Below are positions 1-47,835 of a stretch of 47,835 nucleotides of DNA, piece by piece. The translations under genes were made by a program, and so were the position numbers. Position 1 is the first letter of the stretch. Each line of letters starts with the position of its first letter. Under the pieces are notes generated by a model. It did no database searches, was not told the origin of the DNA, and saw only the letters and a program-made list of their open reading frames with translations. Source of the DNA: Singulisphaera sp. (GTDB lineage Bacteria; Planctomycetota; Planctomycetia; Isosphaerales; Isosphaeraceae). The stretch lies in the NCBI GenBank assembly GCA_027451445.1, contig DAIDJG010000288.1:1-47835 (forward strand). Reading direction: 5' to 3'.

Positions 1-2087
1 AAGGGCGTGGCCGGGTCGGCAACTCGGACATTGGGCTTGTTCGCGGCCTTGGGATCGGGACTGAACGGCACTTGCGCATCCCCTCTCAGGTTGACCGTGT
101 AGTCACCCGGCGGAACATTGTTGGCGACAGTGATCTTAATCGGGGCCTCGGTCTTGCCTTCGCCCACTTCCGTCGTGTTGAACCCAAACCCAGGAGGAAG
201 ATTCAATCCATTCACTTGAACCTTCCCTTTGAACTCCGGCCAATAGCGCTCGACGGAGACCATGGTCTCCAGGCTCCCGCCGGCACTCACCGACAGCGGA
301 CTCGCAGGAGCCCGCAGCGCGTAGGGTGCCTTAGAACGGACGGCCATGACGATGTCCCGGGAGGCGCGTGACGTATTGATGTTCGCAATAGCCCAACGCC
401 TGCGAGAGCAATGGACCGGACGTTCAATGCGCTCGCCATCGATCGTGGCCCATGCCTTCAACCGAACCGCACCAGACCACTCGGGCGCGTCGGCGCTGGC
501 CGTGAACACGACGTTGGCGAAGGGCGATTGCGGACTGACGTGAACGACGGGGCACGAGACCCCAGCCGGCAAGCCTTCAGCCTCGATCGTGATCGGCCCG
601 TTGAACCCATCCCGCCGGTTGGCGCAGAATTCGACGAAAGCCGAGCCGCCCTGGTGCAAGACGGGACACGTGGGATCGCTCGGCGTCTCGTGGAAGACCA
701 CGGGAAAGAAATCGGGTTTCGCTTTTCCCAGTCGTAGCACGTACGAGTACCTCGGACCGCCGTGGCCATAGGTCTCCTGGACGAGAACGCGGTACGTACC
801 ATCCTCGGGAACGTTGAAGGTCCCTTGGGGATCGCGATTGTACATGTTCAAGGAATTGAACTGGATGCCGTGGTCATCGAAGACACCCAGCTCGTTGCCC
901 TTCGCGCTGGTGACGATGACGCGCGGGTCGCCGGGAAGGTCGTTCCGCTCGCAATACAGGTCAACCGCGATCGTTTCGCCCTTCTTAGCGGTGATGGTAA
1001 ACCAATCGGCATCGCCCGGCTTGTCGAAACGACCCGCGAGGTAGCCGGGCAGCGGAAGGGCCTGAGCTTGCTCGGCCGAGTCGTTCGGCTCAACTTCACG
1101 CGTCACGGGGGCGTCCGCCGTGATCAGCGTCACGGGGTTGAGCGCATTTTCGAGCCCCTTGGGCCAGACCTGCATCCCCCGCGCGGCCAACGTTGCGGAT
1201 GGCAAGGGTGCGAGCATCGCGAAGCCGAGCTTGCTTTCGGCGTCGTTCGGAACCGAGAAGGTGAGCGTCAGTTCGTCGAGGGGCAAACCGTTCACATCCG
1301 CCCCAGCGCTACGCTTGCCGCCGGGTAAGTTACGGCCGTAGATCGTCAATTCGACCGTCTCCCCGGGGACGACTACCGCCGGAAACGCGTTTTCGAGCTC
1401 GGGACGATCGCTGACGATGAGCCGATACGGCTGGCCGCCGGAGTACGTCGCGTCATGCAGCCCAACGACGTAGTCACCATCCTCCGGAATCACCACATCG
1501 AGTAAGGGATCCGTGCGGTGGAAGTAGGGGCTGCTCTGCCCAACGACTTTACCTTGCGACGACGTAAGGACGAGCACCGTCCGTAACGTCGAGTCGAGCC
1601 GAAACGCCTGGACGTCGAGAACGACCCGCTGACCTTTCTTGGCCGGAAAGCGAAAGTAGTCGTCCCCGTTGTTGTCCGAGTTGCCGTTGATCGCGGCGTT
1701 GAACGGCACGGCCTGCGCTGACTCGGGCGTGTCGTTCGGCTCCTTTTCGATGGCCTCGGCCAATCCCCGAGAGACCGCAAAAAGTCTGCCCGCACTGATG
1801 CCGTGCTTCCCCACGGCACTGATGTCGTACGAGCCGGGCTGCACCTCGGAGCCGATCGTCAACTTGAATTGATTCTGCTTGATGAGCTCCGCCTTGAACC
1901 CCGGACGATCGAAGCGCAAGGTGTTCGCTTCGTCCAGGTCCTTTCCCGTGATTTCCAGTGTGACCTCGGATCCCGACTCGCCGCCGAGAGGAAAGATGCG
2001 ATCGAGCCGGATCTGGGGCAGCTCCGCGCGTGCCACGCTGCACACCGTTCCCACGGCGACGAGAGCGTAGAGGAACCCGCGAGCCAT
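1..2087 (-). CDS. Secreted PPC-domain protein (3' end cut by window edge)
   Basis: About 695 residues are visible and no stop is reached before base 1, so the C-terminus is missing. The ATG at 2087 opens a signal peptide (MARGFLYALVAVG, then a VARA cleavage site). An IPT/Ig-like stretch follows (about residues 25-95), then two pre-peptidase C-terminal (PPC) type beta-sandwich domains. Each PPC domain opens with an EPND motif (about residues 115 and 331) and has the D-x-D-x-F/W-x-F core (GDDYFRF, GDADWFTI). PPC domains usually sit on secreted proteins as binding or folding modules; no peptidase catalytic domain is visible here. The gene is the last of three co-directional minus-strand genes with short gaps, after the DUF1549 and DUF1501 genes, so it is probably co-exported with them to the periplasm or cell surface. 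Its specific function is unknown. Confidence 0.85.
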   Translation of the reverse strand, partial: MARGFLYALVAVGTVCSVARAELPQIRLDRIFPLGGESGSEVTLEITGKDLDEANTLRFDRPGFKAELIKQNQFKLTIGSEVQPGSYDISAVGKHGISAGRLFAVSRGLAEAIEKEPNDTPESAQAVPFNAAINGNSDNNGDDYFRFPAKKGQRVVLDVQAFRLDSTLRTVLVLTSSQGKVVGQSSPYFHRTDPLLDVVIPEDGDYVVGLHDATYSGGQPYRLIVSDRPELENAFPAVVVPGETVELTIYGRNLPGGKRSAGADVNGLPLDELTLTFSVPNDAESKLGFAMLAPLPSATLAARGMQVWPKGLENALNPVTLITADAPVTREVEPNDSAEQAQALPLPGYLAGRFDKPGDADWFTITAKKGETIAVDLYCERNDLPGDPRVIVTSAKGNELGVFDDHGIQFNSLNMYNRDPQGTFNVPEDGTYRVLVQETYGHGGPRYSYVLRLGKAKPDFFPVVFHETPSDPTCPVLHQGGSAFVEFCANRRDGFNGPITIEAEGLPAGVSCPVVHVSPQSPFANVVFTASADAPEWSGAVRLKAWATIDGERIERPVHCSRRRWAIANINTSRASRDIVMAVRSKAPYALRAPASPLSVSAGGSLETMVSVERYWPEFKGKVQVNGLNLPPGFGFNTTEVGEGKTEAPIKITVANNVPPGDYTVNLRGDAQVPFSPDPKAANKPNVRVADPATP

Positions 2088-2164
2088 CCGGAGATCCGTC
2101 CTGCGTCCGCACATCCTCCCAATTCCTCCGCGCCCCAACCTGGTCCCTGATGCCGATTGCCGTT

Positions 2165-3490
2165 TCAGATGAGCTCGTCGATTGGTTTCCCAACGTTGAG
2201 GATCGGGATCGGCCGGTGGCCGCCGTCGTAGAACTCATGCCGGTAGTCGATTCCCAGCACGTGATACATCGTTGCGAGCACGTCTTGGGGACCAACTGCC
2301 CGTGTCTTCGGATACTCGGCCTTCGCGTCCGTGGAGCCGATCATCTGACCCATATTCAGCCCGCCACCTGAGAACACAACAGACGCAGCACCCGGCCAAT
2401 GATCGCGACCGGCGGTGGGATTGATGCGAGGCGTACGGCCGAATTCGCCGTAGGTGACGACGAGAACCTTCTTGTCGAGCCCTCGGTCATAAATGTCTTG
2501 CACCAGGGCGGTCAGGGCCTTGTCGTAACGCGGGAGGAGCCGGGTCTTCAACTCGTTGAAGTTGTTGCCGTGCGTGTCCCAACCGCCCATGTTGACCGTG
2601 ACGAACGTCACCCCAGACTCGACCAGCCGACGAGCGAGCAGGGCACTCTGACCCCAGGAGTCGCGCCCGTAACGATCACGGAGCCGCGGGTCTTCCTGAT
2701 GAATGTTGAACGCCTTGCGACAGCGTTCACCACCGATGATCTCAAAAGCATCGCGATAGAAGCTGTCGTACCCCTCGGCCGCCCCCTGGAGATCAATGTC
2801 CCGGCGCATCTTGTCGAGTCCGCTCAGAAGCTCGCGACGGTTCTTGAAGCGGTCGAGATCGACTCGCCCTGAGCGTGCGACATCGCGGACCTGGAAATAA
2901 TCGTTGTTCGGATCACCGCCGGGCGAGAACGGGTTGTAGGCAACGCCGAGGTAGGCCGCGTTCGCGCTGGGAGGCGTGTTCGGCAGGCACACGTACGGCG
3001 GCATCTCGGGCGCGTTGGCCCCTCGCATCCGCGCAACCACCGAACCGGCACTCGGGTTCAGGTTGTCATTGATCTCGAGCGTGGGGACGTAGCCGGTCAT
3101 CATCCAGTGCGTGCCCATGCCGTGCCCGGCATTCGTGTGGGTCACGCTACGAACGACGGAGATCTTGTCCATCACGCGTGCTTCGAGCGGGAGCTGCTCA
3201 CTGATCCGGATTCCCGGAACGTTGGTATCAATCTCCTTGAACTCGCCCCGAAACTCCGAAGGGGCGTCCGGCTTGAGGTCGTACATGTCGAGGTGGCTCG
3301 CTCCACCCCCGAGCCAGAAGAGAATGATTGCGGTGTCATTCAACGCCCGACCAGCCTGTGCCGCCTGCGCTTTCAGCCGCAGGTGATCCGCCATCGTCAG
3401 ACCCGCGAGCCCCAGCGCACCGACCTTGAGAAAACCGCGCCGAGTCACACCATCGCAAGTGCGGTAACGAGGTCCAAGCACTTCCAGCAT
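2165..3490 (-). CDS. DUF1501 family Tat-exported protein
   Basis: 441 residues. The N-terminus has a twin-arginine signal (TRRGFLKVGALGLAGL, arginines about 17-18), so the protein is probably exported folded. The body shows the DUF1501 hallmarks of the alkaline-phosphatase/sulfatase-like fold: FWLGGGASHLDMYDLKP near residue 60, GGWDTHGNNF, and the C-terminal YGEFGRTPRINP followed by GRDHWPGA, whose Asp/His residues are likely metal ligands. No catalytic Cys/Ser sulfatase signature is seen. A GAGGTGA ribosome site precedes the ATG at 3490. The gene lies 89 bp downstream of the DUF1549/DUF1553 gene and 77 bp upstream of the PPC gene. DUF1549/DUF1553 and DUF1501 genes are habitually paired in Planctomycetes; the activity of the pair is not established. 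Confidence 0.93.
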   Translation of the reverse strand: MLEVLGPRYRTCDGVTRRGFLKVGALGLAGLTMADHLRLKAQAAQAGRALNDTAIILFWLGGGASHLDMYDLKPDAPSEFRGEFKEIDTNVPGIRISEQLPLEARVMDKISVVRSVTHTNAGHGMGTHWMMTGYVPTLEINDNLNPSAGSVVARMRGANAPEMPPYVCLPNTPPSANAAYLGVAYNPFSPGGDPNNDYFQVRDVARSGRVDLDRFKNRRELLSGLDKMRRDIDLQGAAEGYDSFYRDAFEIIGGERCRKAFNIHQEDPRLRDRYGRDSWGQSALLARRLVESGVTFVTVNMGGWDTHGNNFNELKTRLLPRYDKALTALVQDIYDRGLDKKVLVVTYGEFGRTPRINPTAGRDHWPGAASVVFSGGGLNMGQMIGSTDAKAEYPKTRAVGPQDVLATMYHVLGIDYRHEFYDGGHRPIPILNVGKPIDELI

Positions 3491-3579
3491 GAGTCACCTC
3501 TTTCGCGGCCTGTGTCGCGTGCGTCAAACGCACGGAGAATTCGAGATCGTGGTACGCGTAACCCGCCGGTCGTCATCGA

Positions 3580-6033
3580 TTAGTGATTGAAGAGAAACTC
3601 ACGGCTATTGATCAATGCCCAGGTCACATCTTCGAGTCCCTTGCGCACTTCCTTTTGGCGGCCGATGTGTTCGAGAGCGAGTGACTTTTCCTCCGCGGTC
3701 GGGAAGCGAGCGAGCGCCGCAAGATACAATTCATCGACCGCGTTCTCCGGCGCCGTCTTTTCTTTTGCGAGCCGAGACACACGCCCCTTGTCGTTCTCGA
3801 CCTTCTCCTCGATGTCGTTCGAGTTGATAAGGTGCAGCACCTGCTGCAAGCTCGCCCCTCCGCTCCGGGCACACTCACACGGTGAGCTCCGGGGAGGACG
3901 GTCGAACACGTCGAGGAAGTACGAAGAAAACCCTTCATGCGGGAGATCGATGGCACGCGCTTGACGCGACATCTTGTTGAACTGCGTCCGGGTCCCGCAG
4001 AGCTGGTCGACGGAGTCGAGAAACACCTCGGCGATCAGCCGTTTGCCGTAATAGCGAGCGTGGTTTTGCTGATCGTGCTGGTTATTGTCGTTCGGCGTGG
4101 CGCTGAGCTGGTAGGTCCGGCTGTTGCAGATGGTCCGGATCAGGTGCTTCACGTCGAAGTGATGGTCGCGAAAGTCAGCCGCCAGCGCGTCGAGCAATTC
4201 GGGATTCGACGGCGGGTTCGTCTCGCGCATGTCGTCAACCGGGTCGACCAGGCCTCGACCCATGAGGTGCCCCCACATCCGATTGCAAAGAGCCCTGGCG
4301 AAGAACGGGTTCTCGGGCTTCACCATCCAATCGACGAGCAATTGCCTGGGGTCCTGCTCAGGCGGAACGGTCAACTCCGGCCCGTCCAGCAGCTTTGGCT
4401 CGATCGGCTTTCCCGTGCGTGGGTTGACCTCACCGGTCGTGCGTGAGCGAGAGGAGTAATACGGAGGTGGCTCGCCAAAACTCTTGCGGCCGAGGCGAGA
4501 AAAGAACCCGGCCAGGCCGTAGTAATCGTCCTGGCTCCAGCGCTCGTAAGGATGGTGGTGGCACTTCGCACACTGGAGCCGCAACCCCAGGAAGACCTGC
4601 GCTGTGTCGGACACGGGCTGATGCAACTGATCGTCGCGCATCTGCCAGAACCAGTTGATCGCCGGCGACTCCTGCCACTCGCCCGAAGCCGCGACGACCC
4701 CGCGCACGAGTTCGTCGTACGGCCGGTTGCGCGCGATCAAGTCCTGGAGCCAGTCGTGGAACGCGTAAGACGCTTGTTCCGAGCCTGCGAGCTGCGAGTT
4801 CCGAAGGATACTCCCCCAGCGCAGAGCGAAATAGGCGGCGTAGTCGCGGTCTTCGAGCAGCCGATCGATGAGTTTCGCACGCTTGTCCTGCGCGTTGTCG
4901 GCAAGGAACGCCCTCACATCCTCGGCCTGAGGCAACCGGCCGCAGAGGTCGAGCGAAACGCGCCGGATGAACTCGCCATCGGTGCAGAGATCGGACGGGA
5001 CCAGTCCGAGCAGCTTCCACTTGGCAAGTGCGTGCTTGTCGACGTAGTTAACTATCGGGAACTCAGGATACTTTTCGATCCGTTGGTTCAGCGGCACGGT
5101 CGCCCGAAAGACGGCGACCTGTCCCTGATAGCGCGCCATCACGGCGGCCTCACCAGCGAGGTCGAGCGTCCGCACCAGTCCGTTCTCCTCGACTGCTGCG
5201 ACTGACGATTCGTTGCTCTGAAACTGTGCCTGGCGCGTTACGTCTCGGACCGTGCCGTCCGAATAATGAGCCAGAACCGCCATCTGTTGCTGGGCTTTCC
5301 GATCGAGCACGCGCTGGCGAGGCGACACTTCGAGCGACTGCAAGGTGGGGGCTTTCTCGTCGCCGACGGGCATGCCCTGCGCGATCCAGCTTAGAATTGT
5401 CTGATACGGCTCACTGTCGGTCTTGAAGAGCCGCCCACCTCCGTGGGGCACCATTCCGGTCGGCTTGAGCAGCAACAGGCTTCGCTCCGGTGAGGCGGGA
5501 AAAACCCGCCGTCCCCGCCCTTCGCGGACAATCGCGTTGTAGTCGAATGCCGCATCAAAACCGAACAGCGACAACTTGAATCCGTTCTGCCCGCTCGCCT
5601 TGCCATGGCAGCCGCCCGCGTTGCAGCCGAAGCGAGAAAACACCGGCTCCACGTCGTTGGCAAAATGCAACGCACGCTCCGCACCGGTCATCCGCACAAC
5701 GACAGTTGCTTGCGACGTCTGGCCCGCGTAACTGACCTTAATCGTCGCTTCCCCAGAGCCCAGGGGTCGCACGTACCCGTCCGACCCGACCGATGCCACA
5801 CCAGGCGGCGAGATATCGTATCGCACCTCGCGCGAGACGTCGCGCGGTTTCGATGCGCTGGGATCCGCGGTGACAAGGAGTTGGCGGCCATCGTAGCGCC
5901 CAGTGATCTCAAACCGTTCGGGAAAGACCGAAATCTGGCTCTCCGCCACGGCCGCCGTGCTGGTGATCCCGATAAAGAGCGCTGCCAGCCCGAACGAATA
6001 ACGCGCAAGGGGAGAAAGACGTCGTTCGCCCAT
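3580..6033 (-). CDS. DUF1549/DUF1553 protein with Ig-like domains and haem-like motifs
   Basis: 817 residues with a signal peptide (residues 1-30). Two Big_2-type Ig-like domains lie at about 33-113 and 232-313. Between them is a planctomycete cytochrome-like segment with a CNAGGCHG motif (C137, C142, H143), which is CX4CH rather than the usual CX2CH. DUF1549 runs from about 325 to 510 and contains a canonical CAKCH motif (C488, C491, H492) followed by HHPYERWSQDDYYGL. DUF1553 fills the C-terminus and ends in the family hallmark WALINSREFLFNH. The ATG at 6033 follows GGGAG. It is the first gene of the DUF1549-DUF1501-PPC cluster. A role as a secreted haem protein acting on polysaccharides has been suggested for such families; that is inference and not shown by this sequence. 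Confidence 0.93.
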   Translation of the reverse strand: MGERRLSPLARYSFGLAALFIGITSTAAVAESQISVFPERFEITGRYDGRQLLVTADPSASKPRDVSREVRYDISPPGVASVGSDGYVRPLGSGEATIKVSYAGQTSQATVVVRMTGAERALHFANDVEPVFSRFGCNAGGCHGKASGQNGFKLSLFGFDAAFDYNAIVREGRGRRVFPASPERSLLLLKPTGMVPHGGGRLFKTDSEPYQTILSWIAQGMPVGDEKAPTLQSLEVSPRQRVLDRKAQQQMAVLAHYSDGTVRDVTRQAQFQSNESSVAAVEENGLVRTLDLAGEAAVMARYQGQVAVFRATVPLNQRIEKYPEFPIVNYVDKHALAKWKLLGLVPSDLCTDGEFIRRVSLDLCGRLPQAEDVRAFLADNAQDKRAKLIDRLLEDRDYAAYFALRWGSILRNSQLAGSEQASYAFHDWLQDLIARNRPYDELVRGVVAASGEWQESPAINWFWQMRDDQLHQPVSDTAQVFLGLRLQCAKCHHHPYERWSQDDYYGLAGFFSRLGRKSFGEPPPYYSSRSRTTGEVNPRTGKPIEPKLLDGPELTVPPEQDPRQLLVDWMVKPENPFFARALCNRMWGHLMGRGLVDPVDDMRETNPPSNPELLDALAADFRDHHFDVKHLIRTICNSRTYQLSATPNDNNQHDQQNHARYYGKRLIAEVFLDSVDQLCGTRTQFNKMSRQARAIDLPHEGFSSYFLDVFDRPPRSSPCECARSGGASLQQVLHLINSNDIEEKVENDKGRVSRLAKEKTAPENAVDELYLAALARFPTAEEKSLALEHIGRQKEVRKGLEDVTWALINSREFLFNH

Positions 6034-6223
6034 CGCTCCCAGTCTCCTCGGGATCGGCGTCGATGAGTCGCCGCGTAGTTCGGCACGACCGCACGGTAAG
6101 TTTCAACGTTTGTAAAGCATAACCCGTTTTCCGACGTCGGGCAAGAGCGTGCATGCAGCGAACTGCATTGCCCCAACGAGCAGGCCGGCGGGAGAGTGGC
6201 GAATTTCGCTTGTTTCTGCACAT

Positions 6224-6754
6224 CTATTTCAGCGCATGCAGCCCCAGAATCTGTCGTCTTTCGTTAACGCGCCGCAAGGCCCGAGGTTCAAGCTTGAGAA
6301 ACTTCGTGAGCTGGGAGGGGGTGCAGCCCAACGTCTCGGCAGCCGACTTGATGTCGCATTGGGTCGATTCGATCACGTCGAGCGCTTCGGCAAGAAGAGC
6401 GGGAAAATCCTCGTGCTCCGGGTTTACGGCGATCCGTCCGTGCGGACAACGAGCACGCCAGAGTGCGCTCGGCCCTTCTTCGGAGACGAATGGGCAGCGC
6501 ACCTCAATTGCGAGTGTCACACGCAGACGGAACAGGGCGACCCTCAGATTCTCTCCCTGGGTCCGCCGTTCATTCGCCTCGGCGGTGTACCCGGTGGGTA
6601 AATGTGACAGCACGATCGCGGTTTCGACCTTATTGCGGTTCTGCCCGCCAGGGCCGGATCGCCGGGTGCGGCGAGTCTCGCACTGCTCGGCGAGTGTATC
6701 TACCGGGAGTGACGAGGGATGAGGGCGGGCGACGGTCATCGTGCGTCCCATCAC
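6224..6754 (-). CDS. Release-factor-like protein with GGQ domain
   Basis: 176 residues from a GTG at 6754; an ATG directly after it (6751) or at 6739 could also be the start. Residues about 25-85 carry the class-I peptide-release-factor domain: RRSGPGGQNRNKVETAI contains the universally conserved GGQ that triggers peptidyl-tRNA hydrolysis. There is no codon-recognition domain, so this is not RF1 or RF2; it resembles ribosome-rescue or orphan RF-like proteins such as ArfB. The tail differs from the basic tail of ArfB: about residues 130-176 read as a helix-turn-helix-like segment (AAETLGCTPSQLTKFLKLEP). It probably acts in the cytoplasm on stalled ribosomes. The gene sits between a glycosyltransferase gene and the DUF1549 cluster on the same strand, with no evident functional link. 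Confidence 0.85.
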   Translation of the reverse strand: MMGRTMTVARPHPSSLPVDTLAEQCETRRTRRSGPGGQNRNKVETAIVLSHLPTGYTAEANERRTQGENLRVALFRLRVTLAIEVRCPFVSEEGPSALWRARCPHGRIAVNPEHEDFPALLAEALDVIESTQCDIKSAAETLGCTPSQLTKFLKLEPRALRRVNERRQILGLHALK

Positions 6755-6781
6755 GGATAGGTTTGCCTCGGACAGAGCGAC

Positions 6782-7714
6782 TCACGCCGCGAGAATGCTA
6801 CGCCAGGCGTTGAGGAAACGTCTTACGAACTGAGAACGTTCGTAAAGATGGACCGTCGCAGCGCTGACCTCACGAAGATCGCGTAGCCGCTCACCACCTT
6901 CGACATAGAGCCGCGCTGCCTGTGCAAGCCGGTCCGTGGCCTCGAGACAATCGTCCTCGGCGGCCCAAAATCCATTGCTGCTGTTGGTATAATCGCGGGC
7001 GCCGAATCCCGTAAATCCCGCGACGACGCACTCGCACGCAAGCGCCTCCAGGATCGAGAGCGCAAATGCTTCGTGTTGGCAAAGCGAGAGATACAATGCC
7101 GACTCGCCCAGAATTCGAGCGACCTCCACCTCTTTGAGACCCGAGATGGGAACCCACGGTACGGAGCGAAACTCGAGATTCTCGGCCTTGAACAGGTCTT
7201 CGATGATGCCAGCCTCCATGGGACGTTTCCTGGGAGCAAAGGCCACCTGAAGTCGCTTCGGGGCAGCAGGACGAAACAGAGCTGTATCGACGTAGTTGGG
7301 CACGATATAAATCGGCTGCGATGGACAACGCCGGCGACAAAACACAGCGGTTGTTGCTCCTACGCAAATCATGCAGGTCACACCGAAGTCTCGATAATCG
7401 CGCGCTCCGGAGAGTCCCCAATAAACTCTCTGCTGGCTCTGGCAAAAGACGATCTTGCGATTCGGCCAGGCGGCCAACTGCCGGAGTATGTTGGGGTTGT
7501 TCTCGGGGAAAACAAGAATATCTGAATGGATCTGGAGTTCTCCTAACGGGAACACAGGCGCTGAGGTCTCGAACCAATCCGGCGGCCTGCCGTCCGATGT
7601 GACAACGATCGCGTCGTAACCCGCCTCGCGCAGCGTTTCGACATGGCGAAACGCCATCTTGATGCCGCCCGTGATCTCGTGGGCCGGCCAGCTCAGATAC
7701 ACGATTCGGCTCAT
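6782..7714 (-). CDS. GT-B (GT4-like) glycosyltransferase
   Basis: 310 residues, short for a GT4 enzyme. The N-terminal half starts with MSRIVYLSWPAHEITGGIKMAF and resembles the acceptor-side Rossmann domain with a Gly-rich loop. The C-terminal half holds the sugar-nucleotide-binding signature of GT-B enzymes: LYLSLCQHEAFALSILEALAC, where the E-x7-E pattern lies on the donor site, followed by GFTGFGARDY. A linker reading YIVPNYVDTALFRP is also typical of the family. Expected role: transfer of a sugar from an activated nucleotide donor, probably to a cell-surface glycan or a lipid; donor and acceptor cannot be told from sequence. No clear ribosome site precedes the ATG at 7714. It is transcribed divergently from queF. 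Confidence 0.75.
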   Translation of the reverse strand: MSRIVYLSWPAHEITGGIKMAFRHVETLREAGYDAIVVTSDGRPPDWFETSAPVFPLGELQIHSDILVFPENNPNILRQLAAWPNRKIVFCQSQQRVYWGLSGARDYRDFGVTCMICVGATTAVFCRRRCPSQPIYIVPNYVDTALFRPAAPKRLQVAFAPRKRPMEAGIIEDLFKAENLEFRSVPWVPISGLKEVEVARILGESALYLSLCQHEAFALSILEALACECVVAGFTGFGARDYTNSSNGFWAAEDDCLEATDRLAQAARLYVEGGERLRDLREVSAATVHLYERSQFVRRFLNAWRSILAA

Positions 7715-7858
7715 TTCAAAGCCCCGCGACGATGATCGAATGCGACCTGCAATCCGATGAGCAGTCTGCCCGACGCGCTGCCGGCCCGCGCGATAAAAAT
7801 GTCCGACCGATCGCGAAGCCGCTCGTGAACCGAGGGCGCCGAAATCGCGTTCGATCCG

Positions 7859-7866
7859 TTACAATA
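7859..7866 (+). promoter_or_regulatory. Candidate -10 element upstream of queF
   Basis: TACAAT (7860-7865) matches the bacterial -10 consensus at 5 of 6 bases and lies about 70 bp before the queF start. No convincing -35 box was found at the normal spacing, so this is only a candidate. No preQ1 riboswitch was recognised between it and the gene. Confidence 0.25.
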
Positions 7867-7935
7867 GCGCATTGGACCCTTTGACTCCGGTCGGAGCGGC
7901 CGGTCGGACTCCGTCGTTGGCCAAGGAGTTTGCTC

Positions 7936-8295
7936 ATGGCGCAGTTGTTGGAAACGTTTCCGAACCAATTCCGGGAGCGCGAATACGAGATCGAGATCAC
8001 CTGCCCCGAGTTTACCGCGGTGTGCCCCAAGACGGGTCAGCCCGACTTCGGCACGATCATCATTACTTACGCGCCGGCTGCCACTTGCATCGAATTGAAA
8101 AGCCTGAAACTTTACCTGTTCGACTATCGTAACCGCGGAATCTTTTACGAGCATTCGATCAACACCATCCTGGACGACCTCGTCGCTTCCTGCCAACCGC
8201 GCTGGATGAAAGTGGTTGGACAGTTCACACCCCGTGGCGGGATTTCCTCCCGCATCACCGCGACGTTCCAGGGTCAGACGAATTTGAACCGGTAA
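7936..8295 (+). CDS. queF: NADPH-dependent 7-cyano-7-deazaguanine reductase QueF
   Basis: 119 residues, the short unimodular (Bacillus-type) form. QueF reduces the nitrile of preQ0 to the amine preQ1 in queuosine biosynthesis, in the cytoplasm. Seen directly: the catalytic cysteine in FTAVCPKTGQPDFGTI (C30), the proton-donor aspartate (D37), and the ELKSLKLYLFDYRN motif (53-66) that marks the family and its NADPH contacts. YEHSINTILDDL supplies the substrate-binding Glu/His pair. The ATG at 7936 is chosen over the in-frame TTG at 7930 because AAGGAG (7923-7928) sits 7 nt before it. It is transcribed divergently from the glycosyltransferase gene and is followed 37 bp later by the SAM hydrolase-family gene. 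Other queuosine genes are not in the window. Confidence 0.96.
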   Translation: MAQLLETFPNQFREREYEIEITCPEFTAVCPKTGQPDFGTIIITYAPAATCIELKSLKLYLFDYRNRGIFYEHSINTILDDLVASCQPRWMKVVGQFTPRGGISSRITATFQGQTNLNR

Positions 8296-8332
8296 GAATC
8301 GCGGCAACGTGCATCCCGACGAGGTTCACTCC

Positions 8333-9124
8333 ATGTCCCACCCGATCCTGACAATCACGACCGACTTCGGCTCGGATGGCCCGTACGTCGCCGCGATGAA
8401 AGGGGTGATCCTGAGCGCGGTGCCCGGAGCGCAACTGGTTGATGTAAGCCACTCGATCGCGCCTCAGAACATCCTCGAAGGTGCGTTTATAATCTCCGAC
8501 CTCGTGGACATGTTTCCGCCAGGGACGGTCCACCTGGGCGTCGTCGACCCCGGCGTTGGGACCGCCCGGCGCCTGATCGCCGTTTCGGTCGCAGAACAAT
8601 GGTTTGTCGTCCCCGACAACGGCTTGATCACTGGAGTCACCCGCAAGCGTCCGCCCTCCGGCATCTGGGAGATCGCTAACCCAGCGATCCGTCGCTCCAC
8701 GGTCTCCGCGACCTTTCACGGGCGAGACATCCTTGCCCCGGCCGCGGCCCACGTCCTCAAAGGGGGTGACCCCGCGGTCCTCGGTCCGGTCCGCACCAAG
8801 TTCGTGACGCTTCAGAACCTGCAATGGAAACGAGACGAACTGGGCGGGGCAGGCGAGGTGATCTTTCGCGATACGTTCGGCAACCTGATCACTAACATTC
8901 CGGCAGAAGCGGTCGTCTCCGATCCGCCCGAATCGCTAACCTTCGATATCGGCGGAGTCCGGATCGACGGACTGGTGCGCACTTACGCCGAACGCCCCAC
9001 AGGCACGTTGGTCGCCCTGGTCGGAAGCACCGGATGGCTCGAAATTGCCGTCACCAACGGAGACGCAGCACGCCAACTCTCCGTCGGTCCGGGAACCACC
9101 GTTTGGTTACGAAGAGCCCAATAA
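8333..9124 (+). CDS. SAM hydroxide adenosyltransferase (DUF62 / fluorinase-like family)
   Basis: 263 residues. This family uses water or hydroxide to cleave S-adenosyl-L-methionine to adenosine and L-methionine. It is the non-halogenating relative of fluorinase and chlorinase. Visible hallmarks: ILTITTDFGSDGPYVAAMKG at the N-terminus (catalytic Asp), SHSIAPQNILEGAF, GVVDPGVG, VVPDNGLI, and STVSATFHGRDILAPAAA, which carries the conserved Arg/His of the Asp-Arg-His water-activating triad. The C-terminal beta-barrel includes FGNLITNI. The ATG at 8333 is preferred to the GTG at 8309 because GAGG lies 8 nt ahead. Genuine halogenases have substitutions in the triad; this protein keeps the hydrolase-type motif, so halogenation is unlikely. 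The physiological role of the family is poorly known. Confidence 0.92.
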   Translation: MSHPILTITTDFGSDGPYVAAMKGVILSAVPGAQLVDVSHSIAPQNILEGAFIISDLVDMFPPGTVHLGVVDPGVGTARRLIAVSVAEQWFVVPDNGLITGVTRKRPPSGIWEIANPAIRRSTVSATFHGRDILAPAAAHVLKGGDPAVLGPVRTKFVTLQNLQWKRDELGGAGEVIFRDTFGNLITNIPAEAVVSDPPESLTFDIGGVRIDGLVRTYAERPTGTLVALVGSTGWLEIAVTNGDAARQLSVGPGTTVWLRRAQ

Positions 9125-9191
9125 GCAATCCTTATTCGATAGTTTCGATTAAACGACCGTATCAACGCCTGCAATACTCTTCGGATTTCCA

Positions 9192-10559
9192 ATGCCTTCG
9201 AATTCCACCTTGCGCGACTGGGATCATGCTCATCTCTGGCATCCGTTCACCGCTCTCGCCGATTGGAATGCGACCGATCCCTTGATCATCGAGCGAGGCG
9301 AGGGCAGCTATCTGATCGATACCGACGGCCGTCGTTACCTTGACGGTGTGAGCTCCCTCTGGTGCAACGTGCATGGCCACCGCCATCCGGCACTCGACGA
9401 GGCGCTGCACGCACAGATCGACAGGATGGCGCACTCGACGCTCCTGGGACTCACGCATCCTCCGGCGATCGAGCTCGCCCGCAACCTGGTTCGGCGTGCA
9501 CCGACGGGATTGACGCGTGTCTTCTTTTCGGACGATGGTGCCACGGCTGTCGAGGTGGCGCTCAAGATGGCGTTTCAGTACTTCCGTCAGAAGAACTCGC
9601 CCGAACCCAATCGGACCCGATTCCTCGCGTTAGGGGGAGCCTATCACGGCGACACGCTCGGTGATGTGAGCGTCGGCGGTGTGGATCGGTTCCACGCCAT
9701 GTTCCGACCCCTTCTTTTCCCCACGATCCGCGCACCGATACCGCACTGCTACCGGTGTCCTTTGGGCCTCGAGCGCACCTCTTGCGCGTTCGCGTGTCTG
9801 ACCGAAGTGGAACGGAAGCTCGAAGAACACGCGGGCGGGGTGGCGGCGATCGTCGTCGAACCGCTTGTCCAAGGGGCCGCGGGGATGATCGTGCACCCCG
9901 AAGGATACTTGCGAGGGCTCCGAGAGCTGAGCCGGCGGCACGGTGCACTGCTGATCGCTGACGAAGTTGCTGTCGGCTTCGGACGGACCGGAAGTCTTTT
10001 CGCGTGCGAACAGGAAGGGGTCGCTCCCGATTTCCTCTGTCTCGCGAAAGGTTTGACGGGAGGCTATCTGCCGCTCGCCGCCACCTTGACAACCGACGAC
10101 GTCTTCAACGCGTTCTACGGCACGGCCGCAGACGCGAAAACCTTCTATCACGGCCACACCTACGGCGGGAATCCCCTCGGTGCGGCTGTCGCACTCGCGA
10201 GCCTACGCGTGTTCGACGACGAACAGACGCTCGAAAACCTGCGGCCCAAAGTCGCGCGCCTCAGGGAGCGGCTCGACGAGTTCGCGGCATTACCGCACGT
10301 CGGCCACGTCCGCCAGCGCGGATTCATCGCCGGCGTGGAGCTCGTCGCCGACAAGGCGGCCAAGACATCATTTCCGACAACGGATCAGGTCGGTGCCCGA
10401 GTTTGCCGCAAAGCCCGCGATTTCGGCCTGCTCATTCGCCCGCTTGGCGATGTCCTTGTCATCATGCCTCCGCTCTCAATCTCGCGAGGTGAACTCGACG
10501 AGATGCTCGATGTGATGATACGATGCGTGCGGATCGTAACCGAAGGGGCAGGGGGGTGA
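9192..10559 (+). CDS. bioA: Adenosylmethionine-8-amino-7-oxononanoate aminotransferase
   Basis: 455 residues, class-III PLP aminotransferase. BioA transfers the amino group of SAM to KAPA to make 7,8-diaminopelargonate, the antepenultimate step to biotin. Seen: HLWHPFT near the start, SDDGATAVEVALKMA (about 113-127), GGAYHGDTLG (148-157), DEVAVGFGRTG (257-267) with the PLP-binding Asp, and the Schiff-base lysine K286 in CLAKGLTGGYLPLA. A Cys-rich insertion at about 186-202 (CYRCPLGLERTSCAFAC) is present, as in a subset of BioA proteins. The stop overlaps the bioD start (GTGA), so the pair is translationally coupled. No ribosome site is obvious before the ATG, and no BirA-type biotin operator was seen upstream. 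Confidence 0.95.
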   Translation: MPSNSTLRDWDHAHLWHPFTALADWNATDPLIIERGEGSYLIDTDGRRYLDGVSSLWCNVHGHRHPALDEALHAQIDRMAHSTLLGLTHPPAIELARNLVRRAPTGLTRVFFSDDGATAVEVALKMAFQYFRQKNSPEPNRTRFLALGGAYHGDTLGDVSVGGVDRFHAMFRPLLFPTIRAPIPHCYRCPLGLERTSCAFACLTEVERKLEEHAGGVAAIVVEPLVQGAAGMIVHPEGYLRGLRELSRRHGALLIADEVAVGFGRTGSLFACEQEGVAPDFLCLAKGLTGGYLPLAATLTTDDVFNAFYGTAADAKTFYHGHTYGGNPLGAAVALASLRVFDDEQTLENLRPKVARLRERLDEFAALPHVGHVRQRGFIAGVELVADKAAKTSFPTTDQVGARVCRKARDFGLLIRPLGDVLVIMPPLSISRGELDEMLDVMIRCVRIVTEGAGG

Positions 10560-11344
10560 GCGTGCGCGGGGTGTTTGTCACGGGGACTGACACGGGTGTG
10601 GGCAAGACGTTTGTCGCGGCCGCACTGGTCCGAAGCCTGATCGACGGAGGAAACCGCACGGGAGTCCTCAAGCCCGTTGCGACGGGCGTTGAACGCGTTG
10701 GTGATTCGTGGCGATCCGAGGATGTCGAACTCCTGATGCACGCGTTGGGTAAGGCCGTCCCTCGCGAACGGATCGCGCCGATCCTTTTCGACGAGCCTCT
10801 CGCCCCCGTGGTGGCGGCACGTCGGTCACAGCGAATGTTGACGCAATGTGAAATCGAAAGGGCCGTTGCCGACTGCGTAGAGTGGTGGTCGACACGCGCG
10901 GAAGTCCTGGTTGTGGAGGGAATTGGTGGACTGCTTTGTCCTCTCGCAGAAGTCACAACGGTCGCCGATCTTGCGGTCAAACTCGATTACCCGGTTCTCA
11001 TCGTCGCCAGGCGCGGGCTGGGGACGTTGAACCACACGCTACTCACCGTCGAAGCCGCGAGAAGCCGGGGGTTGCGGATCCTGGGCGTGATTCTCAATGG
11101 CGCGGAGCCGACCAGCAATGCGCTGGCGGAGGAATCCAACGCGCACGAACTCATGCGGCGGCTCGAAGGAATCTCTGTACTGGCTGATCTCCCCCACGGA
11201 ATCGACTCTCAAGCGTTGTCCCGCTGCTTTCACCAGTTAGACTGGTACGCGCGATGCGGCGTACCGAGGTATTCGACACAACAACGTGAGGGCACCGACA
11301 CGCCCTTGCAGGAGCGATCGGACGATGTCCAGCGAAATCATTGA
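10556..11344 (+). CDS. bioD: Dethiobiotin synthase
   Basis: 262 residues. BioD uses ATP and CO2 to close the ureido ring of 7,8-diaminopelargonate, the step after BioA. The P-loop GTDTGVGKTFVAAALV lies at residues 10-25. LKPVATGVE holds the substrate-binding lysine, and VEGIGGLLCPL is the second family motif. The GTG at 10556 overlaps the bioA stop and follows a G-rich ribosome site; an upstream in-frame ATG at 10523 lies inside bioA and would add 11 Arg-rich residues, so it is not preferred. The protein is a little longer than the usual 220-240 residues because of a C-terminal tail that overlaps the next gene by 20 bp. bioB and bioF are not in the window. Confidence 0.95.
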   Translation: MSVRGVFVTGTDTGVGKTFVAAALVRSLIDGGNRTGVLKPVATGVERVGDSWRSEDVELLMHALGKAVPRERIAPILFDEPLAPVVAARRSQRMLTQCEIERAVADCVEWWSTRAEVLVVEGIGGLLCPLAEVTTVADLAVKLDYPVLIVARRGLGTLNHTLLTVEAARSRGLRILGVILNGAEPTSNALAEESNAHELMRRLEGISVLADLPHGIDSQALSRCFHQLDWYARCGVPRYSTQQREGTDTPLQERSDDVQRNH

Positions 11345-12629
11345 AGCACCTCACGAGTCGCCGCAGCCAGAACCAACGTCGCCCGCTCCCGAGGTCAAGG
11401 AGCATGGCGAGCCAGCCGCGCATGAGGAAGAAGCTCCGACCATCACCGCACCCTTGCACAGCGGCAGCAGCGACGATCTGAGCCTCGCACTCGCCGCGAA
11501 ACCGGATCCCCTCCTCGGCGAGTTCGATCCGGAAGCACCCGAAGCGCCGCCTCCCGTCGCCGAAGCCGCGGTCGAGCCGGAAGCGCCGCGCTCGTCGGCT
11601 GAGCTCGATGCGCTCGAGATGGAAAAGCCGTTGCCTCTCCAGCCGTTTCAGCCACCTGGCTCCTTCGACGCGGTCGGTAGTGCCGCACCTGCCGAAGCTG
11701 CGGTCGAATCCCCGGTTCGTCGCCCGTCCGACCCGGATTCCAACATCTCCCTGTCGTCGGGATCGTTCGATGAGCTCTCGGGTCTGAAGGTTTCGCCCGA
11801 ACCGCCCTCGGCGCTCGCCAACCCCTTCTCGGGAGCGCTCGCAGGTATCGATACCTCGGCGGCGACACCCACTACCTCGCCAGCGCGGGCGAAGGACGAC
11901 GATGACGAGGATGACGATGACTACGACGACGAACCGCAAGGAACTCCACTCTCGACAGTCCTTCTTTGGAGTTACACCAGTGCAGTAACGATCGCGCTGA
12001 TTTACATCCTTTGGACGGGAAAACGGATCTGGCACGAGAAAGAGCCAGATTTCCTGCCGCCGATCGACGAACGGGTTGATCCCGGCCAGCGAGCGAAATT
12101 CTCGAGACGCCTGGCGCCTCCTCCGCCGATTACCGCGGAACATATGGCGACGCTTGGCAAGCCGCTCACCGTTGGCGCGGTCGAGATCACACCTGTGGCC
12201 GTTACGAGCGGGCCGATTGTGCTCAAGCACATGATCGGCGGTAACGAAACGCGGAACGAAGGCTCCGACGCGCTGAAACTTCATTTGAAGGTCCGGAACA
12301 TTTCGAAGGATCTGGTCTTCGCTCCGCTCGACGAGGCATTCCTGCGGGAACGTGAAGCGGGCGTTACCGACACTTATATCGAGATGCCGGAAGGTGCAAA
12401 CATTGAGATGCATCCACTTGCCGTCACGAGCGAATGGGAAATCGTCGGTCAGCAATTCAAGGAGTTGAAACCCGGAGAGACCCTCGATTCGCAACTTGTG
12501 AGCACCAAGGACGCGCTCAGTCGCAAGGCGCCTGAGATGACCTGGCGGATACGCGTCCGCACGGGGATCGACCAGACCGAGTTCGTGGGTGTCCGATTCA
12601 CGGAAAACGACATCAAGCCGGGCTCGTAA
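11325..12629 (+). CDS. Acidic single-pass membrane protein, unknown function
   Basis: 434 residues, not recognised as a named family. The first 190 residues are rich in Pro, Glu, Ala and Ser and look disordered. An unbroken acidic tract (KDDDDEDDDDYDDE, about 190-203) comes just before one transmembrane helix (about 211-231, TVLLWSYTSAVTIALIYILW). The C-terminal 200 residues look like a folded extracytoplasmic beta domain; the segment from LTVGAVEITPVAV to LHLKVRNISKDLVFAPLDEAF recalls DUF4352-like Ig-fold domains, a weak resemblance. AGGAG (11310-11314) precedes the ATG at 11325. A longer frame on the opposite strand was rejected. The gene lies between bioD and hpnC on the same strand. Its long N-terminal part would face the cytoplasm if the acidic tract is kept inside; that orientation is uncertain. 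Confidence 0.8.
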   Translation: MSSEIIEAPHESPQPEPTSPAPEVKEHGEPAAHEEEAPTITAPLHSGSSDDLSLALAAKPDPLLGEFDPEAPEAPPPVAEAAVEPEAPRSSAELDALEMEKPLPLQPFQPPGSFDAVGSAAPAEAAVESPVRRPSDPDSNISLSSGSFDELSGLKVSPEPPSALANPFSGALAGIDTSAATPTTSPARAKDDDDEDDDDYDDEPQGTPLSTVLLWSYTSAVTIALIYILWTGKRIWHEKEPDFLPPIDERVDPGQRAKFSRRLAPPPPITAEHMATLGKPLTVGAVEITPVAVTSGPIVLKHMIGGNETRNEGSDALKLHLKVRNISKDLVFAPLDEAFLREREAGVTDTYIEMPEGANIEMHPLAVTSEWEIVGQQFKELKPGETLDSQLVSTKDALSRKAPEMTWRIRVRTGIDQTEFVGVRFTENDIKPGS

Positions 12630-12773
12630 TCCGATGGTCACGAGGGTCGGAATCGGTCGTTATCGATGAGAGGTTCAGGAGGCTCCCGACGTACTGGCGG
12701 GTACCCCGACGAGGGTGTACAATCTGCCCAACAATCGTGAAGGACCACCGCAAAGCAAGCAGGATTGCGACGC

Positions 12774-13739
12774 ATGCCGTTCTGGGATGATCTGCGCCAA
12801 TTTGGCCCGGACGCCACCGACCACGTGTCACTCGAACAAGCGCGGGCGTATTGCGCGCAGCTCACGGCGTCGCACTACGAGAACTTCCACGTGGTGACGT
12901 GGCTCACGCCTCGCCACTTGCGACCCGCGTTTCAAAGCATCTACGCGTTCTGCCGCTGGTCTGACGATCTTGGCGACGAGGTGGAGGATCCCGTCCGAGC
13001 GCAAGAGCTCCTGGGGTGGTGGCGCCGAGAGCTGCGCAAATTGTTCGGAGGGGAAACGCGGCACCCCGTGATGGTCGCCCTCGCGGAGACCGTTCGCGAA
13101 TTCGCCATTCCGATCGACCCATTCGAGGCGTTGATCTCGGCCTTTGAGCAAGATCAGGTGGTCAGAGACTACGACACCTATGAAAGGTTGCTCGATTATT
13201 GTACCCGATCGGCCAATCCCGTCGGGCACCTGGTGCTCTATCTCGGCCGGGCCTACGACGTCGAGAACGCCCGGCTGTCGGACGCCACGTGCACGGCCCT
13301 CCAGCTCGCGAACTTCTGGCAGGACGTGAGCCGCGACCTGGACATCGGCCGGATCTATCTCCCGCGCGAGGATCGGCTGCGATTCGGAGTCTCCGACGCC
13401 GACCTCAACGCCGGCCGGTTCAGTCCGGAATTCGCGGCCTTGCTCGAGTTCGAGGTCACGCGCACGCGACAGCTTTTCGAGCAAGGGATCCCCTTGATCG
13501 CGCGCGTACCTCGAGCACTGGCGGTCGACGTCGACCTGTTCTCGCGCGGTGGTCTGGCGATTCTTCGATGCATTGAGGATCAGCGATTCGACGTGCTTTC
13601 TTCCCGGCCCAAACTCGGTAAGCTCAGGAAACTGGCGCTCCTGACCCGAGCCATCGTCGGACATCTCACTTTGCCGCGAAGCGGGCGACGCTCCGTGTCG
13701 GACCATGCCCAGGAACGTGTGGAACCGCGGGCGATCTAG
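12774..13739 (+). CDS. hpnC: Squalene synthase-family protein HpnC (hydroxysqualene synthase)
   Basis: 321 residues. In the HpnCDE route, HpnC converts presqualene diphosphate to hydroxysqualene. Trans-isoprenyl synthase hallmarks are present: the first aspartate-rich motif SDDLGDEVED (DDLGDE at 64-69) and the second, ANFWQDVSRDLDIGRIYLP (QDVSRD at 183-188), both Mg-diphosphate binding, plus YCTRSANPVGHLVL. The NFWQDVSRD form is what separates HpnC from HpnD, which reads NIIRDVRED. The ATG at 12774 has AGGA 9 nt ahead; a TTG at 12765 would add three residues. It starts a hpnC-hpnD-hpnE operon that provides squalene for hopanoids or sterols. A weak TACAAT -10 sequence lies at 12718-12723. Confidence 0.94.
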   Translation: MPFWDDLRQFGPDATDHVSLEQARAYCAQLTASHYENFHVVTWLTPRHLRPAFQSIYAFCRWSDDLGDEVEDPVRAQELLGWWRRELRKLFGGETRHPVMVALAETVREFAIPIDPFEALISAFEQDQVVRDYDTYERLLDYCTRSANPVGHLVLYLGRAYDVENARLSDATCTALQLANFWQDVSRDLDIGRIYLPREDRLRFGVSDADLNAGRFSPEFAALLEFEVTRTRQLFEQGIPLIARVPRALAVDVDLFSRGGLAILRCIEDQRFDVLSSRPKLGKLRKLALLTRAIVGHLTLPRSGRRSVSDHAQERVEPRAI

Positions 13740-13810
13740 CCGCACAGTCCTTCCTCAGCGTGATGCATCTTCCTTGTCTATGAATCGTTGCGATCCCCGG
13801 GGCTGAGCAC

Positions 13811-14737
13811 GTGAACGATCTCTTGCGAACCAGTTACCGATTCTGCGGTGCCCTGTCACGCCGCGAGGCGCGCAACTTTTATTACAGCTTTCTTCTGCTC
13901 CCAACATCGCTTCGCAGGTCGATGTGTGCGCTCTACGCCTTCCTGCGACATACCGACGACCTCGCCGACGAACCCGGTTCCATCGAGGCGAAACGCGCGG
14001 CGATCGGCTCGTGGCGGCGGGATCTCGACTACGTATTGTCTGGAAGAGCGGACGCGGAATCATGGCCGGGACTGCTGGCGTTGGCGGACACCGTTCGGCG
14101 CCACGGGATTCCGCGGCAGAGACTGCAAGAGGTGATCGACGGCGTCGAAATGGACCTCGAACCCCGACCGTATGCGACATTCGCGGATCTCCAACGCTAC
14201 TGCTATCACGTGGCGTCTGCGGTCGGCCTGTGCTGCCTCCACATTTGGGGCTACGAATCGGCGGGTGGCGAGGCTGAGTCCAGGGCCGAGGCTTGCGGAC
14301 TCGCACTCCAGTTGACGAACATCATCCGCGACGTCCGCGAGGATGCGCTGAACGGCCGAATCTACCTGCCCCAGTCTGACATGGAACGCTTCGGAGTATC
14401 ACCGGAACACCTCTGTGCCAACAGCGTGAGCGAGCCTCTTCGGGCGTTACTCACCTTTCAAGCCGAGCGAGCGCTGACGTTCTACGAACAGGCCGCACCC
14501 CTCGGTCACCGGATCGCACCGGCCGGACGTCCGGCCTGGCGCGCGATCGTCGGGATCTACCGCGCACTACTCGACGAGATCATCCAGCGGGATTTCGAGG
14601 TCCTGTCGACCCGAATCTCCGTGCCGGCATGGCGCAAGGTCACGACCGCGCTCAGTGCGTGGGCCGGGCGGGCAGACCGATCACCGCGACTCGCCGCGAC
14701 CGGCAACGGCCCAGTGACCGGGAGACCGCAGCTTTGA
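13811..14737 (+). CDS. hpnD: Presqualene diphosphate synthase HpnD
   Basis: 308 residues from a GTG at 13811. HpnD condenses two farnesyl diphosphates to presqualene diphosphate, which HpnC and HpnE turn into squalene. It has the two Mg-binding motifs RHTDDLADEPG (DDLADE at 49-54) and LTNIIRDVREDALNGRIYLP (RDVRED at 173-178), and the NFYYSFLLLP motif typical of HpnD near residue 22. It starts 71 bp after hpnC. Its stop overlaps the hpnE start (TTGA), which couples translation of the two. The last 20 residues are low in complexity and may be dispensable. The split into separate C and D enzymes indicates the bacterial three-enzyme route rather than a single squalene synthase. Confidence 0.94.
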   Translation: MNDLLRTSYRFCGALSRREARNFYYSFLLLPTSLRRSMCALYAFLRHTDDLADEPGSIEAKRAAIGSWRRDLDYVLSGRADAESWPGLLALADTVRRHGIPRQRLQEVIDGVEMDLEPRPYATFADLQRYCYHVASAVGLCCLHIWGYESAGGEAESRAEACGLALQLTNIIRDVREDALNGRIYLPQSDMERFGVSPEHLCANSVSEPLRALLTFQAERALTFYEQAAPLGHRIAPAGRPAWRAIVGIYRALLDEIIQRDFEVLSTRISVPAWRKVTTALSAWAGRADRSPRLAATGNGPVTGRPQL

Positions 14738-16167
14738 CCGGTTCCCCGATCAGGAAGCCGGCACCGCCGCATGTCGTGATCGTCGGCGGCGGCATCGCTG
14801 GCCTCGCGGCGGCATCGGTCCTTGTGGACCGAAGCCTTCGAATCACACTGTTTGAGTCACGCCCTCGACTCGGCGGCAGAGCAAGCTCCTTCCAGGATCC
14901 GACCACCGGTGAGTTGGTCGATAATTGCCAGCACGTCAGTATGGCCTGCTGCACGAACCTCGCCGATTTTTGCCTCCGCGTCGGGACCAGCCATCTCTTC
15001 CGGCGCGAAAAATCGATCCTCTTTCTCGGCCCCGACGGCCGGCTCTCGCGCCTACAGGCCAGCCGACTCCCGGCGCCCCTCCATCTCACCACCAGCTTCC
15101 TGGCCGCCAATTACCTGACCTGGTCCGAAAAACTCCGCGTGGCGTATGGGATCGCGTGCCTTCCCTCGGCTCAGGAAGCATTCTCCGGTGAAACGTTCGC
15201 CGACTGGCTGCTACGCCATCGACAGACGATCCGAACGATCAACCTTTACTGGGCGACGGTCCTCGTCTCTGCGCTCAACGAGCGACTCGACCAGATGGAC
15301 ATCGGACACGCCCGCAAGGTTTTCGTGGACGGTTTCCTCCGCAACCGCGACGGTTTTCAGATAGAAATCCCGCTTGCGCCCCTGGGCGAGATCTACGGCA
15401 CTCGGCTCCAGGAGTGGTTACTCTCCAGGGAGGCCAACGTGCATCTAACGACCGGAGTTCGCGCTGTCGACCTCGATGACGAGGGCGCAGTGGCCGGCGT
15501 AACGCTCCGTTCGGGCGAGAAACTCTCGGCGGATTTTGTCGTTCTCGCAGTGCCGTTCGATCGCGTACCCGATCTCCTCCCCGCGGAGTCCCGAGATAGG
15601 ATGCCCGCGCTCGCGTCTCTCGACCAGATGCGATCATCACCAATAACGGGCGTTCATCTCTGGTTCGATCGTCCTGTCTGCCCGCACGCCCATGTCGTCA
15701 CCGTCGGCCGATTGATCCAGTGGGTCTTCAACCATACACAGATCCAGCAGCGCTCGTCGAATGCCGACGGGCTCGAGTATCTCCAGCTTGTCATTAGCGC
15801 ATCCTACGACCTGCTCCCCCTCGATAACGCTGCGATTCTGGACGCGGTCCTCCGCGAGCTCGGTGAGCTGTGGCCAGCGTCGCGTAATGCGAAGCTCGTG
15901 CGGTCGCGCGTCGTGACCGAGCACGGCGCGACGTTCGCCGTCCGGCCAGGAATCGAAACCCTTCGACCATCCCAGCGCACGCCAATCGACGGCCTCTTCC
16001 TGGCCGGCGACTGGACCGATACCGGCTGGCCCGCCACGATGGAAGGGGCGGTACGAAGCGGTTACCGAGCCGCCGAGGGAATCATGACCGATCTGGGCAC
16101 TCCAGTCCCCGCCGTGCTTCCCGAGCTCACATCAGGACTTTTAGCGCGCTGGACACTGGGCGCGTAA
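14734..16167 (+). CDS. hpnE: Hydroxysqualene dehydroxylase HpnE
   Basis: 477 residues. This FAD-dependent amine-oxidase/phytoene-desaturase-type enzyme reduces hydroxysqualene to squalene. The FAD-binding dinucleotide motif HVVIVGGGIAGLAAASVLV lies at about 13-31 (Gly 18, 20, 23) and is followed by the ESRPRLGGRASSF motif. The C-terminal FAD contact is DGLFLAGDWTDTGWPATMEGA, about residues 415-437. The start is taken as the TTG at 14734 because it overlaps the hpnD stop and has GGGAG 9 nt ahead. An ATG at 14629 lies deep inside hpnD and would add a 35-residue Arg-rich leader. No squalene-hopene cyclase gene is visible, so the fate of the squalene cannot be told here. Confidence 0.94.
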   Translation: MTGSPIRKPAPPHVVIVGGGIAGLAAASVLVDRSLRITLFESRPRLGGRASSFQDPTTGELVDNCQHVSMACCTNLADFCLRVGTSHLFRREKSILFLGPDGRLSRLQASRLPAPLHLTTSFLAANYLTWSEKLRVAYGIACLPSAQEAFSGETFADWLLRHRQTIRTINLYWATVLVSALNERLDQMDIGHARKVFVDGFLRNRDGFQIEIPLAPLGEIYGTRLQEWLLSREANVHLTTGVRAVDLDDEGAVAGVTLRSGEKLSADFVVLAVPFDRVPDLLPAESRDRMPALASLDQMRSSPITGVHLWFDRPVCPHAHVVTVGRLIQWVFNHTQIQQRSSNADGLEYLQLVISASYDLLPLDNAAILDAVLRELGELWPASRNAKLVRSRVVTEHGATFAVRPGIETLRPSQRTPIDGLFLAGDWTDTGWPATMEGAVRSGYRAAEGIMTDLGTPVPAVLPELTSGLLARWTLGA

Positions 16168-16670
16168 ACGAGCACAGACAATCGTCCCATAAGCACTTCG
16201 GACGTATTCGGTGCGGCGCCCCATTCAGAGGCGCTGGTGCCTGCAGCGGATCAACGTTGCAGCTTCGCGTGCCTCTCAGCGTCGACCCGTGCCCGGTCTC
16301 GTGGCAGGATCGCGAAAACGGCGGCACGGTTTAGGTAACGAATGAGGTCGCGACGGGCTGACGCTCCACCTTCTTTCTGAGCCACAACAGGATGCCAACT
16401 CGGACAATTCGAATGGGGAACGTCGGAATGATTTTCTATAACTTGCTTTAGCTCACCTCGCTCGTAGCGACTGAAATCCCGTGGAATCTCATGCATCCGT
16501 CAACAATTCTGCCCCACCCCAGCCCACGCCAGAGGCAGCCGTGCTTTCCGATTGTGCACACCGCTTAACTGCGGTAGTCCGGGAAGGGCCGTACCGCTTT
16601 TGCCCAAGTCTTGCTGTCATAAACCTTTAAACGCCCTGGAGCGGCGTTCGTCTGGTGCTCGCCTCGGGTG

Positions 16671-16687
16671 CTGGCACGAGATTTCCT
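16671..16687 (+). promoter_or_regulatory. Candidate sigma-54 promoter upstream of amt
   Basis: CTGGCACGAGATTTCCT reads as a full -24 element (CTGGCACG) and a -12 element TTCC at the right spacing: 10 bp between the GG and the position of the consensus GC. It has one mismatch (C for G) in that critical GC. Sigma-54 and NtrC control of amt genes is well known in other bacteria. The site is about 355 bp before the amt start. Confidence 0.4.
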
Positions 16688-16865
16688 AAAGAGGGCATTT
16701 CAGGGTAACCGTCAGGTCGAGTGCTATTCGCTCTCTGATTTCTGCGTCCGTTCGTTGTGTGAATCCTGAGCATTAACGGTTGTTTATTATATAAACTTCC
16801 GTGCGGGATGCGGAGATTCCCTGCGCGCGGGGTTGCGCTGAAGCGACGGGAGTCGAACGCGAAGG

Positions 16866-16895
16866 CACCTCACAGTCTGCGAGGTGGGCTTTTTT
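16866..16895 (+). terminator. Intrinsic terminator inside the amt leader
   Basis: Stem CACCTC (16866-16871) and GAGGTG (16881-16886), a loop of 9 nt, then GGC followed by six T residues (16890-16895). It is oriented to stop plus-strand transcripts 147 bp before the amt start. It could end a short leader RNA or act as an attenuator; no clear competing antiterminator was found. Confidence 0.6.
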
Positions 16896-17042
16896 CCAGA
16901 GCGCTCGCGCCGGCGGTTCTTCAACGTGTTGCGCTTACGTTTACAGACGGTCAGAGCGGTCGCCCTCATGTTCGGGGCAGCTCGTGCTGATTTCGCGACC
17001 TGGTTCGGCCTTCTTGCGGCGCCACCAAATTGGAGATCCATG

Positions 17043-18809
17043 ATGCGAAGACGATTGCTGAGATGGTGTGGCCTCTCACTGGCTCTGAGCCTCGCGCTCG
17101 GATTGGTTTTGACGTCCGGTTCAAGTCGCGCTCAGGATGAGAAAGCCAAGGAAGCAACCACGCCGCCTACGTCGACTGCAGCACCCGCTCCCGCAGCAGC
17201 GCCCGCTCCTCCCGGACCGGACGCTACGATGCCTCCAACAAAGCCCGACTCAACAGGAGCATCGTACACCGGAGCCAATACGTTCGGTGCCCTTACGGGA
17301 ACTGCGGACCCGACGACGAAGAAAGTGACCGTAACTCAGGAGACTCTAGCGCAGGATGTCAAGCTGCTCAAGCAGGGGCTTAACATCTTCTGGACGTTGC
17401 TTACCGGGTTTTTAGTTATGTTCATGCAAGCAGGATTCGCGCTTGTTGAGACAGGACTGACCCGAGCCAAGAACGTCGGTCACACGATGGGCATGAATTT
17501 CGTCGTCTACGCGATCGGCATGCTCGGTTTCTGGGCGTGTGGCTTCGCTTTCATGTTCGGGGGCTACGGGCCGGTCCTCACGTTTGACGGACCGAACATC
17601 CTGGATACGATCAAGTCGATCGAGCTGTTCGGCAAACCGTTCGAGCTGATCGGTATGAAAGGGTTCTTCCTGACGGGGGCCGCGAACGACGCGACCGTCT
17701 TGACCCTCTTCTTATTCCAGATGGTGTTCATGGACACGGCCGCGACCATTCCGACCGGGGCGATGGCCGAACGTTGGAAGTTCTCGGCTTTCATGGTATT
17801 CGGATTCTTCCTCTCGATGTTCCTGTACCCGATTTACGGAGCGTGGGTCTGGGGCGGCGGATGGCTGGCCGACCTGGGAGTCAACTTTGGTCTCGGTAAC
17901 GGACACATCGATTTCGCCGGGTCGAGCGTCGTGCACATGACAGGGGGAATGACGGCCCTCGCAGGCGCCATCATCGTCGGACCGCGTATCGGCAAGTACA
18001 ACAAGGACGGGACACCCAACGCGATCCCGGGCCATAACATTCCGATGGTTGTCCTCGGGACGCTGATCCTTGCTTTCGGCTGGTTCGGCTTCAACCCAGG
18101 AAGCACCCTGGCGGCTACCGATTTGCGGATTGGCTCCGTTGCGGTCTGCACAATGTTGGCGACTGCGGCGGGTTGCCTTAGCTCTCTCCTCTACATGTGG
18201 GCCGTCTTCGGAAAGCCGGATCCGACGATGGGTTGCAACGGTCTACTCGCCGGCGCCGTGGCGATCACCGCGCCGTGCGCATTCGTTAACCCCATTGGCG
18301 CGGTCATCATTGGCGCACTGGCCGGAGTGCTGGTGATCTGGAGCGTTCTCTTCGTCGAGCGCGTTCTGAAGGTCGACGACCCCGTCGGCGCTGTCAGTGT
18401 CCATGGAGTGTGTGGAGCTTTCGGCTGCCTTTCGATCGGCTTCCTGGCGACGGGAGAGTATGGTGGAGGCCTCAACGGAATCGCCGCAGCCCCAACAGGC
18501 CTCTTCTACGGCGGCGGCGCGAGCCAACTGTTCGCACAGTTGATCGGCGTTCTCACCAACGTCCTCTACGTCGTTCCCACGGCTTGGTTGTTCTTCTTTA
18601 TCGTCGAGAAGACCATGGGCAACCGCCCCCCGGCCGTTGCCGAAATCGCAGGCCTCGATATTCCCGAAATGGGCGTCGAAGGGTACGTCAACGAAGACTC
18701 CGTCGCCGTTCAGGTCGCAGGCCAGGAGCATCTCGAGGTCCATGGCCCCGGCGTTCCGAAGAAGGTCGGTGTCATGACCGACTCAAAGGTTCCCGTCGGC
18801 AAGCCGTAA
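17043..18809 (+). CDS. amt: Ammonium transporter (Amt/Mep/Rh family)
   Basis: 588 residues, longer than the usual 400-450. A signal peptide (about 1-33) and an Ala/Pro/Thr-rich linker (to about residue 80) precede the eleven-helix channel. Channel hallmarks: FWTLLTGFLVMFMQAGFALVE, GLTRAKNVGHTMGMN, MDTAATIPTGAMAER, and the twin histidines in SSVVHMTGGMTALAG and SVHGVCGAFGCLSIG that line the pore. The C-terminal cytoplasmic tail contains GLDIPEMGVEGY, the conserved Amt regulatory region, and about 40 further residues. The ATG at 17043 is preferred because GGAG (17032-17035) is 7 nt away; the ATG at 17040 is only 4 nt away. No glnK/glnB gene lies next to it, which is unusual for amt. Confidence 0.95.
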   Translation: MRRRLLRWCGLSLALSLALGLVLTSGSSRAQDEKAKEATTPPTSTAAPAPAAAPAPPGPDATMPPTKPDSTGASYTGANTFGALTGTADPTTKKVTVTQETLAQDVKLLKQGLNIFWTLLTGFLVMFMQAGFALVETGLTRAKNVGHTMGMNFVVYAIGMLGFWACGFAFMFGGYGPVLTFDGPNILDTIKSIELFGKPFELIGMKGFFLTGAANDATVLTLFLFQMVFMDTAATIPTGAMAERWKFSAFMVFGFFLSMFLYPIYGAWVWGGGWLADLGVNFGLGNGHIDFAGSSVVHMTGGMTALAGAIIVGPRIGKYNKDGTPNAIPGHNIPMVVLGTLILAFGWFGFNPGSTLAATDLRIGSVAVCTMLATAAGCLSSLLYMWAVFGKPDPTMGCNGLLAGAVAITAPCAFVNPIGAVIIGALAGVLVIWSVLFVERVLKVDDPVGAVSVHGVCGAFGCLSIGFLATGEYGGGLNGIAAAPTGLFYGGGASQLFAQLIGVLTNVLYVVPTAWLFFFIVEKTMGNRPPAVAEIAGLDIPEMGVEGYVNEDSVAVQVAGQEHLEVHGPGVPKKVGVMTDSKVPVGKP

Positions 18810-18835
18810 CACCACTCGAGACGTCGTCTCGTACG

Positions 18836-18869
18836 CTGACGGCCCGTGGCGTCGGTCACGGACCGTCAG
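18836..18869 (+). terminator. Hairpin after amt, probable terminator
   Basis: CTGACGG-c-CCGTG (18836-18848) pairs with CACGG-a-CCGTCAG (18857-18869), giving 12 of 13 base pairs and an 8-nt loop. It lies 27 bp after the amt stop and has no T-tract, so it may act with a factor or only protect the 3' end. A smaller CGAGAC-gtc-GTCTCG hairpin (18817-18831) sits just before it. Confidence 0.5.
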
Positions 18870-19317
18870 ACGCGCAATCTTACGCTCGCTCGCCGAACAC
18901 TCCGAACCCACAAGGCGGTGTCTCGTAGAGCGAGCTTCCAAGTATTACAGACCATGAATCGAGGCTTGGAGCCCAACGACTCCAAACCCGGCGGAGGCAA
19001 CTGTTTGTCTATCGGACGGTCCGGAACCGAATTCACATTGGCGGAAGCACATTGCCATTTCATATCAAAATAAATTGGTACAATCGAATTATTAATCAAC
19101 CGGTCGAGTCACCTAATATGACGACTGCCTAACGCATAAGCCCAATCTGCCTAGAAACTCAACCGACGAGATGAACCGCCGCTGAAATCGATTACCAATT
19201 TCACGCAGCGACGCGAACAAGCTCATTCACCTCAAGTTCTTTCAATGACGAGATTTGCTCGCAGGCACTCGAGCATGGCGTGACCGAGGAATGTTGGCAT
19301 GAGACATGTAGGGTCGT

Positions 19318-19334
19318 CTGGCACTACGTTTGCA
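19318..19334 (+). promoter_or_regulatory. Strong candidate sigma-54 promoter
   Basis: CTGGCACTACGTTTGCA matches the -24/-12 consensus: TGGCAC (19319-19324), five bases, then TTGCA (19330-19334). The GG and GC dinucleotides are exactly 10 bp apart. The next gene on this strand is the antiporter, about 347 bp downstream. An enhancer-binding site could not be identified. Confidence 0.55.
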
Positions 19335-19681
19335 ACCGTAATTGTCGACTTCAAGCTTGGAACCATGAATTGGCTTCAAGCATGATCAAATTTTCCTCAT
19401 TTCTGGCAGGTATACCTGTTAGTTTCGAGGAACGAACCTCCCTCATGGCGACGGTCGTCTCGGTTTCCAGCCGATTCGACTTACCGCCACGGGGCGGGCG
19501 GGTAGCCTCGCACGACCCCTCCCGCTCGCCCCCTCTTACAACCCTTGGCAGTTGAGCGGCTTGCGTCTGGTCTCAGTCGACTCGGTTTCGAGCGGCTTTG
19601 GTAAGTTGTTTGCGGTAACCTCGTGAGGCGCACCAGGCGCATGGCGGGGTTCAGGGTCATCCAGCGTTGGGATAGCGCACC

Positions 19682-21157
19682 ATGACATCAGCGACCATCA
19701 CGCGCAAATGCCTCGCGGTCGTCTTCGCGAGCGGCCTTTTCGTGCTCTTCTTAACCGTAAGTCCATGCATCGCGGGCCAACCGGCGATGTTGGTGCCCGG
19801 CATGAACAATGAGGCCATCGCGCCGAGCCTGGCTTGGATTGCACCTTTTGCCCTCCTGTTGTTGGCGATCGCGCTCTTCCCCTTAGTTCCCGTCGCACAC
19901 CACTGGTGGGAGAAGAACTGGTTCAAGTTGGCCACAGGATTGGTGCTCGGCGGTCTGGTCCTTCTCCATTATTTAGGACGAAATTACGGCTATCATGGAG
20001 CAAACCCGGGTCTATCGACGGTAAAGGCTGTCCTCGAACATGCCTTGCTGGGCGATTACCTGCCGTTCATGGTCCTGATCTCCAGTCTCTACGTTATCTC
20101 CGGGGGTCTTCAACTGAAGGGCGAACTGCGCCCGTTACCTTGGGTGAACACATCATTCCTGGCGCTCGGGGCGCTCCTGGCAAGCCTCATCGGCACGACC
20201 GGCGCATCGATGGTTCTGATTCGCCCGCTCCTGCAAACTAACCGCGAACGGCGTCACGTTCAGCACACCGTGGTCTTCTTCATTTTCCTGGTCTCGAATA
20301 TCGGTGGATGCTTATTACCGCTCGGGGACCCTCCGCTCTTCCTTGGGTATCTCGCCGGTGTTCCGTTCCATTGGACGCTCGGCTTATTCGGTCCCTGGTT
20401 CTTCTGCATCGCTATCTTGCTAACCGTCTACTTCCTCTGGGATTGCATCGCCCATCGGCGCGAGACCCCGGAAGCGGTCGCGTCGGAGATCCGTCACGTA
20501 TCGCCTCTGCGGCTTCACGGCGGCATCAATCTCGCATGGTTGCTCGGCGTTGTGCTCGCCGTGGCTTTGATCCATCCGGCCCGACCCTTACCGGGGACCG
20601 ATATCTACCCAGTGGAGTTCGCGCGTGAGGGCATACTCGTCCTCTTCCTTGTGCTCTCGATCTTGACCACCCCCCGAGGTCTGCGAAAAGAGACCGAGTA
20701 TTCCAATGCTGCGATCATCGAGGTGGGTTGTCTTTTCCTCGGCATTTTCCTGACAATGCAGATTCCGATCGAAATTCTCCAAGCGCGCGGGTCACAGCTC
20801 GGACTCACTGCCCCAGCACACTTCTTCTGGGCCTCGGGTATGCTTTCGAGCATGCTGGACAATGCCCCGACATACGTCGTCTTCCTCGAGACCGCCAAAA
20901 GCCTGCCCGTCCGCGACGGAATGCAACTCGTTGGACTGACTCAAAGCAGCGTCAGGGCTGATCTTCTCGCTGCGGTCTCGCTTGGAGCCGTGTTCATGGG
21001 CGCGAATACGTACATCGGTAACGCACCGAATCTCATGGTTAAGCTGATCGCCGAACAGCGCCGGGTGAAGATGCCGAGCTTCTTTGGATATATGGTCTAC
21101 AGCTTCAGCATTTTGATTCCGCTCTTCGCCCTTGTGTCTATTTTATTCCTCAAATGA
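19682..21157 (+). CDS. ArsB/NhaD-type sodium:proton antiporter-like permease
   Basis: 491 residues, about 12 hydrophobic segments. A hydrophobic N-terminus (FASGLFVLFLTVSPCIAG) may be a signal or first helix. Ion-transporter (CitMHS/ArsB-NhaD) features are visible: IGTTGASMVLIRPLL (about 165-180) and SNIGGCLLPLGDPPLFLGYLAG (about 204-225), and near the C-terminus the matching SSMLDNAPTYVVFLE and GAVFMGANTYIGNAPNLMVK. These two inverted halves are typical of the superfamily. Expected role: exchange of Na+ (or a similar cation) for protons in the inner membrane; the substrate cannot be fixed from sequence. No good ribosome site precedes the ATG. It follows amt on the same strand but is separated by a terminator and its own candidate promoter. 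Confidence 0.85.
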   Translation: MTSATITRKCLAVVFASGLFVLFLTVSPCIAGQPAMLVPGMNNEAIAPSLAWIAPFALLLLAIALFPLVPVAHHWWEKNWFKLATGLVLGGLVLLHYLGRNYGYHGANPGLSTVKAVLEHALLGDYLPFMVLISSLYVISGGLQLKGELRPLPWVNTSFLALGALLASLIGTTGASMVLIRPLLQTNRERRHVQHTVVFFIFLVSNIGGCLLPLGDPPLFLGYLAGVPFHWTLGLFGPWFFCIAILLTVYFLWDCIAHRRETPEAVASEIRHVSPLRLHGGINLAWLLGVVLAVALIHPARPLPGTDIYPVEFAREGILVLFLVLSILTTPRGLRKETEYSNAAIIEVGCLFLGIFLTMQIPIEILQARGSQLGLTAPAHFFWASGMLSSMLDNAPTYVVFLETAKSLPVRDGMQLVGLTQSSVRADLLAAVSLGAVFMGANTYIGNAPNLMVKLIAEQRRVKMPSFFGYMVYSFSILIPLFALVSILFLK

Positions 21158-21416
21158 AGGATAACGCTGCCCTGGAGCAACACGAAGGCAAAACGATACG
21201 TTCGGGTGTTCGATGTATTCCTCACGATGATCCTTTTTTGCTCCATTTTAGTCACAAAGCGGCGACTAATCTGGTATCACCCGGGACGGATTGTCGGTCC
21301 TGACCTAATTGTTGAATACCGTTGCTCCTCCGAGCCAACTCGCGCGACGCTGCGTAGAGTGCGGAGGACCGGACACCTACGACAGGTGGAAATGCCAACA
21401 AGGGAGCTAGCAATCC

Positions 21417-21839
21417 ATGTCCTCGATCGGTATCGACGCGGATCTGGTCACCGCCTCAGTGCCGCTACAGGGAGGCTGTCTGGAAGAACGCCGCAGAGAA
21501 GCGCGCTATGCCCCACTCAAAGATCGGGTGTATCTAGGCTGGTGGGTTGAAGAAGACTTTCACACCGAGACCGGTTTGTTGTGCAACATTTCATCGGGCG
21601 GCGCAGCCATTCGCGTGACCGCGCCGATTATGAATCCTGAGACGCTCTGGGTTTGCGTTGTCGGCCCTGCGCGACAGATGTGGGTCGCCGGACGGATTAA
21701 GGGCCAGGAGCGCGGGATCGTCCGAATCGAGTTCTTCGACGCCTTCCCCTACGAACTCTTCAAAGAGGTCGTCTGGAATCTTCCACACGAAGAGCCTTTG
21801 GAACCCGTCAGCGACGTCGGAGACGCCGAGGCATTGTAA
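21417..21839 (+). CDS. PilZ-like domain protein
   Basis: 140 residues. The arrangement matches PilZ domains, which bind cyclic di-GMP: an Arg-rich start ERRREARYAPLKDRVYL (about 23-39, RxxxR-like) and, about 20 residues on, CNISSGGAAIRV, where NISSGG fits the (D/N)xSxxG motif. A beta-rich region with VAGRIKGQERGIVRIEF follows. There are no transmembrane segments, so it is probably a cytoplasmic adaptor that senses c-di-GMP. GGGAG about 10 nt before the ATG supports the start. The preceding 259-bp gap has inverted repeats (TTAGTC/GACTAA at 21248-21269). No diguanylate cyclase or motility gene is close by. The PilZ assignment rests on the two motifs and not on full alignment. Confidence 0.7.
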   Translation: MSSIGIDADLVTASVPLQGGCLEERRREARYAPLKDRVYLGWWVEEDFHTETGLLCNISSGGAAIRVTAPIMNPETLWVCVVGPARQMWVAGRIKGQERGIVRIEFFDAFPYELFKEVVWNLPHEEPLEPVSDVGDAEAL

Positions 21840-21887
21840 GCTCTGCCCCGCGTTCCCGATCGGACCGGCAAACTCCTAGCGTTGCGT

Positions 21888-21947
21888 GCTCTCTCGAACG
21901 TGGCCCCGAAGACGCGAGTCATCGAAGGCCGAGTCGCGAGAGAGAGC
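21888..21947. terminator. Possible bidirectional terminator between convergent genes
   Basis: GCTCTCTCG (21888-21896) pairs with CGAGAGAGAGC (21937-21947), with two unpaired bases and a 40-nt loop region. It lies between the convergent PilZ-like and VWA genes. There is no T-tract. Weak evidence. Confidence 0.3.
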
Positions 21948-21959
21948 GTTTGCGCCTGA

Positions 21960-23618
21960 TCAACGCGTCAGCGATTGTGCCGCGCGCACGAGTTCGAGAA
22001 ATTCCCGCCGGTACCCGCCCGGGTCCGCCCCGAGACCCGACTGCGCCAGTTCAAGCACGCCCGAACAGGTCAGGCTCCCTTTTTCGTCGGAATCCCTCAA
22101 AAGCATTCCGAACGCCGCGACGGCCGAAGCGAACTTGAAGTCATCGGAGGCGTGACCGAAGTCGGTCCCGGTGTCTTCGACACCCCCCTGGATCAGTTGG
22201 CTTCGGTCGCCGTCCGGTTGCTTGTAGCGAAGTTTGACCAGAAGCGATTCCTTGCTGGGGACGAGCGTCGTCTCCGGCTTTTGGAACTTCAGGGGATCGA
22301 CGGCCGGGAGGTCTTTGTCCTTCCCGGGCGGGACGAGTTCATAAAGCGCCGTCACGTGGTGGCCTGCGCCGATCTCGCCGGCGTCCTTCCTGTCGTCGTT
22401 GAAGTCTTCCTTGTTCAAGAGCCGATTCTCGTAGCCGATCAATCGATAGGCCGAGACCTTGTCCGGATTGAACTCGACCTGAATCTTCACGTCCTTGGCG
22501 ATCGTCACGAGGGTCGCGCCCAACTCGTCGATCAGCACCTTGCGGGCCTCTTGCAGGTCGTCGATATACGCGTAGTGGCCATTCCCCTTATCAGCCAGAC
22601 GCTCCAGTTTATCGTCCTTGAGATTACCCATCCCGAAGCCAAGAACGCTCAGGAAGACCCCGCTCTTCGCTTTCGCCTCGATGAGCTGAGTTAGTTGATC
22701 GTTGTCACTCAACCCCACGTTGAAGTCGCCGTCGGTCGCCAGGATGACCCGGTTCGTCCCACCCTTGATGAAGTTGGCCGTGGCCGTGTCGTAGGCCAGT
22801 TGGATCCCCGCGCCTCCGTTGGTCGAACCCCCGGCGTGCAGCCTCTCAAGTGATTCGATGATCCTGGTCTTCTCGAGACATGACGTTGAAGGAAGCACCA
22901 GCCCGGAGGCTCCCGCGTAAACCACGATGGCGACGTGGTCGTTCTCCCCGAGTTGGCGCACCATCTCCTGGAGCGACTTCTTGAGGAGCGGCAACTTATT
23001 GGCACTCGACATCGAACCGGAGACATCGATCAGGAATACCAGGTTGCTCGACGGTCGCTCCCCTCTGTCGATGCGACGGCCTTGCAATCCGATCCGCGCG
23101 AGCCGGTGCTCGCCGTTCCAGGGACAGTCGGCGATCTCCACATGGACCGAGAAAGGCGCATCACCCGCCGGCGGTGGATCGCTGTACGGGAAGTAATTCA
23201 TCATCTCTTCGATGCGAACCGCGTCCTTCGGCGGCAACTGATTCTGGGTCAAGAAGCGACGAACGTTTGAGTAGCTCGCCGTATCCACATCGATGGAAAA
23301 TGTGGAGAGTGGTTCGCGTGCGACCGCAATGAAGAGGTTCTCGCTCACGCGACCGTACTGTTCCGTATTCGGCTCTGGCGAGAAAGGCGGCAGCACGGAG
23401 GGCGGTGGCATTCCGGGAGTCATTGCCGGTAGCGCGCCGCCATACGCGACGGCCTTCGATGACGCGGGCGTACCTTCGGCTGTCGCGGCGGGACGGGCCG
23501 CGACAGTTCCGCTCGCTCCGGCTTGAGGGGCCTCCTCGTTGCATGCCGAGATACCACTGATGACCAGCAGCAGCAAGAAAACGCCCCAATGGCGAAGTTG
23601 CCCCGTACACGCGCGCAT
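21960..23618 (-). CDS. VWA-domain lipoprotein, YfbK-like
   Basis: 552 residues. The N-terminus is a lipoprotein signal with lipobox ISAC (cysteine 26), so the protein is membrane-anchored and faces outward. A Pro/Ala-rich linker leads to the YfbK-type N-terminal region (about 85-150, [20 protein letters not shown]). A von Willebrand A domain follows (about 190-370) with an intact MIDAS motif DVSGSMSS (198-205) and an ATDGDFNVG loop. The remainder (about 380-545) matches the DUF3520/YfbK C-terminal region, with [20 protein letters not shown] and AALFELVP-like TALYELVP. A divalent metal at the MIDAS would allow protein binding; the partner is unknown. AGGAG 7 nt upstream fixes the ATG at 23618. 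It is transcribed divergently from cysK. Confidence 0.92.
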
Positions 23619-23993
23619 GACAAAACTCCTGGAGAGGTGCTGAAAACGAAGACGTGACGCGGTCCGTCCCTATCGGCTTGGACGCTTGACGCACACTGAA
23701 GTTCTCTGCGCAAAACTCAAACCAGGGTGCCACGGCGAGGGTTGAATTCCGGAGCCACTTCCAACCGGGCCATCTTGGCACTCTGGGAAACTGCGCAAGG
23801 AGCCTTGGGTGCAGCGTTTCCATTCAAAGTCGGACTTAGCCAACCCACCTTGCCGCTCGTCAGCGACTCCCCTATCATGTCGAACATTCTTGGTCGTCGA
23901 GGTTTCCCCAACACGCTGCGTGGCAATCCCTCGCGGCCGGGCCCGGCTCGACGATGGGCGATTCGATGCGTTCCTGAACGAGGAGAGACCAGG
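23619..23993 (+). other. Intergenic region between VWA gene and cysK
   Basis: 375 bp between divergent genes. It contains the ribosome site of the VWA gene (minus strand) and a candidate cysK promoter at 23850-23878. An in-frame ATG at 23727 could extend cysK by 89 residues, but the added part lacks family similarity. Nothing else was recognised. Confidence 0.6.
23850..23878 (+). promoter_or_regulatory. Candidate sigma-70 promoter for cysK
   Basis: TTGCCG (23850-23855) and TATCAT (23873-23878) are 17 bp apart and match the -35 and -10 consensus at 4 and 5 of 6 bases. The predicted start is about 110 bp before the cysK ATG. Confidence 0.4.
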
Positions 23994-24962
23994 ATGGCGA
24001 CGGCCGAACAGCGAGGGCGGGGGCGAATCTATGACAATATCACGCAAACGATCGGCAACACACCGCTCATCCGCCTTCAGCGTGTGACCCAGGGATGTCA
24101 TGCCGACGTCGTGGCAAAGCTGGAGAACTTCAATCCGCTCTGGTCGGTCAAGGACCGCATCGGCGTGGCCATGATCGAAGCGGCGGAGGCCGCCGGGAAG
24201 ATCAACAAGGATACGCTGGTCGTCGAGCCGACGAGTGGAAACACCGGTATCGGTCTCGCGTTCACCTGCGCGTCGCGCGGCTACAAACTGATGGTCACGA
24301 TGCCCGAGAGCATGAGCCTCGAGCGCAGGCGGCTCCTCAAGGCACTCGGCGCCGAGATCGTGCTCACCCCGGCCGCCGAAGGGATGCCGGGGGCAGTAAG
24401 GAAGGCCGAAGAACTCGTGAGCAAGAACCCGAATGCGTTCATGCCACAGCAGTTCAAGAACCCCGCGAACCCCGAGGTTCACCGCAAAACCACCGCCGAG
24501 GAAATCTGGAACGACACCGACGGCAAGGTGGACATCCTCGTCTGCGGCGTCGGGACCGGCGGCACGATCACTGGCTGCGGTGAAGTGCTGAAGGCTCGCA
24601 AGCCCTCGGTCAAGGTGGTCGCGGTCGAGCCGGTCAACTCGCCGGTCATCCGACAGTACCGCGAGAAGCAGCCACTCAAACCGGGCCCGCACAAGATCCA
24701 GGGGCTCGGGGCCGGCTTCATTCCCGAGAACTTGAACGTCGACGTCATCGACGAAGTCGTGGCCGTTCGCGACGAGGACGCGTTTGAACTCTCGCGCCGC
24801 TTGGCGCGTGAGGAAGGGATGCTGTGTGGCATTTCGTGCGGCGGCGCCCTCGCCGGTGCCCTCGAAGTCGCGCGCCGGCCGGAGACCGCCGGTAAGCTGC
24901 TCGTCGTCGTGCTGCCCGACCTGGGCGAGCGGTACCTTTCGACGCCGTTGTTCCCCGAGTAA
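23994..24962 (+). CDS. cysK: Cysteine synthase (O-acetylserine sulfhydrylase family)
   Basis: 322 residues. This PLP enzyme makes cysteine from O-acetylserine (or O-phosphoserine) and a sulfide donor. The Schiff-base lysine is K53 in [12 protein letters not shown], the substrate loop is PTSGNTGIG (79-87), the phosphate-binding loop is [10 protein letters not shown] (185-194), and the C-terminal [10 protein letters not shown] is the serine-bearing motif that contacts the PLP ring. GAGGAG about 10 nt before the ATG at 23994 fixes the start. It is followed by a JAMM/M67 peptidase gene, an arrangement like the mycobacterial mec/cysM pair in which a sulfur-carrier protein donates sulfur. The symbol cysK is by family; a CysM-like, carrier-dependent activity cannot be excluded. 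Confidence 0.93.
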
Positions 24963-24969
24963 ACGCCGA

Positions 24970-25118
24970 ATGCAAAATGGCAGATGGCAGATGCAAAATG
25001 GGGGATGCCGGATGAGCGATGAATGCCAAATTCCCTGGCGAGCGCAAATCGGCCGCTAGCGAGGATTCGGCAACCTGCATCTGACATCTTGCTTGTTCCA
25101 TCTGCCATTCCGCGAGAA
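24970..25118. repeat. Imperfect inverted-repeat element
   Basis: AATGGCAGATGG occurs on the left (about 24975-24986) and its exact complement CCATCTGCCATT on the right (about 25098-25110). AGATGGCAGATGC on the left also pairs with GCATCTGACATCT on the right (12 of 13). The left half repeats CAAAATGG and GGCAGATG units in tandem. The structure is like a small non-coding dispersed or MITE-like repeat; no transposase gene is present. Confidence 0.5.
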
Positions 25119-25152
25119 GTTAGGAATACACCGCGTTTCCTGGAGCGGGAGG

Positions 25153-25178
25153 CGTGGATCGATCGCGATCGATCCACG
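25153..25178. repeat. Perfect 26-bp palindrome before the M67 gene
   Basis: The half-site CGTGGATCGATCG (25153-25165) is followed with no spacer by its exact reverse complement (25166-25178). It ends 19 bp before the ATG of the M67 peptidase gene, so it would lie in the leader. It could be an operator or an RNA hairpin that limits ribosome access. Confidence 0.7.
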
Positions 25179-25197
25179 TTCTCTGACCGAAACCCCG

Positions 25198-25629
25198 ATG
25201 GCCGACGACGAACCTACTTTGCACTTATCAGCCGACGTACACATCGCCATGTTGGCCTACGCGCTCGCCGAGATGCCTAACGAGTGCTGCGGGATTCTCG
25301 GGGGCAACGGTTTGAACGCGGTCTCGATCTATCCTCTCCGCAACGTCGCTGAGGATCCCCAGAGGCGTTACGACGCGCATCCCATGGACCTGTTCTCGGT
25401 TCACCGCGACCTTCGCGCCGCGGGCCAGCAGGTCGTCGCGATTTACCACTCGCATCCGCGCTCGGCGGCGATGCCCAGCCGTACCGACCTGAGTCGGAAC
25501 TACTACGGCGACATTCCGCATATCATTATCTCATGCCTCGGGACGAAGCCTGAACTGCGAGTGTGGCGTCTCGATACCGAGAGTTATGAGGAGCTGCGCT
25601 GGAGCGTCACACCAACCGCGCTGTCCTGA
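25198..25629 (+). CDS. M67 (JAMM/MPN+) metallopeptidase, Mec-like
   Basis: 143 residues. The complete JAMM zinc motif is visible: E29 in EMPNECCGILGG, then H84 and H86 in YHSHPRSAAMPSRTDLS with S94 and D97 (HxHx7SxxD). In actinobacteria the related Mec enzyme trims the sulfur-carrier CysO after it has delivered sulfur to cysteine synthase CysM. Here the gene follows cysK by 235 bp on the same strand, which supports a similar role, but no ThiS/MoaD-like carrier gene is in the window. The start at 25198 keeps the conserved N-terminus; no good ribosome site precedes it, and the 26-bp palindrome sits in its place. A hairpin that overlaps the stop may terminate transcription. Confidence 0.88.
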   Translation: MADDEPTLHLSADVHIAMLAYALAEMPNECCGILGGNGLNAVSIYPLRNVAEDPQRRYDAHPMDLFSVHRDLRAAGQQVVAIYHSHPRSAAMPSRTDLSRNYYGDIPHIIISCLGTKPELRVWRLDTESYEELRWSVTPTALS

Positions 25630-25642
25630 TCAGGACGGCTTT
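25620..25642 (+). terminator. Hairpin overlapping the M67 stop codon
   Basis: GCTGTCCT-gatc-AGGACGGC (25620-25639) forms an 8-bp stem with one G-U pair and a tetraloop, followed by TTT. The core is a perfect 14-bp palindrome (25623-25636). The TGA stop lies across the loop. A weak intrinsic terminator is likely. Confidence 0.45.
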
Positions 25643-25850
25643 GAACCCCCCGATTGGCTGTTTTCGGGTATGCGGCCAGGCACACCTCACTCGATCCGCC
25701 ATCAACCGACTCGCCCAGAGACTCGCGCCGTCCTCCCCTCGCCTTGAAGCCGGGCCCCCGAGCCGCTAAACTACCGCTCTCGTTGTCAAAGACCGAAACA
25801 TCGCAAGAACTTCGGTCTAGAAACTTCCTCGACGTGAGATCGGTTTTTCC

Positions 25851-26306
25851 ATGCAGCGTACGCTCATCATCCTCAAGCCCGACTGTATCCAGCGCAGGCT
25901 TGCCGGCCAGGTCCTCCAGCGGTTCGAAGCCAAGGGCCTGAAAGTCATCGCTTTGAAGCTTCTCCAGGTCGACCGCGCACTCGGCGAGAAGCATTATGCC
26001 GAGCACCAGGGTAAGCCGTTCTTCGAGGGTCTGCTTTCGTTCATCACGGGTGGTCCAGTCATCGTCGGCGTCCTCGAGGGGAACGAGGCGATCGCCGTCG
26101 TCCGCAACCTTCTCGGCGCCACGAATGGAGCCGCCGCTGCGCCGGGCACGGTCCGAGGCGACTTCTCGATCAGCAAACAGAACAACCTCGTGCACGGTAG
26201 CGACAGCCCTGAATCCGCCCAGCGCGAGATCGCCCTGTGGTTCAAGCCCGAGGAGATCGTCTCGTACACCATCGCGGGCGATGAGTGGGTGTTCGGAGGC
26301 GCATAA
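25851..26306 (+). CDS. ndk: Nucleoside diphosphate kinase
   Basis: 151 residues, the normal length. Ndk balances nucleoside triphosphate pools by moving the gamma-phosphate of ATP to nucleoside diphosphates through a phosphohistidine. The active-site histidine is H115 in NNLVHGSDSPESA. The other family motifs are MQRTLIILKPDCIQRRLAG at the N-terminus (nucleotide and Lys contacts), GPVIVGVLEG, RNLLGATN and PGTVRGDF. It stands alone between the M67 gene and a small membrane protein, all on the plus strand. A GC-rich set of competing hairpins (26326-26366) follows the stop and may terminate the transcript. Confidence 0.97.
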   Translation: MQRTLIILKPDCIQRRLAGQVLQRFEAKGLKVIALKLLQVDRALGEKHYAEHQGKPFFEGLLSFITGGPVIVGVLEGNEAIAVVRNLLGATNGAAAAPGTVRGDFSISKQNNLVHGSDSPESAQREIALWFKPEEIVSYTIAGDEWVFGGA

Positions 26307-26325
26307 CCGCATCGGTAGGTAGCCG

Positions 26326-26366
26326 GCCCCTCGAACGAGCCGAGGGGCGGGCCATTTCGCCCCTCG
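26326..26366 (+). terminator. Competing GC-rich hairpins after ndk
   Basis: CGAGGGGC (26341-26348) can pair with either of two identical copies of GCCCCTCG, at 26326-26333 or 26359-26366, giving two exclusive stems. There is no T-tract. It probably marks the end of the ndk transcript, but the switch-like form is notable. Confidence 0.35.
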
Positions 26367-26409
26367 CGTTCGACCCACGCCTCGCTGCCGGCCGTTTGAG
26401 TCCATCGTC

Positions 26410-26739
26410 ATGTCGGAAACTCCCCGAAGGGCACTGCCAAATCCCTTCTACGTGCTTCTCCTTCTGGTAAGCACGCTGTTCGTAATCACCGCACTGATGT
26501 ACTGCGTCAGCCCGATGATCGTCCAGCAAGCGATCGATCACCCGAACGCTCCGCCTCGGCCGGGCTCACGGGCGCTGGTCGACTGGCTCGATCGAAACGG
26601 ACCGATGGCGCTGGGTGTTGAGATCGTCATCATGATGGTCACCGGGCTGGTTGCCATGGCAACCGATCGTTGGTTCGCCGCGGCGTCGAAGCGGAAACGA
26701 GCCGACAACCGCGAAAGTTTCACGTCGGAAGGCCCCTGA
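26410..26739 (+). CDS. Small two-helix membrane protein, unknown function
   Basis: 109 residues, no named family recognised. Two hydrophobic segments are seen: FYVLLLLVSTLFVITALMYC (about 13-32) and MALGVEIVIMMVTGLVAMAT (about 66-85). Between them is a polar loop with a DHPNAPPRPG stretch, and the C-terminus is basic (KRKRADNRES), which would favour a cytoplasmic tail under the positive-inside rule. The stop lies 14 bp before the ligA start on the same strand, so the two may be co-transcribed. The gene is probably real because of its clean membrane pattern and position, but there is no functional clue. Confidence 0.65.
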   Translation: MSETPRRALPNPFYVLLLLVSTLFVITALMYCVSPMIVQQAIDHPNAPPRPGSRALVDWLDRNGPMALGVEIVIMMVTGLVAMATDRWFAAASKRKRADNRESFTSEGP

Positions 26740-26753
26740 GGGTGAAAGTTCCG

Positions 26754-28772
26754 ATGGAACACACGAACGTCTTTCAGGAGATCGAAGCGCTTCGCGCTGA
26801 GATCAACAAGCACAATTACCTCTACTACATCGACGCCGCCCCAATCATCAGCGATCGCGACTTCGACAAGCTGATGAAGCGGCTCGAAGAACTCGAGGCC
26901 GAACACCCCGACCTGATCACTCCGGACAGTCCCACCCAGCGCGTCGGCGGGCAGCCTTTGACTGCGTTCAAGACGGTCAAGCATACCGTGCCGATGCTCT
27001 CGATCGATAACACCTATCAGTACGATGAAGTGCGCGAGTGGGACGCGCGGGTGCGCCGAGGGCTCACGCCAGGCGAACCCGTCCGTTATGTCGTCGAGCT
27101 CAAGGTCGACGGCGTGGCGGTAAGTCTCCGTTACGAGCACGGAAAGCTCGTCCAGGGCGCCACCCGAGGCGACGGCGAGCAAGGCGACGACATCACCGAG
27201 AACCTTAAGACCGTCCGTGAGATCCCGCTCGTCCTCACAAACTCGCCGCCTCCGCTCGTCGAAGTCCGCGGCGAGGTCTTCATGACCAACTCCGAACTCG
27301 TCCGCCTGAACGAGATTCGGCGTGCCAACGACGAGATCCCCTTCGCGAATCCGCGCAATTCGACCGCGGGTTCACTCAAGCTGCTCGACTCTCGCCTTTG
27401 CGCCCAGCGCAGGTTGAAGTTCGTCTCCCATGGACTCGGCGAATACGACGGCGTCACGACCGACTCCTACTTCGAGATGGTCCAGTTCCTCAAGAAGTGG
27501 GGCATCCCGGTCACGCCCCACTGCGCTGCGTACGATTCGATCGAGAAGGTCGTCCAGCACGCCCAGGACTGGGAGAACCGGCGCAATACGCTCGACTTCC
27601 AGACCGACGGACTGGTGATCAAGGTCGACGACCTGCGCCAGCGGGCCCGCCTTGGAGCACGCAGCAAGAGCCCGCGCTGGGTGATCGCATACAAATATGA
27701 GGCCGAGCAAGCTGTCACCAAGATCGTGAACATCACGGTGCAAGTCGGCAAGACGGGAAAACTCACTCCTGTCGCCGACCTCACCCCCGTCCTCCTCGCC
27801 GGGACGACGGTCAAGCGAGCGAGCCTGCACAACGCGGACGAAATCGCCCGCAAGGACGTCCGCATTGGCGACACCGTCGTGATCCAGAAGGCGGGCGAGA
27901 TCATTCCTCAGGTCGTCCGCGTCGAAACACAAGCCCGCGACGGTACGGAAACACTTTTCGTGTTCCCAACGGTCTGCCCAAGCTGCGGAGCGCCCGTCGA
28001 GCGCACACCGGGCGAAGTCGACTCGCATTGCACCCGATCGGCTCTCTATTGTCCGGACCAGCTCAAAGAATGGATTCGGTGGTACGCCCATCGCGACGCG
28101 ATGGACGTGGACGGTCTGGGCGAGAAGCTAATCGGCCAGCTCGTGGATCAAAAGCTGGTCAAGAGCCTGGCTGATCTCTACCGGCTGGACACTCCCACTC
28201 TTGCGAACCTGGAGCGCATGGGGAAGAAGTCGGCCCAGAATCTCGTCGACGCCCTGGAGGCGACCAAGTCGCGGTCGCTCGACCGGTTCCTGACCGGGCT
28301 AACGATCCGGCACGTCGGCACACGCATGGCCGAGGTGCTCGCCGAACGATTCGCAACGCTTGAGGCCCTTCGGGCCGCGACACTCGCCGAGCTGGAATCG
28401 GTTCCCGAAGTGGGACCGGTTGTGGCCGCGAGCGTCTACGAATTCTTTCAGGAGCCCGACCACCAGCGGCTCCTCGACGAGCTCGCCTCCGTGGGCGTAC
28501 AACCCGCTCCCGTCGTACGGGCGCATGCCGCGAAGGGGAGTCTGCCGCTTGCGGGGAAGACATTCGTGATCACAGGCACACTGCCCAAACGAGGGCGTTC
28601 TGAGGCCGAGGCACTGATCAAACAGCACGGTGGGAAGGTGACCGGATCCGTCTCCAAGATGACCACATACCTGGTCGCCGGCGAGGAGGCCGGTAGCAAG
28701 CTCGACAAGGCCAAGCAACTCGGCATACCGGTGATCGAGGAAGCCGAACTGGAACGTTTGATCGAGGGTTGA
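26754..28772 (+). CDS. ligA: NAD-dependent DNA ligase LigA
   Basis: 673 residues, the usual length. LigA seals nicks in replication and repair using NAD+. Domain order: Ia (about 1-70, NYLYYIDAAPIISDRDFDKL), the adenylation domain with catalytic K117 in VELKVDGVAVSLRY, the OB fold (about 320-400), a Zn finger with C408, C411, C426 and C433, HhH motifs (about 440-580), and a C-terminal BRCT domain (about 595-673, GKTFVITGTLPKRGRSEAE). The third and fourth Zn cysteines are separated by six residues, one more than in E. coli. The ATG at 26754 has a purine-rich ribosome site AGGGTGA; upstream in-frame starts overlap the previous gene and add a basic leader. Confidence 0.97.
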   Translation: MEHTNVFQEIEALRAEINKHNYLYYIDAAPIISDRDFDKLMKRLEELEAEHPDLITPDSPTQRVGGQPLTAFKTVKHTVPMLSIDNTYQYDEVREWDARVRRGLTPGEPVRYVVELKVDGVAVSLRYEHGKLVQGATRGDGEQGDDITENLKTVREIPLVLTNSPPPLVEVRGEVFMTNSELVRLNEIRRANDEIPFANPRNSTAGSLKLLDSRLCAQRRLKFVSHGLGEYDGVTTDSYFEMVQFLKKWGIPVTPHCAAYDSIEKVVQHAQDWENRRNTLDFQTDGLVIKVDDLRQRARLGARSKSPRWVIAYKYEAEQAVTKIVNITVQVGKTGKLTPVADLTPVLLAGTTVKRASLHNADEIARKDVRIGDTVVIQKAGEIIPQVVRVETQARDGTETLFVFPTVCPSCGAPVERTPGEVDSHCTRSALYCPDQLKEWIRWYAHRDAMDVDGLGEKLIGQLVDQKLVKSLADLYRLDTPTLANLERMGKKSAQNLVDALEATKSRSLDRFLTGLTIRHVGTRMAEVLAERFATLEALRAATLAELESVPEVGPVVAASVYEFFQEPDHQRLLDELASVGVQPAPVVRAHAAKGSLPLAGKTFVITGTLPKRGRSEAEALIKQHGGKVTGSVSKMTTYLVAGEEAGSKLDKAKQLGIPVIEEAELERLIEG

Positions 28773-28781
28773 CGACGCTCT

Positions 28782-29783
28782 CTACCGTCTCCCCCGTCGT
28801 TTTCGACGACCCTTGCCGTTAGCGGGGGCTTCCTCGGGTTCGCCGTCGCGGAGATGCCGCCCTGTGAGCGAGACGAAAACGTCTTCGAGGCTCGCCTGCC
28901 GGGTCGTGAGCCGGGCGAGCGGGCGCTCCTGGGCATTTAAGTAATCGAGCAGCGCGGGAATGGCGCTGTGAGGTGCGCCGACGGTGAGTGCAAAACCATC
29001 GGCCTCGGTTCGTGCTGCGAGCACGGTCGGCAGACTCGCGAACGCTTCGGCCGGAAGCGGAGCCATCTTCCCACCGATGGCGAATTCGACGATGTGTTCG
29101 CCGCCGAGCCGGGCGATCAGCTCCCTCGGTGACCCCAGAGCGATGATCTTACCGTGGTCGATGACAGCAACGCGGTCGCAGAGCTTTTCGGCTTCGTCCA
29201 TGTAGTGCGTGGTGAGCAAAGTCGTCCGCCCTCGTTCGCGCAAGTCGCCAATCACGTCCCAGAGCTGTCGGCGAGACTGGGGGTCAAGGCCCGTCGTGGG
29301 CTCGTCGAGAAAAAGCAGTTCGGGATCACCCACCAGCGCAATCGCCACCGCCAGGCGCTGTTGCTGCCCGCCCGAGAGGTTCTCGACGAACGTGTTCGAC
29401 TTACTCTCCAGCGAAACCCGGCCGATGGCGGCTTCCGGCTCGAGTCCGGTACGGTAAAAGCTTCGGAAGAGCGCGATCAGCTCGAGGACCGTCTGCTTGT
29501 CGGGGAACCGCGTCTCCTGGAGCGTCACTCCGATGCGCTCGCGGATCGCCGTCGCGTCCCGATCCCAACGAAGTCCCAAAACCTCGACATTACCGGACGT
29601 CGCCTGATTCAGACCTTCAAGGATTTCGACCGTCGTCGTCTTTCCCGCCCCGTTCGGCCCAAGAAGCCCAAAACACTCGCCTACGGGGACCTGAAGGTCG
29701 ATTCCGTTGACAGCATTAACCGGGCCATCGCGACCGGGATACTGTTTGTATAAGTCTTTGACGCAAATGACCCAGTCGCTCAT
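28782..29783 (-). CDS. ABC transporter ATP-binding protein (DrrA/ABC-2 type)
   Basis: 333 residues. Walker A is GPNGAGKT (42-49), the signature is LSGGQ (136-140) and Walker B is LLFLDEP (156-162), followed by TTLLTTHYMDEAEKLCDRV with the switch histidine. About 90 further residues form the DrrA-type C-terminal domain, ending in a very basic tail (GKGRRKRRGRR). Such ATPases power ABC-2 exporters for drugs, lipids or polysaccharides. No partner permease is adjacent: downstream is convergent ligA, 9 bp away, and upstream is glgC on the same strand, separated by a hairpin. The partner is therefore elsewhere, or the protein acts in another way. Confidence 0.92.
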   Translation of the reverse strand: MSDWVICVKDLYKQYPGRDGPVNAVNGIDLQVPVGECFGLLGPNGAGKTTTVEILEGLNQATSGNVEVLGLRWDRDATAIRERIGVTLQETRFPDKQTVLELIALFRSFYRTGLEPEAAIGRVSLESKSNTFVENLSGGQQQRLAVAIALVGDPELLFLDEPTTGLDPQSRRQLWDVIGDLRERGRTTLLTTHYMDEAEKLCDRVAVIDHGKIIALGSPRELIARLGGEHIVEFAIGGKMAPLPAEAFASLPTVLAARTEADGFALTVGAPHSAIPALLDYLNAQERPLARLTTRQASLEDVFVSLTGRHLRDGEPEEAPANGKGRRKRRGRR

Positions 29784-29820
29784 AACGATGATGTCTCAAC
29801 AGAACAAGCGTCGAATTCAA

Positions 29821-29847
29821 CTTCCTCCCCCTTATGGGGGGAGGGAG
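29821..29847 (-). terminator. Hairpin between glgC and the ABC ATPase gene
   Basis: CTTCCTCCCCC (29821-29831) pairs with the right arm 29837-29847 in an 11-bp stem with one G-T pair and a 5-nt loop. It lies 53 bp after the glgC stop on the minus strand. There is no real T-tract. It may end glgC transcription or be a dispersed GC-rich repeat. Confidence 0.45.
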
Positions 29848-29899
29848 TATTCACATTCCTGTTTCCGCACAGTCTACGACTAGTTGAGCGGAATGCCGC

Positions 29900-31186
29900 T
29901 CAAATCACTACCTTGTCCTGGAGGATCGTGTATTTCGGGATGACCACAATCTTGTCGCGAATCACGTAATGGGGCGCCTCTTCTGAGTCGACGACACCGG
30001 ATTCGTTGACGATCCGCACGTTCGAGCCGATGCGGGCGTTCTTGTCGATGAGGGCGTTCTCGATAATGGAACCGGAGCCGATCCCGATATTCGGGCGACC
30101 AGCTCGGGCGTTATCGGCGATGTGGCGGGGCTGCTCGTAACTATCGGCACCCATAATATAGGTGTTCCGAATGGTCACGTTATCGCCGATCTGCGAACGG
30201 ACGCCAATCACCGAATTCTCGATCACCGAACCGCGGCCAATCTGGCAACCATCCGAAATGAGGCTGTTTGTCACCTGCACTCCCCTAAGGCGCGAGGGCG
30301 GAAGATAACGGGGCCTCGTGAAAATCGGGTGATCGCCAAACTGAAAGTCAAACGGCGGATCATCACGGGTCAGGTCGATGTTCGCCTTGTGGAACGCGCC
30401 GATGGTTCCGATGTCTTCCCAGTAGGCGTCGAATAGATGGGTTTGCACGCGGTGATTGGCCATCACCTGGGGGAAGATCTCGTGGCCGAAGTCCGTCGCG
30501 GTGCCGGAGGCGAGGAGCTGCACGAGCATCGCACGATTGAACAAGTAGATTCCCATACTGGCGAGATAGTTACGCCCATCCGCTTTGATACCAAAGCGCT
30601 CGAGCGACGCGGGCTCGGTGCGAACGCGCTGGAGCTTTTCGGCGGTCTTCGGCTTCTCCTCGAAATCGATGACCCGGCCGCCGTCATCGATCCGCATGAT
30701 ACCGCACGATCGCGCCTCCGATTCGCCGACGGGGAGGGCGGCGATCGTGGCGTCGGCTTTGCTTTCGACGTGAGTGCGGATCATCTCCTGGAAATTCATG
30801 CGGTAAAGCTGGTCACCCGACAGGATCAACACGAGGTCGTACGTTTGTTCGGTGAAGTAGGGGATGTTGCGCCTCACGGCATCGGCCGTTCCCTGATACC
30901 AGGTCTCATGCTGCATCGTCTGCTGCGCGGCGAGGACTTCGACGAAGCCGCCGCCGAACGGATCAAACTTATAAGTGTTGGCGATGTGGCGATGGAGGCT
31001 GACCGAGTTGAATTGCGTGAGGACGAAGATCCGGTTCAAACCGGAGTGGATACAGTTCGAGATGGGGATGTCGATGAGCCGGTATTTTCCGGCGATGGGG
31101 ACCGCGGGTTTGCTCCGTGATTTGGTGAGAGGGTAAAGGCGCGTCCCGCGCCCGCCACCGAGAATCAGACAGACCACGTTCGACAT
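29900..31186 (-). CDS. glgC: Glucose-1-phosphate adenylyltransferase
   Basis: 428 residues. GlgC makes ADP-glucose from ATP and glucose-1-phosphate, the committed step of glycogen synthesis. The N-terminal nucleotidyltransferase domain has the GGGRGTRLYPLTKSRSKPAV motif (10-29) and the AGKYRLIDIPISNC glucose/activator region; SGDQLYRMNF and DFEEKP are the catalytic and metal motifs. The C-terminal left-handed beta-helix is visible as hexapeptide repeats (IENSVIG, IGDNVTIRN, IENALIDKNARIG). The length and C-terminal YTILQDKVVI resemble the cyanobacterial/plant type. The ATG at 31186 follows GGGGGA; an upstream in-frame start at 31261 adds 25 unrelated residues. Other glg genes are not nearby. 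A candidate promoter lies at 31281-31309. Confidence 0.96.
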   Translation of the reverse strand: MSNVVCLILGGGRGTRLYPLTKSRSKPAVPIAGKYRLIDIPISNCIHSGLNRIFVLTQFNSVSLHRHIANTYKFDPFGGGFVEVLAAQQTMQHETWYQGTADAVRRNIPYFTEQTYDLVLILSGDQLYRMNFQEMIRTHVESKADATIAALPVGESEARSCGIMRIDDGGRVIDFEEKPKTAEKLQRVRTEPASLERFGIKADGRNYLASMGIYLFNRAMLVQLLASGTATDFGHEIFPQVMANHRVQTHLFDAYWEDIGTIGAFHKANIDLTRDDPPFDFQFGDHPIFTRPRYLPPSRLRGVQVTNSLISDGCQIGRGSVIENSVIGVRSQIGDNVTIRNTYIMGADSYEQPRHIADNARAGRPNIGIGSGSIIENALIDKNARIGSNVRIVNESGVVDSEEAPHYVIRDKIVVIPKYTILQDKVVI

Positions 31187-31528
31187 GGCTTCCCCCAAAT
31201 CAGTCGGTAGAACGAACGCTCCGCCCGAGCGTGGCGTCGGTCCAAAGTGAATGCAACACACCGGTGTCAGCGAATCGCGAAATAATACCCGATCGACTTC
31301 GCGCTGGCCACGACCGGCTCACAGCTTGAACGGGAGCCACGAACACGATCGAGTCGAGTTGACGATGCAGCAAGCGCAAACCACCACTCCCCTCACGAGC
31401 CTTTGGTCCGGAAGGGTAAGGTGGGACACCGACTCCGATCGCGGCTTGCGGCGACACATTGAGCACCGTCACGCTCTCTCCGCGAGAGGCGAGCCGCTTG
31501 AAGCCGAAGGGATCTCTCGTGCCGAGAC
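31187..31528. other. Intergenic region upstream of glgC
   Basis: 342 bp between the glgC start and the stop of the small L7/L12-like gene, both on the minus strand. A candidate glgC promoter lies at 31281-31309. No gene or repeat was recognised in the rest. Confidence 0.5.
31281..31309 (-). promoter_or_regulatory. Candidate promoter for glgC
   Basis: On the minus strand TGGCCA (31309-31304) and TATTAT (31286-31281) are 17 bp apart and match the -35 and -10 consensus at 4 and 5 of 6 bases. The expected transcript start is about 90 bp before the glgC ATG. Confidence 0.35.
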
Positions 31529-31852
31529 CTACCAGCCCATAGCCATGTTCGATTCGATGGCTTTCCGGGCGCCTTCGAGGTCGCTACCGGTATGCTGCAT
31601 GTAGAGCCTGACGGCGTGCAGTTTGTCGCCCTGGGCTTTGGCGAGGCAGTCCCGTGCGGTGGTACACGGGTCGGTCGTCGATGTCAAACCGAGCAGGCGT
31701 TTGGAAATCACCCAGGCGTCGCGCGGACGGTGACTCACCCGGATCACCTCTTCCTGAGGGTAATTGGCATTGGCGAAGCCCCGCGCCGCAGCTTCGTTCT
31801 CGACGCAGGCAATCATGATATGCGACGTGGTTTCGACCTCAAACAAGGGCAT
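31529..31852 (-). CDS. Small protein with L7/L12-like C-terminal motif
   Basis: 107 residues, not a named family. The N-terminal half (MPLFEVETTSHIMIACVENE) looks like a small alpha/beta fold with no signal peptide. The C-terminal segment DKLHAVRLYMQHTGSDLEGARKAIE resembles the helix pair of the ribosomal L7/L12 C-terminal domain (pattern K-I/L-x-A-I/V-x-x-x-R/Q-x-x-T-G-x-x-L-x-x-A-K/R-x-x-I/V-E). The similarity is short and could be chance. AAGGGG 7 nt before the ATG at 31852 supports this start; an earlier in-frame ATG at 31912 lacks a ribosome site. The gene is divergent from the metzincin gene and upstream of glgC. Function unknown. Confidence 0.65.
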   Translation of the reverse strand: MPLFEVETTSHIMIACVENEAAARGFANANYPQEEVIRVSHRPRDAWVISKRLLGLTSTTDPCTTARDCLAKAQGDKLHAVRLYMQHTGSDLEGARKAIESNMAMGW

Positions 31853-32086
31853 GGACGCACCCCTTTCCCGATTTTTGAAGAAGTGAACGTTGCAGGGGGC
31901 CCTGGCGGCCAAAAACAGTGTGCTTGGCCACTATTTGCGATGGTACACCTCTGGTTGGGTCGGGTCAAATACCTAACGCCCAAGAACTTTTGGAACGGGG
32001 CGAATACACGTGGTCTATTCCGTACAACAAGCAAGGCTCGTCGCCGTTCCGCAGAAAACGAGCGTGAAACCGGGTTGGAGGTAGCG

Positions 32087-33151
32087 GTGTTTCGTTCCGT
32101 GCGGCTCTGGTACTGGGTGGGCGGACTCCTCACGTTCGCCGTCGCCGGAATCGCCCTCGGCTGGGGGCGTGAGGGCGATTCGAACGAGCCGTTTCTCCTG
32201 TTCCTGATTTGGGGGCTCGTCGGCCTCGCTGCGGAAGTCGCAGCGCTGCTCGCGAGTTTGAGCCGTGACGCGAAGCAAACCGCGCCCTTTCACGCCCCGC
32301 CCGCCGACGGAGAGGTCGAACTTGCGAGCGTTGAGGGCGTTCGAACCGTATCCAATGCGCGGGATTCGCGCTATCGGCAATACACAGGCTGGGAAGGCGA
32401 AATCGCCGCGCCCATCGATCACGAATCGTTCGGTCGCAAGAGCTCTCCGCCGCTTTGGGGCCGGGTCGTATTGATTTCCTTGTTTATCGGACGCGACGGC
32501 CGACGGTGGTCGGACGAAACGATCGCCGAGGCCCACGCATCACTGCGCAAATCGGCCGTCTGGATCGAGCGGGAAGCCATTCGCTGGGACGCGCGGGTGA
32601 ATGTCGACCTCGCCGACGCCTACTTCGTCGTCGAGGACGAACAGGACGAAGACGTGGCCATTGGGTTCGTTCCCGAAGGGGACCGCCAGGGCCCCATCGA
32701 AGAGCGGGCCGTCTCCAAGGCATTGATCGCGATGAGCCGGGCCGCCGGACGGCTCGGTTTTCACGATGCGCGAGATCTGGTCCAACGGATCAGCGGCCGG
32801 ATCGAGGCCGACGTTCACGTGTGGCTCGTCCATCCCCTCCGCGCTGGCCGGTCGCTTGCGGTTCCCCTGGAACGCACGGAGATGGCCGGTGTCAGTTTGG
32901 CTGTCTGTTATGCGCGGGAGGCAAGCTTCCCAGAGCCCCTGACGAAGTCACCCTACTCAGACCCGACGACCATCGCCCACGAACTTCTGCACCTGTTCGG
33001 GGCGACGGACAAGTACGCCGTCCCCTTACGCTCATTCCCGGCGCAGTCGGTGACGAGCCGCGACATCATGCGATTGAGCTTCGACTCCCTGTCCCGACTG
33101 CGTATCGACCCCAAGACCGCCGAGGAAATCGGGTGGACGCGGCGGGTATGA
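32087..33151 (+). CDS. Membrane-anchored metzincin-like metalloprotease
   Basis: 354 residues from a GTG at 32087 with GGAGGT 4 nt ahead. Two N-terminal transmembrane helices are seen (about 7-27, LWYWVGGLLTFAVAGIALGW; about 38-60, FLLFLIWGLVGLAAEVAALL), followed by an alpha/beta domain. Near the C-terminus is a full extended zinc motif HELLHLFGATD (298-308): the HExxHxxGxxD form, in which the third ligand is Asp instead of His. A methionine (M328) in SRDIMRLSF lies 20 residues on and is a plausible Met-turn. Together these fit a metzincin-type zinc protease. The domain between helices and active site is not recognised. There is no obvious inhibitor or prodomain. Substrate unknown. Confidence 0.75.
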   Translation: MFRSVRLWYWVGGLLTFAVAGIALGWGREGDSNEPFLLFLIWGLVGLAAEVAALLASLSRDAKQTAPFHAPPADGEVELASVEGVRTVSNARDSRYRQYTGWEGEIAAPIDHESFGRKSSPPLWGRVVLISLFIGRDGRRWSDETIAEAHASLRKSAVWIEREAIRWDARVNVDLADAYFVVEDEQDEDVAIGFVPEGDRQGPIEERAVSKALIAMSRAAGRLGFHDARDLVQRISGRIEADVHVWLVHPLRAGRSLAVPLERTEMAGVSLAVCYAREASFPEPLTKSPYSDPTTIAHELLHLFGATDKYAVPLRSFPAQSVTSRDIMRLSFDSLSRLRIDPKTAEEIGWTRRV

Positions 33152-33175
33152 GCCGGTGACTCTGAGCATCACCTC

Positions 33176-34450
33176 TCACACGAGCAGGGATTCGATCGGC
33201 TTTCCTTCGCTGAGTTTGATCGGCCGTCCCACGGGGGAAACGTTCTCCCTGGTCGGGTCGAGTCCAACGGCCTTGAGCACCGTCGCGTGAATGTCCGACA
33301 CGTCGGTCGGGGTTTCGGGACCCTTGATCCCCTCAGGATCGGTGGCGCCCAGCACGAACCCGCCGCGAATGCCGCCCCCAGCCAGTGCAATGCTGAATCC
33401 GTTGGGCCAGTGGTCCCGGCCGCCGGCCACGTTGACTTTCGGTGTCCTTCCAAACTCTCCCGCGCAAATCACCACGGTCCGATCCAGCAGGTCGCGCTGT
33501 TTGAGGTCGCGAATCAACGAGCTAAACGCCGGGTCGAGCGTGCCCGCTCGGTTCTTGTGAATCTCGTGGTTGTTGACGTGCGCATCCCAACCATCGAGCG
33601 TCACTTCCACGCACCGCACGCCAACCTCGACCAGCCTCCTGGCTGCCAGGCAAGCGCGACCAAACCCGTCTTCGCCGTAATCCTTGCGCACTTGCAGAGG
33701 TTCTTGCGTCACGTCAAACGCCTTGAGCTGCTCAGACGACATCATCGTCCGGGCGCGCTGAACCGCCTCCCGATGCGACGTGGCTTCCACGCGCCGTTGG
33801 CGACCGCGCAAGAAGGTCTGCTCGATGACGTCGAGATCCTTGACCCGGAGTGTATCACGGTCTTTCGGTACGTGCGCCGTGACGTCGGCCAGTTTCTGAA
33901 GGGGGTCATCGGCCTGGAACGCATCGAATTCCGGGCCGAGGAACCCGCCCCGACTCGGCCATCTACTGGGCAGAATCGAAATGTGCCGTGGAATCTCGGT
34001 CTTGCCGACGGGAAGCTGGTGGCAGCAAATCGCGCCAATCGACGGATGTTCGACCGTCGCGTTCGGCCGGTATCCCGTCTTCAACAAGTACGTTCCGCGC
34101 TCGTGGTCACCCTCCTTGCTCACCATCGAACGCACGAGCGCTAGATGGGACATGACCTCCGCAAGCCGCTCATACCCCTCGGCGAGCTGAACCCCTTTCA
34201 CCGCCGTGTCGATCGCCTTCGTCCCCCCCGCGCTCATCGTGTTCGGGTGCGGGTCAAACGTTTCGAGCTGACTCGGACCACCGTTCATCCAGAGCAAGAT
34301 GATGGACTGAGCGGGCTCACGCGTATGTTCCGACTGCGCAGCGAGGAGTTGCCCAACCGGGGTGAGCCAACTCAGGCCGGCGACTGCACCCAGCTTCAAG
34401 AAGCTCCGACGGTGCGCGTGAGGCAGGCCTTGGTGTATTAGTGATTCCAT
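33176..34450 (-). CDS. DUF1501 family Tat-exported protein (second copy)
   Basis: 424 residues. The ATG at 34450 overlaps the last 13 bp of the upstream DUF1549/DUF1553 gene, with GGAG 5 nt ahead, so the two are translationally coupled. A Tat signal HRRSFLKLGAVAGL lies at about 13-26. The DUF1501 motifs are all present: LLWMNGGPSQLETFDPHP, the middle LDGWDAHVNNHEIHKNR, and CAGEFGRTPKVNVAGGRDHWPNGF near the C-terminus. Compared with the first DUF1501 protein the catalytic-region pattern is D-x-H-x-x-N with an Ala (GWDAHVN against GWDTHGN). It probably folds like a sulfatase or phosphatase and works in the periplasm with the coupled partner. Biochemical role unknown. Confidence 0.93.
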   Translation of the reverse strand: MESLIHQGLPHAHRRSFLKLGAVAGLSWLTPVGQLLAAQSEHTREPAQSIILLWMNGGPSQLETFDPHPNTMSAGGTKAIDTAVKGVQLAEGYERLAEVMSHLALVRSMVSKEGDHERGTYLLKTGYRPNATVEHPSIGAICCHQLPVGKTEIPRHISILPSRWPSRGGFLGPEFDAFQADDPLQKLADVTAHVPKDRDTLRVKDLDVIEQTFLRGRQRRVEATSHREAVQRARTMMSSEQLKAFDVTQEPLQVRKDYGEDGFGRACLAARRLVEVGVRCVEVTLDGWDAHVNNHEIHKNRAGTLDPAFSSLIRDLKQRDLLDRTVVICAGEFGRTPKVNVAGGRDHWPNGFSIALAGGGIRGGFVLGATDPEGIKGPETPTDVSDIHATVLKAVGLDPTRENVSPVGRPIKLSEGKPIESLLV

Positions 34451-36048
34451 GAGAACTCCGTCACATTGATCAACGCCCAAACGATATCACCCAGACGAAG
34501 CTGACGTTCCTTCCCCTTGGTGCCCGCGATCCGAGCCACGAAATGGGAGGCTTCGGTCTCGGAAGGCCTGCGCGTCAGGACCGTCAGGTACGCAATTTCG
34601 ATCGCCTCGCGATCCGTCGGTGCCAGCATGGCGATGCGGGAGGATGCGTTGAAGAGTCCGTCCTTGGTCTTGTCGTTTACGAGACTGCCGTTCATGAGAA
34701 GCAGGCGCTGGGGAATAGTCCCGCTCGATTCGCTGAACTCGTCCTCGCCGGTGTCGCCGTAGCGTTTGACGAACGCCGATTGGCCGAAGGTATAGCCAAG
34801 GCGAACGAGAATGTGGGAATCACGGTCGATCGTTTCCAGCGACGACGCCTGCAACACGCCGCCGACTACCTGCTCGGGTCGCAAGCGCGTCATCGGGAAC
34901 ACGGCCCATGCCTTCTCCTGGGCCTCGGACACAGGCGTGTCGGACGCACTGTCGAGTCGAAACGCTTCCGACGCGACGATGACCCGAATCAGGCGCTGAA
35001 GGTCGAATCCATGAGCGGTGAAGTCCGCCGCGAGCAGTTTGATGACGGCCGGCGGGTCCCCCGCCGAGAGCAAATCATCGACCGGTTGAACGATCGGCTT
35101 ACCGAATAAGAGCGCCCACACTCGATTGACCGTGGCCCTCGAGAGATTGGGGTTTCTCGGGTCGGTGACCCAGCGCGCGAGCTGCGTGCGCCGGGGTCCG
35201 GTCTCGACCAGCAGCTCGGGCAGGAACGGCACGCGAGGTTTGACGACTTCGCCCTTGCCGGTCTTGCGGTTGGTGGGTTCGTATTCGCCCTTGCCGTCGT
35301 AGACACCCGAAAAGCCGGTGTGCACCTGCCCAAAGAACGCCGCAAGCCCCTGGAAGTCACGTTGCTTCCAGTCCTCGAACGGATGGTCGTGGCACTGGGC
35401 ACAATCAAGCCGGACTCCCAGGAACGCCCTTGCCACCCGAGCCCCAAGTTTTTCGGGATTGGGCGGCTTCTCCGGTTCGATCGTAACACTGACGAAGTTG
35501 GTCGCGGGGTGGTCCGTCCATAACCCCTCCTCGGCGATGAGATCGCGGACGATCTGATCGTAGGGGCGGCGACTCGCAAGCTGGTCGCTCAACCAGGTGA
35601 CGAAACGGCGACGCCGGTACAGCAGGAAGGGGCCGTCTTCGGTCCCGACATACGCTCGCGCGAGGCGCTCGGCAAAGTAGTCGGCAAACCGGCGGTCGGC
35701 GAGGATCTCGTCGAGCCAGAGTGCCAGCCGGCGCTCCTCGGGACGGGACTCAAACCGGCGGATCTCTTGCATCGATGGGATGGTGCCCATCAGCGCGAGT
35801 GAGAGCCGCCGCATCATCACGAGTTGCGCGGCGGGCCCGACTGGCTTCACCTCCGCCTCGGCCCACTCACGGTGGAATTCGCGATCGAGCTCCGAAACAA
35901 TGGTGGGATTGTCGGCAACGACGTTTCGCTTCTCGGCACGGCGGCCGGCCCGCGCGGGCGACACGTTGGGCAGCAGGCTTGCGACCAGCATCGCACCCCC
36001 GCCAAAAACCAGTCCCATAAAAAGAAGATCGCGCGTCCCCATTCGCAT
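34438..36048 (-). CDS. DUF1549/DUF1553 protein with haem-like motif (second copy)
   Basis: 536 residues, shorter than the first copy because the Ig-like domains and the CX4CH segment are absent. The ATG at 36048 follows GGAGG by 8 nt. A signal or anchor helix (about 8-33, RDLLFMGLVFGGGAMLVASLLP) precedes DUF1549 with a canonical CAQCH motif (C216, C219, H220) followed by DHPFEDWKQRDFQGLAAFFG. DUF1553 fills the rest and ends in WALINVTEFSWNH, the same tail as in the first copy. The stop overlaps the DUF1501 start. Expected in the periplasm. The CxxCH site could bind haem c, but this is inferred from the motif alone. Confidence 0.93.
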   Translation of the reverse strand: MRMGTRDLLFMGLVFGGGAMLVASLLPNVSPARAGRRAEKRNVVADNPTIVSELDREFHREWAEAEVKPVGPAAQLVMMRRLSLALMGTIPSMQEIRRFESRPEERRLALWLDEILADRRFADYFAERLARAYVGTEDGPFLLYRRRRFVTWLSDQLASRRPYDQIVRDLIAEEGLWTDHPATNFVSVTIEPEKPPNPEKLGARVARAFLGVRLDCAQCHDHPFEDWKQRDFQGLAAFFGQVHTGFSGVYDGKGEYEPTNRKTGKGEVVKPRVPFLPELLVETGPRRTQLARWVTDPRNPNLSRATVNRVWALLFGKPIVQPVDDLLSAGDPPAVIKLLAADFTAHGFDLQRLIRVIVASEAFRLDSASDTPVSEAQEKAWAVFPMTRLRPEQVVGGVLQASSLETIDRDSHILVRLGYTFGQSAFVKRYGDTGEDEFSESSGTIPQRLLLMNGSLVNDKTKDGLFNASSRIAMLAPTDREAIEIAYLTVLTRRPSETEASHFVARIAGTKGKERQLRLGDIVWALINVTEFSWNH

Positions 36049-36197
36049 CGGCAAAGCCTCCGTAGGACCAACCTCGCCGATTTTACCCCCTCGGCGCTCA
36101 TCTCGTTTCAAACTAATCTAGGATTCTTGAGTGCCCTCACGCGCGGACATTCAACAAAAAGCGAAACTCTCCGGTGACGCGGAGAGTAACCCCTGCC

Positions 36198-37421
36198 ATG
36201 AACGAGTCCATGCAGGATCACGTACTCCTGGTCCCTTTCGCCCCCCCACCGGAAACGTGGGAGGCCGATACCAGCGACGATCCGTTCTTCGAACTCGACG
36301 AGCCCGTCATTCTCGAGGCACGGCCGGGATTCTTAAGGCGCATCGCGCGGGGGATCGGATCCGTTTGCGAGTGGCTGTTCGGGGCGTTCGCACTCGTACT
36401 GGGTCTCGCGATCCTGTCGGCGATCCCGGTGCTTCAGCTTCTCGGCTTCGGCTACCTGCTCGAAGCCGGTGGGCGGGTGGCCAGGTCGGGTCGGCTGCGC
36501 GACGGGTTCATCGGCTACCGCAAGGCAGCGAAAGTCGGTCGGATCGTCATCGGCTGCGGCTTGATGATCCTGCCGCTTCAGCTCATTTCGTCACTGGCCA
36601 CCGACGCGGCCATCATCAATCCGGGGGGCCGAGTCGCCTCGGGCTGGCGCACCGCCTTGATTGTCATTACGGTTCTGGCGTTCCTTCACATCAGTATTGC
36701 TTGTGCCCGCGGCGGCAGGCTGCGGTATTTTCTCTGGCCGTTCACGAATCCCTTCTGGCTCGTGCGCCAATTGCGGGCAGGGGGATTCTACCGGTCCGCC
36801 CGCGATGGCGTTTGGGATTTTGTCGCCGCCCTGCGGCTGCCCTATTACTTTCGGCTCGGGCTCCTCGGCTACGTCGGAACCCTGGCCTGGCTTGTCGTGC
36901 CGGTCACATTGCTGGCCGCCGGGCGGCGGGTGGCAATCCTGGGATTCCTCGGTGCACTGTTGCTCGCGATCGTGTCCCCCGCGCTCCTGTTCCTTCAGAT
37001 GCGTTTCGTCGTCCAGAATCGCTTCGGCGCCATGTTCGAGTTCCGGGAAGTGCGCCGGGATTTCCAGCGTGCGCCGTGGGCGTTCGCGTTTGCATTTTTC
37101 ATCACTGCGCTCTTCGCCGTCCCTCTCTACCTCTTGAAGATCGAAATGATCCCGCGAGAGACGGCGTGGCTACCCGCCTTGGTATTCCTGGCGTTCATCT
37201 TTCCCGCACGCTTGCTCGCCGGCTGGTCGTTCTCGCGTTCCCAACGCCACGAACAGCCGCGCCACTGGTTCTTCCGTTGGACCGGCCGGCTCGCCCTCGT
37301 TCCGTTTGCGATGGCTTATGTGTTGATCGTTTTCATCACTCAGTTCACCGCGTGGCACGGTTTCTGGAGCCTCTACGAGCAGCATGCCTTCATGCTGCCG
37401 GTGCCGTTCGTAAGCATGTGA
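36198..37421 (+). CDS. Multi-pass membrane protein, unknown function
   Basis: 407 residues with at least six hydrophobic segments, among them FALVLGLAILSAIPVLQLLGFGYLL (about 67-90), TALIVITVLAFLHISIACA, LGLLGYVGTLAWLVVPVTLLA, AILGFLGALLLAIVSPALLFL and a C-terminal FAMAYVLIVFITQF. A short acidic N-terminus (DTSDDPFFELDEP) precedes them. The first pair with the GYLLEAGGRVARSGRLRDGF segment looks like a DUF4013-type organisation, but the match is weak. The start at 36198 is chosen over the GTG at 36174; neither has an ideal ribosome site. The gene is divergent from the second DUF1549 gene and ends 56 bp before a perfect 32-bp inverted repeat. No function can be assigned. Confidence 0.8.
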   Translation: MNESMQDHVLLVPFAPPPETWEADTSDDPFFELDEPVILEARPGFLRRIARGIGSVCEWLFGAFALVLGLAILSAIPVLQLLGFGYLLEAGGRVARSGRLRDGFIGYRKAAKVGRIVIGCGLMILPLQLISSLATDAAIINPGGRVASGWRTALIVITVLAFLHISIACARGGRLRYFLWPFTNPFWLVRQLRAGGFYRSARDGVWDFVAALRLPYYFRLGLLGYVGTLAWLVVPVTLLAAGRRVAILGFLGALLLAIVSPALLFLQMRFVVQNRFGAMFEFREVRRDFQRAPWAFAFAFFITALFAVPLYLLKIEMIPRETAWLPALVFLAFIFPARLLAGWSFSRSQRHEQPRHWFFRWTGRLALVPFAMAYVLIVFITQFTAWHGFWSLYEQHAFMLPVPFVSM

Positions 37422-37477
37422 AGCCACGCTGCAATCGAATCAGCGTCTACGACGGACGAGGATCACCGGCGATCGAG

Positions 37478-37543
37478 CATCGAGAGTCGACTTTCGCTCC
37501 GCGAAAGAAAATTCTTTCGCGGAGCGAAAGTCGACTCTCGATG
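37478..37543. repeat. Perfect 32-bp inverted repeat with 2-nt centre
   Basis: The left arm 37478-37509 is the exact reverse complement of the right arm 37512-37543, with AA between. Each arm also holds its own small hairpin CTTTCGC-n3-GCGAAAG, so the DNA can fold as one long stem or as two short stems. It lies between convergent genes and may end both transcripts, or be a dispersed repeat. There is no T-tract. Confidence 0.9.
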
Positions 37544-37580
37544 TTTGCGCGGCGCGCACGGAAACCCGGACACCAAGACG

Positions 37581-38531
37581 TCACTGTGAAGCCGCTGCCT
37601 TCCCCGTCTCCTTGGGCAGCAGATGGGCGTCAAACCAGTCGGCGAACGCCGCGACGTCTTTGGTGGAGTCGGCCCAGCCGTGCGCGGCGTTGGGCTTCAC
37701 GATTAACTTCGCCTCGACTCCAAACTGCTTGAGCTTGCTGACCATGATCTCGGCTTGCTGAATCGGCACGAGTTTGTCCGCATCGCCGTGCACGATCAGG
37801 GCAGGGGGGTCGTCTTCGCTCACGTGCGTGATGGGCGAAATCTTGCGGCCGATCTCCAGGACCTTCTCCTCATCGGTGATCGGTTCGAACTTGTGCGACT
37901 TGGGGTCGAGCTCGTGGAAGTCGAACGGCGCCTTGAAATCCTTGAGAATCCCCCGTCCGAGCGCATTCTCACCCGGCTTGCCGTAGTTGAGGAAGTCGGT
38001 TGGCGGATAGAAGCAGGCAACGGCCTGGACGCGGCTGGACGTCCGATCGATGGGATCCTTCGCTTTCGGATCACCGAGGTCGCCCGCCGTTCCTTGCATG
38101 AGCGAAAGGTGCCCCCCCGCTGAGCCGCCCGTGATCCCGATTTGATCGGGATCGATGTCATAGTCCTTGGCGTGGAACCGGATGAAACGGACCGCGCGAT
38201 TCATGTCGAGGAGCACGTCGGGAATCGTATAGCGTGGTTGACTTCCATGCACAACTGCAAAGACCGTGTACCCTCGGTCCAGGAACACGCGGGCGTAATC
38301 GATCGGAATGAAGTCGTGCGACGAGAACCAACCCCCGCTGACTACCAGAATGATCCCTCGACCGTTGGGTTTCTGTTTCGGCGTAAATATGTCCATCGTC
38401 AGCGCCGTACCGAACTTCCGGCCGTAGATCACATCTTCGCGCCGCGTAAAGTCCGCGCTGTCTGCTCCTTGAGTGGTTGAGAAAAGACCGCAGGTTAGCA
38501 CGAACGTGATCAACAAAGACGGACGACTCAT
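37581..38531 (-). CDS. Secreted alpha/beta hydrolase (esterase/lipase-like)
   Basis: 316 residues. A signal peptide (about 1-22, MSRPSLLITFVLTCGLFSTT) is followed by an alpha/beta-hydrolase fold. The nucleophile S137 sits in GITGGSAGGHLSLM (GxSxG), the acid is D250 or D252 in VHGDADKLVP, and the histidine is H284 in NAAHGW. ILVVSGGWFSSHDFI near residue 61 is the oxyanion-hole region, with an HGG-like turn replaced by SGGW. This pattern is that of planctomycete BD-FAE-like esterases that act on polymer-linked or small esters. The ATG at 38531 is preferred: the longer frame to 38741 overlaps the neighbouring gene with no family similarity. It lies 146 bp after the co-directional 667-residue membrane protein gene. 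Confidence 0.88.
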   Translation of the reverse strand: MSRPSLLITFVLTCGLFSTTQGADSADFTRREDVIYGRKFGTALTMDIFTPKQKPNGRGIILVVSGGWFSSHDFIPIDYARVFLDRGYTVFAVVHGSQPRYTIPDVLLDMNRAVRFIRFHAKDYDIDPDQIGITGGSAGGHLSLMQGTAGDLGDPKAKDPIDRTSSRVQAVACFYPPTDFLNYGKPGENALGRGILKDFKAPFDFHELDPKSHKFEPITDEEKVLEIGRKISPITHVSEDDPPALIVHGDADKLVPIQQAEIMVSKLKQFGVEAKLIVKPNAAHGWADSTKDVAAFADWFDAHLLPKETGKAAASQ

Positions 38532-38677
38532 GGCTTTGGCGTCTCCCCAGAAAGGCGGTAACCGACGCTTGCGCCGGTTCGCAAGCGGACCAGCGAAAGA
38601 GTGTGCCTGGTCGCGCGGGCCGAGGCAAGCCCGCACAACCAGGCAATCGAGGTTCGCGACGTGCGCCGGAACCTGTG

Positions 38678-40681
38678 TTACTTCTTCGCCTTCGGCGCGC
38701 TGAGCTGGCGCAGTTCCTTGTTCTTCTGGAGGTCCTGCCACGCGCGCAGCCCCTTGCCTTCGGGCTTCGCAGGGTCGTAGCCCAGGTCATCGCGACCGGT
38801 CAGCGTTTCCAGGTTATCGAGCGCCAGCTCGCGAACGCCGATCGCACCTTCGTCGGTGCTCTCGAGTAGCTTAACCAGCCCTTCATAGGTCTTCGGGTCC
38901 TTTGCTTCCTTGTCGGTGTAACCCACCAGGAGCTTCTCGATCTTCTCACCCTGGTCCTTGCCGAAGAACGATTCCAGCTCCCTGTGCAGAGCACGCGTCG
39001 CTTCCGGACCTTCGGCGAGGTAGGCGCGAAGCACGCGCAACGCGGTTCGACGCTGGACTGGGTCTTCCCGATTGAGCAAAGGCACGACATCGAGAATGTC
39101 GCCGGTCGCGCGGAGCGCGGAGATTGCGAGTTGCCGGATCTCTTTCTGATCGCTGTCGATCGCCTCGACAATCGCTGCGATGATGGGCCGCCCTGGCGGA
39201 AAATACGTCGCGAACTGCTCGCCGATATGGACCTCAAAGGGTGGTGACAATGTTTCGGTGACCCACGACGGCGGCAGGTCAGACGACCGATCGCGGAACT
39301 CCCGCGGCCCGTCTTCCTTGGCGGCTCCAAAGGTCACAGCGCCTGGCCCCTTGAGCGTTTCTTTCACATCATCGCTCAGCGCAGTCACCGTCCCATCCGC
39401 GGCGAAGATGCGGAGAACGGGGGGAAGCGCCTCGGTCGAGCCCGGCTCCCGGCGGTTGAGCCGTTCGAGACCGACACTGCCCCCGCTCGGAACATTGAGC
39501 GTGAGCTCACGACCGGCAAACTGCACCTGGAACGGCGACGGTGGCGACGTTCCGTGCAAGACAATGCGCCCTTGCGTCAAAGCGAGCCGCGCCGCCAGCA
39601 TCGGATTGCCGGTCCGAACCCACAGTTCCGTTTCACCCACCAGCTCGACCTGAGCCGAGCCTAACTCCAACTTCGTCCGGAACGGCGCGAGATTGAGCAG
39701 CCGGTCCTGGTCCTTCAGCGGCGTTTTCGCAGCGAGCCGCTCCCAGGGTCCCGTATCGACGTTCGCGCCGACGTAACGCATGAGCACAACGTCCGACGAG
39801 CGGACGACGCCCACCGAGCCGGCCGGGACCTCGGCGACCGTCGAGCTTTCCTTGCCCGCCTTCTCACGATTCTTCGAGGTCGCGGCTGCCAGGTCCTTCT
39901 TCTCGGCCTCGGAAGGTGCGGACGATCCTTCGCGCTCCATCTTCGCTTCAGAATCTTCCTGAACCGCATTCTCTGGTGCGTTTTGCGAAGGCGGCGACGT
40001 TTCCGCTTCCTTTTTCGCCGATGCCGCCGGCTTGGGCACTGGAGCGCCCTCAACGCCAGGAGCCGGGACGTTTTGCGCCACCACATCCGACGGGGCGGGC
40101 GTTGGCGGCGTCAGGCTCTTCCATGCTGTCCAGCACAGGACGGCCATCAGCAAGACGACAATCGCCAACGGACCGAAGCGCTGGTAGAGGGGGCGGGCCG
40201 GAGGTGGAGGCACAACCCACGGATTCACCGGTTCGGAAACCGGCGACGGAACGGCCGAGGCCCGGGCCGAGCGACGAATCTTCGGCGCAATCGCTTCCCG
40301 CCCTTTCACCAGATGATACATCCGGTGCCTCGCCTCAACGGGGACCTTCGCCTTTTGACCGATCAAACTGAGGATCTGGTGAACGCTCGCAACTTCGGCG
40401 AGATGCACATCCGAGGTGAGGCACTTCTTCTCGAAATCCGCGACGATGTCGGGATCAAGTGCGCCGTCGAGGTAGGCGGCCACGAGGTTCGGATCGGTCG
40501 CATCGGCCCCCGAGGTACCTGGAACCGTCAGGCGCCTCTGGCGAGTCACGCGCTGAATGCGTTCGACTAATTCCTTCCCCACCGGACTCTCGGCGACTTG
40601 CTTGCCGATCTCGCGGACTTCGGACGGCGACAGCGTGTCATCGAGCCAGGCGAGCAGTGTTCTCAGTGTGAGGCGGAGCAT
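38678..40681 (-). CDS. Anti-sigma/FecR-like membrane protein with HEAT-like repeats
   Basis: 667 residues. The N-terminal 130 residues resemble planctomycete anti-sigma-like regions (two copies of an L-x-x-W/Y-L-D-x-x-L pattern: LLAWLDDTLSPSEV and VAAYLDGALDPDIV). One transmembrane helix lies at 169-188. An acidic, Lys/Glu/Ala-rich disordered linker follows to about 300. Then a FecR-like beta segment (about 315-410) includes LKDQDRLLNLAPFRTKLEL and LALTQGRIVLHG. HEAT-like repeats (about 530-600, QLAISALRATGDILDVVPLL) end the chain. A GAGGA ribosome site is 8 nt from the ATG at 40681. No sigma-factor gene is adjacent, so an anti-sigma function is not supported. Role unknown. Confidence 0.75.
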   Translation of the reverse strand: MLRLTLRTLLAWLDDTLSPSEVREIGKQVAESPVGKELVERIQRVTRQRRLTVPGTSGADATDPNLVAAYLDGALDPDIVADFEKKCLTSDVHLAEVASVHQILSLIGQKAKVPVEARHRMYHLVKGREAIAPKIRRSARASAVPSPVSEPVNPWVVPPPPARPLYQRFGPLAIVVLLMAVLCWTAWKSLTPPTPAPSDVVAQNVPAPGVEGAPVPKPAASAKKEAETSPPSQNAPENAVQEDSEAKMEREGSSAPSEAEKKDLAAATSKNREKAGKESSTVAEVPAGSVGVVRSSDVVLMRYVGANVDTGPWERLAAKTPLKDQDRLLNLAPFRTKLELGSAQVELVGETELWVRTGNPMLAARLALTQGRIVLHGTSPPSPFQVQFAGRELTLNVPSGGSVGLERLNRREPGSTEALPPVLRIFAADGTVTALSDDVKETLKGPGAVTFGAAKEDGPREFRDRSSDLPPSWVTETLSPPFEVHIGEQFATYFPPGRPIIAAIVEAIDSDQKEIRQLAISALRATGDILDVVPLLNREDPVQRRTALRVLRAYLAEGPEATRALHRELESFFGKDQGEKIEKLLVGYTDKEAKDPKTYEGLVKLLESTDEGAIGVRELALDNLETLTGRDDLGYDPAKPEGKGLRAWQDLQKNKELRQLSAPKAKK

Positions 40682-40828
40682 CGTGGATCCTCAATCGAGC
40701 AGGGCGCAGACGTGCCAACCGAGCGACGAACCGGGCTTGGGGCTCACCGAACGGACGCGCTCGGTGTGTCGCTATAATGGTTAGTGCGGTCTCGTGGCCA
40801 AATTCGTAGAGAGTCGACGAATTTTTCT

Positions 40829-43051
40829 TCAAGTCGCCGGCCGAGATTGCCGATTGAGGGGCAGCACGCGATAAAGGCGGAATTCTCGGTCGGCCTCCAC
40901 CTTGCCGTAGAGCGGCTCAAAGATCTCGGGATGTGCATCGGCCCATTGCCGCTCGATCGGAAAGCCTTCCGAATCCGCAATGTTGTGTCGACCCTCCTGC
41001 GCCACCGCACGCGTCACCACGAGAAGTTGGATCCGCTCTGCCCGCAGGTTGGCCAGCCAGGCATCGTAATCGGGATGAACGCGATCCCAGCCCGGGCGCG
41101 GGGTCTGCCAGGTCGTATAGCCGGCGGCTCGATGGTAGTCGTGCATCAGCCAGTCGCGGTGCGCGTCGACATTGATGTACCGAACCTCGTTGCGCAGACC
41201 CGCACCGAGCAGGTAAAACGGCAGGTTCGTACCGGCGTACGCCACCCGCGCGCCCGAGGGGCCGGCACGCATTTCCAGTTGCGTCCAGCCTGCGAAGTAG
41301 TCGGGAAAGAACGGATAAAACGCGAGTCGAGAGTCAACCGACAAGGAACCGGTCGACACCACGAGCAGTCCTGCCCACGCGACGGATAGCCCGAGTGCCA
41401 GCCCCCGTCGCCGGATCGACCGCCCCGCGCTCAGCCAGGCCCACGCCACCCCGATCGCGACCAGGCCGACAGCAATCTGACCGAGCAGGCTAACCACATT
41501 CCCAACCGTGGCAGTGTACACCCGGAGTTGCTCCAGGTTGTGCGGAAGGAAAACCGGACTCGGGAAAATGTTCGGCACGAGGGGGGACAGGTCCCAGGGC
41601 ACGCTCCCCGAGCTCCCGACAATCGGCCAGCCCTGCGGCGTCACCAGGTGAATGCCGAGCAGGACGGTGGTCACCGAGCAGAGCCAGCGACGGCGTTGCA
41701 GCGTCATTGCGATCGGGACGACGCTTACGCCGAGCGCGGGGAGCATGAACCGCTGCTGCGTCCGATAGGGAATCGCGACCCAGTAAAGGATCACGTCCGC
41801 GACCGCCAGGCCCGCACACAGTGCGATCCACCGCCTTGCCGGGACAGCATTCCGGCTCAATCCCCACGTCCATGCCCCGGCGGCGCTCACCAACCAGAGA
41901 GGAGCCAACCTCGGGTCCAGCATTCCGCCGAACATGTCCACAAAAGCTCGCCAGTTGGTGACAGCGATGTAATGGTGGCTCAACCGCATCACCCCAGGCC
42001 CGTACCATCCGCGCAGTAAGGTAACTCCGAATGCGGCCACGCGCAGCGGATAGAGCGGATTGCCCGTCAGCAGAGCGTTCTGCAAGAACCAGTAGCCCGG
42101 CAAAACGAGCGGCACCGTCAGGAGCACCACCAGCGAGCGTGCTTTGCGTGCCCACGTTCCCGCACGCAACAAGACGCCGAAACCCGCCAGCGCCAGCAGC
42201 GGAGGCACGAACACGACGCCGATCACCTTGGTTGCCATCACGCCCCCGGCTGCAAGGCAACCCAGCACAAGCGAGGGGCCTCGGTCGTCGCCCTGCGCGT
42301 CCCGTAACAGGAAATAGACGGCAACCAGGTATTGCGCAACAGATATCATGTCGACGTTCGCCTCAAACGAGAACATGAGACTATACGTCAACAAAGCAAA
42401 CCAGGATGTCGCGACGAACGCGGGCATTCGTTCCGCGCCCAGCCGGCGCGCGAGGGCATAGGCGGCGAGTGCGGCGACGACGTAGAAGGGGAACTGTCCG
42501 GCCTTGGCGAGTCGCTCGCCGCGCCAGCCCACCATCAGCCAGGTGAACCAGAGGTCGCCGGCGGCGGGAAAGTAGGTGGCGGCGTTCTCCCCAAATGGCG
42601 CCGCGATGAGGAACACGCGGCCGGCCTTCCACCAGCGAGCGGCGAAATAAAGGTGATAGATGGGTCCGTCGGTGGTGACCTTCACCGGGAAAAACAACGC
42701 GGAATTGAGGAAGACACCCACCCCCCAGAGCGCGAGTCCGAGGCAAACCTTACACTCCCAGGGCCAATCGAACGGCTCAGAAGCAACCCGGCTCGCCGAC
42801 TCGGCGGGCCCGAGCTGACGAAATGCGAATGCGATGGCCAATCCCAGCACGCCCCACAAAAGAAGCGGCAAGCGTGCGAGTAAACCAATGGAGCCCAGCA
42901 GTTCAACGCCGAGAATGCCCCACGTCCAGGCCAGTAGGACGCTCGCGAACACTCGGGGCGGGCCAGCCGGCTGTCGGAACCCAAATCGAGCAACCCCGTA
43001 ACCGGCAAGGCCAAACGCTCCGTTCAATGCGATCGTCCAGACCAACCCCAT
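40829..43051 (-). CDS. GT-C-like multi-pass membrane protein
   Basis: 740 residues with about 12-14 hydrophobic segments and a soluble C-terminal part (about 600-740). The first periplasmic loop reads VTTDGPIYHLYFAARWWKAG, where the Asp plus acidic/polar residues match the catalytic loop of GT-C (PMT/ArnT-like, lipid-linked sugar) glycosyltransferases. LAAPFGENAATYFPAAGD follows. The C-terminal domain contains GARVAYAGTNLPFYLLG and ends with FRLYRVLPL, resembling similar planctomycete membrane proteins. It is probably inserted in the inner membrane and transfers a sugar to a surface polymer or protein; this rests on topology and the loop. It is divergent from the radical SAM gene. Confidence 0.7.
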   Translation of the reverse strand: MGLVWTIALNGAFGLAGYGVARFGFRQPAGPPRVFASVLLAWTWGILGVELLGSIGLLARLPLLLWGVLGLAIAFAFRQLGPAESASRVASEPFDWPWECKVCLGLALWGVGVFLNSALFFPVKVTTDGPIYHLYFAARWWKAGRVFLIAAPFGENAATYFPAAGDLWFTWLMVGWRGERLAKAGQFPFYVVAALAAYALARRLGAERMPAFVATSWFALLTYSLMFSFEANVDMISVAQYLVAVYFLLRDAQGDDRGPSLVLGCLAAGGVMATKVIGVVFVPPLLALAGFGVLLRAGTWARKARSLVVLLTVPLVLPGYWFLQNALLTGNPLYPLRVAAFGVTLLRGWYGPGVMRLSHHYIAVTNWRAFVDMFGGMLDPRLAPLWLVSAAGAWTWGLSRNAVPARRWIALCAGLAVADVILYWVAIPYRTQQRFMLPALGVSVVPIAMTLQRRRWLCSVTTVLLGIHLVTPQGWPIVGSSGSVPWDLSPLVPNIFPSPVFLPHNLEQLRVYTATVGNVVSLLGQIAVGLVAIGVAWAWLSAGRSIRRRGLALGLSVAWAGLLVVSTGSLSVDSRLAFYPFFPDYFAGWTQLEMRAGPSGARVAYAGTNLPFYLLGAGLRNEVRYINVDAHRDWLMHDYHRAAGYTTWQTPRPGWDRVHPDYDAWLANLRAERIQLLVVTRAVAQEGRHNIADSEGFPIERQWADAHPEIFEPLYGKVEADREFRLYRVLPLNRQSRPAT

Positions 43052-43077
43052 GAACCCCGCCGTCCTTTCACGCGTCT

Positions 43078-43086
43078 TGCTATAAT
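43078..43086 (+). promoter_or_regulatory. Extended -10 promoter for the radical SAM gene
   Basis: TGCTATAAT: TATAAT (43081-43086) is a perfect -10 with an upstream TG (43078-43079), an extended -10 element. No -35 match is needed or seen. It lies 41 bp before the ATG. Confidence 0.5.
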
Positions 43087-43127
43087 GGAACCGTTGGCAC
43101 CCGGAAGCTCAGGAGACGCCCCGATTC

Positions 43128-44003
43128 ATGTCCGAACCGAATAACGTGCTTCCCTCGCACACCGACCACTCTCGCCTCTTCCAGGCCAACAAGTTCGTTT
43201 ACCCCGTGCTCTCACGGAGGAGCGGGGGCATTTCGGTCGGGATCAATCTCAACCCCGACAAGGTCTGCAACTTCGATTGTATCTACTGCCAGGTGGACCG
43301 CCGCAGTGAAGCAACGACCCGGTTCGTCGAAACCGATCGGCTCCTGCGAGAAGTGAACGAGACACTGACGCTCGTAACCTCGGGTGCACTCTACCAGGAC
43401 GAGCGGTTCGCCAGCATCCCCACCCCCTTGCGGCGTCTCAACGACATCGCCTTCTCCGGCGACGGTGAACCGACGTCCTTCCGGAATATCCCCAGCATCG
43501 TCGCCAGCGTCGCTGCAATCAAGCGAGCGCGCTCGCTCGACAGCGTCAAGCTCGTGATGATCACCAACGCGAGCCTGTTTCACCGACCGGCGGTGCAGCA
43601 AGCACTCGCCACGCTTGACGCCAACCACGGGGAGATCTGGGCGAAGCTCGATGCCGGAACGGACAGCTACTACCACCTCATCGATCGGACGACGATCCCC
43701 TTCGACCGGATTCTCGGCAATCTCCAAGAGGCGGCGAGGATCCGACCTCTGGTCATTCAGAGTCTGTTCATGAAGGTCGAAGGCGTGGGTCCCTCCGATG
43801 ATGAGATCCGCTCGTACTGCGATCGACTCAACGAGATTTCGGAGGGGGGCGGACGTTTGAACCGGGTGCAGGTCTACACCATCGCTCGCCGGCCCGCCGA
43901 AAGCTTCGTGAGCCCCCTCGATCCGGCCCGGGTCGACGAGATCGCGGGCGAAGTCCGCGCTCGCGTCGACGTGCCCGTCGAAGCCTATTACGGATTCTCG
44001 TGA
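43128..44003 (+). CDS. Radical SAM protein
   Basis: 291 residues. The 4Fe-4S/SAM motif CNFDCIYC (C47, C51, C54) is the radical SAM CX3CX2C. SFSGDGEPTS-like text is present as IAFSGDGEPTSF (about 107-118), the glycine-rich GGE-type strand that contacts SAM. KLVMITNASLF and WAKLDAGTDSYY are typical of COG0731-type members related to TYW1/archaeal wyosine proteins. There is no auxiliary cluster motif visible in the C-terminus. Product and substrate are not known; it is likely a cytoplasmic enzyme. GGAGACG upstream of the ATG and the extended -10 promoter suggest a monocistronic unit. Confidence 0.92.
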   Translation: MSEPNNVLPSHTDHSRLFQANKFVYPVLSRRSGGISVGINLNPDKVCNFDCIYCQVDRRSEATTRFVETDRLLREVNETLTLVTSGALYQDERFASIPTPLRRLNDIAFSGDGEPTSFRNIPSIVASVAAIKRARSLDSVKLVMITNASLFHRPAVQQALATLDANHGEIWAKLDAGTDSYYHLIDRTTIPFDRILGNLQEAARIRPLVIQSLFMKVEGVGPSDDEIRSYCDRLNEISEGGGRLNRVQVYTIARRPAESFVSPLDPARVDEIAGEVRARVDVPVEAYYGFS

Positions 44004-44079
44004 GCGCTCAATCGCGACGAAACCGAATCGATCGTGTCCCCATAGCGAACCCTTTCTGCGATTCCCTTCGGACTCAGCC

Positions 44080-44119
44080 TCGACGGAAACTGGGGACTTT
44101 GTTATGATTTTCACAAAGT
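44080..44119 (+). promoter_or_regulatory. Candidate promoter with operator-like repeat for the export operon
   Basis: TCGACG (44080-44085) and TATGAT (44103-44108) are 17 bp apart and match -35/-10 at 4 and 5 of 6. An inverted repeat ACTTTG (44096-44101) and CAAAGT (44114-44119) brackets the -10, as operators often do. The ATG of the adaptor gene is about 73 bp downstream of the repeat. Confidence 0.4.
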
Positions 44120-44191
44120 TGACGCCTATCCACTGCGTGCCCACACTAATAGTCATCCGATCTGCCGCTTCGGGGTCCCGGAGGTGCTGTG

Positions 44192-45484
44192 ATGGCGAGC
44201 TCGCTGCGCGACGATTTGGCCTCGCTGAAAATCGACCGAAAGTCTGGTAAGGCCACCGTTTATGACGCCCCCGTGCGCGTCCAGCGGAGCTCGTCCGGCG
44301 GGTCGATCGGTGGATTTTTTCTCACGCTTTTGCTCTGGCTCGTTCCTCTCGGACTCCTTGGTGCGGCGGGAGTTTACGGCTACCGGGAATACGACAAAAT
44401 TCGGGCTCGTCCCGAAGTGTCGGTCGGGATCGTCCAAACGATGACGAGCGGCGAGGCGAGCAAGCTCCTCAGCGCCAAGGGGTACCTCAAGTCGCGCTTT
44501 CAGGCCATGATCGGAGCCAAGATCCCTGGTCGCGTCGAACACATGTATGTCGAGGAAGGGTCTAAGGTCAAGAAGGGCGACGTCCTTGCTGTCCTTGAAC
44601 ACAACGACCTCGATGCCCAGCTCGCCTCCAAGCAGGCCCAATTACTCCGGACGAAGGCGGAGCTCAGCGAGTCGCGGGTCGACCTGAAGGAAAAAGATCG
44701 CGAGGCCGCGCGTGCGCTCAGGCTTTCAAGCCAGCGATCCATCTCGGTGGAAGACGCCGAGAAAACGCATGCCGCGCGCGACATGACCATCGCGCGGGTC
44801 GCCGCTCTCGAAGCCGCCGTGAAGCTGATGGAAGCCAACGTACGGGAAATCGAAGCGACAATTCGCAACATGTCGCTCTTCGCGCCTTTTGACGGCACGG
44901 TGGTTGAGAAGCAGGGCGAGGAAGGGGAAGTGATCACGCCTTCCGCGATGAGCACCTCAACCGGCCGATCGGCCGTGGTCACGATGGCCGACCTGAGCAA
45001 GATGGACGTCGAAACCGACGTGGCCGAAAACCTGATGTCGCGGATCGCGTTGAACCAGCCGGCCGAAATCAGTGTCAGCGCCGTGCCCAGCAAGCGCTAT
45101 CGGGGGCGTCTCCGCCAGATCATCCCCATGGGCGACCGCGCGCGTGGGACGGTGAAGGTGAAGGTCGAGGTCCTCGACCCCGACGAACATCTCTTTCCCG
45201 AGCTCGTCGCCCGCGTCGACTTCATTCCCGACAGCTCGATGAACAACCCCGACGCCAGCCGCTCGTACCTCTTCGTGCCCAAGTCCGCCATCTTCGAGGA
45301 GAACGGTCACGAATATGTGTGGGTCGTTGACACCAAACCGAGCATTCACAAGCGGCAGGTTGAGGTGGCCACGACCCAGGACGACCTCGCCCGCGTTGAG
45401 ACGGGTCTCAAAGTGGGCGAGCAGGTCGTCCTGACTCCGGCGAAGGGATTACGCGACGGCGAGATCGTCAAGATGGCCGAATAA
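44192..45484 (+). CDS. HlyD-family periplasmic adaptor of an export system
   Basis: 430 residues. A transmembrane anchor (about 40-63) is followed by a biotinyl-lipoyl-like domain: AKIPGRVEHMYVEEGSKVKKGD and, after a long coiled-coil hairpin (about 150-230), its second half LFAPFDGTVVEKQGEEGEVI. A beta-barrel with ADLSKMDVETDVAEN and a membrane-proximal domain follow. Such proteins bridge an inner-membrane ABC transporter with the outer membrane. GGAGGT 6 nt before the ATG at 44192 is a strong ribosome site. It is the first gene of a plus-strand operon with the MacB-like ATPase and two permeases; no outer-membrane TolC-like gene is visible in the window. The exported substrate is not known. 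Confidence 0.93.
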   Translation: MASSLRDDLASLKIDRKSGKATVYDAPVRVQRSSSGGSIGGFFLTLLLWLVPLGLLGAAGVYGYREYDKIRARPEVSVGIVQTMTSGEASKLLSAKGYLKSRFQAMIGAKIPGRVEHMYVEEGSKVKKGDVLAVLEHNDLDAQLASKQAQLLRTKAELSESRVDLKEKDREAARALRLSSQRSISVEDAEKTHAARDMTIARVAALEAAVKLMEANVREIEATIRNMSLFAPFDGTVVEKQGEEGEVITPSAMSTSTGRSAVVTMADLSKMDVETDVAENLMSRIALNQPAEISVSAVPSKRYRGRLRQIIPMGDRARGTVKVKVEVLDPDEHLFPELVARVDFIPDSSMNNPDASRSYLFVPKSAIFEENGHEYVWVVDTKPSIHKRQVEVATTQDDLARVETGLKVGEQVVLTPAKGLRDGEIVKMAE

Positions 45485-45551
45485 ACCAGGTCAATGTCCG
45501 AATAAAACAGAGTCGTGCGTGCCCCCTTCTCCCTGATCCGAGAGAATCACG

Positions 45552-46310
45552 ATGTCCCACGATCCGGAATTTGACGGTGCCCCGAGGGAAAAGGGCAGTC
45601 AGTCCATCGTTCTGCGCGGAGTCTCCAAGGAATACCGGCGCGACGAATTTCGTATCCCGGTGCTCCAGAGCCTCGACCTCAGCGTCGAGGAAGGCGAGTT
45701 CCTCGCACTCATGGGACCGTCCGGCTCGGGCAAGACCACCCTGCTGAACCTGATCGCGGGGCTGGACCGCGCCACGAGCGGCGACGTGATCATCCATGGC
45801 CAGAACCTCGGCCGGCTTCCCGAAACCCGGCTGACCCGCTGGCGGGCCGACAACGTGGGGTTCATCTTTCAGCTCTACAACCTGATTCCGGTCCTCACGG
45901 CCTTCGAGAATGTGGAACTCCCGCTCCTCCTGACCAACCTGTCCAAAAGCCGGCGGCGCGAGAACGTCATGACAGCCCTGCGCGTCGTTGGCCTGCAAGG
46001 TCGCGAGCATCACTATCCTCGCCAGCTCTCCGGCGGCCAGGAACAGCGCGTGGCGATCGCCCGCGCGATCGTGACCGATCCGTACCTCCTCGTCGCCGAC
46101 GAACCGACGGGCGATCTCGACCGTACGAGCGCAGGCGAGATCCTCGACCTGCTCGAACAACTCAACCGCGAATTCCGGAAGACGATCGTGATGGTGACTC
46201 ACGACCCGCTCGCGGCGCAACGCGCAGGACGGATTCTGCACCTCGATAAAGGGCGCCTCGTCGACGACGTGTCGCAGGAAAGCCAGGGGCGCATCGGGGC
46301 CGCGTCATGA
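45552..46310 (+). CDS. ABC transporter ATPase, MacB/LolD-like
   Basis: 252 residues. Walker [12 protein letters not shown] (55-65), signature [16 protein letters not shown], Walker [13 protein letters not shown] and the switch histidine in MVTHDP are all present. The overall sequence, including [24 protein letters not shown], matches the MacB/LolD family, which energises mechanotransmission-type exporters. It is 67 bp after the adaptor gene and its stop overlaps the next start (ATGA), so translation is coupled with the permease. A cytoplasmic protein bound to the two permeases downstream. Confidence 0.95.
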
Positions 46311-47476
46311 AATACTTCCATTACATTTTCCGCAACGTGCGCCGCAATCCCGTGCGTACGCTTCTTACCGTGTCGTCGCTGGCCATCACGCTGTTCTTGA
46401 CGATGATCCTGGTTTCCTTCTTCTCGATCAACAGCGAGGTCACGAGCTCCGTTCGCATCTACAACCGCATCGTCGTGCTCAGCTCACAAGGATTCGCGGG
46501 CCGCGTGCCGATCGCTCGGAACAAGGAGATCGCGGCCATGGATGGGATCCTGGCCTCGACGCCCTTCAGTTGGTTCGGGGGCAAATACAACAACGAGACC
46601 ATGCCGTTTGCGCAGTTCGGCATCGACCCCGACACGTTCTTCACGATTTACGATGAGCTCATCGTACCGACCGACCAGCTCAAGGAGTTCAAGGGCGACA
46701 AGACCGGCTGCGTGATCGGCAAGAAATTGGCGGAGGATCGCGGTCTGAAAGTCGGCGATCCCTTGCCGCTCAAAGGCGACATTTACCCGGTCGACTTGAA
46801 CCTCACGGTCCGCGGGATCTACGACGGCCCAACGAATCGGGACCGTCGCATGTGCGTTTTCAACTGGGAATATCTCGACGAACTGATCAAGAACAGTCCG
46901 CAAAGCCGGACCAACGGGGGAAACGCGGGCTGCATCGTCGCGAAGTGCAAGAGCGCGGATGCAATGGTTCCGCTCTGCCACAAGATCGACGCCGAATACC
47001 ACAGCAGCGATACCCCGACGCTCACGCAAACCGAGGAAGCGTTTGGCAAGATGTTCGGCGAGATGATGAAAGGGCTTCGCTGGGTGATCACGATGATCAG
47101 CCTGGTCGTCGTCGTTGCCTTGGTGTTCGTGGCCGGAAACGCGATGGCGATGTCGCTGCGTGAGCGGACGACCGAGATCGCCGTGCTGAAGGCGATCGGG
47201 TTCGGCAACAGCCTCGTGCTCTTCCTGGTGCTGGCGGAGGCGATGTTCGTCGCGGGTGTCGGCGGCGGCCTGGGCGCATTCGGCTGCAAGCTGCTGTGCG
47301 ATACGGTCGACGTGGCGCGTTACAGCGCAGGCTTCTTGCCGTTCTTTTATGTCTCACTCGCCAACGCAACGATGGGATTGGTCCTGGCGCTCCTCATTGG
47401 GTTTTTCAGCGGCATCATTCCCGCCGTGCTCGCGGCGCAGAGCTCGGTGATCAACGGTTTGCGAAAGGTGGTCTGA
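46307..47476 (+). CDS. ABC transporter permease (FtsX/MacB-like)
   Basis: 389 residues. The topology is that of FtsX-type permeases: one N-terminal helix (about 17-38, PVRTLLTVSSLAITLFLTMILVSFF), a large periplasmic domain (about 40-250) and three C-terminal helices (about 257-285, 300-330, 345-385). The segment SLRERTTEIAVLKAIGFGNSLVLFLVLAEA is the coupling-helix motif that contacts the ATPase. It overlaps the ATPase gene by 4 bp. It is one of two tandem permeases, so the transporter is probably a heterodimer. No periplasmic catalytic feature is seen. Confidence 0.93.
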   Translation: MKYFHYIFRNVRRNPVRTLLTVSSLAITLFLTMILVSFFSINSEVTSSVRIYNRIVVLSSQGFAGRVPIARNKEIAAMDGILASTPFSWFGGKYNNETMPFAQFGIDPDTFFTIYDELIVPTDQLKEFKGDKTGCVIGKKLAEDRGLKVGDPLPLKGDIYPVDLNLTVRGIYDGPTNRDRRMCVFNWEYLDELIKNSPQSRTNGGNAGCIVAKCKSADAMVPLCHKIDAEYHSSDTPTLTQTEEAFGKMFGEMMKGLRWVITMISLVVVVALVFVAGNAMAMSLRERTTEIAVLKAIGFGNSLVLFLVLAEAMFVAGVGGGLGAFGCKLLCDTVDVARYSAGFLPFFYVSLANATMGLVLALLIGFFSGIIPAVLAAQSSVINGLRKVV

Positions 47477-47479
47477 CCG

Positions 47480-47835
47480 ATGATCCCGCTCAAGTACAAC
47501 GTCCGCAACCTACGCGTGCGCCGAGTGACCACCACGCTCACGGTACTCGGCACGGGACTGCTCGTCTGGGCCTCGTGCTTGTTATTCAGCATGGTCGAGA
47601 GCCTTCAGCACACTCAGGAACTCTCGGGCGACCCGCTCGACCTGCTCGTCCTGCGCAAGGGTTCCTCGAACGAGACCACCGGCGGATTCGCCGGCAAGGT
47701 GGCCGATGAGCTCACCACGCTCAACGGCATTGCTCGGAGCGAGTCGGGCGTGGTCCTCGCGGCGCCCGAACTGCTGCGGATCGCGCTGGCCGAGGCGCGC
47801 GATGGCAACGGACGGACCAACATCATCGTCCGAGG
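47480..47835 (+). CDS. Second ABC transporter permease (3' end cut by window edge)
   Basis: About 118 residues are visible and no stop is reached. It starts 3 bp after the first permease stop at an ATG (47480): MIPLKYNVRNLRVRRVTTTL, then a hydrophobic helix (LTVLGTGLLVWASCLLFSMV) that matches the N-terminus of the FtsX/MacB-type permeases. The beginning of a periplasmic domain follows. It is expected to pair with the upstream permease and the ATPase as the fourth gene of the operon. Confidence 0.88.
   Translation, partial: MIPLKYNVRNLRVRRVTTTLTVLGTGLLVWASCLLFSMVESLQHTQELSGDPLDLLVLRKGSSNETTGGFAGKVADELTTLNGIARSESGVVLAAPELLRIALAEARDGNGRTNIIVR

Follow-up and report, generated by a model that had tools for sequence, protein, structure and literature searches.

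A perfect palindrome between convergent genes of a Singulisphaera genome is probably an inverted dimer of a GTCG-footed REP unit

What is the nature of a long, perfectly symmetrical palindrome lying between two convergent genes of a planctomycete? The stretch of DNA that we analysed (henceforth the window) comprises 47,835 nucleotides of a Singulisphaera sp. contig (DAIDJG010000288.1), and the palindrome occupies positions 37478-37543. Its two arms (37478-37509 and 37512-37543) are exact complements of 32 bp each, separated only by the dinucleotide AA. Each arm contains GTCGA followed by CTTTCGC-TCC-GCGAAAG, that is, a foot (GTCG), one further base and a hairpin with a 7-bp stem and a 3-nt loop. 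On the + strand the left foot lies at 37486-37489 and its hairpin at 37491-37507, while the right unit reads on the - strand, with its hairpin at 37514-37530 and its foot at 37532-37535. The palindrome resides in a 159-bp gap (37422-37580) separating two convergent reading frames: a + strand frame that stops at 37421, 56 bp before the palindrome, and for which a Pfam search gave no match, and a - strand frame with a BD-FAE/alpha-beta hydrolase domain (Pfam) whose stop codon begins at 37581, 37 bp past the palindrome. On the evidence below we hold with good confidence that the palindrome is an inverted dimer of a GTCG-footed REP unit, a miniature mobile element resembling a REPIN.

The palindrome is far beyond chance. 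At 32 bp, it is the longest perfect inverted repeat of the window (spacers of 0-8), the next best measuring 13 bp once the element is removed, and the longest perfect inverted repeats in eight mononucleotide shuffles of the window span 8-12 bp. Its folding z-score is -11.1, and none of 200 shuffles proved equally stable. Sequence, shuffles and folding thus confirm what had been described from the letters alone, a nested 32-bp perfect inverted repeat with an AA spacer and 7-bp inner hairpins between convergent genes. The sequence-only reading had also likened the element to a structural switch that would alternate between a single long stem and two shorter ones. The sequence allows either fold, but the long stem is the more stable by 45 kcal/mol as RNA (-60.3 versus -15.2 kcal/mol) and by 28 kcal/mol as DNA (-41.2 versus -13.1 kcal/mol), and the units found elsewhere are either single or paired across a linker of ~22 nt, so that we regard a two-state switch as very improbable indeed.

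A strong stem placed shortly past the end of one gene and shortly before the end of the other could first of all serve as a bidirectional transcription terminator or as a stabiliser of the mRNA 3' ends of both convergent genes. No T-run follows the 32-bp stem on either strand, however, with three T after the stem on the + strand and none on the other side, and the matches returned by a terminator scan correspond to the inner hairpins, among 22 sites in all compared with 15.5 +/- 3.6 expected. Moreover, the REP unit is distributed patchily over genera and adjoins transposase genes, as described below. We therefore reject an intrinsic terminator as the main identity of the palindrome and consider the terminator or stabiliser explanation improbable; any effect of the palindrome on the 3' ends of both genes would be secondary. 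A known RNA family was likewise rejected as its identity, since none of 4227 Rfam families matched the window at gathering score.

The unit recurs throughout this genome. In the 10.9-Mb assembly (622 contigs, 96.4% complete) the 17-base core of the hairpin is present in 54 exact copies, compared with none for the reversed control. These copies group into 35 sites, all of which we inspected. Inverted dimers with perfect arms of 21-34 bp make up 18 of the 35 sites, a share that is a biased census as the sites were picked by the exact core, and three of the 18 (on contigs C50, C55 and C523) have identical sequence at contig edges and may represent fewer physical copies. The other 17 sites hold single units or units whose partner is diverged or missing. 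With their 32 bp, the window arms rank second among the 35 sites, behind a 34-bp pair on contig C529. A covariance model built from 15 dimers, the window copy included, gave 56 matches at E <= 0.01 on both strands among the 150 of 9515 first-look candidates that were scored, and the top score among these belonged to the window copy, itself a training sequence.

The perfection of the arms had been taken as a sign of recent origin or active maintenance. The idea of maintenance stands only in part: perfect arms are common in this genome, yet they are so because many copies are near-identical. In a test for covariation between the arms, 9 cells were changed on both sides compared with 5.7 +/- 1.7 in shuffles, and 25 of 500 shuffles reached as high a value; as the 15 rows had been chosen for exact cores in both halves, the inner pairs were unable to vary. 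With many dimers near-identical and the covariation signal weak, the perfect arms of the window copy fit a near-consensus member of a family and do not require active maintenance.

Outside this genome, the core was sought in a sample drawn from across the phylum, and the exact core is present in 5 of 392 genomes, this one counted. Within the class, 32 of 297 genomes and 23 of 154 genera have the footed unit GTCGNCTTTCGCNNNGCGAAAG, with a patchy distribution that includes only 2 of the 45 genomes of the window's own family. Its matches number 516 in genome G506, 119 in G558 and 97 in G593; many other genomes have no more than one or two. The reversed-pattern control matched a single time, in a single genome, in the phylum search and again in the class search. 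The sequence-only reading had placed similar CTTTCGC-TCC-GCGAAAG hairpins in other planctomycete genomes, and this proved right, in the phylum and class searches and at the named transposase loci described below. Since the core occurs in other planctomycetes as well as in 54 copies here, it is not confined to a single place, and its copy number, its patchiness and its position around transposase genes elsewhere uphold the idea of a dispersed and apparently mobile hairpin repeat. An apparent strand bias of the REPs in G646 was dropped, as - strand partners lie at the same sites as the + strand matches. In another genome, G339, the REP dimers of L059 and L064 sit close to the edge of a 1.67-kb repeat whose copies at two places in that genome share 98% identity.

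Where does the repeated unit begin? We aligned foreign half-units, and since they were picked for the GTCG foot (54 of 58 had it, most loci having been found through it), only the positions outside the foot are informative. Across these 54 half-units the commonest base reaches a frequency of 0.83 at position -8 and 0.65 at -7, and ranges from 0.26 to 0.44 at the other positions out to -45. From this conservation and the drop that follows it, the repeated unit starts just outside the foot.

A RAYT-like transposase gene accompanies the unit in other planctomycetes. In G646, two REP places enclose a weak Y1_Tnp match (E 2.1e-5). In this stretch and in two others with closely spaced REPs, from G584 and G339, genes of ~220 codons with NHVH, WQQ and YIRxNG motifs have exact REPs on both sides. 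The three RAYT-like proteins share 59-65% mutual identity. Against the NCBIfam model 'REP-associated tyrosine transposase', two of them score 51.2 and 42 bits (E 1.2e-13 and 8.4e-11), under its 80-bit cut-off, and a Pfam search of one gave no match. Ten of the 297 class genomes have a single match to these proteins that is full-length and at least 55% identical; the footed REP occurs in nine of these ten genomes compared with 23 of the 287 others, and in six of the ten exact cores lie on both sides of the gene. Similarly, among 33 named RAYT loci, which share genomes with the class set and are therefore not independent of it, the exact core lies near the gene in 14 and on both sides in 12. The core-flanked loci include Roseiconus nitratireducens, Candidatus Laterigemmans baculatus and a Mariniblastus MAG, as well as two loci of Rhodopirellula baltica BR-MGV, one of them matched over 22 residues only.

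The hairpins that flank these genes follow a common plan even where the exact core is missing. In a search limited to GTNG feet, 7-bp stems and loops starting with TC, such a hairpin lies within 400 bp of the gene at 25 of the 33 named loci, at 21 of them on both sides, and is absent within that distance at the remaining eight; the same pattern has no match in ~500 control stretches of the window. Of the 81 hairpins so recorded, 75 have the foot GTCG. Where the exact core is missing, many loci retain the plan of GTCG, a single further base, a 7-bp stem and a TCC loop, and their stems differ in sequence yet remain complementary (GGATCGC, GGTTCGC, TGTTCGC, CGATCGC and others). As far as the sequences at these planctomycete loci indicate, REP and transposase vary together. 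Against a strict one-to-one link, 23 of the 32 REP-positive class genomes have no full-length RAYT match of at least 55% identity. The best RAYT match in G506, with its 516 REP matches, reaches only 44%; conversely, G572 has a 65% RAYT match and no footed REP of this core, and in G564 the RAYT match is split into two pieces and no REP of this core is found. In the window's own genome, no RAYT homologue was detected at E <= 0.001 in the 96.4% complete assembly, and since none of its nine Y1 loci carries the core, an own-genome Y1 element was rejected as an explanation.

The REPIN-like identity of the palindrome thus rests on the high copy number, the pairing of units as inverted dimers, the end of homology shortly beyond the foot, a patchy distribution over genera and a RAYT gene between exact REPs elsewhere. 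By analogy with known REP/RAYT systems, the likely mechanism is REP/RAYT mobility: a RAYT would recognise the foot and the hairpin in single-stranded DNA, would cut at the foot and hairpin and would help the dimer to be copied into further intergenic regions. Lying between two convergent genes, the window copy itself is most likely immobile.

How does this element compare with REPs that have been described? It shares with the REPIN/RAYT systems of Pseudomonas and Stenotrophomonas a short hairpin preceded on its 5' side by a tetranucleotide foot, a high copy number, an arrangement in inverted dimers and, here in related genomes, an HuH/Y1 transposase gene flanked by the same REP. It differs from them in its foot, GTCG set one base off the stem in place of the published GTAG or GTGG, in an identical core over many genera, in a genome where no cognate RAYT was found, and in the many copies that lie within a MITE in this genome. 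We tested for the published foot and for a RAYT in the same genome and found neither, so that we regard the element as a variant REP/RAYT system with a GTCG foot, which, judging from this likeness, would work like a REPIN. In the text available from PMC2817692, REP heads are GT(A/G)G and RAYT and REP co-evolve. The available part of PMC6006769 predicts REPs with GTAG or GTGG feet and describes REPs as species-specific. The class 3 TnpA_Y1 proteins that it characterises by a Y----Q motif and a CnGA foot were rejected as a match for the present system, as three RAYTs have YIRxNG and the foot is GTCG. In PMC3733652, as far as its available text goes, most REPs are sorted into GTAG and CGTC families. 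The CGTC-tagged REPs are likewise palindromic and often form inverted dimers, yet they have the tag CGTC, stems of 8-9 bp and loops of 4-5 nt, and no transposase association is reported for them in that text, whereas the present unit has GTCG, a 7-bp stem, a 3-nt loop and flanks RAYT genes; in tag, stem and loop the window element thus falls outside the CGTC group. The same text lists R. baltica among the species in which several REP families coexist with numerous genes for tyrosine transposases, a likeness within the same species group, although it files these families under GTAG repeats; this comparison, made by text, concerns families that may or may not include the present unit. Neither the exact core nor its shorter form was found in the literature that we searched.

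Many copies of the dimer in this genome lie within a larger repeated element. Its 15-bp terminal inverted repeat (TIR), TTTTGAAGTTGCGCG, has 55 matches with at most one mismatch in the genome compared with one for the control, and 20 distinct MITEs of 81-285 bp could be extracted with both TIRs. Of 19 MITEs with both flanks, 13 have an 8-bp target duplication in which seven or eight of the eight bases match, and six do not. A C-rich palindrome often provides the target, its centre, TTCCCAAG or TTGGGAAG, being the part that is duplicated. These elements resemble the prokaryotic MITEs of cut-and-paste insertion sequences in their TIR, their 8-bp target duplications, their size and the presence, at contig edges, of a larger element with the same TIR, and differ from them in having a REP dimer at the centre. 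We found five left and four right ends of that larger element, all at contig edges, the right ends with an open frame running to the gene end. From these ends an autonomous relative of the MITE probably exists that was not assembled. The body of the TIR-bearing insertion sequence is absent from the assembly; among 297 genomes, its putative 34-residue C-terminus recurs in only two, at four contig edges here and in one 50% identical stretch without the TIR in G451.

The dimer is central in four MITEs of 193 bp and two of 217 bp, and eight MITEs of 150 bp lack a 43-bp segment bounded by a pair of imperfect direct repeats of 20 bp, AGCGARAGTCGACTYTCGCT. The two repeats differ at two positions, and all three junctions that these positions allow were seen, in 2, 1 and 5 elements, as would be expected if the palindrome had been deleted repeatedly between the direct repeats. 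For one pair of short and long forms (L069 and L055), both at contig edges, the difference may stem from the assembly, a caveat that leaves the deletion pattern, which is independent of the pair, untouched. The 150-bp forms resemble the double-foot REP that, in the text available from PMC6006769, a central deletion of a dimer could yield.

Did the window copy itself arrive as the centre of such a 150-290 bp element, carried by a cut-and-paste type transposase and since decayed until only its centre can be recognised? At 18 of the 35 core sites the TIR is present with at most three mismatches on at least one side, compared with 14 of 2000 random 200-bp stretches, which reach three mismatches and none fewer. 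The ~20 nt outside the left arm of the window copy (37458-37477) also still resemble the MITE interior (nhmmer alignment 37500-37458, E 8.6e-6). The resemblance ends there, however: the best TIR candidates of the window copy have 6 of 15 mismatches on each side, which is chance level, so that no MITE ends can be recognised although its 66-bp centre is perfect. In addition, the 16 half-units of eight other dimer sites without TIRs are most conserved at positions -8 to -1 and fade by about -17. We consider a decayed MITE less probable as an explanation of the window copy than a REPIN-like element, though a more serious contender than a terminator; either a RAYT or a MITE may have brought the dimer to this place. 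Judging from the anatomy of the elements, the MITE with its central dimer probably spread the dimer further in this genome; an ancestral dimer moved by a RAYT would then have been captured by the MITE in this lineage and have spread partly with it.

Taken more broadly, and as a proposal that we put forward tentatively, the GTCG-footed, TCC-looped REPs and their RAYTs would form a branch of REP/RAYT elements that spread horizontally through the Planctomycetia and would be missed by searches restricted to GTAG and GTGG. In the present lineage a dimer without a transposase of its own would have switched vehicle and now multiply at the heart of a MITE of the cut-and-paste type, for which a second palindrome (CCCCCCCTTCCCAAGGGGGGG) is a frequent insertion target. 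With one footed REP core shared by 23 of 154 sampled genera, often beside its transposase, many natural pairs are at hand in which RAYT/REP co-evolution and transfer can be tested. A REP dimer travelling on a transposon of the cut-and-paste type would illustrate how REPs can persist once their own transposase is gone, and the recurrent loss of 43 bp provides a natural record of palindrome instability.

Several individual copies merit mention. The C-rich palindrome of the CCCCCCCTTCCCAAGGGGGGG type, with TTCCCAAG at its centre, hosts MITEs at L069, L083, L087 and other loci and seems to be a dispersed repeat itself. A TIR element near the left end of locus L104 (contig C157) runs on into sequence whose motifs looked like the start of a group II intron, a guess that an Rfam search did not confirm, as it gave no match. 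In the MITE L092 (contig C20, 25271-25420) both TIRs share the same base change (TTCTGAAG and CTTCAGAA), a pattern that copying of one end onto the other would produce. Finally, L103 (contig C448, 15347-15427) is an 81-bp miniature of the TIR family; its contig also holds a gene for a Y1 transposase, ~2.7 kb away.
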